A stretch of 41,373 bases of DNA from a virus, in IMG/VR virus record IMGVR_UViG_3300028908_000132, positions 1-41,373 of that record; one strand, 5' to 3'. Position 1 is the first letter of the stretch, and every line of letters starts with the position of its first letter. Shown here piece by piece: positions 1-41,373 of the stretch. The notes below the pieces were generated by a model. That model saw only the letters and a list, made by a program, of their open reading frames with translations. It had not been told where the DNA came from and ran no database searches. Both the position numbers and the translations under genes were made by a program.

Positions 1-127
1 CACGCTGCGATCGCATGTCGGCTGGACTCACGGCCCAGCTGGCTGGCCGATCGTCCAGCAGCGGCCGAGTATTCGCGTTTGTCGTGATCTGGCTCGCGGC
101 GGGCGGTGCGGTCGCGTCGCTGGTCGC
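1..127. repeat. Left copy of 127-bp terminal direct repeat
   Basis: Bases 1-127 are identical to 41247-41373. The repeat joins a single reading frame across the contig ends, so the molecule is circular or terminally redundant with a unit length of 41,246 bp. A 127-base overlap is also the largest k-mer used by a common short-read assembler, so it probably marks an assembly join and not a biological terminal repeat of that exact size. Confidence 0.95.
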
Positions 128-782
128 CTCCTGCTCGCAGGTGCGCACGATCGAGCGGTTCAGCCAGCCGGTCGCCACGCAGCCGATCCGCGGGCCGGTG
201 CGGCCGCTGGCCGTTCAGACGCCACGGCCTTGGGAGTCGGCGGCGATCGGACCAGGCTCGGCGCAACCGGCCACGCTCGCCGAGCGCGAAACGAGGCTGA
301 CGACCTTCTTCGACTGGACGGGGCCGACGGCGACGGAGGCGTACACGCGGAAGAAGCCGCAAACGCTTGGGCCACAAGGCGTTACCTCTGAAGGCGGGCG
401 CTGGTCGTGGCTTGACTCGATGGGCTCATGGCTGACGAAGGGCACCGCGATCGGGCTCGGATTCGGTCTGCTCGGGCTGCTCGGGCTGCTGGCGATCCCG
501 ACGACTAGATCGGCGGGCGTCGGAATCCTGCGGTTCCTCGGCTGGCTGGTCCCGCTGGTCGGCGGGGCGCTCGAGTCGTTGCGGGGTCGCGGCCACGCTT
601 CGCGCTTCCGGGAAGTGGTCGCCGGCGGGGAGGCTTTTCGGGCGAAGTTAGGGCAATTGGGGCTTCCGCCTAGCGATGTCGCGCGAATCTGGGGCGTGTT
701 CACCGAGGCGCAGAAAAGCGCCCAAAGCGCCAAAACGAAGCGTGAGGTCGATAAGGTGACGAAGATGGGAGGTGGTGCGTGA
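1..782 (+). CDS. Membrane or lipoprotein-like protein, 3' part of a gene spanning the contig join
   Basis: This is the main part of a 277-residue protein whose start is at 41195 on the other side of the circular join. The first in-frame ATG in this part (position 15) has no ribosome binding site, while 41195 does. A hydrophobic segment at residues about 41-61 of the joined protein ends in VASC, a possible lipobox with Cys62. A second hydrophobic, Gly/Leu-rich segment lies near residues 165-185, followed by a charged C-terminal region. It is followed by a GTGA overlap with the next gene. I do not recognise a family. Its place after a small membrane protein, at the end of the early rightward operon, would fit a lysis or envelope role, but that is inference. 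Confidence 0.75.
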   Translation, partial: RCDRMSAGLTAQLAGRSSSSGRVFAFVVIWLAAGGAVASLVASCSQVRTIERFSQPVATQPIRGPVRPLAVQTPRPWESAAIGPGSAQPATLAERETRLTTFFDWTGPTATEAYTRKKPQTLGPQGVTSEGGRWSWLDSMGSWLTKGTAIGLGFGLLGLLGLLAIPTTRSAGVGILRFLGWLVPLVGGALESLRGRGHASRFREVVAGGEAFRAKLGQLGLPPSDVARIWGVFTEAQKSAQSAKTKREVDKVTKMGGGA

Positions 783-1018
783 AATCGGAACTGACCTGGG
801 ATGCGGCGTTTCGGCGGCTCGAATCCGACGCGCTCGATTGCGTGTCGAGCCCGGAGGCGCGTCGCGCGGCGCACGCGTGGATGCTGGAGATCAGGCATTC
901 GTGCTGTGCCCGGCCGCCGAAGGCGGTCGAGGGGACGGACACGCACGGAGTAGTAGTCCGCTGGGAGCGCACGCGGATGCACTTCGACGCCGCAGGGCGG
1001 CATTGCTGGGAGATGTGA
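779..1018 (+). CDS. Small hypothetical protein (79 aa)
   Basis: The GTG start overlaps the preceding stop as GTGA, and its own stop overlaps the next start as TGATG, so it is almost certainly translated by coupling. The product is mostly helical-looking and charged, with four cysteines spread through it (including an adjacent Cys-Cys pair) and no membrane segment. I do not recognise the family. The tight overlap with both neighbours is the main evidence that it is real. Confidence 0.7.
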   Translation: MKSELTWDAAFRRLESDALDCVSSPEARRAAHAWMLEIRHSCCARPPKAVEGTDTHGVVVRWERTRMHFDAAGRHCWEM

Positions 1019-1221
1019 TGCAAAGTTCACAAGAGAGAGTTACGGTTGTGGTCGCCGCGCGCAAGCAGCGCGGACAAATCGCGATTGAAATCGGATACTA
1101 TCCAGATCGGATCGAGTTCCCAATGTCGCAAATCGCGGCGCTGCTATCTTCTTCACAGGCACGCGAATTCGCTGCTGAGTTGCAGGCACTCGCGTCGGAA
1201 CTTGAGCGGGATGGATCCTAG
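1018..1221 (+). CDS. Small hypothetical protein (67 aa)
   Basis: The ATG at 1018 overlaps the previous stop (TGATG). A beta-rich N-terminal half (alternating Val/Ile residues) is followed by an amphipathic Ala/Leu/Glu helix. It has the size and charge pattern of phage accessory proteins but no family I can name. Starts further upstream in this frame would run deep into the preceding gene and were not used. Confidence 0.65.
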   Translation: MQSSQERVTVVVAARKQRGQIAIEIGYYPDRIEFPMSQIAALLSSSQAREFAAELQALASELERDGS

Positions 1222-1223
1222 TC

Positions 1224-1415
1224 ATGGATTCGTGGGAAGATATTCTAGACGACCTACAGTCGCTATTATTCGCGTGTGATGCGCGCGGGCGGCGGCTCAG
1301 CCGCGACGATGTGGCCTTCCTGGACAGCCTGGAAGACTGGCGGGGGCGGGAGCTCGATGGCGACCTGTTCGCCAGGCTCGAACGCATTGCGAAGAAATGT
1401 GGGGTGCTGGCATGA
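1224..1415 (+). CDS. Small acidic hypothetical protein (63 aa)
   Basis: Starts two bases after the preceding gene and ends with an ATGA overlap with the next. It is acidic and predicted mainly helical (MDSWEDILDDLQSLL at the N-terminus). No catalytic motif or membrane segment is visible, and no family is recognised. Confidence 0.65.
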   Translation: MDSWEDILDDLQSLLFACDARGRRLSRDDVAFLDSLEDWRGRELDGDLFARLERIAKKCGVLA

Positions 1416-1948
1416 GCACGGATCGTAACGCCCCGTCGATATTCGACGGCTTGCCATGCGAGGTCAGCGAAGGCGGGGTCGAGTTCTGGCCGGTCTACAA
1501 GGTGACGCACGATGTCAGCGAGGCCGTGGGCACGACCGAGCACGGCATCAGGATTGTCGGCGTGCGCAAGCCGGGAGAAGATGCGCGAATCCTCGTAGCT
1601 GATGGCGATGCGCCGATGGACGAGTTTCCGGCGACGCCGGACGGTCTGCAGCAAGCGAAGCTTCGGGCAATCGCTTATGCCAGCGCCAAGGCGTGGGGCG
1701 GGCCGCGGAAGAGCCGCGGTGTGGCTTCAGCTTGGCGCAGCGCGCACGCGAAGCTCGACGGCCTCCCGGTCACGAACGGCGCGCGTGTTGAATGTGTCGC
1801 CGCGGCGCGCCGGCTGCTTGGCGCGCTCCGGCGCGCCGGATTCAATCCGCCGGTCACAATCGGGTGGATGCGCGGCAGAGATGAACTGGCGATGTCGTGG
1901 GGGCGATCGGCGCTGTACGTCGGCGAGCCCCCGGATACACTCTCGTGA
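1412..1948 (+). CDS. Hypothetical protein (178 aa)
   Basis: The start at 1412 is chosen because its ATG overlaps the preceding stop as ATGA; an in-frame ATG at 1397 lies inside the previous gene. The protein is soluble, mixed alpha/beta, with a basic, Ala/Arg-rich central region (residues about 85-145). No recognised motif. It is the largest unknown of the rightward accessory cluster and is followed by three very small membrane proteins. Confidence 0.65.
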   Translation: MSTDRNAPSIFDGLPCEVSEGGVEFWPVYKVTHDVSEAVGTTEHGIRIVGVRKPGEDARILVADGDAPMDEFPATPDGLQQAKLRAIAYASAKAWGGPRKSRGVASAWRSAHAKLDGLPVTNGARVECVAAARRLLGALRRAGFNPPVTIGWMRGRDELAMSWGRSALYVGEPPDTLS

Positions 1949-1962
1949 TAGGAGATACAGAC

Positions 1963-2043
1963 ATGATGTGGATGTTCCTGCTGGACTTGTTGCAACGGCT
2001 CTTCGAGACGATGTACGACGTGGCACTAGGGGTGGAGTTATGA
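1963..2043 (+). CDS. 26-residue membrane-associated microprotein
   Basis: The ATG at 1963 is preceded by an AGGAG site about 8 bases upstream, and the stop overlaps the next start as ATGA. The peptide begins MMWMFLLDLLQRLFE and is a short amphipathic to hydrophobic helix with an acidic tail. It could be a holin accessory or small toxin-like peptide; nothing in the sequence decides this. Confidence 0.55.
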   Translation: MMWMFLLDLLQRLFETMYDVALGVEL

Positions 2044-2147
2044 CCAGGCGCACAGAGGAGCGTGCGGCGGCCTGCATTGCGGCTGCGCTGTGGGCGCTGT
2101 CGGCCGCCTCGCTCGCGTGGATGGCGCACTTCGCCCTCGGATCTTGA
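2040..2147 (+). CDS. 35-residue single-pass membrane microprotein
   Basis: The ATG at 2040 overlaps the preceding stop (ATGA), and a GGTGGAG site lies just upstream. A charged start (MTRRTEERAA) is followed by one Ala/Leu/Trp-rich membrane segment of about 20 residues. This layout fits a small inner-membrane protein. A role in lysis is possible from its position next to other tiny membrane proteins, but unproven. Confidence 0.6.
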   Translation: MTRRTEERAAACIAAALWALSAASLAWMAHFALGS

Positions 2148-2195
2148 CGGCGCCGCACCCAGCGCAGAGAATCTGCGCGCGAAAGGAGTGGAGCT

Positions 2196-2315
2196 ATGGA
2201 CATGCTCGTATTTCTGGTCGTCGCCTTGCTCACCGGCACGATCGGCAGTTTCGGCGAGTTCCTGACTGGCGTGCTGAACGCACTGATCTCCGGTATCCAG
2301 GGCTTCGTCACCTGA
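2196..2315 (+). CDS. 39-residue hydrophobic microprotein
   Basis: A strong AAAGGAG site lies about 8 bases upstream of the ATG at 2196. The peptide starts MDMLVFLVVALLTGTIGSF and is hydrophobic almost throughout, with one acidic residue in the middle and an Ile/Gly-rich C-terminus. It is the last gene before the rightward terminator at 2398-2426. The family is unknown; a pore-forming or holin-like peptide is one possibility. Confidence 0.65.
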   Translation: MDMLVFLVVALLTGTIGSFGEFLTGVLNALISGIQGFVT

Positions 2316-2397
2316 TCGACTGGCACGGTGCGGTTTCTCGACGAGCTCCCACGAAGCACCTATCTGTGTCAGTGGCGCGGTCAGCCCAGCCGCGCAA

Positions 2398-2426
2398 GCC
2401 CCGTCCTCCGTGGCGGGGCGTTTTTT
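2398..2426 (+). terminator. Rho-independent terminator of the rightward early operon
   Basis: A GCCCCG (2398-2403) / CGGGGC (2414-2419) stem with a 10-base loop is followed by G and six T residues (2421-2426). It lies 83 bases after the last rightward gene and ends the operon that starts near 31650 and crosses the join. Confidence 0.85.
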
Positions 2427-2488
2427 GTTGACGAGGCGCGTCAGCTGGGCGATACTCTCCGGCGTGCATCGGCAGTCCCTCTTGGCGG

Positions 2489-2516
2489 CCCCGGTGGCCG
2501 GCAACGGTCGCCGGGG
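2489..2516. other. 12-bp hairpin with GCAA tetraloop
   Basis: Bases 2489-2500 pair with 2505-2516 (ten Watson-Crick and two G-T pairs) around a GCAA loop, a GNRA-type tetraloop. It lies between the rightward terminator and the 3' end of the leftward operon and is followed by TCTTT. It may be a back-up rightward terminator or part of a small RNA. Confidence 0.5.
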
Positions 2517-2534
2517 TCTTTGCGCGCAAAGACC
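2515..2534. repeat. 20-bp perfect palindrome
   Basis: GGTCTTTGCGCGCAAAGACC is a perfect palindrome directly after, and sharing two bases with, the 2489-2516 hairpin. It has no T-run of its own. It may be a protein-binding site or part of a convergent termination region. Confidence 0.6.
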
Positions 2535-2574
2535 GGGCCCGCAGGCAAAGCCCACGAGCCCAGCGTTCCGAAAG

Positions 2575-2601
2575 AAGATGCCGTAAAGTATACAGCATCT
2601 T
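2575..2601 (-). terminator. Possible weak leftward terminator
   Basis: AAGATGC (2575-2581) and GCATCTT (2595-2601) form a 7-bp inverted repeat. On the minus strand it begins at the stop codon of the XRE-like gene and is followed by a pyrimidine-rich CTTTC. The 13-base loop contains GTATAC. It is weak as a terminator. Confidence 0.4.
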
Positions 2602-2882
2602 CAGAGCCCGATCAACTCCCGGACCTTATCCCACGCTTCGGGGTGCTTCTTGAGCCCGTCCACGAGATCGCTCGGCAGCAATCCAGCTGCGTGCACGAAG
2701 CGGTCCGGCGATTCGCCAAGCTCCTTCGCGACGAACTCGACGAACAGTGCGCGTCGTGGCACTATGATCTCGCGCTCGATCGCACTCAGGTACGACGGCG
2801 AGACACCGATCCACCGCGCAAGCTCGCGCATCGTGATCCCGGCGGCCTTTCTGCGCTCGCGTATCAGTTCACCTAGTTCCAT
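2601..2882 (-). CDS. XRE-family helix-turn-helix regulator (93 aa)
   Basis: A small DNA-binding protein, likely a transcriptional repressor of the phage. The N-terminal 60 residues are a Cro/C1-type helix-turn-helix: residues about 16-38 (TMRELARWIGVSPSYLSAIE) show the typical A/G/S pattern. The C-terminal 30 residues are helical and may dimerise. The start at 2882 is set by an AAGGAGA site 6 bases upstream; longer forms run into the preceding gene. It is the last gene of the leftward operon, overlapping the one before by 14 bases. Candidate operators are the palindromes near the promoters at 6531-6755 and 7272-7285. Family confident, role inferred. Confidence 0.85.
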   Translation of the reverse strand: MELGELIRERRKAAGITMRELARWIGVSPSYLSAIEREIIVPRRALFVEFVAKELGESPDRFVHAAGLLPSDLVDGLKKHPEAWDKVRELIGL

Positions 2883-3186
2883 TGGGGGTCTCCTTCTCTT
2901 CGTTGTCTGGCGGCGTTTCCGGGATCGGCGACACGCAACGGTAACGCAACAAATCAATCAGCCGCTGCCCATCGTCAGGGTGGACGACATATTCCCGGGA
3001 ACCGCCTGCCGAGATATCCGACTCGGCGGCCACCACCGTGACACGCCGCTCGCCGCGTCTCTGGTCTACGTAGACCGCGATAATATGGTCGATCGACTGC
3101 AGTACTCGGCACTCAACATGCGCGAGCCGCAGTTCGACCCATTCGCCGATCGGCAGCCGCAGCGATCTCCATTCACCTGGCGCCAT
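2869..3186 (-). CDS. Hypothetical protein (105 aa)
   Basis: Start 3186 has an AAAGGAGG site six bases upstream; an adjacent ATG at 3189 is too close to it. The protein is beta-rich in residues 10-75 and ends in a charged, Pro/Glu-rich tail. It overlaps both neighbours in the leftward operon. No family recognised. Confidence 0.65.
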   Translation of the reverse strand: MAPGEWRSLRLPIGEWVELRLAHVECRVLQSIDHIIAVYVDQRRGERRVTVVAAESDISAGGSREYVVHPDDGQRLIDLLRYRCVSPIPETPPDNEEKETPNGTR

Positions 3187-4024
3187 CATTCGCCTCCTTT
3201 CTGGCCGGCCACTGCTCATGCAGCACGCCATCGAGTTCGCGATCCCGCTTCGCGTTGACCTGCTTCAAAAAGAACGGTACGCCCGCCTCTGCGCACTGGT
3301 CGCGCAGTGACCGGAACCAATCGAGCTTCGCCGGCCGCGCGCCCGGGCCAGTCTCGGCGCCGGCGATCACCCATCTGATGCGCCGCATGTTTGCGCGCTC
3401 TTCATGGTTGCACGGACAAAAGAGGTGCCCCGGATCGGCACCAATGACATCGCAGCAATCGACCGGAGTAACCGCGCCGCACGAGCAATAGTGATGTTCG
3501 TCGGGCCAAAACGCGAAGTCGATTGCTTCTAGCAGCGGCTCGAACGACACGAAGTGCAATGCGGCCGGCGTAGTAAGCAGTTCCGGTATGCGCTCAGCTG
3601 CCTCTAGCGAGTTCTCGACACTAACGCCGAGCCAGACGTTATCGAGCGGGCTATCCGCAACCCACTTTGTCCTAAAAAACTCGCGTGCCCGTTCGGGGCG
3701 CTTCGTCAGCACGAGGAAAGTGTGCCGCGGATTCGCGAGCATCGTGAACCAGGCCGATTCAATGAACCCAAACGGTACGTCCTTGTGGAACAAGTCGCCC
3801 ATCGAGCACACGAACACCAGTCGCGGCTTGCGCCAGCGAAACGGCGCGCTCAGACGATCGCGGTGCAGCATGACCGCGAACGGCGACTCGGCCGGATATC
3901 CGCAGCGGCCGCGCAACCGGCGCGCCATTCGCTCGGCGTAGCAGTTGGCGCAACCCGGACTGATCTTCGTGCAGCCCGTGACCGGGTTCCACGTTTCCTC
4001 GGCCCACTCAATCCGCGTTGGCAT
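3173..4024 (-). CDS. Phage Gp37/Gp68 family protein (DUF5131)
   Basis: A 283-residue member of the phage Gp37/Gp68 (DUF5131) family, found in many phages and bacteria and lacking, as far as I recall, a settled biochemical function. The N-terminus has the family signature IEWAEETWNPVTGCTK with Cys18, Cys25 and Cys28 in a C-x6-C-x2-C cluster that suggests metal or Fe-S binding, radical SAM-like in spacing. Further conserved stretches are the CSMGDLFH region, the LTKRPER region and a C-terminal GAETGPGARP stretch. A Cys/His-rich insertion (residues about 185-220, with CSC, CC and CPC) may bind zinc. The start at 4024 is chosen from a GGGGA site and loss of family similarity upstream. Confidence 0.85.
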   Translation of the reverse strand: MPTRIEWAEETWNPVTGCTKISPGCANCYAERMARRLRGRCGYPAESPFAVMLHRDRLSAPFRWRKPRLVFVCSMGDLFHKDVPFGFIESAWFTMLANPRHTFLVLTKRPERAREFFRTKWVADSPLDNVWLGVSVENSLEAAERIPELLTTPAALHFVSFEPLLEAIDFAFWPDEHHYCSCGAVTPVDCCDVIGADPGHLFCPCNHEERANMRRIRWVIAGAETGPGARPAKLDWFRSLRDQCAEAGVPFFLKQVNAKRDRELDGVLHEQWPARKEANDGAR

Positions 4025-4184
4025 GACACGTCCCCTTTCTCGCAGCGCGCCGCCGGGCCTTGCGCTCCTCCGCGCGGCAGTGCTGCTCCCAGTGCTCCTG
4101 ACACAGCAGCGTGCCGAGGTAGCGCAGGTACGCCGGCCGTCGGCACCCGGGCCGGTCGCATGTCTCGTCATCACGGTTTCTCAC
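4008..4184 (-). CDS. Small zinc-finger-like protein (58 aa)
   Basis: A GTG start at 4184 preceded by GGAGG six bases upstream gives a 58-residue protein with Cys9-x4-Cys14 and Cys28-x2-His31, a plausible single zinc site, followed by a basic Arg/Lys-rich C-terminus that could bind nucleic acid. It overlaps the stop of the preceding gene and the start of the Gp37/Gp68 gene. The competing frame here (an N-terminal extension of the Gp37/Gp68 gene) lacks family similarity. Confidence 0.65.
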   Translation of the reverse strand: MRNRDDETCDRPGCRRPAYLRYLGTLLCQEHWEQHCRAEERKARRRAARKGTCHANAD

Positions 4185-4473
4185 AGCCCACCTCCACGAA
4201 CTTGCGGCGCGCGCTCTCCAGCACTTCCCGCGCCTCGTCCACCCGATCGACGATGTTTCGCTCCTGGTCGCCCAGGATCGCAAGGGCGGCGTTCACGCCG
4301 GCCGAGGCCGCCATCCCCATCTTCACCGCAGATTGCGCCAGCCGGCCGAGCTCGTCCGAGAGCTCCGACGCGCTCCGTGCCGCATCGCTGGCCGACCTTG
4401 CGGCCGGAGGCCAGTCGCGCACGTACCGCCCCTGGCCGATCCTCACCACAGTCACGTCTTCGACGTTAGCCAT
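4171..4473 (-). CDS. Hypothetical helical protein (100 aa)
   Basis: The ATG at 4473 (MANVEDV) has GGGAAAGG nine bases upstream; an earlier in-frame ATG sits directly on that site and was not chosen. Residues 25-95 are Ala/Ser/Glu-rich and predicted to be long amphipathic helices, possibly a coiled coil. It overlaps both neighbours in the leftward operon. No family recognised. Confidence 0.65.
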   Translation of the reverse strand: MANVEDVTVVRIGQGRYVRDWPPAARSASDAARSASELSDELGRLAQSAVKMGMAASAGVNAALAILGDQERNIVDRVDEAREVLESARRKFVEVGCEKP

Positions 4474-4702
4474 TGGCGTCATCCTTTCCCGGCCGCTCGC
4501 TGTAGCGCAGGCCGCATGCGTCGTACCACTCAAAGTCCCGGCTCGTCGGTTGCCACGTCGTAATCGAGTATGTTCCGTCGCGCCAGCAGATCACGTACCG
4601 CGGCACGCCGTCGCGGCGCTGGAGCTTCAGCGCCTTGCCGCACGCGGTCATGATCGCCGCGCTTCGCTCGATCGCGGGGATGCTCATGCTGGAATCACTC
4701 AT
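4466..4702 (-). CDS. Hypothetical protein (78 aa)
   Basis: The ATG at 4702 overlaps the preceding stop (ATGA), deciding the start. Residues 28-60 look like a small beta-sheet rich in aromatic residues (RYVICWRDGTYSITTWQPT). No family recognised; probably an early accessory protein. Confidence 0.65.
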   Translation of the reverse strand: MSDSSMSIPAIERSAAIMTACGKALKLQRRDGVPRYVICWRDGTYSITTWQPTSRDFEWYDACGLRYSERPGKDDANG

Positions 4703-5019
4703 GCCGCACCCCCATGGTCGATAACCGCCCCGCAGTTGGGGCAGATCACCACGCCGGCCGGCGGTGCCGGCGGCTCGTCTTCCGCGACCTGCTCGACCGC
4801 CGGCGGGGGCGCGGCCGTATCCCGCTTCTTCTCCGTGCGCGCCAGCCAGTAGTCTTCGGCCGTGTCGTGGTAGACCACCCGGACGATCCGGGCGTGCCAG
4901 CGCTTCCCGCCGCGCGTCTGCACGCGGACCTCGTCTCCGGGCCGTGGCGGCTCCCCAGTCCCCCGCACGCCCCACTCGCCCGTCTTCAGTTTTGCCGGTG
5001 TGCAATCACACACACACAT
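4699..5019 (-). CDS. Zinc-ribbon-type hypothetical protein (106 aa)
   Basis: The start at 5019 is preceded by AAAGGAGG. The protein begins MCVCDCTPAK, encoded over a short CA/GT repeat, has a beta-rich middle (residues 25-60), a Pro/Ala-rich linker, and ends in a CPNC motif typical of one half of a zinc ribbon. The N-terminal cysteines could supply the other half. Next gene starts by ATGA overlap. Confidence 0.65.
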   Translation of the reverse strand: MCVCDCTPAKLKTGEWGVRGTGEPPRPGDEVRVQTRGGKRWHARIVRVVYHDTAEDYWLARTEKKRDTAAPPPAVEQVAEDEPPAPPAGVVICPNCGAVIDHGGAA

Positions 5020-5033
5020 CGGCGCGCCTCCTT

Positions 5034-5111
5034 TCAGATCAGCACCGCCAGCGCGATTATTGCTGCGATGGCAAGCCAAATCACGTTCTCGGGGTCGCGG
5101 TATCGACTCAT
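5034..5111 (-). CDS. 25-residue single-pass membrane microprotein
   Basis: MSRYRDPENVIWLAIAAIIA begins the peptide: a charged N-terminus of nine residues followed by one membrane helix running to the C-terminus. Its ATG (5111-5109) overlaps the stop of the preceding gene as ATGA, so translation is likely coupled. It ends 15 bases before the next start. It is too small for most gene callers. Confidence 0.65.
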   Translation of the reverse strand: MSRYRDPENVIWLAIAAIIALAVLI

Positions 5112-5518
5112 GCGCGCCCTCCAGTGGCCTGGGCGCCAAGCCCCAGAGCCTCGGCCGCCTTGTCCCCGGTGACGATCTCGCCAGTCTTACGCCAATGGGC
5201 AATTGCGAGCTTGGCCAGCCTGGCGCATGGTGCTGCGGTGCGATACTTGTAGAGCTCGCCGACTGTTCTGACATCCCCCGAAGGCATCAGCACGCGAAGC
5301 GTGTACCTCCGGCCGTGGTCGTAAGGTTTGTGATCGAACCCCGTGCCACAATCCCTTTCACTGCTCGTGAACCAGATCGGATCTTTCGGCCTGTGGTCCG
5401 GGTTGTGGATCGCGCCAATACGGGAGTTGAAGAACCGCAGCGTATCGGCAGAGAACCAATGTGCGGCCAGCGGGTGCCGGCGCTCGACCTGGAGACGTTT
5501 GAGATAGCGGATGTTCAT
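5108..5518 (-). CDS. Conserved phage hypothetical protein (136 aa)
   Basis: The start at 5518 follows an AGGAGG site eight bases upstream. The segment WFSADTLRFFNSRIG, then FTSSERD and RRYTLRVL followed by VGELYKY, resembles a small protein common in phage early regions (I recall it as a DUF7447-type family; name from memory). No catalytic motif. It precedes the 25-residue membrane protein with an ATGA overlap. Confidence 0.65.
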   Translation of the reverse strand: MNIRYLKRLQVERRHPLAAHWFSADTLRFFNSRIGAIHNPDHRPKDPIWFTSSERDCGTGFDHKPYDHGRRYTLRVLMPSGDVRTVGELYKYRTAAPCARLAKLAIAHWRKTGEIVTGDKAAEALGLGAQATGGRA

Positions 5519-5532
5519 CGGTTTGCCTCCTG

Positions 5533-5922
5533 TCATGATGTGATGCGCTCCACGCGGAACCGCCACAGCCGCGCGCCGGCGGCCCGCATGTCGCGCTCGG
5601 TGTACTCCTCCCCGCGGGGCGGCTGCCCGCGGAACACGATCGCCCAGACCTCGCGCGCCTCGGCGGCCAGGTCCAGCGGGAGGTTGCCGACGACGATGCT
5701 ATCACGCACCATCGCCGGCGTGACCTCGCGCATGACGGGCGCATACTCGCTCTCGATTGGCCCGTCGCCGGCGTCCGGCAGCGCCAGGCCGATCACCTGC
5801 CCGTCACGCATGACGGGCCACAGGCCGAGCTCGTCGGCCACCCAGCGCGCCGCCCCGGGGTGGCGGGTAACAACGATCATGTCCGACAGCGCCGAGCGAG
5901 CCACCTCGCGCAACGGGGTCAT
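5533..5922 (-). CDS. Csx16-like protein, candidate viral ring nuclease (anti-type III CRISPR)
   Basis: The 129-residue product matches the Csx16 (VVA1548) family pattern by inspection. There is an N-terminal VVTRHPGAARW (residues 17-27), a central beta-strand plus loop IVVGNLPLDLAAE (76-88), and a C-terminal RGEEYTERDMRAAGARL (103-119) followed by a final beta-strand. Csx16 is an accessory protein of type III CRISPR loci, and I recall recent work placing it among ring nucleases that degrade cyclic tetra-adenylate. Here it has no CRISPR locus and sits in the early leftward operon of a phage, so protection against type III signalling is the natural inference. Residues about 35-70 are longer than in the usual family of about 100 residues. 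The start overlaps the preceding stop (ATGA). Confidence 0.72.
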   Translation of the reverse strand: MTPLREVARSALSDMIVVTRHPGAARWVADELGLWPVMRDGQVIGLALPDAGDGPIESEYAPVMREVTPAMVRDSIVVGNLPLDLAAEAREVWAIVFRGQPPRGEEYTERDMRAAGARLWRFRVERITS

Positions 5923-6422
5923 GGCGACACCTGCTCCCCCACGAGCTTTTGCAGCCGCGCGTACGCGCGAGCGGCAGCGCCGCCGGCTGGCGGGGCCAGG
6001 TCGCAGATGATCTCGTGTACCATCTCTGCGACGAGCGGCCACGCCGCCATGTCGGCGGCGTCGAACGCCGGCCAGAGCTGATCGGCGGCGCGCTCGATCA
6101 GCTCGTCAGGCTCGCCGCGCTCGAGCGCCAGCAGCCCGCCATAGGGCGTATCGTCAGGCTGAGGGAGCAGCAGCACGAGCGTAGGCGTGCCTGGGATTGG
6201 CGTCTCGTGCACGTCGTGCCCGTGCCCAGCCGCTGCCACGGCGTCGTGGATGTGGCGGAAGGCGTCCAGTAGTGCGGCTGGACGGGCGATGAGGATATCG
6301 CCGTCGAGCTCGGCACCCACATTCTGGGCGATCTCGGCGGCGCCAGCCTCAAGCAAGTAGTGCTCGGTGGCGTCGTATCCGAGGTCATCCGGTTGGTCCG
6401 CGACCCAGAGTTTCGCGCGCAT
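5919..6422 (-). CDS. First gene of the leftward operon, hypothetical protein (167 aa)
   Basis: The start at 6422 has AGGAGG seven bases upstream. Acidic, Ala-rich soluble protein; a beta-rich segment around residues 55-95 (ending LVLLLPQPDD) is followed by helices to the C-terminus. As the promoter-proximal gene directly before the Csx16-like gene (ATGA overlap), it is likely made early and in amounts similar to that protein. No family recognised. Confidence 0.7.
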   Translation of the reverse strand: MRAKLWVADQPDDLGYDATEHYLLEAGAAEIAQNVGAELDGDILIARPAALLDAFRHIHDAVAAAGHGHDVHETPIPGTPTLVLLLPQPDDTPYGGLLALERGEPDELIERAADQLWPAFDAADMAAWPLVAEMVHEIICDLAPPAGGAAARAYARLQKLVGEQVSP

Positions 6423-6439
6423 GATGCATCCTCCTGGCA

Positions 6440-6456
6440 GCCGCCCCCGTGGCGGC
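6440..6456 (-). promoter_or_regulatory. Hairpin just upstream of the leftward operon's first ribosome binding site
   Basis: GCCGCC (6440-6445) and GGCGGC (6451-6456) form a 6-bp stem with a 5-base loop, ending four bases before the CAGGAG site (minus strand) of the gene starting at 6422. It could affect translation or mRNA stability. Confidence 0.4.
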
Positions 6457-6530
6457 CTCTCCGGGACTGGCCCGGGCGCTTGGGTCCGCCTCGCGGAAGG
6501 CCCTCGCGTGCGGGTCAGCCAACACCATGC

Positions 6531-6558
6531 AGTATACACTAGTTTTGCGGGCTGTCAA
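6531..6558 (-). promoter_or_regulatory. Near-consensus sigma70 promoter of the leftward operon
   Basis: On the minus strand TTGACA (6558-6553) and TATACT (6536-6531) are separated by 16 bases. The predicted transcript starts near 6524, about 100 bases before the first gene. The spacer contains CCGCAAAA, also found in the spacer of the promoter at 31615. Confidence 0.85.
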
Positions 6559-6687
6559 GCGAAAACTGCACACTTTTTATTGCGATCGGGCGGAAATTGC
6601 GCAAGTGCATTGCGCATCATGGATTACGGCTCGATCTGGCGCGGCTGCGTCGCGCGGGTGGCACGGGGCGTGATATGCATATGTATC

Positions 6688-6755
6688 TACGTATTACGTA
6701 CGCTCACATAATACTCAGGCGTGTCAGGATATACGTAACCTATCTGGACTACGTA
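6688..6755. repeat. Cluster of four TACGTA palindromes, possible operators
   Basis: TACGTA occurs at 6688-6693, 6695-6700, 6732-6737 and 6750-6755; the last lies in a 10-bp palindrome ACTACGTAGT (6748-6757). CTATCTG (6740-6746) and CAGATAG (6769-6775) flank that palindrome as a symmetrical inverted repeat. Four copies in 68 bases of an otherwise GC-rich genome suggest a protein-binding array. Confidence 0.55.
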
Positions 6756-7089
6756 GTATAGGGTGTAACAGATAGTGAGAGAGCTAGCGCGTATAGGCTT
6801 ATCGGACGGTCGGCGGTCTTCGGTGATCGGATGTGATGCTGCCCCAGCCGGCGGCGTGGCCGGTGCGTCGCGTGCGTCAGGCTGAGGTGCCGGCCAGGCG
6901 ATCCGTGCCCCCTGGGTGGCGGCGTGCGTCGCGAGGCGAATGGCCGGCTGGGCTCTGGGCGGCGGTGTGACATCGAGCATGCTGCGGCGGCCGTGAGCGG
7001 ATGGGGCAGGGCCTCGGCGATGCCATCGGGACAGCGGAGTGACGGGGAGGCGGGTGGGGCTCGAGGTGGCGGCCAGGTCGGCGCTTGGT

Positions 7090-7106
7090 GGGCCGGGTGG
7101 GTCGGG
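7090..7106 (+). other. G-quadruplex-type motif
   Basis: Four GGG runs separated by 2, 1 and 2 bases (7090-7092, 7095-7097, 7099-7101, 7104-7106). It lies 193 bases upstream of the small terminase gene in a long G-rich stretch of the plus strand. Confidence 0.5.
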
Positions 7107-7263
7107 TGGCGGCGTCGCTGGCGGGCTGGCGGGCGATGGGGCCCCCCGGCGTCCGGCTCGTTTTGCCCGGCCCCCCCGCCCGCCGCTGTCGCTGGGGGGT
7201 GCATTAGCCCCTTCCCCGGTCATCCCATATTCGCATTTGGGAGCGGTTTCGGCGTTTTTTGCC

Positions 7264-7291
7264 TTGACGTGGCACTGTTAAGTGCTATTTA
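7264..7291 (+). promoter_or_regulatory. Candidate promoter of the structural operon with an internal palindrome
   Basis: TTGACG (7264-7269) and TATTTA (7286-7291) are 16 bases apart, with a TG before the second box as in extended -10 elements. The spacer contains GCACT-gtta-AGTGC (7272-7285), a perfect inverted repeat well placed for repressor binding. Transcription would begin at about the ATG of the small terminase gene (7299). Confidence 0.5.
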
Positions 7292-7298
7292 GGCCGGT

Positions 7299-7730
7299 AT
7301 GGCGTCGCTTTCTGATGGCGAGTTTGAGCGGTTACGGAAGTTGGCGCGGAAGGTGCGTGGGCGATCGGCGACTGAGGTTGAGGAGATACGTTGGGCGAAG
7401 GATTCGGCGTTGATGCCGTTATCGGTCCTTGAGAAGAATGCTGGCGAGGTACCGAGTCCTGGCGCTTTGTTGTGGTGGCGGATGGCGGTTGAGTGTCCGG
7501 ACGAGTTCATGAAGAAGGTTGCGACGAAGTTGTTGCCGAGTCGGGCGCAGTTGGATTCGATGCAGGGGTTTGGAGGTGGATCTGGCTTGGCGACAGCGGC
7601 GTTAGCGATAGCTCACTTGGAGCAGTTTCATCGTGAGTTGGAGTCCAGCGGAGAGCACGGCATCGTCGATCGAGGCGGTGGCAACGGCGACGGCATCGGG
7701 CGGATTGGATCCGATAACGTCTCCGGCTGA
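7299..7730 (+). CDS. Putative terminase small subunit (143 aa)
   Basis: Probable DNA-recognition subunit of the packaging motor, called mainly because it is directly upstream of, and overlaps, the large terminase gene. The N-terminal 55 residues are helical and basic (possible DNA-binding part). The segment SPGALLWWRMAVECPDEFMK followed by KLLPSRAQ resembles small conserved proteins next to TerL in podovirus-like genomes. The C-terminus is Gly/Asp-rich. There is no ribosome binding site before the ATG; with the promoter at 7264-7291 the mRNA may be leaderless. Third codon positions here and in the terminase gene favour G and T, unlike the C-rich third positions downstream. Confidence 0.55.
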   Translation: MASLSDGEFERLRKLARKVRGRSATEVEEIRWAKDSALMPLSVLEKNAGEVPSPGALLWWRMAVECPDEFMKKVATKLLPSRAQLDSMQGFGGGSGLATAALAIAHLEQFHRELESSGEHGIVDRGGGNGDGIGRIGSDNVSG

Positions 7731-9654
7731 GTTGTCGCGGATGGGGCCGACCGAGGTTCTTGAGCGGCGTCTTGGTGTACGTTTGCCGTTTTGGGAGACA
7801 CGTCCGCTTGAGATCATGCCTGAGGGGGTTTTCCCGCACTACACGAGTCTGGTTCCGAAAGCGTTTCGCGCGAATCTTGAGTTTCGGAAGCGGGTTTTGG
7901 AGTGGGGGAGCAAGTCTGAGTCTCACGCGATTTCGTTGTGGAAGATGTGCCAGGAGGATTTGCTCTTCTGGGTGAATACGTTTGTTTGGGTGTGTGATCC
8001 GCGGCTGGGCGATGAATCTGTTTCGCCGTGCATCACGTACCCGTTCCAGGATGGCCTGCTTTTGGAGTTGCACCGGGCGTTGGGGCGTTACGACCTGGTG
8101 ATTGAGAAGTCTCGTGGGATGACGGCATCGTGGTCGATCCTGATTTTCATGCTGTGGCGCCACAGGTTTTACCCGCAGCAGAGTTTCCTGCTTCTGAGCA
8201 GGAAGGAGGACTACGTTGACAAGACGAACGACCTGCGGGCGTTGATGCCGCGGCTTGACTTCATCGACCGCTACATGCCGCGGTGGTTGTTGCCGAGCCA
8301 CCGGGAGCTAGGTCTTGCGGACCCGAACCGGACGAAGTTGCAGTTCTACAACCCGGACAACGGATCGCTGATCTGCGGCGAGTCCACCACGAGCGACATG
8401 GGCCGTGGTGGCCGGTTCACGGCGATTCTTGGTGACGAGATGGCATCCTGGCCGGACGGGGCTAGCGCGGTTGCGGCGTTGGCAACGACCTCGAACACGC
8501 GGATTTACAATTCCACGCCGAAGGGGGCCGGCAACGCGTTCTATGAGCTTCGGACGGAGGCATACGAGCATCGGAACGACGAGGTTCCGCCGATTCGGCT
8601 TGTGAGTCTGCACTGGTCGCTTCATCCGGTGTACCGGCAGGGCTTGTACGTAGGGGGGGACGGCAAGATACGGAGCCCCTGGTACGACAAGCAAGCTGCG
8701 CAGATGGCGAGTACCCAGAAGGTCGCTCAGGAGTTGGACATCGACTACCTGGCGAGCGACTACTCGTTCTTCGGGGTTGATTCGGTCCAGAAGTGGATGG
8801 GTGAGATGGCGACCATCCCCGTCCATGTTGGGGAGCTTTTGTACAGCAAGGCGAATGCGACGCCGGTTGAGTTCTCGGAGCAGCCGGACGGTCCGCTACG
8901 GCTGTGGTGTGCGTTGGAAGAGTCCGGTCGGCCGCCAGCTGGCACGCAGTACGTCGTTGGGTGCGACATTGCGTTGGGCAGCCGGGACACGGAGGGGCGT
9001 GGCCATAGCTACAGTGCGGCGTCGGTATGGGACCGGCGCACCAAGCAGAAGGTTGCCGAGCTAACAGTTCACGGCTTGGCGCCACAGGCGTTCGCTGTGC
9101 TGTCGGTGTCATTGTGCCGGTGGTTCGCTGGCAAGGACGGCGACCGCGGAGCGCTGTTGATTTGGGACCGTACTGGCGGGCCCGGGAGCCTGTTCGGCGA
9201 GGAAGTAAGCCGCTTGGGGCACAAGAACATCTACCGGGACGGGAAAGCCAACAACCACGGTGGTTACTGGTTGAGCCGGGAAGCCAAGAAATCCCTGCTT
9301 GAACAGTACCGATACGCTCTTGCAAGCCGCACGGTCATAAACACGAGCCACGGCGCCCTGGCCGAGTGCATGCACTACATGATGGGCGCCAACGGCGACA
9401 CGATCGAGCACAAGGATTCGCGGAGGAGTGATGATCCGAGCCAGGCACGTGCGAATCATGGCGACATAGTGATTGCGGACGCGCTGGCATCGTTCGCGCT
9501 TACGAACTCGAAGGTCTCACGTAGCGCGCTTCCTGATGAAATTCCGCCGGACTCGCTGGAGGCTCGCCGTCGCGCGCGGGCCTTGGCCGAGCGGAGGCAC
9601 CAGTTGCGCGACAGGTGGTGTACTCACAGGTATGGCCGCATCTCGCTACATTGA
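7633..9654 (+). CDS. terL: Terminase large subunit
   Basis: ATPase and nuclease that cuts and pumps DNA into the procapsid. The GTG start at 7633 gives 673 residues; a later ATG at 7741 (637 residues) is an alternative. The ATPase half shows a variant Walker A, EKSRGMTASW (residues 158-167), and Walker B ILGDE (Asp268-Glu269), followed by a NSTPKGAGN coupling segment. The nuclease half shows the RNase H-like acidic residues Asp445 (GCDIALG), Asp512 (WDRTGGPG) and Asp611/Asp616 (HGDIVIAD). Length and motifs fit TerL of podovirus-like phages. It overlaps the small terminase by about 98 bases if the GTG is used and overlaps the portal gene by 23. Confidence 0.92.
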   Translation: MSWSPAESTASSIEAVATATASGGLDPITSPAELSRMGPTEVLERRLGVRLPFWETRPLEIMPEGVFPHYTSLVPKAFRANLEFRKRVLEWGSKSESHAISLWKMCQEDLLFWVNTFVWVCDPRLGDESVSPCITYPFQDGLLLELHRALGRYDLVIEKSRGMTASWSILIFMLWRHRFYPQQSFLLLSRKEDYVDKTNDLRALMPRLDFIDRYMPRWLLPSHRELGLADPNRTKLQFYNPDNGSLICGESTTSDMGRGGRFTAILGDEMASWPDGASAVAALATTSNTRIYNSTPKGAGNAFYELRTEAYEHRNDEVPPIRLVSLHWSLHPVYRQGLYVGGDGKIRSPWYDKQAAQMASTQKVAQELDIDYLASDYSFFGVDSVQKWMGEMATIPVHVGELLYSKANATPVEFSEQPDGPLRLWCALEESGRPPAGTQYVVGCDIALGSRDTEGRGHSYSAASVWDRRTKQKVAELTVHGLAPQAFAVLSVSLCRWFAGKDGDRGALLIWDRTGGPGSLFGEEVSRLGHKNIYRDGKANNHGGYWLSREAKKSLLEQYRYALASRTVINTSHGALAECMHYMMGANGDTIEHKDSRRSDDPSQARANHGDIVIADALASFALTNSKVSRSALPDEIPPDSLEARRRARALAERRHQLRDRWCTHRYGRISLH

Positions 9655-11419
9655 CAAGCTGATGAGTGCCCTGGACCGGTCGAACCGCGCCATGGCGGTT
9701 CATCGGAAGAACCGCTTGGAGGCGATCCGCGCGTACTCGGGCGCCCATTACGGCGACACGTCCGGCAAGGCTGAAACCCCGGTCAACTTCATGGAGCTTG
9801 AGGTTGGTATCTACACGCGGCTCCTGGCGGCGAACAATCCGGCCGTGACCGTTACCACGCGTTCTCAGCGCCTCAAGATGATCGCGCTTGCGTACGAGCT
9901 TGCGATGGACGACGCGCTGAAGGAGTTGCGGTTCGCGCAGCTCATGCAGTTGATCGTGCTGGACGCCTATTTCGGTGCCGGAATCGTCAAGTTCGGACTG
10001 GCTCCGAGCGGTCATCCGCTGGTTGGCACACAGGAGCTTGACCCGGGCGAGTTCGTGGTCGATCGCGTCGATCCAGACGACTTCGTGTTTGACGCGGAAG
10101 CAAAAGAGTTCCGCAGATGCCGGTTCCATGCCGACCGCACGCTGCTCGATTATGAGTGGGTCCGCGCACAGCGTGGCAAGTTGTTCAAGCACGTGGGCGA
10201 ACTGGAGCCGGACGACAGCACGAAGGAGTGGGTGCCAGACCGTGTTGGCGCGAACGACCGGGTGGACGAGCTTGGAAAGAGCTTCGAGAGCGGCGGACCG
10301 ATGTGGGATGGCGCGGACGACTACCGCCCACAGCTGGCAGTCTGGGACATCTACGTGCCGCACGAGCAGGTCATCCTGACGGTACCGCTCCAGAACAAGA
10401 GCCTGGTCATCCGCGAACGACCGTGGGACGGCCCCGCCGGCGGCCCGTATCGGATGCTCGGGTTCGGTAGCGTACCCGGGAACGTATGGCCGCTGTCTCC
10501 GGCAAGTCAGGGGCTTGACCTGCATGAGCTGGCGAACGCCCTGTTTGTGAAGATTGGCAACCAGGCGCTTCGGCAAAAGACGATCGGCGTGTTCGAGGCC
10601 GGCTCGGAACAGGACGCGCAACGGATACTCGACTCGCTCGATGGCGACGTGGTGCGCGTCGACGAGGGAAAAATCCAGGAACTGTCCGTAGGCGGCGCCG
10701 ACCAGCGCAGCGTCGCGATGGTCCTCATGGTGCAGCGGTTGTTCAACTGGATCAGAGGCAACCTGAACGCCGTCGGCGGACTGGGGCCACAGAGCGAAAC
10801 AGCCACGCAGGATCAGCTACTCGTGGCATCCGCGAGCAAGCGGGTGCAAGACATGCAGGCCCGCATGATCTCGTTCGTACAGGACATCGTAGAGGTCATC
10901 GCGTGGTTCGAGTGGACCGACCCGCTTCGAGAGCGGATTCTGTTGCACCTGGTCCCCGGTACGGAGGTCACGATCCCGCTCCAATGGACGCCGGAAACTC
11001 GCAAGGGCGAGTTCATCGACTTCAACTTCGAGATCAACCCGTACTCGATGCAGCCGAGAACTCCGCAGCAGCAGTTGCAGACACTGCTTGGACTGCTTCA
11101 GAACGTCGTGCTTCCGCTCATGCCGGCGATACAGCAGAGCGGCGGTTCGCTCGATATCCCGTCTCTACTCGACGTAATCGGCCGCTACGCACACCTTCCA
11201 GAGCTTTCTGAACTTGTGCAGTTTCAGGGGGCTACCAGGCCCGACGGGATGCGGGATGCCCCCCAACCAGCAGTCATGCCGGCTGGGCCCACTACCAGGC
11301 GCTACGAGCGGATCAGCAGAAGTGGAATGACGCAGGAAGGGAAAGACACTGCGATGATTGCGGAACTCCTGAACCTCGGAAACAACAAGGCCGAATCGGC
11401 CGCAGCACTCGGAGGGTAG
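9632..11419 (+). CDS. Portal protein
   Basis: Forms the ring at the capsid vertex through which DNA passes. The 595-residue product starts at the ATG at 9632; an upstream extension in this frame overlaps the terminase gene and looks non-coding. Typical features are a helical N-terminus with AASRYIDKLMSALDRS, the YFGAGIVKFG segment, the IDPDDFVFD-like region VDRVDPDDFVFDAEA, and the long helix around SETATQDQLLVASASKRV (residues about 388-405) seen in portal stems and crowns. Position after TerL and before scaffold and capsid genes supports it. From here on, third codon positions become C-rich. Confidence 0.9.
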   Translation: MAASRYIDKLMSALDRSNRAMAVHRKNRLEAIRAYSGAHYGDTSGKAETPVNFMELEVGIYTRLLAANNPAVTVTTRSQRLKMIALAYELAMDDALKELRFAQLMQLIVLDAYFGAGIVKFGLAPSGHPLVGTQELDPGEFVVDRVDPDDFVFDAEAKEFRRCRFHADRTLLDYEWVRAQRGKLFKHVGELEPDDSTKEWVPDRVGANDRVDELGKSFESGGPMWDGADDYRPQLAVWDIYVPHEQVILTVPLQNKSLVIRERPWDGPAGGPYRMLGFGSVPGNVWPLSPASQGLDLHELANALFVKIGNQALRQKTIGVFEAGSEQDAQRILDSLDGDVVRVDEGKIQELSVGGADQRSVAMVLMVQRLFNWIRGNLNAVGGLGPQSETATQDQLLVASASKRVQDMQARMISFVQDIVEVIAWFEWTDPLRERILLHLVPGTEVTIPLQWTPETRKGEFIDFNFEINPYSMQPRTPQQQLQTLLGLLQNVVLPLMPAIQQSGGSLDIPSLLDVIGRYAHLPELSELVQFQGATRPDGMRDAPQPAVMPAGPTTRRYERISRSGMTQEGKDTAMIAELLNLGNNKAESAAALGG

Positions 11420-11423
11420 CTCT

Positions 11424-11705
11424 TTGGCGACGCAGAACGGATCGACCGCGCCGGGCATCAGGGCCATCTGGTGGGTACTCGGAATAGCGCTGCCGCTCAT
11501 GTTCGGCGCCGGGGGATGGACCGCCGGAAGAATCACGGACCTGGAAAGCCGGACCGCGGCATGCGAGACGATGATAAAAGCGCGCCCGAGCACAGCCGAC
11601 CTGCAGCGCGTAATCGCTGACCTGAGGGTTACCGTCGCCCGGCTCAGCGAGCAGGTTGCCGGGCTGAACAGGCGGATGGACAAGGCGATGGCGAATCGGG
11701 AGTGA
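11424..11705 (+). CDS. Single-pass membrane protein with coiled coil (93 aa)
   Basis: A TTG start at 11424 preceded by GGAGGG gives a protein with one membrane segment (about residues 15-35, AIWWVLGIALPLMFGAGGW) and a C-terminal coiled coil (about 50-90). The shape resembles small phage membrane proteins sometimes placed near head genes, and also i-spanin or holin-like proteins. Its function is not decided by the sequence. The stop overlaps a GTG in the next gene's frame. Confidence 0.65.
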   Translation: MATQNGSTAPGIRAIWWVLGIALPLMFGAGGWTAGRITDLESRTAACETMIKARPSTADLQRVIADLRVTVARLSEQVAGLNRRMDKAMANRE

Positions 11706-11710
11706 CACGA

Positions 11711-12043
11711 ATGCCGACGTACTGCTACAGAACCAGCGATGGCGAACTGGTCGAGCGCAGCTTCAGGATTGGCAAGGCGCCGAGATGCGTTCGGCTGGAA
11801 GACGGGCGGATCGCGGAGCGGTCATTCCGCGACGAACTGCCAACGCATGTCCGGGGCGATACATGGCCGCGGAAGTCTCAGGCGATGGGCGTACATCTGT
11901 CCCAAATCGACAGCGAGACGAAGCGGCTCGGCAGCATGGGGATTCCGACGCAGTTCGACGACAAGACCGGGGCCGCGATTCTGGAATCACCGCGACACGA
12001 GAAGAAGCTGCGCGAGGCATTGGGCCTCGTGCCGATCGAATAG
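11711..12043 (+). CDS. Conserved small head-region protein (110 aa)
   Basis: Starts MPTYCYRTSDGELVERSF, a FmdB-like N-terminal strand pair, and continues with QAMGVHLSQI and a C-terminal DDKTGAAIL segment. Proteins of this layout commonly lie between the portal and scaffold genes in podovirus-like genomes; no biochemical role is known to me. The ATG at 11711 has GGGAG eight bases upstream; the GTG at 11702 is an alternative start. Confidence 0.65.
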   Translation: MPTYCYRTSDGELVERSFRIGKAPRCVRLEDGRIAERSFRDELPTHVRGDTWPRKSQAMGVHLSQIDSETKRLGSMGIPTQFDDKTGAAILESPRHEKKLREALGLVPIE

Positions 12044-12064
12044 TCGCATCAGGAGCAAGGCGGT

Positions 12065-12931
12065 ATGTCTCTCAACGACGCAGACCAGGACCAGACACTC
12101 GACCAGCAGGCCGACGAGATTGAGCACGAAGGCGATAGCGAAATCGAGAATCAGCCCGACGTAAACGAAGACGAGGGCGAGTCCGAAGCCCCCGAAAGCG
12201 AATCGGCGATCGACGAAGTGCTCATCGCCGAAGCGATCGAACTTGGTGTGGCGCCGGAGAAGGTCCTCGACGCCGATCCCGAGCGGTTGCGCAAGCTGGT
12301 CGTTGCGCTACGGAACAAATCCCAGCAGTCGGCCGCGCAGCAGCAAGCCGATCCGTTGGACGAACTGGCCGCCTTGGCGGATGAGGAAATCTCTCTGCCG
12401 AGTGCGGACGATGTCCTGGAGGAGCCCGAGAAGCTGACCGAGTTCCTTGAGGCACAGAAGCAGGTGCTGACCAAGCAGGTACAGGGCGTCGCCAAGTTGG
12501 CGGAAGTCGCCAAGGCGCTGCGGCAGGCCGTGTCGGGCCTGGCGCAGGAGGTTGTCACGTCCCAGGTGGATAGCTGGGTCGCATCGGCGCCCGACGAGTT
12601 GAAGCAGATCATCGGCGACGCACCTTCCGCCGAGCTTGATCGCCGCTCGCCGGAGTGGCGCAAGCGGTCGAAGCTTCTCCAGCAAGCAGGCCACATGCAA
12701 CAGGCCGCCGCGCGCGACGGGAAGCCGATCTCGACCATGAGCGCCCTGAACATGGCCGCGAAGGCGCTTTATGGCGACAAGATCGCCACCAACCGCCTCG
12801 CGCGGACTGTCAAGAAACGCAACCAGAGCATCGGTCATCGACCGGCTACCGCTACGGTGCAGGGAGACGACACGCCCAAGACGCCGGAAGAGCTTGTCGG
12901 TGAGGCGCTCGCAGAAATGGGACTTAAGTAA
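12065..12931 (+). CDS. Capsid scaffold protein
   Basis: A 288-residue, strongly acidic, Gln/Glu/Asp-rich and almost wholly helical protein directly upstream of the major capsid gene, overlapping its start by one base. The N-terminal 55 residues are acidic and probably disordered, the middle has coiled-coil character, and the C-terminal 60 residues are basic, as in scaffolds that bind capsid protein. It should shape procapsid assembly and be absent from mature heads. AGGAG lies upstream of the ATG. Confidence 0.8.
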   Translation: MSLNDADQDQTLDQQADEIEHEGDSEIENQPDVNEDEGESEAPESESAIDEVLIAEAIELGVAPEKVLDADPERLRKLVVALRNKSQQSAAQQQADPLDELAALADEEISLPSADDVLEEPEKLTEFLEAQKQVLTKQVQGVAKLAEVAKALRQAVSGLAQEVVTSQVDSWVASAPDELKQIIGDAPSAELDRRSPEWRKRSKLLQQAGHMQQAAARDGKPISTMSALNMAAKALYGDKIATNRLARTVKKRNQSIGHRPATATVQGDDTPKTPEELVGEALAEMGLK

Positions 12932-14007
12932 TGGCTGTCACATTCACTCAGGAAAACCTGCGTGATTTCGTCATCACCACGCTCAAGAAGTTCGACAAGA
13001 GCGGGATTCTCGATATCTCGCAGGCGTACAATCAGTATTTCATGTTCGGCCGCGTCGCCCGGAAGGCCCTCAAGGTCATCACCGGCTCGCGCGGGCCGGC
13101 CCGGATCATCAACTTCTCCCCCTACACCGGGTACGCGACCGGCCCGTTCGCGACCCGGACGAGCCAGTTCACCAACACCCGCGCCGAAGCGTTCAAGTCG
13201 TGGGTCAGCAGCGGCTCGAACTATCCGATCAGCCGCATCGTCGCCAATATGAACAAGGGCGAGGCGGCCCTGGGCGACCTGATCCTCAGCGAGCGCAAGA
13301 AGGCCATCACCGGAATCGCCGACTACTTCGAGGCCATGATGTTGGGCGAGCCTGTCGACGACGCCGGCGTAGACCCGGGCTTGTGGTACGCGATCACGCC
13401 CTGGCCCGCCGGGACTACGACCCCGGGGTTCACGGGCCAGAACCCCGTGGACGCCGACGGCACGTCGTTCAACGACTGCTACGGCATCGACGCGAGCGCC
13501 AGCAAGTACGCCAAGTGGCGCAACTATGCCGGCAAGTTCACCAGTGTCTCCGCGAGCGATCTGCTCAAGAAAATGCTGGAGGCGACGCTCGCGACCAACT
13601 TCCTCAGCCCGATGCAGGCTCCGGAGAACGTGCTGGACGCCAAGCGCCAGGTCATCTGCGACAACACGACCTATGTCGAGATCCTGCAACTCCAGCAGGC
13701 TGCTTCCGACGCCTACCGACTTGGCATCGGCTTCGCCGGCAACATGCTCACGTTCAACCGCACCCCGGTCATTCCGCTGGGCATTTTGGACGACATCACC
13801 TACGGCCAGATTGTCGCCGGCATCGACTGGGACTCGATCCAACTCTACGGGCTGGCGGGCGAAGTCATGTACGAGCACGTCTCGGAAATGTCAACGCAGC
13901 CGGATACGCAGGTTGTCGATATCGCGCTGACGACCGCGCTCCTGGCCGAGAACCGCCGCAACAACTGGGTGCTGAGCACGCTGAGCAGCACCGGGACTAG
14001 CAGCTAA
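12931..14007 (+). CDS. Major capsid protein
   Basis: A 358-residue protein that should form the icosahedral shell (HK97-like fold expected). It is called from its position after the scaffold and before a decoration-like protein, its length, and its profile: an N-terminal helix-rich arm, a beta-rich E-loop-like segment (GYATGPFATRTSQF), a long central helix region and a C-terminal beta-sheet. No protease domain is encoded nearby. Confidence 0.8.
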   Translation: MAVTFTQENLRDFVITTLKKFDKSGILDISQAYNQYFMFGRVARKALKVITGSRGPARIINFSPYTGYATGPFATRTSQFTNTRAEAFKSWVSSGSNYPISRIVANMNKGEAALGDLILSERKKAITGIADYFEAMMLGEPVDDAGVDPGLWYAITPWPAGTTTPGFTGQNPVDADGTSFNDCYGIDASASKYAKWRNYAGKFTSVSASDLLKKMLEATLATNFLSPMQAPENVLDAKRQVICDNTTYVEILQLQQAASDAYRLGIGFAGNMLTFNRTPVIPLGILDDITYGQIVAGIDWDSIQLYGLAGEVMYEHVSEMSTQPDTQVVDIALTTALLAENRRNNWVLSTLSSTGTSS

Positions 14008-14031
14008 CCAAGGCAGAAAGGAGGGCGCATC

Positions 14032-14526
14032 ATGCCCCATACCGTTGTTACCGCACTCAACGAGCAGCTTCGGACGAAGCAGGTCAAGTACACCGGCTCG
14101 GATACGCTCAAGAAGGGCTACCTGGTGTGCTACGACCGAAACAACACGACCGCGCTCGACGAGAACGAAGGTGCGATCGGCGCCGACAGCGCGAGCTACG
14201 CCCGGCACGAGTACGTGGAGAAACCGGCAACCGGAAATCTCCAAGACTTCGCCGGCGTCGTTCTCGTACCGCCCGATGCTGATGGCTGGATGACCATCGT
14301 CGTGCCCGAAGCTGGCGGCACCGTCTGCGAGGTCTTCACGGACCAGGACTGCACGATCAACTCGACGACGTTGCACATCGACAACGCCAGCTACTACGCG
14401 ACGAACGCCGCCACCGGCGTGTCGTACAAGATCGGCAAGGCGCTCCAGACTGTGGACCGCAGTTCGACCGCCGGACTTGTGCAGGCGCTCATCTTCCCGA
14501 TCCACGTCACCGACGCGACCGACTAG
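14032..14526 (+). CDS. Putative head decoration protein (164 aa)
   Basis: A beta-rich protein immediately after the major capsid gene, preceded by AGGAGG-type signals. The pattern (KKGYLVCYDRNN, FAGVVLVPPDADGWMTIVV, then a C-terminal GKALQTV-type strand) resembles DUF2190-like or similar capsid decoration proteins in which an internal pseudo-repeat of beta strands binds the outside of the head. Assignment rests on context and fold pattern. Confidence 0.6.
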   Translation: MPHTVVTALNEQLRTKQVKYTGSDTLKKGYLVCYDRNNTTALDENEGAIGADSASYARHEYVEKPATGNLQDFAGVVLVPPDADGWMTIVVPEAGGTVCEVFTDQDCTINSTTLHIDNASYYATNAATGVSYKIGKALQTVDRSSTAGLVQALIFPIHVTDATD

Positions 14527-14539
14527 GAGGTGGGCGCAA

Positions 14540-15034
14540 ATGCCGCGGAAACGACGGGATGGCATCACGGAACAACTCATGTTCCTGAGCCGGGAAACCG
14601 GCATCAACTTCGCCCGGGCGATGGACTGGTTCAAGAAGTACGAGGAACTTCTGCCGATGTTTCGGGACCTGACCATGCCGGGCGGAATGTCGCCCGAGTT
14701 GTTCACCGCGGTCATCACACTGTTTGTCACTGGGGACGCTGGGCCGGCCCGGCTGGACTTCCGGCCCAGCAACCCCTTTGGCTACTGGGGAAACGTCAAG
14801 CACGGGGCGCCTGTTACCGTGTTCAAGGTCGCCGGCGGCAAGGCCTTCGACGGTTTTTATTACGGCATGATCCCTGACTTCACCAGGGCGGTCGTGAAGC
14901 GGATGGACAGCATTACGAACCAGGCGCGCGAGGAATACGTCCCGTTCAAGCGGCTCAGGCTAAAGCATCCGACACGCGACCTTCCACCCGACGCGCCGAA
15001 GTTTGTGAGGAAGTTCTATGGCATCTCGGCTTGA
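14540..15034 (+). CDS. Hypothetical head-region protein (164 aa)
   Basis: The ATG at 14540 has AGGAGG about ten bases upstream. A basic start (MPRKRRDG) is followed by helices (TEQLMFLSRETGINFARAMD) and an aromatic, beta-rich middle. It lies between decoration and adaptor genes and overlaps the latter by 17 bases, so a structural or head-completion role is likely. Confidence 0.6.
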   Translation: MPRKRRDGITEQLMFLSRETGINFARAMDWFKKYEELLPMFRDLTMPGGMSPELFTAVITLFVTGDAGPARLDFRPSNPFGYWGNVKHGAPVTVFKVAGGKAFDGFYYGMIPDFTRAVVKRMDSITNQAREEYVPFKRLRLKHPTRDLPPDAPKFVRKFYGISA

Positions 15035-16019
15035 CATGACCGTTCTGGACCTCAAGAACGAGGTCTGCCGCTTCCTTGGCTTTCCGAGCGACATCACGGA
15101 CTGGTCGAGCGAGACACGGCTCCCGTCCGCGGAAAAGCAGTCCGTCGAGTCCATCATTGTAGCCGGGCTTCGGCAGTTCTATTACCCGCCCGGATACCGC
15201 TGGTCCTTCCTACGTCCAGTCCGCGAAATCGTCGTCTGGCCCACGACGACAAACAGGACGATCGCGGCGGTCGGCTCGGACGCGAGCGGATACTACATCA
15301 CGCTCAATACTGACACGTTCTACGAGTCCATGATCGGTTGCGAGATCGAAGTGTCCGGCGGCGGGACGTATACCGTCACCGATACGGATACGTCCTGGGG
15401 CGGAAGCGCCACGAAGAAAGCCTGGGTGTCCACCGATCCCAGCGCCGAGTCCATCGGCGCGTCCGTTACGATCACGTCTCGCGGCTGGGCGACGTTGCCA
15501 ATCGACTGCGCCGGAGTCCTGGGCGACATTTGGTACAACGAGGGAACTGGGCGGTACAAGCCGATCGAAATCGTGAGCCAGGGCAACATCCAGGAGATGT
15601 ATCAGGTCAGCGTGCAAACAGGATGGCCGCGATACGCATCCATCACGAGAGAACCGACATACGACGGGAGCGTGGGGCAGCGAGATCGGCTCTACGTGTT
15701 CCCGATACCGGACAACTACTACCGGCTCGTATATCTGAGCGAGATTCGGCCTGAGATGCAGGACGATGACGCACGCATCGAAGGCGGACCCGAGAACCTG
15801 GAGGCCGTCACCGAGGCGTGCCTGTCAGTAGCCGAGCAGCGGGATAATGACGAGATCGGGATTCACACGGTCCAGTTCGAGAAGCTGCTGGCGGCAGCGA
15901 TTGCGCGGGATAAGAGGATGCGAGCGCCGGAGCGGCTGACAAAGAGCGCGCTCAAGCCGGCCTACGATGGCTGGCGGCCGGTCTGGCCAGACACCGTTGT
16001 TACTGCGGAGACAAGCTGA
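15018..16019 (+). CDS. Head-tail adaptor-like structural protein (333 aa)
   Basis: The N-terminal helical region (LKNEVCRFLGF, then EKQSVESIIVAGLRQFYYPP) resembles adaptor proteins of the P22 gp4 or related type that attach beneath the portal. A beta-rich insertion (residues about 80-150) and a C-terminal helical part (residues about 250-300) complete it. It probably connects portal and tail nozzle. The name rests on recalled family patterns and gene order. Confidence 0.65.
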   Translation: MASRLDMTVLDLKNEVCRFLGFPSDITDWSSETRLPSAEKQSVESIIVAGLRQFYYPPGYRWSFLRPVREIVVWPTTTNRTIAAVGSDASGYYITLNTDTFYESMIGCEIEVSGGGTYTVTDTDTSWGGSATKKAWVSTDPSAESIGASVTITSRGWATLPIDCAGVLGDIWYNEGTGRYKPIEIVSQGNIQEMYQVSVQTGWPRYASITREPTYDGSVGQRDRLYVFPIPDNYYRLVYLSEIRPEMQDDDARIEGGPENLEAVTEACLSVAEQRDNDEIGIHTVQFEKLLAAAIARDKRMRAPERLTKSALKPAYDGWRPVWPDTVVTAETS

Positions 16020-16020
16020 T

Positions 16021-16377
16021 ATGGGAACGACACTTTCGTACACGAGCAGCAAGGCGGCGGAACAGGCCAGCGGCAGCAGCTTTACCGCGGCAGGCGCCAA
16101 GGCGTTCACGCCGCCGAGTTCGCACAAGTGGTTCAAGTGCGCCGTGTTCAACAAGGGCACGAGCGGCGCCAACCTGTACATCCTCTGGAACGACGACCCG
16201 GACAGTCCGGCTGTGGACCCGACCAATGGAAACTGGGACGTGGAACTCGCACCAGGCAAGATGGTTACGAGCCCGGACGGCATCCAGGTCACGAACGTCG
16301 GCATCTACGCCGATGCGGCCGCGACCTATGGCGATGATTTCGTAGTCCGTGGCTGGAGCGACGGCACCAACGAGTAA
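16021..16377 (+). CDS. Small beta-rich structural protein (118 aa)
   Basis: Starts one base after the preceding gene. Almost all beta-strand pattern, Ser/Ala-rich at the N-terminus, with KWFKCAVFNKG and LYILWNDDP segments typical of small beta-sandwich virion proteins. It precedes the nozzle gene by five bases. Possibly a head fibre, tail accessory or decoration protein. Confidence 0.55.
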   Translation: MGTTLSYTSSKAAEQASGSSFTAAGAKAFTPPSSHKWFKCAVFNKGTSGANLYILWNDDPDSPAVDPTNGNWDVELAPGKMVTSPDGIQVTNVGIYADAAATYGDDFVVRGWSDGTNE

Positions 16378-16382
16378 CCGGA

Positions 16383-18992
16383 ATGGCGAAGAAGCGGCGG
16401 AAGATTCTCGGCTTTCCGGTTGGCGGCGTTGACCAGGCCACGCCGGAATCGTATCAGCGCCAGAGCACGGTGCTCGACGCGTTCAACGTGCTTCCACGCG
16501 ACCAGCTGGATCTGCGCGTCCGCGGCGGCAGCCGGCCCGGTGTCGTGCCGATGATCTGGGGCGGGCCCGCGAGCCGCTGCACACTTCTCAAGACGATCGA
16601 AGGCCGGCCGGACGAACGCGAAGCCGAATGGTACGAGGACTTCGACGGCGACCGCATGCGGCCCACCCTCGCGCTCGACGATATCGGCGGATGGTCCTCG
16701 ATCGACTGGAGCACGAACACTACGCCAAACCTTCTCTCCGCGCCGCTGCTTGGCCCGGATTCATTCCTCGCGCTACCGAGCGGCGTGACAACCGCCGGCG
16801 CCACGCGAACGTGGCAGGACGAGGATGCGCGCGACACCACGAACAACTACGGCTACGAGATCGCGCTGATGCTGTCCCCGCCCTCCGGCGGCCAGTTCAA
16901 CAGCACCGACAAGGTGTACATCGCCGCGATGCTGGACGACACGTCGCCCCAACCGTTCAAGGACAGCGCGCTGCTGCACTTCTACCACACCGGAAGCGAC
17001 TGGCATCTCGTCTACCGGGACTACGAGAACTTCACCGGCGCCAACGGGGAAAGCGCAAGCCAGAGCGACAGCGACCATTCGCCCGGCTGGCTGATCTTCC
17101 GCTACTACTACCTGAGCGGCGGGGCCTACGGCTTCATCGCCTGGTGGAAGGGCAACGCGCTGGCAGGCGCGAGCCCACCGCTCGGCAACGGATCGCGCAC
17201 GCCGAAGGGCCACGGCATCGGCATCATCATCGACGGTGCGAACGCGCCGCGGATCGACGCAATGCGCATCCGCTACTTCAAGAATATCGCGGTCGCGTCC
17301 CCACGGAAGCGGCTGGTCGCGGTCTTCGAGAACGGCTCGCTCTACCGTCAGGCGCGGCTGGAAGATGGCGAAGTAGCGTCTCCTACGTCAAGCACGCCGA
17401 ACACGGATACGCTCGTACAGGTCGGGAGCACCGGCGATCTGGCCGCGAACGAACGGCACGAAGCGGCCGAGTTCCAGGGCTCGCTCTACATCACCGACGG
17501 GCTAGCACCGAAGTATTACGGCGATTGCTACGCAGATTCCGCCCTTGATGCAATCATACTCACCCGCGAGGACGTATCCGCATCCGTAGGCGATTACGTA
17601 GTCGTCCAATTCAGGAAACCAGCGACAAACAATGTCGAAGGTGTGTACGAAATCACCGGCGTCGTGTCTGGAAGCGGTAAGACCACGCTCCTCATCCAAG
17701 ACCTGAACGGAGACGTTCCGGCATGGACAACTGACGATCAGTACGATTCGCTGGACGGCCAGGCGGTTGCAACTGTTGTGTCCGAGCGCGCAAAGGTCTA
17801 CGTTCCAAAATATGTGCCGGACGCGAATAACGACTCGTACACGACCGATAAGATCATCGACTGGGACGAGGCAAAGGACCGCAACGGGAATTACGATCCC
17901 GCTGGATTCGTACCTGTCGGCTGCCCGCTCATCGCCACATTCCAAGATCGGCTCGTGCTCGCCGGTAATCCACAGAACGCCTGGTACATGAGCCGGCGGA
18001 ATGTGCCAAATGACTTCAACTACTACGCCACCGACGACGGGCGCGCCGTTGCCGGAACGCTGTCAGACACCGGATCAACCGGAGAGCCGATGACGGCGCT
18101 TATCCCGTTCGGCGACGACTACCTCGTATTCGGTGGCCGGTCGAGCCTGTGGGTCATGCGCGGCGACCCCGTTCTTGGCGGTACGCTCAACAACATCAGC
18201 AGAAGCGTCGGCGTCGCCGGGCCGCGGGCATGGTGCCATACCCCGAACGGCGGGCTCGTGTTTCTCGCTCGTAGCGGCGGGCTGTACATGCTCGCCTACG
18301 AACTCAACCGCGGGTGGTTTCCGGTTCCGCTGTCAGGCGGGAAGATTCCCAAAGATCTCTCGACCGTCGATCTCGCGCGCGACCCGGTGCTCGCGTTCGA
18401 CCGCCGCCTGGATGGCGTCTGGTTGTTCAACGGACGCGAGCCACGTGGAGCGGAACACTCGTGGTTCATCGACTGGCCGACGAAGAGCTTTTGGCGGCAG
18501 TACATCCGCCGTGGCCACTCGCCGGCTTCCATCGTTGAGCTTCTGGCGCCGGGCCGAAACGACTGCGGGATCGTGTACGGAACCGGATCTGGCAGAATCA
18601 TGGGCCTGCGCATGGACTTCGCCGGCGACGCGCCAAAGACCAGCGGAGGCGTCACCGAAGTCTACGCGAACTCGGCGTGGATCATCTTTGGGCCGCTCAG
18701 TAACGGCATGCTCAAGGCGAATCTTACCCTGATTCGTGCCACGCTTGATCCCGATTCCGCGCCGGTCGCATGGAGCGTACATCGGGGCGACACCGCGGAC
18801 GATATTCTCGACAGCGACAACAACCTCGCCAGCGGAACATGGAACGGCGGACGCAACTACGCCAATCGGCCACGGATCGGCGGCCAGCGGCTCGCGCTTC
18901 GACTCGACGGCGATGGGTCCAGCCTCTACCCGTGGGCACTGGATGAGATCGAGATCGACCTGCGGCACGCAGGCGAACCGAGGAAGCTGTAG
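16383..18992 (+). CDS. Tail nozzle / tail tubular protein B-like (869 aa)
   Basis: Large tail protein similar in layout to T7 gp12 (nozzle). The N-terminus has the recurrent phage pattern FPVGGVDQATPESYQRQST followed by QLDLRVRGGSRPG. Residues about 80-300 form a jelly-roll-like insertion with aromatic strands. The later part has propeller-like strands (RLVLAGNPQNAWYMSR, then LIPFGDDYLVFGGRSSLWV and GGLVFLARSGGLYML) typical of the nozzle blades. It should form the short tail tube with adaptor proteins and supports the podovirus assignment. No frameshift or truncation is evident. Confidence 0.8.
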   Translation: MAKKRRKILGFPVGGVDQATPESYQRQSTVLDAFNVLPRDQLDLRVRGGSRPGVVPMIWGGPASRCTLLKTIEGRPDEREAEWYEDFDGDRMRPTLALDDIGGWSSIDWSTNTTPNLLSAPLLGPDSFLALPSGVTTAGATRTWQDEDARDTTNNYGYEIALMLSPPSGGQFNSTDKVYIAAMLDDTSPQPFKDSALLHFYHTGSDWHLVYRDYENFTGANGESASQSDSDHSPGWLIFRYYYLSGGAYGFIAWWKGNALAGASPPLGNGSRTPKGHGIGIIIDGANAPRIDAMRIRYFKNIAVASPRKRLVAVFENGSLYRQARLEDGEVASPTSSTPNTDTLVQVGSTGDLAANERHEAAEFQGSLYITDGLAPKYYGDCYADSALDAIILTREDVSASVGDYVVVQFRKPATNNVEGVYEITGVVSGSGKTTLLIQDLNGDVPAWTTDDQYDSLDGQAVATVVSERAKVYVPKYVPDANNDSYTTDKIIDWDEAKDRNGNYDPAGFVPVGCPLIATFQDRLVLAGNPQNAWYMSRRNVPNDFNYYATDDGRAVAGTLSDTGSTGEPMTALIPFGDDYLVFGGRSSLWVMRGDPVLGGTLNNISRSVGVAGPRAWCHTPNGGLVFLARSGGLYMLAYELNRGWFPVPLSGGKIPKDLSTVDLARDPVLAFDRRLDGVWLFNGREPRGAEHSWFIDWPTKSFWRQYIRRGHSPASIVELLAPGRNDCGIVYGTGSGRIMGLRMDFAGDAPKTSGGVTEVYANSAWIIFGPLSNGMLKANLTLIRATLDPDSAPVAWSVHRGDTADDILDSDNNLASGTWNGGRNYANRPRIGGQRLALRLDGDGSSLYPWALDEIEIDLRHAGEPRKL

Positions 18993-18993
18993 G

Positions 18994-19353
18994 ATGACAC
19001 CGCACAGCGACAACCTGCTTCTGCGAAAGCTGCGGACGCTGACCGATACGGTCACGACGATGAGCAATACGATTACCGCCGCAATCGCGGACCTGACACG
19101 CGAAGTCCAGTCGCTGTCGTGGGCGATCCCGGCGGGTACACTGTTGCAGGAGAATGGCGACGCACTGCTCACGGAAGACAATGACAGGATTCTGCTGGAG
19201 GGTATGAACGCCGCCGCAGTAGCGGAATCGCACCGCAGCGCGCTGACCACGGAAGATGGTCGCGTACTTGTTACCCAATCTGGCGAACCGATCCTGCGTC
19301 AAATGACGGAGGGCGGCTATACCGTCGAAGCCACTGAACCGGAGCCACTGTAA
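18994..19353 (+). CDS. Small tail-associated protein with GD-repeat C-terminus (119 aa)
   Basis: The N-terminal 45 residues are a helical, coiled-coil-like segment (LLRKLRTLTDTVTTMSNTI). The C-terminal half has short repeated strands of the ENGDALLTEDNDRILLEG type, common in phage tail fibre tips and fibre connectors. The start ATG at 18994 lies just after the nozzle stop. Ends with a TAATG overlap. Confidence 0.6.
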   Translation: MTPHSDNLLLRKLRTLTDTVTTMSNTITAAIADLTREVQSLSWAIPAGTLLQENGDALLTEDNDRILLEGMNAAAVAESHRSALTTEDGRVLVTQSGEPILRQMTEGGYTVEATEPEPL

Positions 19354-20108
19354 TGGCAGATTCGGCAATAGGAAGTCTACCGAGCATCGGAACGGTCGCC
19401 GACGATGACGTGCTCGCCATCGTGGATACATCGGCCAACTTGACGAAGAAGGTATCCGCTTCTGCTATGCGCGCCGCGCTCGGCGTGGACGGGTGGCGCG
19501 AGATCGCGTCCAGCAAGTACACCGCGCTTCCGACCTCAAGCTCCACTATCGCCATGACCGATACGAGCGACTTCGCGGTGGGGATGGCTGTGCGCTGGAC
19601 ACAATCCGGGACAGACTACTACGGCATCGTGTCCGCTGTATCCGCGAGCACGTCCATCACCGTCCACGGGCCGGCGCTCAGTACCAGCGTCAACATTACC
19701 GCCCTGTACGCCGGCGACGATAGCAGGATCGTGCAGCGGGACGTGCTCATCTCCGGCAACTACGGGGACGGCGCTGCCGATCTCATCGCTTCCGACAACA
19801 AGAGCGCGTGGCGATGGAACGGGCCAGCGGCGCACCTGGTGCATTTCGCCGCGATTCACAACTCGGACGATACTGGCGCAAACCAGCCGAAGGTGAACGT
19901 GAAGGTCGGCGGCAACGCCGTGAGCACGAACGACAGCAACAACGGCGTGCAAGTTGGTACGACATGGCAGGATAACCCGGCCGCCGAAGTAAACGCGTCC
20001 AACTACGCCGTTAGCAACGGCGATGCGATCGAGATCGCATGTACGGTCGCAGGATCAAACGGAGACGCATCCGACCTGACGGTCGGAATCGTATTCGTTC
20101 TGGATTGA
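19353..20108 (+). CDS. Putative tail or head fibre protein (251 aa)
   Basis: The N-terminus (IGSLPSIGTVADDDVLAIVD then LTKKVSASAMRAAL) is the recurrent fibre-attachment pattern seen in phage fibres. The rest is Ser/Thr/Asp-rich beta structure with few charged residues, typical of receptor-facing domains. It likely attaches to the nozzle or adaptor. Confidence 0.65.
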   Translation: MADSAIGSLPSIGTVADDDVLAIVDTSANLTKKVSASAMRAALGVDGWREIASSKYTALPTSSSTIAMTDTSDFAVGMAVRWTQSGTDYYGIVSAVSASTSITVHGPALSTSVNITALYAGDDSRIVQRDVLISGNYGDGAADLIASDNKSAWRWNGPAAHLVHFAAIHNSDDTGANQPKVNVKVGGNAVSTNDSNNGVQVGTTWQDNPAAEVNASNYAVSNGDAIEIACTVAGSNGDASDLTVGIVFVLD

Positions 20109-20113
20109 GTGCC

Positions 20114-21883
20114 ATGCCAATCATGGACAGGAGATACGAGGTGAGCTATCCATTCGACTCATCGGCGGTGCATACCTGCGAGCTCGGGATCAAGACCAGC
20201 GCGACCGGTCGGGCGCGCTTCACGTCGGTCGGATACTATTTCGCCGTCCTCAACAAGTTCCGCGTGAGAGGAACAAGCACGTTCACCCAGATCGGCTTCT
20301 TTGCCCGCACGCAAACGCCAGGGACGCATTCTCAGATCCGCCTCGTCGCGTACACCAAGTCAGGCACCACCTTCACGAATGTGCTCGACACCGATATCAC
20401 GTCGCTTGTGGCAACCACTACAAGCGATGCGTGGCAGGACGTTGATCTCACCAGCCTCCCCGCCAGTTCGCGCCGCATCACTGTGACCGAATCGGACGAC
20501 TACTACGTTGGCGTTGTGGTCAAATACGAATCGGAAATCGCCTCACCCCCGCGATGGCACAGTATCTACCCGAACACCGGCTACGACCTCGGATTCGTAA
20601 CCACGGGGCTCAGCTCGTACTCGACATTCACGGAATCTGACGGGGCGAGCTCAGCCACCGAGCCGGTCGCCATCGTACTCACATTCACGACCGCAGAGGA
20701 CAAGATTCACGTCAATACAAGCGGGATCACTGGCGCTGTTGGCCAAGAAACCGCGTTCCTGCTTCCGCGGCCCACGTCCGGGACATACTCGATCATCATG
20801 CACGATGTGGACGTGGCTACCGGGCAAGCGATTACCGCGTACTACTACAGCGGAAGCGGAGGCGCGATCGCAACGCGCAACACGCACACGCACGATTCCT
20901 CAACGAACCAGATAGCGTTTGCGGGCTCCAACGCGGCCCTCAACGCGGCAGAGGCCGGAAACAAGTTCACCCATGTCGTGAACGTGGACCTCGACAACAA
21001 TGAGATCAATCTGTTCTACTGCGACCGCGGCGTGGGCCAGGGCGTGGGCGTCTATGACATCATCTGGTCGTCACACAACTGCAAGGCGGCCGGCGGGGCA
21101 CGCGGTGACTTCTACTCGTACTCGTATCCGAACGAAGTGCTGGCCTTCTCCGGCGGGGCGGCCGATGCGGCGATCGACAGCATCACCGTGTCGATTGAAC
21201 CAGTGCTGTACTTCGGCGACAGTCAGAGTTCAGCCGGAACAAGCGGTGTCGGCGATATTCGCCCCTATCGCCTCTCACTCTACGTCCACGACGCGTTCAC
21301 GATCGACCGGGAGTACATCCATGCCAGCATCCCCGGCAACCGCTTCCTTTCCACAAACAGCGCATCCACCGCCGGATATCTGCGATGGAAGCACACAACA
21401 CCTGGCAGCGGCGATCTCGTAGACATGCGCGGCGTGCTCGTGTGCTGGCCGAGCTATGGCATCAACGACATCACCGCCGTCGTGACGAGCACCGACCCGG
21501 ACACCGCAGCGCAGCAGATCGAGACGATGATGGCGGATTACGTTACGCGAATGTCGGACCTCATCAGCGATATTCGTGCAACCGGTAATCGCCTGCTGAT
21601 TATCGGACTGCCGGTGTACACGAGCCCGGGCACCGATCAGCATGACGCCGCCATAAAGCGGCTCAACGAGTTCCTGGAGGGCATGGCCTCGGGAGGCACT
21701 GGGGCCTGGTACAACCCGTACCCGCTCGGACCTGGTGTAACGGACGCCAGCAACGCGCCGCATTACACGGATTCGGGCGCCCAGCGCGTCGCCGAGTTCG
21801 CGGTGGAAGCGTACGAGTCCAACACGATCTATCACCCGGATGAATCCGGCAGCGAGTTCTACTACAGCTACGAGGTGCCCTAA
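20114..21883 (+). CDS. Tail spike/fibre with SGNH (GDSL-like) hydrolase domain (589 aa)
   Basis: The N-terminal ~365 residues are beta-rich fibre-like domains. The C-terminal ~220 residues form an SGNH esterase: block I FGDSQS with Ser370, block III YGIND (Gly449, Asn451), and a block V His550 in NAPHYTDSGAQRVAE. The residue three before the His, normally the catalytic Asp, is Asn547, so the enzyme would work as a Ser-His dyad, use Asp544, or be altered. The likely role is removal of acyl groups from a host surface polysaccharide during adsorption. ATG 20114 is chosen; an extended start overlaps the previous gene. Confidence 0.82.
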   Translation: MPIMDRRYEVSYPFDSSAVHTCELGIKTSATGRARFTSVGYYFAVLNKFRVRGTSTFTQIGFFARTQTPGTHSQIRLVAYTKSGTTFTNVLDTDITSLVATTTSDAWQDVDLTSLPASSRRITVTESDDYYVGVVVKYESEIASPPRWHSIYPNTGYDLGFVTTGLSSYSTFTESDGASSATEPVAIVLTFTTAEDKIHVNTSGITGAVGQETAFLLPRPTSGTYSIIMHDVDVATGQAITAYYYSGSGGAIATRNTHTHDSSTNQIAFAGSNAALNAAEAGNKFTHVVNVDLDNNEINLFYCDRGVGQGVGVYDIIWSSHNCKAAGGARGDFYSYSYPNEVLAFSGGAADAAIDSITVSIEPVLYFGDSQSSAGTSGVGDIRPYRLSLYVHDAFTIDREYIHASIPGNRFLSTNSASTAGYLRWKHTTPGSGDLVDMRGVLVCWPSYGINDITAVVTSTDPDTAAQQIETMMADYVTRMSDLISDIRATGNRLLIIGLPVYTSPGTDQHDAAIKRLNEFLEGMASGGTGAWYNPYPLGPGVTDASNAPHYTDSGAQRVAEFAVEAYESNTIYHPDESGSEFYYSYEVP

Positions 21884-23286
21884 TGGCTGCATTCGATATG
21901 CTACTCAGCCCGGTCGGGAGCCTGTTGTTTAACGTCGGGCTCGACTTCCTCGGAGAGCGCAACCGGCAAGCGACAACCGCGCTCAACATTGCCAACCAAC
22001 AGGCCGGACTGTCGATGCTTGAGGGTACCGGGGCGCTCGCGCACGACCTGTACAGTGGCGTCGGCGCCAACCTGTACGTACCCTACTCGTCCGCGCTCGG
22101 CTCCGACTGGAATCTCGCGCCGGCCCAGCCTGGATATGTGGCGACAACCGGGGCGCCGCCGACCGTGGGCGGATACAGCGCGCCGCCAGCCACCGTGAAC
22201 ATCATGGACGTGTGGGACAAGATCGGACGCGCCGGGCCGCTCCAATCGCTCAAGTGGATTCTCAATCCCATGTCGTTCTACCGCGACACCGGCTTGCTCA
22301 GCGCAATGGCACCGCAATCCGCCCAGCAGCGGTCGGGAGTTCCGCAGGCCCGGCAGGGACAGGGCGCCCAGCAGCAGGCTGGCCCCAAGAGCGACAAGAA
22401 CCGGGCAAACCCGAAGCGTGGCATCCTCGCGCCGAACCCGAAAGGCGGATACGTCGTCAAGGCCGACGACGACGATGGCGCTATCGCCAAGAAGTGGTCG
22501 AGGCTGGCGAAGGACTTGCTCGCGGAAACTGAGCACTTCGGGGAGGCGGCCAGGCAGAACATCAAGGAGGCGTTCGATAACGCCTATCAGCGCGGCTACG
22601 AGAGCCTGAAACGGCGCGGACTCACCAGCAGCACGATCACCCAGTCGCTCAGGCTCGCAACCGAACGAGAGCGGGAGAGGGCGAACCGCCAGATCGACGA
22701 AGCGCTCGAGTCCATCCGTCGCGGGATCAAGCAGAGCACTGGAACGTCCTCGATCAATCAGCAGTTCGCAACATTCATGGACTTCGCCAACAAGCTCTAC
22801 AACCTGGGGATGACAGATGCGGCCCAGCAGGTCCAAGCGAATGTGCAGAACGCAGCGGCCCGGATGGGGTTGCAGTTCAACTACGACCCGACCTTCCTGA
22901 ACACAATCGGCCAGGGCGTGAGCGAAGTGGCCCGCACGAAGGCAATCGAGGAAGCGGTCAAATCGAGCCAGCCCAATGCGTTCGAGAGCATGATCCCTGG
23001 GCTTGGCAGCGCGGCCGGGATGGGCGTCGGCGCGCTTGTCGGCGGGCCCACCGGCGCATTGGTCGGCGCCGGACTCGGAGGAACGTTTGGCAGTGCCGGA
23101 GCGGCCGCGGTGGGCGTACCCGGAGCCGGCGACGCGATGAGCAATTACCTCGCCCTCTCAATGTATCCCTACATGATGGGACTGACGCCAGCGGGCGCTT
23201 CCGGCGCCGGCTACATGGCTCCGCCTCCTGGAATGGCAGGCGATATCTGGTCCGGACGATATCTCAGCATGTTGCCGTTCGGCTAA
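21883..23286 (+). CDS. Internal virion (ejection) protein with glycine-zipper segment (467 aa)
   Basis: Starts by overlapping the SGNH gene stop (TAATG). Helical N-terminus (SLLFNVGLDFLGERNRQATTALNIANQQAG), a Lys/Arg-rich helical centre with a long coiled coil (residues about 200-285), and a C-terminal Gly/Ala-rich hydrophobic stretch (about 372-425) with repeated GxxxG patterns that could insert in membranes. This resembles the small ejection proteins (T7 gp14 class) that form the outer-membrane part of the DNA channel. Confidence 0.65.
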   Translation: MAAFDMLLSPVGSLLFNVGLDFLGERNRQATTALNIANQQAGLSMLEGTGALAHDLYSGVGANLYVPYSSALGSDWNLAPAQPGYVATTGAPPTVGGYSAPPATVNIMDVWDKIGRAGPLQSLKWILNPMSFYRDTGLLSAMAPQSAQQRSGVPQARQGQGAQQQAGPKSDKNRANPKRGILAPNPKGGYVVKADDDDGAIAKKWSRLAKDLLAETEHFGEAARQNIKEAFDNAYQRGYESLKRRGLTSSTITQSLRLATERERERANRQIDEALESIRRGIKQSTGTSSINQQFATFMDFANKLYNLGMTDAAQQVQANVQNAAARMGLQFNYDPTFLNTIGQGVSEVARTKAIEEAVKSSQPNAFESMIPGLGSAAGMGVGALVGGPTGALVGAGLGGTFGSAGAAAVGVPGAGDAMSNYLALSMYPYMMGLTPAGASGAGYMAPPPGMAGDIWSGRYLSMLPFG

Positions 23287-23298
23287 AAGGGGTCGCAC

Positions 23299-24597
23299 AT
23301 GGTTATCGAGCTTGGATCACCGTATCCGTCTGCGACCGGACAGGCCCTCGCCGCCATTGCGCAGGGCCGGCTCGCGGCGGCGCAGATTCAGAACCAGGCC
23401 GCACAGCGGGTCGGTGGCGATCCCGCCGCGCTGGCGAACGCGCTCCTCGGCATGGCACAGCAGCGCACCAGCTATGATTACGCGCTTAAGTCCGCCCAAG
23501 CGAAGCAGGCGTTCGACCTCTACAAGCTCGGCCGCAAGGAGCAATTCGACCTGTTCAAGCAGCAGCGAGGCGCCGAACTTGACCTTCAGCGCCAGCAGGC
23601 CAACCTCGACGCCCAACGCCGCATGCAGCTTGAGACTCAGCAGGCCATCCAACAGAGGCAACTCGCACGCGAAGCGATGAAGCTTCAGCAGAAGCGACTG
23701 GAAAGCGTCCTCCCACAACTGGGGATGACATTCGACCAGTATGTGCGATACTCTAGGCTCGCCGGCATCGACCCGAGCGATGTGGATGCAGGGATTCAGT
23801 TCTTCTCCGAGAACGAGCCATACCAGCCGCCAAAGATTCAACAGGAGATTCAGAAGCTCAACAACGAAATCGCCGCGCTGCGAGAGGAAGCGCCACGGTA
23901 TGCCGCGGTCGGCCTGGCTGATGCCCAGGGGCTCAGCGAGCAGCTTGACGCACTCACGCAGAAGCGCAATCGGCTCATGGCGAGCGGCTGGGCCTTCCGC
24001 CCGCGACAGGAGAAGCCGTTTGCGCAGCGCGTCGCAGAGCGGATTACCCCGCTCGATGCGATGGGCCTGCCCGGCGCAATCGCGTATGACGACGGAAGCG
24101 GAACAATCAAGATCGTGCAGCAACGCAATGTCGGCAAGGGCTCGGCGGACGAGAAGATCGCAGAAGCGCTTGATCGCGTTGCGAACATCCCTGACCCCGC
24201 GGCGCGGCTCCAAGCCGCGCGCGACGAGATTCGCCGATCGCTGCCGTACACGTCAATCCTGTCCATCGCCAAGGCGTCCCAGTTGAGCCTCCAAGACGCG
24301 GCCCTGCTCGGAAGCGACCCGGCCAAGGAGAAGGCCATCGAACAGCAGCGGATGCAGCAGCTTCTCGACAGCCTCATCAGGGCACGGCGGCCGGAATGGT
24401 TCCAGGAACAAGGCGGAGGCACGGTCGGGCGGGAGGCCCAACCGGCAGCAGCGGAGCCCAGCGCGCCGCCAGAGCCGCCGCCACTTCCGTGGCCATCTGA
24501 CGGGCAATTCGAGCCGAACAAGGTCTACGAGCGGTTCGGGCACAAGTTCAAGGCCGTCGAAAAGGACGGCAAGATCGTCCTCATCAGGGTTGATTGA
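23299..24597 (+). CDS. Internal virion protein, coiled-coil rich (432 aa)
   Basis: AAAAGGGG precedes the ATG. Residues 10-150 are Gln/Ala/Arg-rich helices and a long coiled coil (FDLFKQQRGAELDLQRQQA), followed by further helices. The C-terminal 80 residues are Pro/Ala-rich and end in a small basic beta region. Its place between the gp14-like and giant proteins suggests a T7 gp15-class ejection protein that forms part of the periplasmic tube. Confidence 0.6.
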   Translation: MVIELGSPYPSATGQALAAIAQGRLAAAQIQNQAAQRVGGDPAALANALLGMAQQRTSYDYALKSAQAKQAFDLYKLGRKEQFDLFKQQRGAELDLQRQQANLDAQRRMQLETQQAIQQRQLAREAMKLQQKRLESVLPQLGMTFDQYVRYSRLAGIDPSDVDAGIQFFSENEPYQPPKIQQEIQKLNNEIAALREEAPRYAAVGLADAQGLSEQLDALTQKRNRLMASGWAFRPRQEKPFAQRVAERITPLDAMGLPGAIAYDDGSGTIKIVQQRNVGKGSADEKIAEALDRVANIPDPAARLQAARDEIRRSLPYTSILSIAKASQLSLQDAALLGSDPAKEKAIEQQRMQQLLDSLIRARRPEWFQEQGGGTVGREAQPAAAEPSAPPEPPPLPWPSDGQFEPNKVYERFGHKFKAVEKDGKIVLIRVD

Positions 24598-24599
24598 CC

Positions 24600-27500
24600 A
24601 TGGCGCAGATTCCGAGCAATTCGCCGGCGGTGCTCGACGCTATTCCAGATCAGCCGGAGCCGCTGAAAGACCCCGACAAGATTCTGCGCCAGGCGGGCGA
24701 GCCACTTCCGTATCCACGCAAGGGCTTCTACAAGCCAGACAGATCGGCTCTGCCCGAGTTGAAGCCTGGCGAGTTTCTGCCGGACGAGTTCCCGGCCGGT
24801 ACGCCGTGGGATGAGTTCACGCCGGACGAGCTGTCGAACCCGGAAATCATCCGGCGACGGGATGTATACAAGTCGCTGTTGAGCGCGCAGGCAGCCGTCC
24901 TGAGCGAGAAAGACCCCAGGTGGGGCAAGGCCACGCCATCCCAGCGGCGGTACATGGTCAACGTGCGCAGGGCACGATGGGGTCTCCCGCCGGTCACAGA
25001 TGACGAAGCGTTCGCCAGGGTCGGTGCCGGTGAGGAGATCGCTAAACAGATCGAAGCGCCCCAGGAATTCGTCCCGATCGTTGGAAGCGGGATCGAGGCG
25101 GCGCAACTCTATTCGACGATCCGGGCCGCCCACCGCATCGAAAAGGGGCAGGCCGACCTCGATGACTACGAGACGATCGCCAAATATCTCGAAGAGCAGG
25201 CCTACTACGGTCGCGGCACAACCGTTGGCGGGGCTGCCGTGCGAATCGGTGCCGAAAGCACCAAGTTCGTAGAGGACCTGGCCGTCGCCGGATTCGGCGC
25301 ACGGGCCGCCGTTCGCGCGATCGAAAAGGGACTAACGAAGGTCGGTGCCGGCCGGCTTCTTGAGAAGTCGGCTGCCCGGCTCGTCAAGGATGCCGTCAAG
25401 CGCAAGCTCGTAGAAAAGACGCTCCAGAAGGCGGTCGGCGAGAGCGCTACGAGGGCCGCACTTAAGAAGATGGGTTTCATCGCCGGGAAGGCCGCGCTGA
25501 AGGGGATCGGCTATACCCCGTTCATGGCGCAGCGAGTCGCGGTGAACACGCTTCAGCGGCGAGTTCCCGGATTCGCGCTCACCCCGGAAGCGGACAAGAC
25601 GCTCCGATACATCAGCACAGCGCCAGTGAGAGAGCCCTGGCTCAAGAGCCTCATGCTCGGGGCGGCGCAAACGTCAATCGCCACGGGCACAGAGTTCGCC
25701 GGCGGCGCTATCGAGGAAGGGCTCAAGATCGGCGGACGCGCGCTCGGCAGATTCGTGAAGGCCGTCACCAGCCCCGAGATCGGCGCCGCCCCGGAGGCCA
25801 TCGCCGCGCTGCGGGCGCGCATGGTCGCCGCGCTGGCGAACAAGTACGGCTGGGGCCTGGATGCCGCGGCAGTTCACCTTCAGAACGTCGGAATCGACGG
25901 GCTGCTTGGAGAGATCGGCGAAGAACGACTTGAGGAAATTCTGGATTACGCCGCTGGCGTGACGCAGAACTACGATCCGCCGACTCCAGAGGAGTTCGTG
26001 AAGGAGCTTGCCGGATTCGCTGGGCTCATCGGCATGGGCCATGTCGGCGCGGAAGCCAAAATGCGGACGCGCAAGTACAAGCCGGCGGACATGCTCCACA
26101 TGGCGCGGTACGCCGTCGCTACGGATATCGACCAAGCCAGAGAGCTGGCCGGCAAAGAGCCGACACGCGCCAATGTGCCGTGGCTGGCTCGAAAGGAACA
26201 GCGCGACCAGTTCATGGAGGTTCTACGTGAGGTCGTCGCGCAAGCCGATCGGGAGATCGAGAATGCCAAGCAAGACGCCGAAGCAAGCCAAGTTGATGAG
26301 AACGTGCGCGAGCACCAAGGGCCGCCGCCGGGCGAGGAGCAAGTGCCCGCCGAAGAAGGTGGCGCAGGAGTTCGTGAAGGCGGACAGCAGCAGGAGCAAG
26401 CGCAGCCGGCGGAAACGGAAGTAATCGACTTGTCGGGAACGACGAATGTCGCCAAGGGCCAGCGTGTTACATGGGAGAACGACCAGGGCGACCAGTTCAC
26501 CGGTACGGTGCTGACCAACCCGGACGCGTCCGCACACGTAATGATTCACGTGGACCCGCCATACGACACCGAAGCGAGCGTGCCGTCGGAACTGCTGACG
26601 GTTGTCACAGCGGAGGAATCAGTCAAGGAGGCGGCGCCGGCCAAAGAAACAACTCCGCCAGTGGAAGAGCCAGCCCCAGACGAGGCCGCGGCACCGGCGG
26701 ACCGGAGCAAGCCCACGCCAGCCGAAGGTGCTGTGCAGGATCGCGATTACCCGAACCCGACACCGATTCGGGAGAAGGGCCCGCCGAACGCACGCGAATG
26801 GGTCGGTCGGCCGACGCCGCTGTACGACGACAACATGCACAGGCACGAGGCCGTGCTTGATGTAGTACCGCTTGAAAGCGTGGTGCCATCGCACGTGGCT
26901 GTGACTAGCAAATCCGGCGAAGTTCAATCGGTCGCCAAGAATCCAGAGTACGAGAAGAAATCTGGCTATCAGGCCCGTGAGCGGTCTGCGATTCCGGCGG
27001 TCGCACAGGTCAACGACATCGCCACCAACCCGCAACTCGATGTGTTCACCCGCTCCGGCTCAAGCCCGGTTGACGGGCCGCCAGTAACGGAGCACGACGA
27101 AGCGACCGGCAAGGAGTACGTTGTTCAGGGCAACGGCCGCGTTATCGGAATGTCGGCCTGGACTCCACAGCAGTGGGAAGAGTACAAGAAGGCGCTCAAA
27201 GCCGAAGGTGTTGAGATTCCCGAAGGCGTTGACCGTCCGGTTCTCATCCGCCGGCTGACGCGTGGAAACGCTGCCCATGTGGCGGCCTTTGGGCAAGGCG
27301 GCGGCGGGCTTCAGCAGACTCGTCTCGAACGCGCGGCCGCGCTCGCTGCCGGGCTCGACCTGGACACGATGCCGGATATCACGCATGTCCCGACACGGAT
27401 GGACGAGGACAGCGTGGAGCAATTCCTGGCTGACAATCCGGCATTCAAGAAATGGCTCGTAGGAGAACACAAGACGCTCGCCGCCGACAAGGAAGCACTG

Positions 27501-30500
27501 GCCGATCGCGCCAGGGCAGCGTTCCTCGCCATGTTGCCCAAGCCGATCGTGGACGCTGCGAGAGCGATGGGCGAGGACTTCGAGCGTGCGCTGTTGGTAA
27601 TGGCTCCATTCGCTGCCAAGATCAAGAGCGATATCGCCGCAGGAAAGATCAGGCCCCAGTACGACCTCTATCCGGTGATGAACGCCGCCGGCTACCTGTT
27701 CCAGTCGCTTGCTGAATCCGGGAAGTCGCCGGCCAAGTTCCTCGATGACCTCGTAAAAGTGTCTGAGACGGCAACGCTGCCGGGCATGGAAGGCGTGGAC
27801 ATCCTGAGCGAAGAAGGCGCCATCCCGTCTGTGGCGCTCGCCGTCGGCATGAATCGCGCGTCCAGTCTTCGGTCGCCGGAAGCAAGCATGTCCGAATGGA
27901 TGCACGACCTGTACCAGCGCATGCGCGCCGACTCGCCAGAGCAGGCCAAGTTGTTCGCCGGCGCCGAAACCGAAGCAACGGATGTGTCCGGCGCATACCT
28001 AGGTGCATTCGTGCCAGTTCGAACAGCCCGGGCGATTCGGAACCGCGTCGAGAAACACCAGGCCAGAACGAGCCCGGCCGCGACCATGGGATTCCCCGGG
28101 GAACGGGCCGGCCCGGTACCGAAGGGACAAAAGGCACGCAAGGCCGCCGAGCAACACGGCCAGTACCCGCCCAATGTACAGCAGCCGCCTGACCTCAAGC
28201 CGTTTTCCGCGGCACGCAAGCAGATAGGTGATACACGAAGGCACGTCCGCAAGATGACCGCCGAAGTGATCCGGGCCATGCGAACCGGGAAGGATGCCGG
28301 CCCGGCTGCGGACGTGTTCAAGATCGTTGAAGACCTAACCCGCTGGCTCGGCATCGGTCCAGTTCGCGCGGACGACAAACGGCGCATTCGCAAATCGCTG
28401 GGCTACTACGTGCCGATCGTGCGGAGAATCAGGCTCAAGTACGGGCACGATTTGCAGACCTTCTTCCACGAGATCGGGCACGCCATAGACGAGATGCTGT
28501 TCAAAGCGACGGGCAAGAAGGGCCGCGCCGATACTCGTTTCCCGAAGCACTGGCGGAAAGAGCTCGTAGCACTCGGCAAGGCCCTGTACGGAAGCACAAA
28601 GCCGGCTGCGGGGTATACGCGCGAAGGGTTCGCCGAGTTCCTGCGGTTGTGGGTTACCGATCCGGCATCGGCTGCCGATGCGGCGCCGACAGTGTTTGCG
28701 GAATTTGGGGACCTGCTCCAGTCGGTGAGCCCGGAAACATATGACATTCTCCAAAATGCGCGCGTTCGGTTCGAGGCAGCTAAAACGCTCGGTGAACGTC
28801 CGCTGATGACGCTAATCGGCTACCAGCGCAATAAATCGTGGCGAGAGGTGGCTCTCCGCAATGTCGCTGACCGAATCATCATCGACTGGTTCAACTACGC
28901 CAAACGCGCGGCGACAGTTGACAAGGACCTCGGGCGCGACCCGGCGAATCCCGTCACGGGACTCATGCCAAGGGCTCAGCACGTTCGAAACTTCGCGTCC
29001 GGCGCATTCGCACACATGATTCGTTTCGGCACGTTTGATCCGGCAGATCCGGCCAATCCAGCGACACAGCGTCCCGACCTCGCGCTGGGCGAGATATGGG
29101 ACGGCACAATCCCCTCAGAACTCATGGCCGAGGCTATCGCCGCCCTGCACGCGATCGACAAGCGCCGCCAGGGGTTCAACGTCTTCGACGACGTGAAGAA
29201 TCCCGTCAGCACGAGCGATGCGGCGCTCAAGGCGTTCGTCGAACGCGTGCGGAAAGAATACCCCGGGTTCGACGAAAAGCTCGCCAAGCATCAGGAGTTC
29301 AATCGCTGGTTCATCGGAACATACCTGCCGTACTTCGGGCTCATCGACAAGAAGGCGGCCGAGACGATCCTGAAACTCAACCCGTACTACATGCCGCTCT
29401 GGAGCGAGCCGTTCGCGGAACCGACCGAACGCATGGCTGGCGGAGGCGCGGCCGGGCTGCGAAAGGGTCTCAAGCGGTTCATCAAGGGGCGCATCCTGGG
29501 ACGGTATCACCCCCCGCTGGATTCGTACCTCAGGAGCATCCAGCAACTCACGATGAACGCGCACCTGAACCAAGTGAAGGCGCTGTTCTTCAACGCGATC
29601 AGTCCGCTTCCAGGCTCCGGAAACTGGCTCTCGAAGGTTCCGCGACCGATGCAGCATTTCAAGGTGCCGGGCGATGACCTCGCCAAGCGAGTGCTCCGCG
29701 AAATGGGCGTGCGCGTCACCGACGAGGGCATCTTCATCGAGGATTCGCAGAGCGAACTGAACGCCCTGAACGAAGATGACCTCTATGCGGTCGTCAACGC
29801 TGTGCAGGCGATGAGCGACAGCGACTTCTTCTCGCCATCCAGCAAGATCGACCGGAAGGCGATGACCTACGGGTTCTACCGGGACGGACAGCCGGTGTTC
29901 GTGCAGGTCCACGACAAGATGCTGTACGAACTCATCGACTCGCTCACGAGTCCAGCTGGCGTGTTCCACTTCTCGAATACGCTCGCCGAATCCATGCGGA
30001 GGGTTGCCACGGTTCCGGCTCAGGTGCTACGCGCCGGGGCGACCACGTACAACCCGACATGGATTCTCAGCAACTTCACACGCGACTCGGTTACTGCGCT
30101 CATGATTACCGAAGCCGATCTGCGCAGGATGCCGAAACGTGCGGCCGCGTACTATCGTGCTTTGCGGGACGCCTGGACTGAAGGGGACATCTACAAGCTC
30201 TTCCTTCACTCAGGCGGTTACATGAGCGGAATCTTTGACGAACTCAAGTCGATGGATGACCTGCGCAGCTACCTCAAAAAGCAGCGACAAGGCGTCCGAC
30301 TCAAACGGGGCAACGTCCGGCAGCAGCTCGTGGATGTTCTCACCGCTCAGCCGATCGCGAGGATCAATGAGGTATTCGAGCTTGCGAACCGCCTGGTCGA
30401 GTTCGAGCTCGTGCGCGACGGCAAGACTGATCGCGCGAGCCTTATCAAGGCCGGGTATGCCGCATCCCAGGTGACGTTGGATTTCTCCGGTGGTGGACGC

Positions 30501-31613
30501 CTGAGCAAAGCAATCAACGAGTACGTGCCGTTCTTCAACGCCGGGATGCTGTCCGTGGCCCAGGCCAGCCGGATCATGAAGGACAATCCGGCCCGCACGC
30601 TCGGGCGCCTCTTCTCCGTCGTGGTGGCCCCGACGGTTGCCGAGCTTGGGCTTATCGCTGCCGTTGGCGACCCGGACGACTACTTCAGGATCCCGGTGGA
30701 GGAACGAGACCGGTACTGGCACTTCCCGCTGTTTCGGGCCGACGACGGCCACACAGTCTATGTCCGGCTTCGCAAGCCCTACATCTTCGGAATCGTTGGA
30801 TCGGCAATCGAGCGGACCGTGGCCAAAAATGCCGGGATCGACCCTGCGACTGGCCAGGGCGGCGGCGATCCGCAAGCGTTTCGCAAGTTCTCAACCATGG
30901 TGTTGGATGACCTGCGCCCCAGCTTTTCGCCGATGGGGATTCAACCGATCCTTGAAGTTCTTGCCGGCACGCGCGGATGGAGCTACTACTGGAAACGTCC
31001 AATCGTCGCCGCTGCTGACGAAGGGCTCCCCGTAGAATTGCAAGGCCGGCTCCACAGCAGCAGGACAGCTCGCTGGCTCACGAGCTTGTTCAAAGAATAT
31101 CTCGGCGTCGAAATCGCGCCGGCAAAGATCGACCACCTGATCCGCGGGCTCACTGGCGGCGCAGGACGTGATGCGACCCGGTTTATCTTCGACCCGCTGC
31201 TCGGTATCGGAAAGAGCAAGGCCGAGGCGCCCGGGCCTCCGCCAGAAGCGTTGCCGATCGTCCGTGCGATCATCTTCAAGCCGTCCTGGCGAAATGCCGA
31301 GTCGATCAATCAGTTCTTCGACTCCTGGGAGCACGCCCGTAGCGTCTATCGCGGGGCGCGTGCGCTGTCCGGGCCGGAAGCGAACGACTACCGCAGGCGA
31401 AACAAGGATGTGCTTCGAGTATACCCGGTCCTGAAACGCGCGCATCGACTCATGGGCAAGCAGTTCAAGGCCGCACGAGCGATCCTGCTGGACCCGCATG
31501 TACCAGATGCACAGAAGCGCAGGGCGGCAGACGAGTTCTACAAATCAGCCGCAGAAATCGCAGAGCGTGCAATGCGGTTTATGCGCAATATTCGCGAAAC
31601 TTCGCCCAATTAG
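24600..31613 (+). CDS. Giant polyvalent virion protein with zinc-protease and DdrB/ParB-like domains (2337 aa)
   Basis: Takes up 17 percent of the genome and is likely ejected into the host. Residues about 200-450 are helical with Gly/Ala hydrophobic segments; about 550-700 is a Gln/Glu/Pro-rich linker. About 755-920 is a DdrB/ParB-like domain (QARERSAIP, VVQGNGRVIGM, RPVLIRRLT). About 1280-1350 is a zincin: HEIGH (His1290, Glu1291, His1294) with Glu1342/Glu1346 in EGFAE as the likely third ligand. About 1800-2120 matches the large polyvalent protein-associated pattern (YNPTWILSNFTRD, then YVPFFNAGMLSVAQASRIM), LPD38-like. It resembles DarB/DdrB-type or gp16-class injected proteins. The ATG at 24600 is preferred over a TTG at 24594. 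Confidence 0.8.
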   Translation: MAQIPSNSPAVLDAIPDQPEPLKDPDKILRQAGEPLPYPRKGFYKPDRSALPELKPGEFLPDEFPAGTPWDEFTPDELSNPEIIRRRDVYKSLLSAQAAVLSEKDPRWGKATPSQRRYMVNVRRARWGLPPVTDDEAFARVGAGEEIAKQIEAPQEFVPIVGSGIEAAQLYSTIRAAHRIEKGQADLDDYETIAKYLEEQAYYGRGTTVGGAAVRIGAESTKFVEDLAVAGFGARAAVRAIEKGLTKVGAGRLLEKSAARLVKDAVKRKLVEKTLQKAVGESATRAALKKMGFIAGKAALKGIGYTPFMAQRVAVNTLQRRVPGFALTPEADKTLRYISTAPVREPWLKSLMLGAAQTSIATGTEFAGGAIEEGLKIGGRALGRFVKAVTSPEIGAAPEAIAALRARMVAALANKYGWGLDAAAVHLQNVGIDGLLGEIGEERLEEILDYAAGVTQNYDPPTPEEFVKELAGFAGLIGMGHVGAEAKMRTRKYKPADMLHMARYAVATDIDQARELAGKEPTRANVPWLARKEQRDQFMEVLREVVAQADREIENAKQDAEASQVDENVREHQGPPPGEEQVPAEEGGAGVREGGQQQEQAQPAETEVIDLSGTTNVAKGQRVTWENDQGDQFTGTVLTNPDASAHVMIHVDPPYDTEASVPSELLTVVTAEESVKEAAPAKETTPPVEEPAPDEAAAPADRSKPTPAEGAVQDRDYPNPTPIREKGPPNAREWVGRPTPLYDDNMHRHEAVLDVVPLESVVPSHVAVTSKSGEVQSVAKNPEYEKKSGYQARERSAIPAVAQVNDIATNPQLDVFTRSGSSPVDGPPVTEHDEATGKEYVVQGNGRVIGMSAWTPQQWEEYKKALKAEGVEIPEGVDRPVLIRRLTRGNAAHVAAFGQGGGGLQQTRLERAAALAAGLDLDTMPDITHVPTRMDEDSVEQFLADNPAFKKWLVGEHKTLAADKEALADRARAAFLAMLPKPIVDAARAMGEDFERALLVMAPFAAKIKSDIAAGKIRPQYDLYPVMNAAGYLFQSLAESGKSPAKFLDDLVKVSETATLPGMEGVDILSEEGAIPSVALAVGMNRASSLRSPEASMSEWMHDLYQRMRADSPEQAKLFAGAETEATDVSGAYLGAFVPVRTARAIRNRVEKHQARTSPAATMGFPGERAGPVPKGQKARKAAEQHGQYPPNVQQPPDLKPFSAARKQIGDTRRHVRKMTAEVIRAMRTGKDAGPAADVFKIVEDLTRWLGIGPVRADDKRRIRKSLGYYVPIVRRIRLKYGHDLQTFFHEIGHAIDEMLFKATGKKGRADTRFPKHWRKELVALGKALYGSTKPAAGYTREGFAEFLRLWVTDPASAADAAPTVFAEFGDLLQSVSPETYDILQNARVRFEAAKTLGERPLMTLIGYQRNKSWREVALRNVADRIIIDWFNYAKRAATVDKDLGRDPANPVTGLMPRAQHVRNFASGAFAHMIRFGTFDPADPANPATQRPDLALGEIWDGTIPSELMAEAIAALHAIDKRRQGFNVFDDVKNPVSTSDAALKAFVERVRKEYPGFDEKLAKHQEFNRWFIGTYLPYFGLIDKKAAETILKLNPYYMPLWSEPFAEPTERMAGGGAAGLRKGLKRFIKGRILGRYHPPLDSYLRSIQQLTMNAHLNQVKALFFNAISPLPGSGNWLSKVPRPMQHFKVPGDDLAKRVLREMGVRVTDEGIFIEDSQSELNALNEDDLYAVVNAVQAMSDSDFFSPSSKIDRKAMTYGFYRDGQPVFVQVHDKMLYELIDSLTSPAGVFHFSNTLAESMRRVATVPAQVLRAGATTYNPTWILSNFTRDSVTALMITEADLRRMPKRAAAYYRALRDAWTEGDIYKLFLHSGGYMSGIFDELKSMDDLRSYLKKQRQGVRLKRGNVRQQLVDVLTAQPIARINEVFELANRLVEFELVRDGKTDRASLIKAGYAASQVTLDFSGGGRLSKAINEYVPFFNAGMLSVAQASRIMKDNPARTLGRLFSVVVAPTVAELGLIAAVGDPDDYFRIPVEERDRYWHFPLFRADDGHTVYVRLRKPYIFGIVGSAIERTVAKNAGIDPATGQGGGDPQAFRKFSTMVLDDLRPSFSPMGIQPILEVLAGTRGWSYYWKRPIVAAADEGLPVELQGRLHSSRTARWLTSLFKEYLGVEIAPAKIDHLIRGLTGGAGRDATRFIFDPLLGIGKSKAEAPGPPPEALPIVRAIIFKPSWRNAESINQFFDSWEHARSVYRGARALSGPEANDYRRRNKDVLRVYPVLKRAHRLMGKQFKAARAILLDPHVPDAQKRRAADEFYKSAAEIAERAMRFMRNIRETSPN

Positions 31614-31614
31614 C

Positions 31615-31643
31615 TTGACTTTTCCGCAAAATTCGCTCATACT
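31615..31643 (+). promoter_or_regulatory. Sigma70 promoter of the rightward early operon
   Basis: TTGACT (31615-31620) and CATACT (31638-31643) with 17-base spacing, starting one base after the stop of the giant virion gene. Predicted start of transcription near 31650. The spacer contains CCGCAAAA as in the leftward promoter. Confidence 0.8.
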
Positions 31644-31647
31644 TCAT

Positions 31648-31755
31648 ACGAGCACCGCCGGGACCGGGGCCGCACTGTACTCCGTTCCCCAACAACCCCC
31701 TGAGCTGCGGCCGGGCGCCGCTGTACCTCAACACGGCGCTCCCCGGCGTGCTCGT
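31648..31755 (+). promoter_or_regulatory. Structured 5' leader, possible three-way junction
   Basis: ACGAGCAC (31648-31655) and GCCGGG (31657-31662) pair with CCCGGC-GTGCTCGT (31742-31755), a 14-bp stem with one bulged C. Inside are GGCCGCA (31668-31674) / TGCGGCC (31706-31712) and GCGCCG (31715-31720) / CGGCGC (31734-31739). Both inner loops contain CTGTAC. The outer stem begins at the predicted transcript start and ends six bases before the AAGGAGG site of the first gene, so folding could control translation. Confidence 0.55.
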
Positions 31756-31772
31756 TTCTGAAGGAGGCTACG

Positions 31773-32039
31773 ATGCCGATGCCATTGACGATCTACAAGC
31801 GCCACCATGACGAGTCCACACAAGAGCCGGCGGCATACGTCCGATGCGACGGCGAGACCGTGGCGCTAGACGAAGTGCTATCACAGCCTGGGACGACCTT
31901 CAACCTGGCCAACCTGGTTGCCCATGAGACGCCGGCCATATCTGGTGCTGTGCGAGAGTTCTTCGTTACGTTCGATGATGTCGCTTTTTTTCTGCTATGG
32001 ATCGAACCGATCGGCGAGGTCGATATCGGCAGCAGATAG
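31773..32039 (+). CDS. First gene of the rightward early operon, hypothetical protein (88 aa)
   Basis: The ATG at 31773 follows AAGGAGG by five bases. The protein is acidic with a mixed alpha/beta pattern (LDEVLSQPGTTFNLANLVAH and an aromatic strand FFVTFDDVAFFLLWIE). No family recognised. Its position directly after the strongest-looking rightward promoter suggests high early expression, as for host-takeover or anti-defence proteins; that is inference. Confidence 0.65.
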   Translation: MPMPLTIYKRHHDESTQEPAAYVRCDGETVALDEVLSQPGTTFNLANLVAHETPAISGAVREFFVTFDDVAFFLLWIEPIGEVDIGSR

Positions 32040-32211
32040 GGGCTGCAAGCACCCCACACGTGCACCGGTGTCCGAGCGCGTTGCCACGTGGCTCAAGGTG
32101 CTGACGCCACGGGCGCCGGTATCTGCTGCCGCAATTCCCGTAATCTCGCCGGGTGCGTATCAGGCGAGGCGTATACACGGCCCGCCCGGGCGTCGTGACC
32201 TGGGCGGCGCT

Positions 32212-32313
32212 GCGGGAGCAAGGCCACGGTGGCCCGCGCGCTTGCGGATTTCCCCCCGGTCCCACGGCGCGTGGCGTTTTTTCCTCCGCTCGGGTTCGAC
32301 TCCCGGCTCCCGC
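32212..32313 (+). ncRNA. tRNA-like leader element 1 (102 nt)
   Basis: GCGGGAG (32212-32218) pairs perfectly with CTCCCGC (32307-32313), like a 7-bp acceptor stem. A 17-nt T-arm precedes the 3' strand: TCGGG-TTCGACT-CCCGG (32290-32306) with a canonical T-loop. The D and anticodon arms cannot be found; instead there is a GGCCA-cgg-TGGCC hairpin (32222-32234) and a terminator (32262-32282). It lies 31 bases before the next gene. A similar element is at 33498-33570. Confidence 0.5.
32262..32282 (+). terminator. Terminator embedded in tRNA-like element 1
   Basis: CCACG (32262-32266), loop GCG, CGTGG (32270-32274), then CG and six T residues (32277-32282). Because the nuclease and recombination genes lie downstream with no other obvious promoter, it may act as an attenuator that is read through under some condition. 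Confidence 0.65.
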
Positions 32314-32343
32314 GTTGGTTGACCAAAAATGAAAGGAGACAGC

Positions 32344-32703
32344 ATGCCTGAAGTGCCACCCCGACTACCGCTTACGCTCGGGAACCTGCGACATCTCGAT
32401 CTTGGAAGGGTTGACTCCGCCCTGTCACAGGAGATCGAGCGCGCCGTCGAAGACCTGAAAGACAGGCCGGCGGTTGACGGCGCGCGAAAGGTCGTCCTCA
32501 CGATCGAGATGAAGCCGATCAGCGAGGACGGCGGCTCGCTCGATCGCGTGTCCGTCAGAATGCACGTCGCGCTCAAGTGCCCGAAGCGGTCCACGATCGA
32601 ATACTCGATGCGACCGCAGGGCAAGGCACTCGTTTTCTCGACCGACAGCCCGGACAACGTGGAGCAACTCTCGCTCCGCGAAGCGCAGAAAGGTGGTGAG
32701 TGA
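32344..32703 (+). CDS. Hypothetical early protein (119 aa)
   Basis: The ATG at 32344 follows AAAGGAGACAGC. The N-terminus is helical, the centre beta-rich (KVVLTIEMKPI then VSVRMHVALKCP) and the tail acidic. Small proteins of this pattern are common beside YqaJ/RecT-type recombination genes in phages, but no activity is known to me. The stop overlaps the next start (TGATG). Confidence 0.65.
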   Translation: MPEVPPRLPLTLGNLRHLDLGRVDSALSQEIERAVEDLKDRPAVDGARKVVLTIEMKPISEDGGSLDRVSVRMHVALKCPKRSTIEYSMRPQGKALVFSTDSPDNVEQLSLREAQKGGE

Positions 32704-33485
32704 TGTTCGATGTTGATGCGTTTGCCCAGCTCGTCAGAGACGCCGCGGCCAACAAGACGCTGGCCGGCATCGGCACGTGCCGAAGACAACTCGTCCAGAA
32801 CAACGGTGGAGTCACATGGGTGGACGCGGCGCATCCGACGCTGCAAGTCTACGTGGCTACGCTGGATGCGTTCTGCGATGCGCTGACCGCACTCCGCGAC
32901 AGCGTGCTGATCGACGAGAAACACCGGCTTCCGGAAGGCCATGACGTGCCCGTATTTTTGAGCGACCGCGAGATCGTCGCCGCGCTGTCAGCCGACCGCC
33001 GCGATTTCGTCACGCTCGTGCTCAACTCGTCGGAGCAATGGGAGTGTCTGCGAGAACTGCGTGATTGGCAGAGCCATCGCGAGTTCGTTCGCAAGCTCCG
33101 TGTTGATCTGAGGGGTTGCGTGCAGGACAGCTTCGTTGATGCCATTGCTGCCCTGAAGCTCGAAAAGAAAGAGACCAGCGAATCGGCGACGGCCCACGGC
33201 TCTGACACACTCGGGAAAAGCGTGCATCAGAAGGTCACATCGGCAGCCGGCGACGCGATTCCGAGCGAGACCGTGATCAAGCTTCACAGGTACGGTGCGA
33301 TCGAATTCGTGTGCCAGTTGCGCGTCTCGCTGGATATCGATATCAGCGAGGGGCAACTTCGGCTCAGCCCGTTCTGTGGCGAGGAATCGCGCGCGACCCA
33401 GGAGGTGCTTGAGTTAGCTGCGCAGGTGATCATGGAGACCTGCGCATCCGTCACGGTGCTTCCTGGCGCGCTGCTGCTGCGCTAG
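32703..33485 (+). CDS. DUF2303-like early phage protein (260 aa)
   Basis: Placed by its layout: an N-terminal region with a beta-rich core (residues about 40-75), a central SDREIVAALSADRRDFVTLVL segment and a helical HREFVRKLRVDL segment, and a C-terminal beta-sheet ending in hydrophobic strands. This recalls DUF2303 proteins that lie beside phage recombination genes. The match is from pattern memory and is moderate. The ATG overlaps the preceding stop. The tRNA-like element 2 follows its stop by 12 bases. Confidence 0.55.
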   Translation: MFDVDAFAQLVRDAAANKTLAGIGTCRRQLVQNNGGVTWVDAAHPTLQVYVATLDAFCDALTALRDSVLIDEKHRLPEGHDVPVFLSDREIVAALSADRRDFVTLVLNSSEQWECLRELRDWQSHREFVRKLRVDLRGCVQDSFVDAIAALKLEKKETSESATAHGSDTLGKSVHQKVTSAAGDAIPSETVIKLHRYGAIEFVCQLRVSLDIDISEGQLRLSPFCGEESRATQEVLELAAQVIMETCASVTVLPGALLLR

Positions 33486-33497
33486 CGGTGCGTCGGC

Positions 33498-33570
33498 GCG
33501 GGAGATGGACCGCGGCTTTTGTGAGCTTTTCGCCGCGGTGGCCTGTACGGGTTCAATCCCCGGCTCCCGC
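33498..33570 (+). ncRNA. tRNA-like leader element 2 (73 nt)
   Basis: GCGGGAG (33498-33504) pairs with CTCCCGC (33564-33570). The T-arm CGGG-TTCAATC-CCCG (33548-33562) has a canonical T-loop. Between them, in place of D and anticodon arms, ACCGCGGC (33509-33516) and GCCGCGGT (33532-33539) form a perfect 8-bp stem with a 15-base T-rich loop. The length equals that of a tRNA. The next ATG-AAAGGAGG signal begins at the base after the element. Confidence 0.55.
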
Positions 33571-33585
33571 ATGAAAGGAGGAAAC

Positions 33586-34545
33586 ATGCAGGCCGTTCAG
33601 AAATCACACGATTGGCTCGTCGAGCACTACCGCACGATCGGCGGCTCGAACGCCGCGGCCGCGATCGGCAAGAGTCCCTACCTGAGCCGGCGGAAGCTGT
33701 GGGCGCGGATGGTCGCGGCATATCACGATGGCATGCCGACGATCACGGAACCGACGCCGGCCATGCGCGCCGGAGTCGTCTACGAGCCGATCGCGCGGGA
33801 ACTGCTGGCGGAGCGGGTTGGGGCCGAAGTCTGTCCGCCGGATGACGCGGCGATCTACAACGATGCGTGCCCGCACGCGCATACACGGCCCGACGGGTGG
33901 TTGAGATGCGCTGACGGGCGCATCCCCGTCGAAATCAAGTGCGTCCACCCAGCGACGATGGCCAGGCTGCGCAGGTCGGGCGTTCCAGAGCACTGGACGA
34001 TTCAGTGCTGGCACCACTGCCCAATCGTTGTTGCAGACTGCTGCGTGTTCTGTGCGATGGACGTTTTGGACCCCGCGCCGGAATCGCTCCTCGTGCAGTT
34101 CGTTCGGCCGACAGCTTCGCAGATGGATGGGCTGATGACCGCCGAGGCCGAGTTCTACGGCTACGTGCTGCGCAAGGAGCCCCCGCCTGACGACGAGCCG
34201 CAGGAGGAATTGCCGCCGGCCGACGGCTCCGAAATCGCGGTGCTGGAGGACGACGCGGCGGCGACCGCGGCGCGTCGAATCGTCGAGTTCGCCGAGCTCA
34301 AGTCTGAGGTGGACGAGGCGCTGTCGATGGCGAAGGATGACCTCGTCCGCCTGGCCGGAGACGAGGCGGAGGTCATCGAAGTGCCTGGCCGCATTCGCGT
34401 ATACCGTCGGCAGCAGGCGGGCCGGAGAACGCTGGACAAGGAAGCCGTCTTGCGCGACTTCCCGCAGATCGCCGACGATCCGAAATTCTGGAAGACCGGG
34501 CGGCCGTTCCGGCCGTTCCGCTGGTACAAGGTCGAGAAGGAGTAG
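33586..34545 (+). CDS. YqaJ-type (lambda exonuclease-like) nuclease (319 aa)
   Basis: Alkaline-type 5'-3' exonuclease for phage recombination. Motifs of the PD-(D/E)XK YqaJ family are visible: IGGSNAAAAIGKSPY (residues 18-32), Glu67 in AGVVYEPIARELL, Asp103 in TRPDGWL and Glu116-Ile-Lys118 in IPVEIKC. The C-terminal 100 residues are an acidic linker and a helical domain. The start at 33586 follows AAAGGAGG; the in-frame extension runs through the tRNA-like element. It should process double-strand ends to give strands for the annealing protein encoded next, as in the lambda Red alpha and beta pair. Confidence 0.85.
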   Translation: MQAVQKSHDWLVEHYRTIGGSNAAAAIGKSPYLSRRKLWARMVAAYHDGMPTITEPTPAMRAGVVYEPIARELLAERVGAEVCPPDDAAIYNDACPHAHTRPDGWLRCADGRIPVEIKCVHPATMARLRRSGVPEHWTIQCWHHCPIVVADCCVFCAMDVLDPAPESLLVQFVRPTASQMDGLMTAEAEFYGYVLRKEPPPDDEPQEELPPADGSEIAVLEDDAAATAARRIVEFAELKSEVDEALSMAKDDLVRLAGDEAEVIEVPGRIRVYRRQQAGRRTLDKEAVLRDFPQIADDPKFWKTGRPFRPFRWYKVEKE

Positions 34546-34551
34546 CAGCCG

Positions 34552-35469
34552 ATGCCGAACTACGAAATGCAGCACGTCGAGCCCGCGCAGGAACCGCAAG
34601 GCGCGGGCGCGCCAATCGAAGTTGCATCTGCCCGGGCGATTCAGCAGGTCCAGGGCGCGATCATCATGGCTCGCAGATTCCCGCGTGACGAAGCGGCCGC
34701 AATCGCGGGAATCCGCAACGCCTGTCGGCGCAGGTCGCTCGCCGAGAACTCGCACTACGAGTACGTGCGCGGCGGGCAACTGATTCGCGGCGCCAACATC
34801 AATCTGATGGAAGAGATCGCCCGCCACTGGGGACACTTGGATTACGGCGTCAACGAGCTCGACCGAGACGATGATGGCGTGACAATGGAAGCCTTCGCGT
34901 GGGATTGTCAAAGCAACGTGCGTCGCTCCATCACCTTTCGCGTTCCAAACGTGCGCGTCACCAAGAAGGGCCGTTACGAACTGACGGACCCGCGCGACAT
35001 CTACGAAAACGCGATGAACGCCGGATCACGCCGGCTGCGCAAATGCCTGGAGTCGGTAATCCCGGATGACATCGTGGAGATGGCGAAGAACGAGTGTGAC
35101 AAGACTCTTGCGAGCGGTCACGAGAAGCCGCGCGCTGATCGTATACGCGACATGCTCGTGGCCTTCCGCAGCGACTTCGGCGTGACGCAAAACGACATCG
35201 AGCGGTTCCTGGGGCACAAGGCGGAGTCCGCGAGCGAAACCGAACTCGTGCGACTTCGCCGCATGTACGCCTCACTGAAAGACGGCGTGGCGCAGCCGCA
35301 CGAGTTGTTCCCGCCGGACATTGAGCCTGAGGAGGCCCGCGAACGTCTCGAAGCGCTGAAGGCCGAGCACGCCAAGGCGGCGAAGGCGAACGAGGCCGAC
35401 ACGCCGCAGCAGGGCGAATTGCTGGGCGGAGATAAAGGCAAGAAATCAGAAGGAGGAAACCGTGGATAG
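34552..35469 (+). CDS. Putative single-strand annealing recombinase (305 aa)
   Basis: Lies six bases after the YqaJ nuclease. The product shows a pattern common in phages: ARAIQQVQGAIIMARRFPRDE (in part), a central ARHWGHLDYGVNEL and EAFAWDCQSN stretch, then FRVPNVRVTKKG and DPRDIYENAMNAGSRRLRKC, with an acidic Ala/Lys tail. I believe this family is an annealing protein of the RecT/Erf type, or a functional equivalent, from its constant pairing with exonucleases; that is inference from memory. Overlaps the ATPase gene by eight bases. Confidence 0.65.
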   Translation: MPNYEMQHVEPAQEPQGAGAPIEVASARAIQQVQGAIIMARRFPRDEAAAIAGIRNACRRRSLAENSHYEYVRGGQLIRGANINLMEEIARHWGHLDYGVNELDRDDDGVTMEAFAWDCQSNVRRSITFRVPNVRVTKKGRYELTDPRDIYENAMNAGSRRLRKCLESVIPDDIVEMAKNECDKTLASGHEKPRADRIRDMLVAFRSDFGVTQNDIERFLGHKAESASETELVRLRRMYASLKDGVAQPHELFPPDIEPEEARERLEALKAEHAKAAKANEADTPQQGELLGGDKGKKSEGGNRG

Positions 35470-36733
35470 CAGACAGCAGCAGGTAAGCGCCGGGCGAATC
35501 GTGCGACTCACCGCGGAGAACTTCAAGCGTCTCGTGGCGGTCGAAATCGTTCCGGAAGGTGACGTGGTGAAGATCGTCGGGCGCAACGCGCAGGGCAAAT
35601 CCAGCGTGCTCGACGCGATCGAGGCCGCGATCGGCGGAGGAAAGGCGCAGCCGGTTGATCCAATCCGCCACGGCGCCGCCAAGGCGCGCGTGGTCCTGGA
35701 GTGCGAAGACCTCGTGGTAGAACGCAAGTGGGATTCCAGGGGCTCGCGCCTGGAAGTGCGCGCCAAGAACGGTGGCAAGCTGTCGTCGCCGCAGACCGTG
35801 CTCGACAGCCTCTACGATCGGATCGCGCTCGATCCGCTGGCATTCATGCGCCTGGGACCCAAGGGGCAGCGCGACGCGCTCGCGGCGATTGCCGGGATTT
35901 CCGACGACCTCGCGCGGTTGGAATCGCAGCGACAGAGCGCGTACGAGAAGCGGCGCGACATCGGCCGCGACATCAAGAGGATCGAAGGCGCGTTGGCGCA
36001 GGTCGGAGCGGTGGATGCGGATGATTGCGAGCCGGTCGATATCGCGGCGGCGACCGAAGAATACCAGGCCGCCATTGACGCACTCGCGTCTGCGCGCAGA
36101 CAGCGCGCCAAGATCGAGTCGCTGGAAGAAACCTGCTCAGACCTGCGCGCGCAGCTTGCGCGCGCGGAGAAGGACCTTGCCGATGCCAAGGCGGCTTATG
36201 GCGATATCGACGAGGCCGACCTTGAAAACCGTCTCTGTTCGCTCAAGCAGCGGCTCGACTCGGCGGCCGAAGCCAACGAGCGCGCGGCGGCGGCACGCGA
36301 ATGCATGCGGTTGGAGGCAGAGCTGAACACGCTCCGCGAAGAGCGCGATCGCTGCAGTTCTGAAATCGACACGATCGAGCGGCAAAAGGCCGATCTTGTC
36401 GCCAACGCGCACCTGCCGGTCGAGGGGCTGTCGTTCGACGACGAGCGCGTGCTCTACAACGGCGTGCCGCTTGAGCAAGCGTCGGCGGCCGAGCAGGCGA
36501 TCGTATCAACCTCGATTGCGATGGCGCGTGACCTCGGCTTCAAGGCTGTGCTGCTCCGCGACGCCAGCGTGCTCGATTCGCAATCGCTCAAGGCTGTCTG
36601 CGAGCTGGCCGTCAAGAATGGCCGGCAGGTGATAATCGAGCAGGTCTCCGAAGGGCAGTGTACCGGTATCGTCATCGAGGACGGTCGCGTTGTGCAGCCC
36701 ACAACAGAGGACGGCAAGTGTGCGCTTTCCTGA
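35462..36733 (+). CDS. SMC/Rad50-like ATPase (423 aa)
   Basis: AAA/ABC-type ATPase resembling a small phage RecF/Rad50/SMC protein. Walker A GRNAQGKSS (Gly40-Lys46-Ser47) follows the typical NFKRLVAVEI strand. Residues about 160-310 form a coiled coil. The C-terminus has a signature-like EQASAAEQ segment and a Walker B-like VLLRDASVLD with Asp but no adjacent Glu, as often seen in this phage subfamily. It probably supports the nuclease and annealing protein in repair or recombination-linked replication. GTG start with AGGAGG upstream. Confidence 0.8.
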   Translation: MDSRQQQVSAGRIVRLTAENFKRLVAVEIVPEGDVVKIVGRNAQGKSSVLDAIEAAIGGGKAQPVDPIRHGAAKARVVLECEDLVVERKWDSRGSRLEVRAKNGGKLSSPQTVLDSLYDRIALDPLAFMRLGPKGQRDALAAIAGISDDLARLESQRQSAYEKRRDIGRDIKRIEGALAQVGAVDADDCEPVDIAAATEEYQAAIDALASARRQRAKIESLEETCSDLRAQLARAEKDLADAKAAYGDIDEADLENRLCSLKQRLDSAAEANERAAAARECMRLEAELNTLREERDRCSSEIDTIERQKADLVANAHLPVEGLSFDDERVLYNGVPLEQASAAEQAIVSTSIAMARDLGFKAVLLRDASVLDSQSLKAVCELAVKNGRQVIIEQVSEGQCTGIVIEDGRVVQPTTEDGKCALS

Positions 36734-37509
36734 GCGGAGTGGTAACGCGGGATGGTCGGGTACTTGTCCGCGACACGATATGCCACCGCTGCACTATCGC
36801 AGAACTCGGCCTCGCGCCAGACGAGGTCAGTACATGGACATGGACTGGCGAACGACCTGACTCATTGGTCGCATGGACAACTTCTGACCGCGACAGCGTT
36901 CTGTCCTACGGGAACACGCGGACCGCGATGATCTCAGGGCTGTTGCGAAAAGACCGAGAATGGCAACAGTGGTTGGCCGTAGACGGCACGTTGAATCTTC
37001 CAAAAATCAAAAGCGCCAATGAGCTCTGGTTGCCGGAGCGCGTTCACGCACTGTTACTTGGCGGTCTCGAAAACGCAGAAGGATTGCGTTTACCCAAGCA
37101 GGTTTGCACGCTGAGCCTTCGCGGCCTGCCAAGCGCGAAAGGATTGGTGCTACCAGATAGCGTTTGTTACTTAGACCTCCGTGGCCTCAAAAGCGTGAAA
37201 TGGCTCACTTTGCCGACGCAGGTTCACACACTGAATCTCGCTAGCATCGACATCGCGGAAGGGCTGCGGCTACCGGATACGGTCCGCGTGCTGTATCTCG
37301 GCAACATCGTAAGTGCCGAAGGCTTGGAATTGCCACAGACCGTAGAGTTCCTGGACCTCAGCCGCCTAACGATAATAGATTGTCTATCGCTACCAGAACA
37401 ACTACAGGTGCTATATCTCAGCAGCATCCCGAGCGAGCAGGCGCGTCGCTTGCGAATACCGCGTGGTACACATGTGGTCACGAGAGACTGCGAGTTTATT
37501 GCTGCATGA
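36718..37509 (+). CDS. Leucine-rich-repeat solenoid protein (263 aa)
   Basis: The GTG start at 36718 overlaps the ATPase by 16 bases. Residues 1-90 are a small N-terminal domain (VVTRDGRVLVRDTICHRCTI, then tryptophan-rich strands). Residues about 100-245 hold seven repeats of exactly 20 residues with the pattern LxLPxxVxxLxLxxLxSAxG; the prolines fall at 106, 126, 146, 166, 186, 206 and 226. Such bacterial-type LRRs bind proteins. Base use is more A/T-rich than in neighbours, suggesting recent gain. A role as an adaptor or inhibitor of a host protein is plausible but unproven. Confidence 0.75.
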   Translation: MCAFLSGVVTRDGRVLVRDTICHRCTIAELGLAPDEVSTWTWTGERPDSLVAWTTSDRDSVLSYGNTRTAMISGLLRKDREWQQWLAVDGTLNLPKIKSANELWLPERVHALLLGGLENAEGLRLPKQVCTLSLRGLPSAKGLVLPDSVCYLDLRGLKSVKWLTLPTQVHTLNLASIDIAEGLRLPDTVRVLYLGNIVSAEGLELPQTVEFLDLSRLTIIDCLSLPEQLQVLYLSSIPSEQARRLRIPRGTHVVTRDCEFIAA

Positions 37510-37541
37510 CATTGGTGTGCTGGAGAACGAGGACGATACAT

Positions 37542-37844
37542 ATGCGTGAGTACGACTATGCCGTTACGCTCGAAGGCACCGATTTCAAGGTGACGTCAAC
37601 GAGCGGGCCCGAGGACACGTTCGCGGATGCGCTGTGCTGCGCTATGCGGATGGCCGCCTGGTGCATTCCGCAAGGCCACATCGCAGTGGCGAAGCTCGTT
37701 GAACAGTACCTCCAAAGTGAGTTCGAGGACGCGTTTTCGGACAAGGAGATGAACCGCGCCGTGGACCGATTCATCAGCGCCGCGATCGAGTTTCGCGAGG
37801 CGTACAATGCTTACGCCGAGCGCATGCGGAGCCAGGCGATATGA
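37542..37844 (+). CDS. Hypothetical protein (100 aa)
   Basis: The ATG at 37542 follows GAGG about 11 bases upstream; the stop overlaps the next start as ATGA. N-terminal beta strands (EYDYAVTLEGTDFKVTS) are followed by helices. No family recognised. It lies between the LRR gene and the nuclease-like gene. Confidence 0.65.
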   Translation: MREYDYAVTLEGTDFKVTSTSGPEDTFADALCCAMRMAAWCIPQGHIAVAKLVEQYLQSEFEDAFSDKEMNRAVDRFISAAIEFREAYNAYAERMRSQAI

Positions 37845-38224
37845 CGCCGCAGCAGCGATCACGCAACTGGCTCAAGAAGGCAGGCTATCGCGTCGCCACG
37901 GTCGAGCAGGACGTGCGGATTCCGGCGCGCAATGGAAAGCCGGCGAGCATGTTCAAGCGCGACCTGTTCGGCCTCGGCGATCTGCTGGCGATCTGCTTCG
38001 GTGGCATCGCCATGATCCAGGTCACGAGCGGGAGCAACCACGCGACGCGGCGCGAGAAGGCCTTGGCCAACGATAACCTGGAGGCTTGGCTGCGCGCTGG
38101 CGGCGAGTTCTACATCCACTCGTGGCGCAAAGACGCGAAGGGCAAGTGGAGGCTGCGCGTGGAGTGCGCCGACATCGACGGCAACAACCAGGTGTACTTC
38201 AGCGCGTGTGAGGCCACGCAATGA
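37841..38224 (+). CDS. Putative PD-(D/E)XK-type nuclease (127 aa)
   Basis: A small protein common in phage replication regions. The pattern KRDLFGLGDLLAI (Asp in strand one) followed by IQVTSGSN (Gln in place of the usual Asp/Glu, then strand) and a basic, aromatic end (FYIHSWRK) is like VRR-NUC or Holliday-junction-resolvase folds. Whether it cleaves DNA is uncertain because the second acidic residue is replaced. Overlaps both neighbours by ATGA. Confidence 0.6.
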   Translation: MTPQQRSRNWLKKAGYRVATVEQDVRIPARNGKPASMFKRDLFGLGDLLAICFGGIAMIQVTSGSNHATRREKALANDNLEAWLRAGGEFYIHSWRKDAKGKWRLRVECADIDGNNQVYFSACEATQ

Positions 38225-38427
38225 TCGAAGACACTGTATTTCTGCACTGGCGGATGGCGGCGGCGCGGCTCGGGCTGCCGGCGTCTGTCGTCTGGCGCGC
38301 GATCGAAGGCGGGCGATTGCCGCACATCAAGTCGGGTCGCAGCGTCTTCGTGAATGTCGAGTCCGCGGCCCGTGCGCTGATCGCCGAGTCTGAAGCCAGG
38401 ATAGCGCGGCGCAAGAAAGGGGGCTGA
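38221..38427 (+). CDS. Excisionase-like helix-turn-helix protein (68 aa)
   Basis: A MerR/excisionase-type winged helix: AAARLGLPASVVWRAIEGGR is the recognition half and LPHIKSGRSVFVNVESA the wing, with a basic tail. No integrase is present, so it is more likely a small transcription or replication regulator than an excisionase. ATGA overlap with the gene before. Confidence 0.75.
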   Translation: MIEDTVFLHWRMAAARLGLPASVVWRAIEGGRLPHIKSGRSVFVNVESAARALIAESEARIARRKKGG

Positions 38428-38428
38428 C

Positions 38429-38629
38429 ATGGCGCGTGTCACCATCCGGCGGTACTGTGCCGACTGCGGGCAGATGCGCCCGTTCGCAAAGGACGGCCCG
38501 GCGCACGGCCTGCATCTGGTGCTCACGATCCTCACCGCCGGCCTGTGGCTGCCGATCTGGCTGCTGGCCGGCCTCGCGTCAGCGCTCACACCATATCGCT
38601 GCACGTTTTGCGGCAAAGGGAGGCATTGA
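38429..38629 (+). CDS. LITAF-like zinc-ribbon membrane protein (66 aa)
   Basis: Cys10-x2-Cys13, a long hydrophobic segment (about residues 26-52) and then Cys-x2-Cys near the C-terminus (YRCTFCG). Two zinc-knuckle halves separated by a hydrophobic hairpin is the layout of LITAF/SIMPLE-type monotopic membrane proteins. In a phage it may act at the inner membrane; function unknown. Stop overlaps the next ATG (TGATG). Confidence 0.6.
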   Translation: MARVTIRRYCADCGQMRPFAKDGPAHGLHLVLTILTAGLWLPIWLLAGLASALTPYRCTFCGKGRH

Positions 38630-39522
38630 TGACCGGCACCGCAATTTCACTCAACTCGTCGAGCACGTGGGTCAAGCCGCAGGCTGATGGTCTGGCCCGC
38701 CTCGCCGCCCGTGGCACGAAGCTCGGGCCGTGCGGAATCTGGGCGCCGCGCTACTTGAATCTCGGCATGACCGCTGATTTGCTCATGCTGACGAACGAGC
38801 TATACGTCGCCTTCTCGCACGATCCCGGATTCTGGGGCGGCGCCACGATCGAACACGTACTTGATGATATCGCCGAAGGTGCGAAGGAATCCGTTTCGTT
38901 CCAGAACGCGTGTGCGTCGTGGCTGAGCGAGTCGCGCGCGGCATTCCTCGTGAACCCGGTCGAGACGTCGCTGCTCCGGAGTAACCGTGGTCTCGACAGG
39001 TTCGAGCGGATGATGCGCGCGGCCTACCCGGTCCTACGTTACGATACCAAGCTGGGCACCGAAGGTTGCGGCCTGGCGTTCTCGGTCTTCTCTCAGGACT
39101 CGCGCAAGTCCGGCGGCCTGTGCGCGCGCCAGCGGTGGCGGCGCATGTTCCGCATCGCATCGCGCGCTGGTTACGGGACCGTGCTTATCCAGGACTCGGC
39201 AGCCGCCTACGGCGTGCGCTCCGACCGATCGCACCGGGCGTGGCTGCTGGCGTGCGCATCGTCCGCGGTGGCCGAAACGGTGCGGCCGGTGTTCATCTTG
39301 GAGGCGTTTTCGACGGTCGCCGGCGAGCCGCGCGCGTACGAGCACGGATTCTCTGACGGCCTGGCCGGCCGGATGCTTCGGCAGCGCGACGCGATCTGCG
39401 CGACGTACCAGCACCTCGCGTTCCCGCCTTCTGATTGGGCGATCATCACCTGGGACATGGCGAGCCACCTGCGCAGCGAGCGCGACGGCGATGCCGCCGC
39501 TGGGCTACAGTTTCTCGCCTGA
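38629..39522 (+). CDS. Hypothetical protein (297 aa)
   Basis: The ATG at 38629 overlaps the preceding stop and follows AGGGAGG. It is a soluble, mixed alpha/beta protein with conserved-looking aromatic and Asp/Gly stretches (FSHDPGFWGGATIE, then CGLAFSVFSQDSRKSGG). I do not recognise a family. It is the largest unknown of the early block and precedes the replication-control leader. An enzyme is possible, but no catalytic motif is clear. Confidence 0.65.
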   Translation: MTGTAISLNSSSTWVKPQADGLARLAARGTKLGPCGIWAPRYLNLGMTADLLMLTNELYVAFSHDPGFWGGATIEHVLDDIAEGAKESVSFQNACASWLSESRAAFLVNPVETSLLRSNRGLDRFERMMRAAYPVLRYDTKLGTEGCGLAFSVFSQDSRKSGGLCARQRWRRMFRIASRAGYGTVLIQDSAAAYGVRSDRSHRAWLLACASSAVAETVRPVFILEAFSTVAGEPRAYEHGFSDGLAGRMLRQRDAICATYQHLAFPPSDWAIITWDMASHLRSERDGDAAAGLQFLA

Positions 39523-39550
39523 CTTGTGGGAAGCTGGGCAAGTCGCTAAC

Positions 39551-39628
39551 ATGCTGGCGCGTGGTGGCCGAGTGCGACGGCGGCCGCGCACACGCACACG
39601 ATCCGGGGCGCCGCCGGCCAGCGGCTAA
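39551..39628 (+). CDS. Possible Arg-rich leader peptide (25 aa)
   Basis: ATG 39551 to TAA 39628 encodes a 25-residue Arg-rich peptide. No strong ribosome binding site. Its stop overlaps the start of a second small frame (TAATG at 39626-39630). Listed because the pair lies in the leader of the replication initiator. Confidence 0.3.
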   Translation: MLARGGRVRRRPRTRTRSGAPPASG

Positions 39629-39693
39629 TGGCTCGGCAGCGCCGGGGCACTCCTGACCTCACCCCGGCGCGCCGATCCACCCCACAAATGTGA
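39628..39693 (+). CDS. Possible second leader peptide running through the initiator control hairpin (21 aa)
   Basis: ATG 39628 (overlapping the first leader's TAA) to TGA 39693. Ribosomes on it would cross and open the 9-bp hairpin at 39639-39670 and stop on the GAGG ribosome binding site of the initiator gene. This arrangement resembles leader-peptide control of IncI-type plasmid replication genes; inference only. Confidence 0.35.
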   Translation: MARQRRGTPDLTPARRSTPQM

Positions 39694-39699
39694 GGTCAG
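39639..39699 (+). promoter_or_regulatory. Hairpin with loop complementary to the initiator's ribosome binding site
   Basis: GCGCCGGGG (39639-39647) pairs perfectly with CCCCGGCGC (39662-39670). CTGACCTCAC (39653-39662), mostly in the 14-base loop, is the exact complement of GTGAGGTCAG (39690-39699), which contains the GAGG site seven bases before the GTG start at 39703. The two pairings can form a pseudoknot or compete, in either case hiding the translation start. Confidence 0.65.
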
Positions 39700-39702
39700 A
39701 TA

Positions 39703-40704
39703 GTGCCACCGCCCAGCCCTGCATCAGCGCAATTCGGCCGGATCCCCACCGATGCGGTCACAAGCGGCGCGTTGTCCCAACTGCCGAGAGTGGCCGTCCT
39801 GACGTACATCGCCCTTTGTGTTCATGTCGATCCCGACTGGACGGCGCGGCCGTCAATCCGCCGCCTCGCCAGGATCGTCGGGGCCTCCGATCGCCACGTC
39901 CGCCGCTCGCTACGCGCGCTCGTTGACGCCGGCCTGGTCGCCGTCGATCGCCGCAAGGGCCGACCCAGCATGTACACGATCCTACCATCCGGCCCCTCGC
40001 GAACCCCGGACATCCAGATGTCCGGACTTTCGGCGCCACCGGTGGCGAACCCCGGACATCCAGATGTCCGGACATCTGGTGTCACCCCGGACATTTTGGA
40101 GCGCAACCCCGGACATCCAGATGTCCGCCGAACAGAAGAACAGAAAGAGACCAACCAGCAATCGAGCGCAAGCGCAATTCGTAGGAGTGCTGCTGGTGGC
40201 GTTGCGAAAGAAAAAGACACGCACGCGGAATCCGTCCGGCTGCTCGTCGAGGCCGGGGTAGGCGACCGGGCCGCGAAGCGGCTCGCGGCGGCGACCGAGC
40301 CGGACGTGATTGCGGCGGCCGTGGAGGTCGCCGGCCGGCGGCGCAACGTGGTCAATCGGCCCGGCCTGATCGTGTCGCTGGCGACCGATCCACCGGGTGA
40401 CGTGCTCGACCTGGCCCAGGAGCTGGCGCAGGAGCGGAAGCGGCGACGCCGGCGCAGACGCGACGCCAAGCGGCTCGCTGACGCGCGGCGAGTGGTCGCC
40501 TCGATCCCGCCGGCGGAATGGCCGCAGGTCGTCGAGCGCGCCTGCTCGCTGATCCGCGGGCGCTGGCCGACCGCGCGCCCCGGGCCGGAGTTTGACAAGA
40601 TCGGGCAAGACGCGCAACGTCTTCCACCGTCGTTACTTACAGCGGCGAGGGAAGCGTGGGAACGAAACGGCTTCGAGAAGAAGGAGGTGTGCAGTGGCCG
40701 CTAA
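39703..40704 (+). CDS. Winged-helix replication initiator-like protein (333 aa)
   Basis: Residues about 25-90 are a HTH_36-type winged helix (SIRRLARIVGASDRHVRRSL, then LVDAGLVAVDRRKG). Residues about 100-142 are encoded by palindromic DNA repeats read in more than one frame and look disordered. The C-terminal part has a basic stretch (residues about 242-260) and helices. A wHTH N-terminus plus internal iterons is the layout of lambda O-type initiators, which bind the origin in their own gene and load the host helicase. No phage helicase or loader is recognisable. GTG start; GAGG seven bases upstream. Confidence 0.72.
   Translation: MPPPSPASAQFGRIPTDAVTSGALSQLPRVAVLTYIALCVHVDPDWTARPSIRRLARIVGASDRHVRRSLRALVDAGLVAVDRRKGRPSMYTILPSGPSRTPDIQMSGLSAPPVANPGHPDVRTSGVTPDILERNPGHPDVRRTEEQKETNQQSSASAIRRSAAGGVAKEKDTHAESVRLLVEAGVGDRAAKRLAAATEPDVIAAAVEVAGRRRNVVNRPGLIVSLATDPPGDVLDLAQELAQERKRRRRRRRDAKRLADARRVVASIPPAEWPQVVERACSLIRGRWPTARPGPEFDKIGQDAQRLPPSLLTAAREAWERNGFEKKEVCSGR
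40001..40127. repeat. Iteron cluster, probable replication origin inside the initiator gene
   Basis: CGGACATC-CA-GATGTCCG, preceded each time by ACCC, occurs at 40007-40024, 40053-40070 and 40110-40127. Half copies lie at 40069-40078 and 40088-40094. CCAGATGTCCGGACATCTGG at 40060-40079 is a 20-bp palindrome. The first copy is read as TPDIQMSG and the others as PGHPDVR, so the DNA and not the peptide is conserved. Confidence 0.75.
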
Positions 40705-40978
40705 ACTCAAGCCCGGAAAGGACTTCCGCGTAGCTCGCGGTCAGCGGGGCGACTTCGCCGTGATGGGGCCGGGCGGCGCCGGTGGCGTCTGGTGCGTGTG
40801 CTTCCCACTTGACGGCGACGATCGCGGGTTCGATGCAAAGGTCCGGGCGGAAACGATTTGCGCGCTGCTGAACGATCGCGACGCTCCGCGCGAGCCGAAG
40901 CAGGAAACGCTCGGGATCGAGCAGCACGCGACCGGGGCGGCACCGATGGCTGACGTGGAGCGCATGCCGTGGGCGTGA
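40694..40978 (+). CDS. Hypothetical protein (94 aa)
   Basis: The GTG at 40694 is preceded by AAGGAGG seven bases upstream and overlaps the initiator gene by 11 bases. The N-terminal half is beta-rich (KDFRVARGQRGDFAVMG, then VWCVCFPLDG), followed by an acidic helix. No family recognised. Confidence 0.65.
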   Translation: MAAKLKPGKDFRVARGQRGDFAVMGPGGAGGVWCVCFPLDGDDRGFDAKVRAETICALLNDRDAPREPKQETLGIEQHATGAAPMADVERMPWA

Positions 40979-41184
40979 TCGACATGTTCGTAATGGTAGT
41001 GCTGTGCATGATTTACGCCGCCGGTCTGCTCTCGCCGATGGCCGGACTGATCTATGGCTGGCACTTGGCCGATGTGCAGGCCCGGGCTAGCCGCGTGGCA
41101 CTCTGCGGCCTGTGCGGCCTGGTCGCGTCCATCGGCTTTCTCTCCGCCGGCGCGGCGCTGGCGGCCTTCTGGTTTCGCGCGTAA
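40969..41184 (+). CDS. Small two-pass membrane protein, holin candidate (71 aa)
   Basis: The GTG at 40969 follows GGAG by eight bases (a second GTG at 40975 overlaps the previous stop). Two or three hydrophobic segments: residues about 4-30 (MFVMVVLCMIYAAGLLSPM) and 42-70. Size and topology fit holins; the next gene encodes a lipoprotein-like membrane protein. No endolysin gene is adjacent, so the role is tentative. Confidence 0.55.
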   Translation: MGVIDMFVMVVLCMIYAAGLLSPMAGLIYGWHLADVQARASRVALCGLCGLVASIGFLSAGAALAAFWFRA

Positions 41185-41194
41185 AGGGGCAGAT

Positions 41195-41373
41195 ATGGGC
41201 ATCGACATGGACCAAACTTGCACGAGACGCCGGATTCCGGCGGCGCCACGCTGCGATCGCATGTCGGCTGGACTCACGGCCCAGCTGGCTGGCCGATCGT
41301 CCAGCAGCGGCCGAGTATTCGCGTTTGTCGTGATCTGGCTCGCGGCGGGCGGTGCGGTCGCGTCGCTGGTCGC
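41195..41373 (+). CDS. 5' part of the membrane/lipoprotein-like gene that continues at position 1
   Basis: The ATG at 41195 follows AAAGGGG by about six bases and lies 10 bases after the preceding gene. Its first 22 codons are in frame with the ATG at 41261, which equals position 15 of the window. The complete gene therefore has 277 codons in the circular genome. A gene called only on the linear contig would miss the true start. Confidence 0.8.
   Translation, partial: MGIDMDQTCTRRRIPAAPRCDRMSAGLTAQLAGRSSSSGRVFAFVVIWLAAGGAVASLV
41247..41373. repeat. Right copy of 127-bp terminal direct repeat
   Basis: Exact copy of bases 1-127. It lies inside the coding sequence that starts at 41195 and continues at position 1 of the window. 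The coding frame is kept through the junction, which supports circular closure. Confidence 0.95.

Follow-up and report, generated by a model that had tools for sequence, protein, structure and literature searches.

A divergent Csx16 homologue with a replaced central histidine in a 41-kb phage genome, a candidate counter-defence protein against type III CRISPR signalling

Why does a phage without CRISPR machinery of its own encode a relative of Csx16? Type III CRISPR systems sense phage RNA and in response produce cyclic oligoadenylates, mostly cA4, which switch on toxic effectors. The locus lies in a viral contig of 41,373 nucleotides (IMG/VR record IMGVR_UViG_3300028908_000132), the whole of which was analyzed and is referred to here as the window. 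The first-pass annotation had proposed that a small leftward gene in it encodes a new phage ring nuclease of the Csx16 type. The ring nuclease activity of the family is indeed published: experiments showed that cellular Csx16 cleaves cyclic oligoadenylate with specificity for cA4 (Hoikkala et al. 2025, PMC12409355), and a counter-defence reading of the viral gene is therefore reasonable. Our data confirmed that positions 5922..5533 on the minus strand encode a divergent Csx16 homologue.

The open reading frame, its strand and the motifs VVTRHPGAARW, GNLPLDLAAE, RGEEYT and GARL were found as first described (Table 1). The codon-position GC of the gene (0.75/0.52/0.92) is coding-like, and translation could alternatively begin at Met15, near which the N-termini of relatives fall. 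Its placement as the second gene of a tight leftward operon was likewise borne out, with the ATG overlapping the stop of the preceding 167-aa gene (ATGA), a Shine-Dalgarno-like AGGAGG between its own stop and the DUF7447 gene, and a sigma-70-like promoter upstream; three promoter-like sites were found in the operon region, against 0.8 expected. An antisense ORF at 5000-6010 (+) was rejected as a real gene, since the DUF7447 and Csx16 matches both lie on the minus strand and its own codon-position GC is flat (0.64/0.65/0.71). The same leftward block contains a DUF5131 gene at 3173-4174 (-) (PF07505, E=1.1e-80; phrog_2045), which also scored, below threshold, against a model for radical SAM mobile pair proteins.

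Table 1. Features of the csx16-like gene, its product and its operon in the window
Feature	Position	Strand	Basis or remark
csx16-like gene, 129 aa plus stop	5533..5922	-	PF09652, PADLOC, coding-like GC
Alternative start Met15, giving 115 aa	5880	-	
TRHPGA, residues 19-24	5851..5868	-	His21 in 64/64 rows, Arg20 in 62/64
Insertion of ~25 aa, residues 34-59, predicted beta-hairpin	5746..5823	-	Alignments and AlphaFold2 model
Glu66 in place of central His	5725..5727	-	His in 61/64 Csx16 rows
GNLPL, residues 79-83	5674..5688	-	G, L and P invariant, 64/64 rows
RGEEYT, residues 103-108	5599..5616	-	Csx16 RGxE(L/Y)(S/T) motif
Operon gene 1, 167 aa	5919..6422	-	No family match
Operon gene after the csx16-like gene, 136 aa, DUF7447 (PF24239)	5108..5518	-	E=4.6e-11
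Sigma-70-like promoter TTGACA-16-TATACT, upstream of the leftward operon	6531..6558	-	11/12 bases, consensus match alone

The protein matched PF09652 (Cas_VVA1548) at 32.1 bits (E=1.3e-7), above the Pfam gathering cut-off of 25, and the PADLOC Csx16 model at E=1e-8. PF09652 was the sole family returned by a Pfam search at E<=1, in which no AcrIII-1/Crn2 match was found, and a PDB sequence search with the protein gave no match. Scored with an HMM built from 37 cellular Csx16 sequences, it reached 38.1 bits, whereas the best of 20,000 shuffled versions gave 10.1, and the PF09652, PADLOC and shuffle scores together rule out chance similarity to Csx16. The first-pass annotation had looked to profile searches for confirmation; PF09652 and PADLOC supplied it, but the strict equivalog TIGR02620 did not, the protein reaching 14.9 bits against an NCBIfam cut-off of 46.35. 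A likely reason for this low score is an insertion, which divides the match to the cellular Csx16 HMM in two. In profile-profile comparison, the three-member subclade formed by this protein and those of two viral contigs, L075 and L060, matched cellular Csx16 with a probability of 99.2% (E=2.6e-19) and the other viral Csx16 at E=6e-24.

Residue counts and the tree were taken from a family alignment of 64 rows and 99 columns. VVTRHPGAARW occupies residues 17-27 of the protein, GNLPLDLAAE residues 79-88, RGEEYTERDM residues 103-112 and GARL residues 116-119. As judged from the alignment, three of the four conserved Csx16 motifs are present, namely RH (R20, H21), GxLP (G79, L81, P82) and RGxE (R103, G104, E106). 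What the first-pass annotation missed is Glu66 at the position of the near-invariant central histidine. This histidine is absent from three rows only, with Glu in the window protein and in L060 and Gln in L075, and the window protein retains a single histidine, His21. The alignment from the central position to GxLP is almost gap-free, and entirely so among the viral rows, so the loss is unlikely to be an alignment artefact.

With the central histidine lost, homology does not by itself imply cleavage in addition to binding, and to this extent the ring nuclease proposal is weakened. Phage sponge proteins act against other cyclic-nucleotide defences, and the window protein might similarly keep its pocket, lose the conserved histidine and bind cA4 without cutting it. 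That each of the three subclade proteins has another residue here (E, E and Q) but keeps RH, GxLP and RGxE is consistent with such sequestration, as is the precedent of Csx15, another ring nuclease family described as binding cA4 well and cutting it very slowly (PMC13148439). We nevertheless consider a sponge unlikely, since His21, Arg103 and Glu106 are still present, and the same paper argues that type III messenger output is so large that sponging may be fruitless. Removal of cA4, probably by cleavage, is the reading towards which we lean.

The first-pass annotation had also pointed to an unusually long stretch at residues 35-70, and this is real. It corresponds to the insertion, for which AlphaFold2 predicted a beta-hairpin with strands at residues 35-39 and 42-49. 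A similar insertion occurs in one other viral contig, L075. Because it adjoins the altered histidine position, the hairpin and the His-to-Glu/Gln change could jointly fit the pocket to another substrate, such as cA3, cA6, SAM-AMP or a CBASS nucleotide. This appears improbable to us, as L060 has the histidine change but not the insertion, and another ligand is without positive evidence.

The preferred reading, a Csx16-family protein acting on cA4, agrees with the AlphaFold2 model (pLDDT 93.5, pTM 0.86; 30-row alignment), which predicts a Rossmann-like core. In the structure comparison proposed at first pass, its strands and helices follow one another as in a canonical Csx16 model (L014, predicted in the same way), with the beta-hairpin added. 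Foldseek searches do not confirm this fold. Neither the window model nor the canonical model had a significant match in the PDB: the canonical model ranked the Crn1-type ring nuclease Sis0455 (7z55) best at a non-significant E=0.05, and the window model gave weak Rossmann and CARF-type matches only. Since canonical Csx16 is also without a significant Foldseek match, the missing match does not count against the window protein. According to PMC12409355, Csx16 moderately resembles PDB 2J6B, a viral Crn2 homologue, in structure.

The genome around the gene is that of a phage. The exact 127-bp direct terminal repeat (1..127 = 41247-41373) indicates that the 41-kb contig is probably a complete, circularly assembled phage genome; assemblers also commonly use a word length of 127. 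The window encodes a terminase large subunit and has matches to a major head protein and a tape-measure protein. The product of 7299-7730 (+), upstream of the terminase large subunit, had a sub-threshold EFG_C match (E=2.9e-4) and is probably the small terminase subunit. In a host look-up the window DNA had no match among phages, and only a distant terminase relative came up. In line with the first-pass annotation, array searches and RAMP and Cas10 searches found none in the window, and a phage-borne type III system was rejected as an explanation. The gene lies outside a type III CRISPR locus, and a location within one is not expected because this copy is viral. Three perfect 23-nt repeats at 40002-40127, irregularly spaced (46 and 57 nt) inside an HTH_36 gene (ORF 39703-40704, +), look like iterons and not a CRISPR array. 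An HTH_36 gene with such internal repeats is reminiscent of replication initiators of the lambda-O type, which contain origin iterons.

To what extent such viral copies recur was addressed by motif scans of IMG/VR with codon-restricted patterns, the ORFs then being scored against the Csx16 HMM. These identified 18 further contigs with Csx16 (28-84 bits); four additional pattern matches (L063, L076, L077 and L080) were discarded for want of HMM support. A phrog_2 terminase match was present in four of the 18, L075 carries portal and primase genes, and L060 carries tape measure and helicase genes. RAMP and Cas10 searches of the complete records of the 18 contigs, several of which are fragments, and of the Methanobacterium viruses Drs3 and PhiF3 found none. 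Cellular Csx16 loci had a CRISPR-like array nearby in 25 of 39 cases. Stand-alone Csx16 was also found on the plasmids pDEIPR02, pMESIL02 and P-10H_0; the records of the plasmid copies had no Cas10 match, and two had conjugation-type (MPF_T) typing. A single-protein IMG/VR search with the window protein found no close relatives, and one with the Drs3 protein found no match. Among neighbouring genes, the only similarity between the window and the other viral loci was a match of 43 residues between window 4699-5274 and L070. Against 398 Pseudomonadota genomes, the subclade profile returned canonical Csx16 with the histidine, plus one fragment that lacked Csx16 support; against 395 genomes of another phylum, the viral-branch profile returned the Csx16 locus already known and a single partial match, which was weak.

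Several plasmid copies have features of their own. On pMESIL02 (L007 and L082, MPF_T typing), BLAST located three Csx16 places, two of which form part of longer ORFs, of 261 aa and at least 572 aa, and have Gln replacing the Arg of the RH motif. On pDEIPR02 (L081:6001-6285, MPF_T typing), the stand-alone copy lies among small genes near two single-stranded DNA-binding protein genes, a setting reminiscent of anti-defence regions on plasmids. Plasmid pSC2 (L009:1228-1776) encodes a protein of ~182 aa annotated as Csx16, whose Csx16-like part has no clear RGxE and no central His.

The 64-row tree comprised 40 CRISPR-type cellular sequences, 18 viral ones (the window protein included; L074 was too short and was omitted), four from plasmids and two from methanogen viruses. 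The window protein, L075 and L060 formed a clade with support of 100/96, and the 22 viral and plasmid rows were set apart from cellular Csx16 with support of 99/90, whereas the Drs3 and PhiF3 sequences grouped, weakly placed, with CRISPR-linked cellular ones. This split of mobile from CRISPR-linked Csx16 may partly reflect sampling, because proteobacterial queries supplied the cellular sequences and codon-restricted patterns the viral ones, and because the alignment has only 99 columns. The divergence of the window protein and its long end branch would suit a passenger gene, either a Csx16 fold retained for some other function in the phage or a decaying copy acquired from the CRISPR locus of a host. 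Such a passenger seems very doubtful, as the reading frame is intact with a coding-like GC3 of 0.92, the motifs are conserved, the gene holds a position in an operon, and homologues recur in 18 other viral contigs, most of them placed outside the CRISPR-linked Csx16 sampled here.

Viral Csx16 is not new as such. Among 28,114 phage genomes, PMC12409355 counted two with Csx16; for AcrIII-1, the published count is 36 genomes. Drs3 (AXN53384.1) and PhiF3 (QGZ14607.1) carry Csx16 genes that are already so annotated and are presumably the two cases counted there. With published phage Csx16 and annotated methanogen-virus copies, the viral occurrence was thus known in principle. The first-pass proposal therefore stands in its homology and phage context but not in its novelty. 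What is added here are the 18 further viral contigs and, in the tree, the branching of 17 of them, together with the window protein and four plasmid copies, away from sampled CRISPR-linked Csx16.

Collectively, our data moderately favor a divergent Csx16-family protein that counters type III signalling by removing cA4. The family matches, the AlphaFold2 model, the recurrence in viruses without type III genes and the promoter-led operon position argue for this reading, and Glu66 in place of His, the missed TIGR02620 cut-off and the lack of a significant Foldseek structure count against it. The protein most likely binds cA4, and we would expect, with somewhat guarded confidence, that it also cuts it; that it removes or captures a cyclic nucleotide signal by any route is clearly probable. 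In the proposed scheme, the phage would make the protein early, the protein would form a dimer, and the RH, GxLP and RGxE motifs would line the cleft in which cA4 is held. The bound messenger would then be removed, probably by cutting to linear products as by cellular Csx16, and the lowered cA4 level during infection would benefit the phage.

Because the scans, although codon-restricted, added 18 contigs, viruses may use Csx16 against cA4 signalling more widely than the published counts suggest. The subclade without the histidine provides a natural mutant set for finding the cA4-cutting residues of Csx16 and bears on whether viruses sequester or destroy the messenger. A tentative wider possibility, to which we give less than even credence, is a long-standing virus and plasmid branch of Csx16, one sub-branch of which, its histidine replaced, would disarm the alarm by other chemistry, by sequestration or by acting on another signal.

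Compared with cellular Csx16, the window protein has the same RH, GxLP and RGxE motifs, in the same order and spacing, and the same predicted element order, but it differs in the Glu for His, the ~25-aa beta-hairpin insertion, a segment before RGxE that is a few residues shorter, and a gene without CRISPR neighbours. The GARL tail is common to the window protein and cellular Csx16 and is missing in most of the viral and plasmid branch. With L072, L068, pDEIPR02 and pMESIL02, it shares a mobile-element context without Cas10, an LPLxLAAEA-type centre and the same side of the 99/90 branch, although these relatives keep the histidine. Drs3 and PhiF3, which are tailed viruses, likewise carry a stand-alone Csx16-family gene, whereas their proteins keep the histidine and lack the insertion, and their hosts are methanogenic archaea. 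AcrIII-1, the viral Crn2, belongs to a different protein family, yet the task proposed for the window protein, viral removal of cA4, would be the same.
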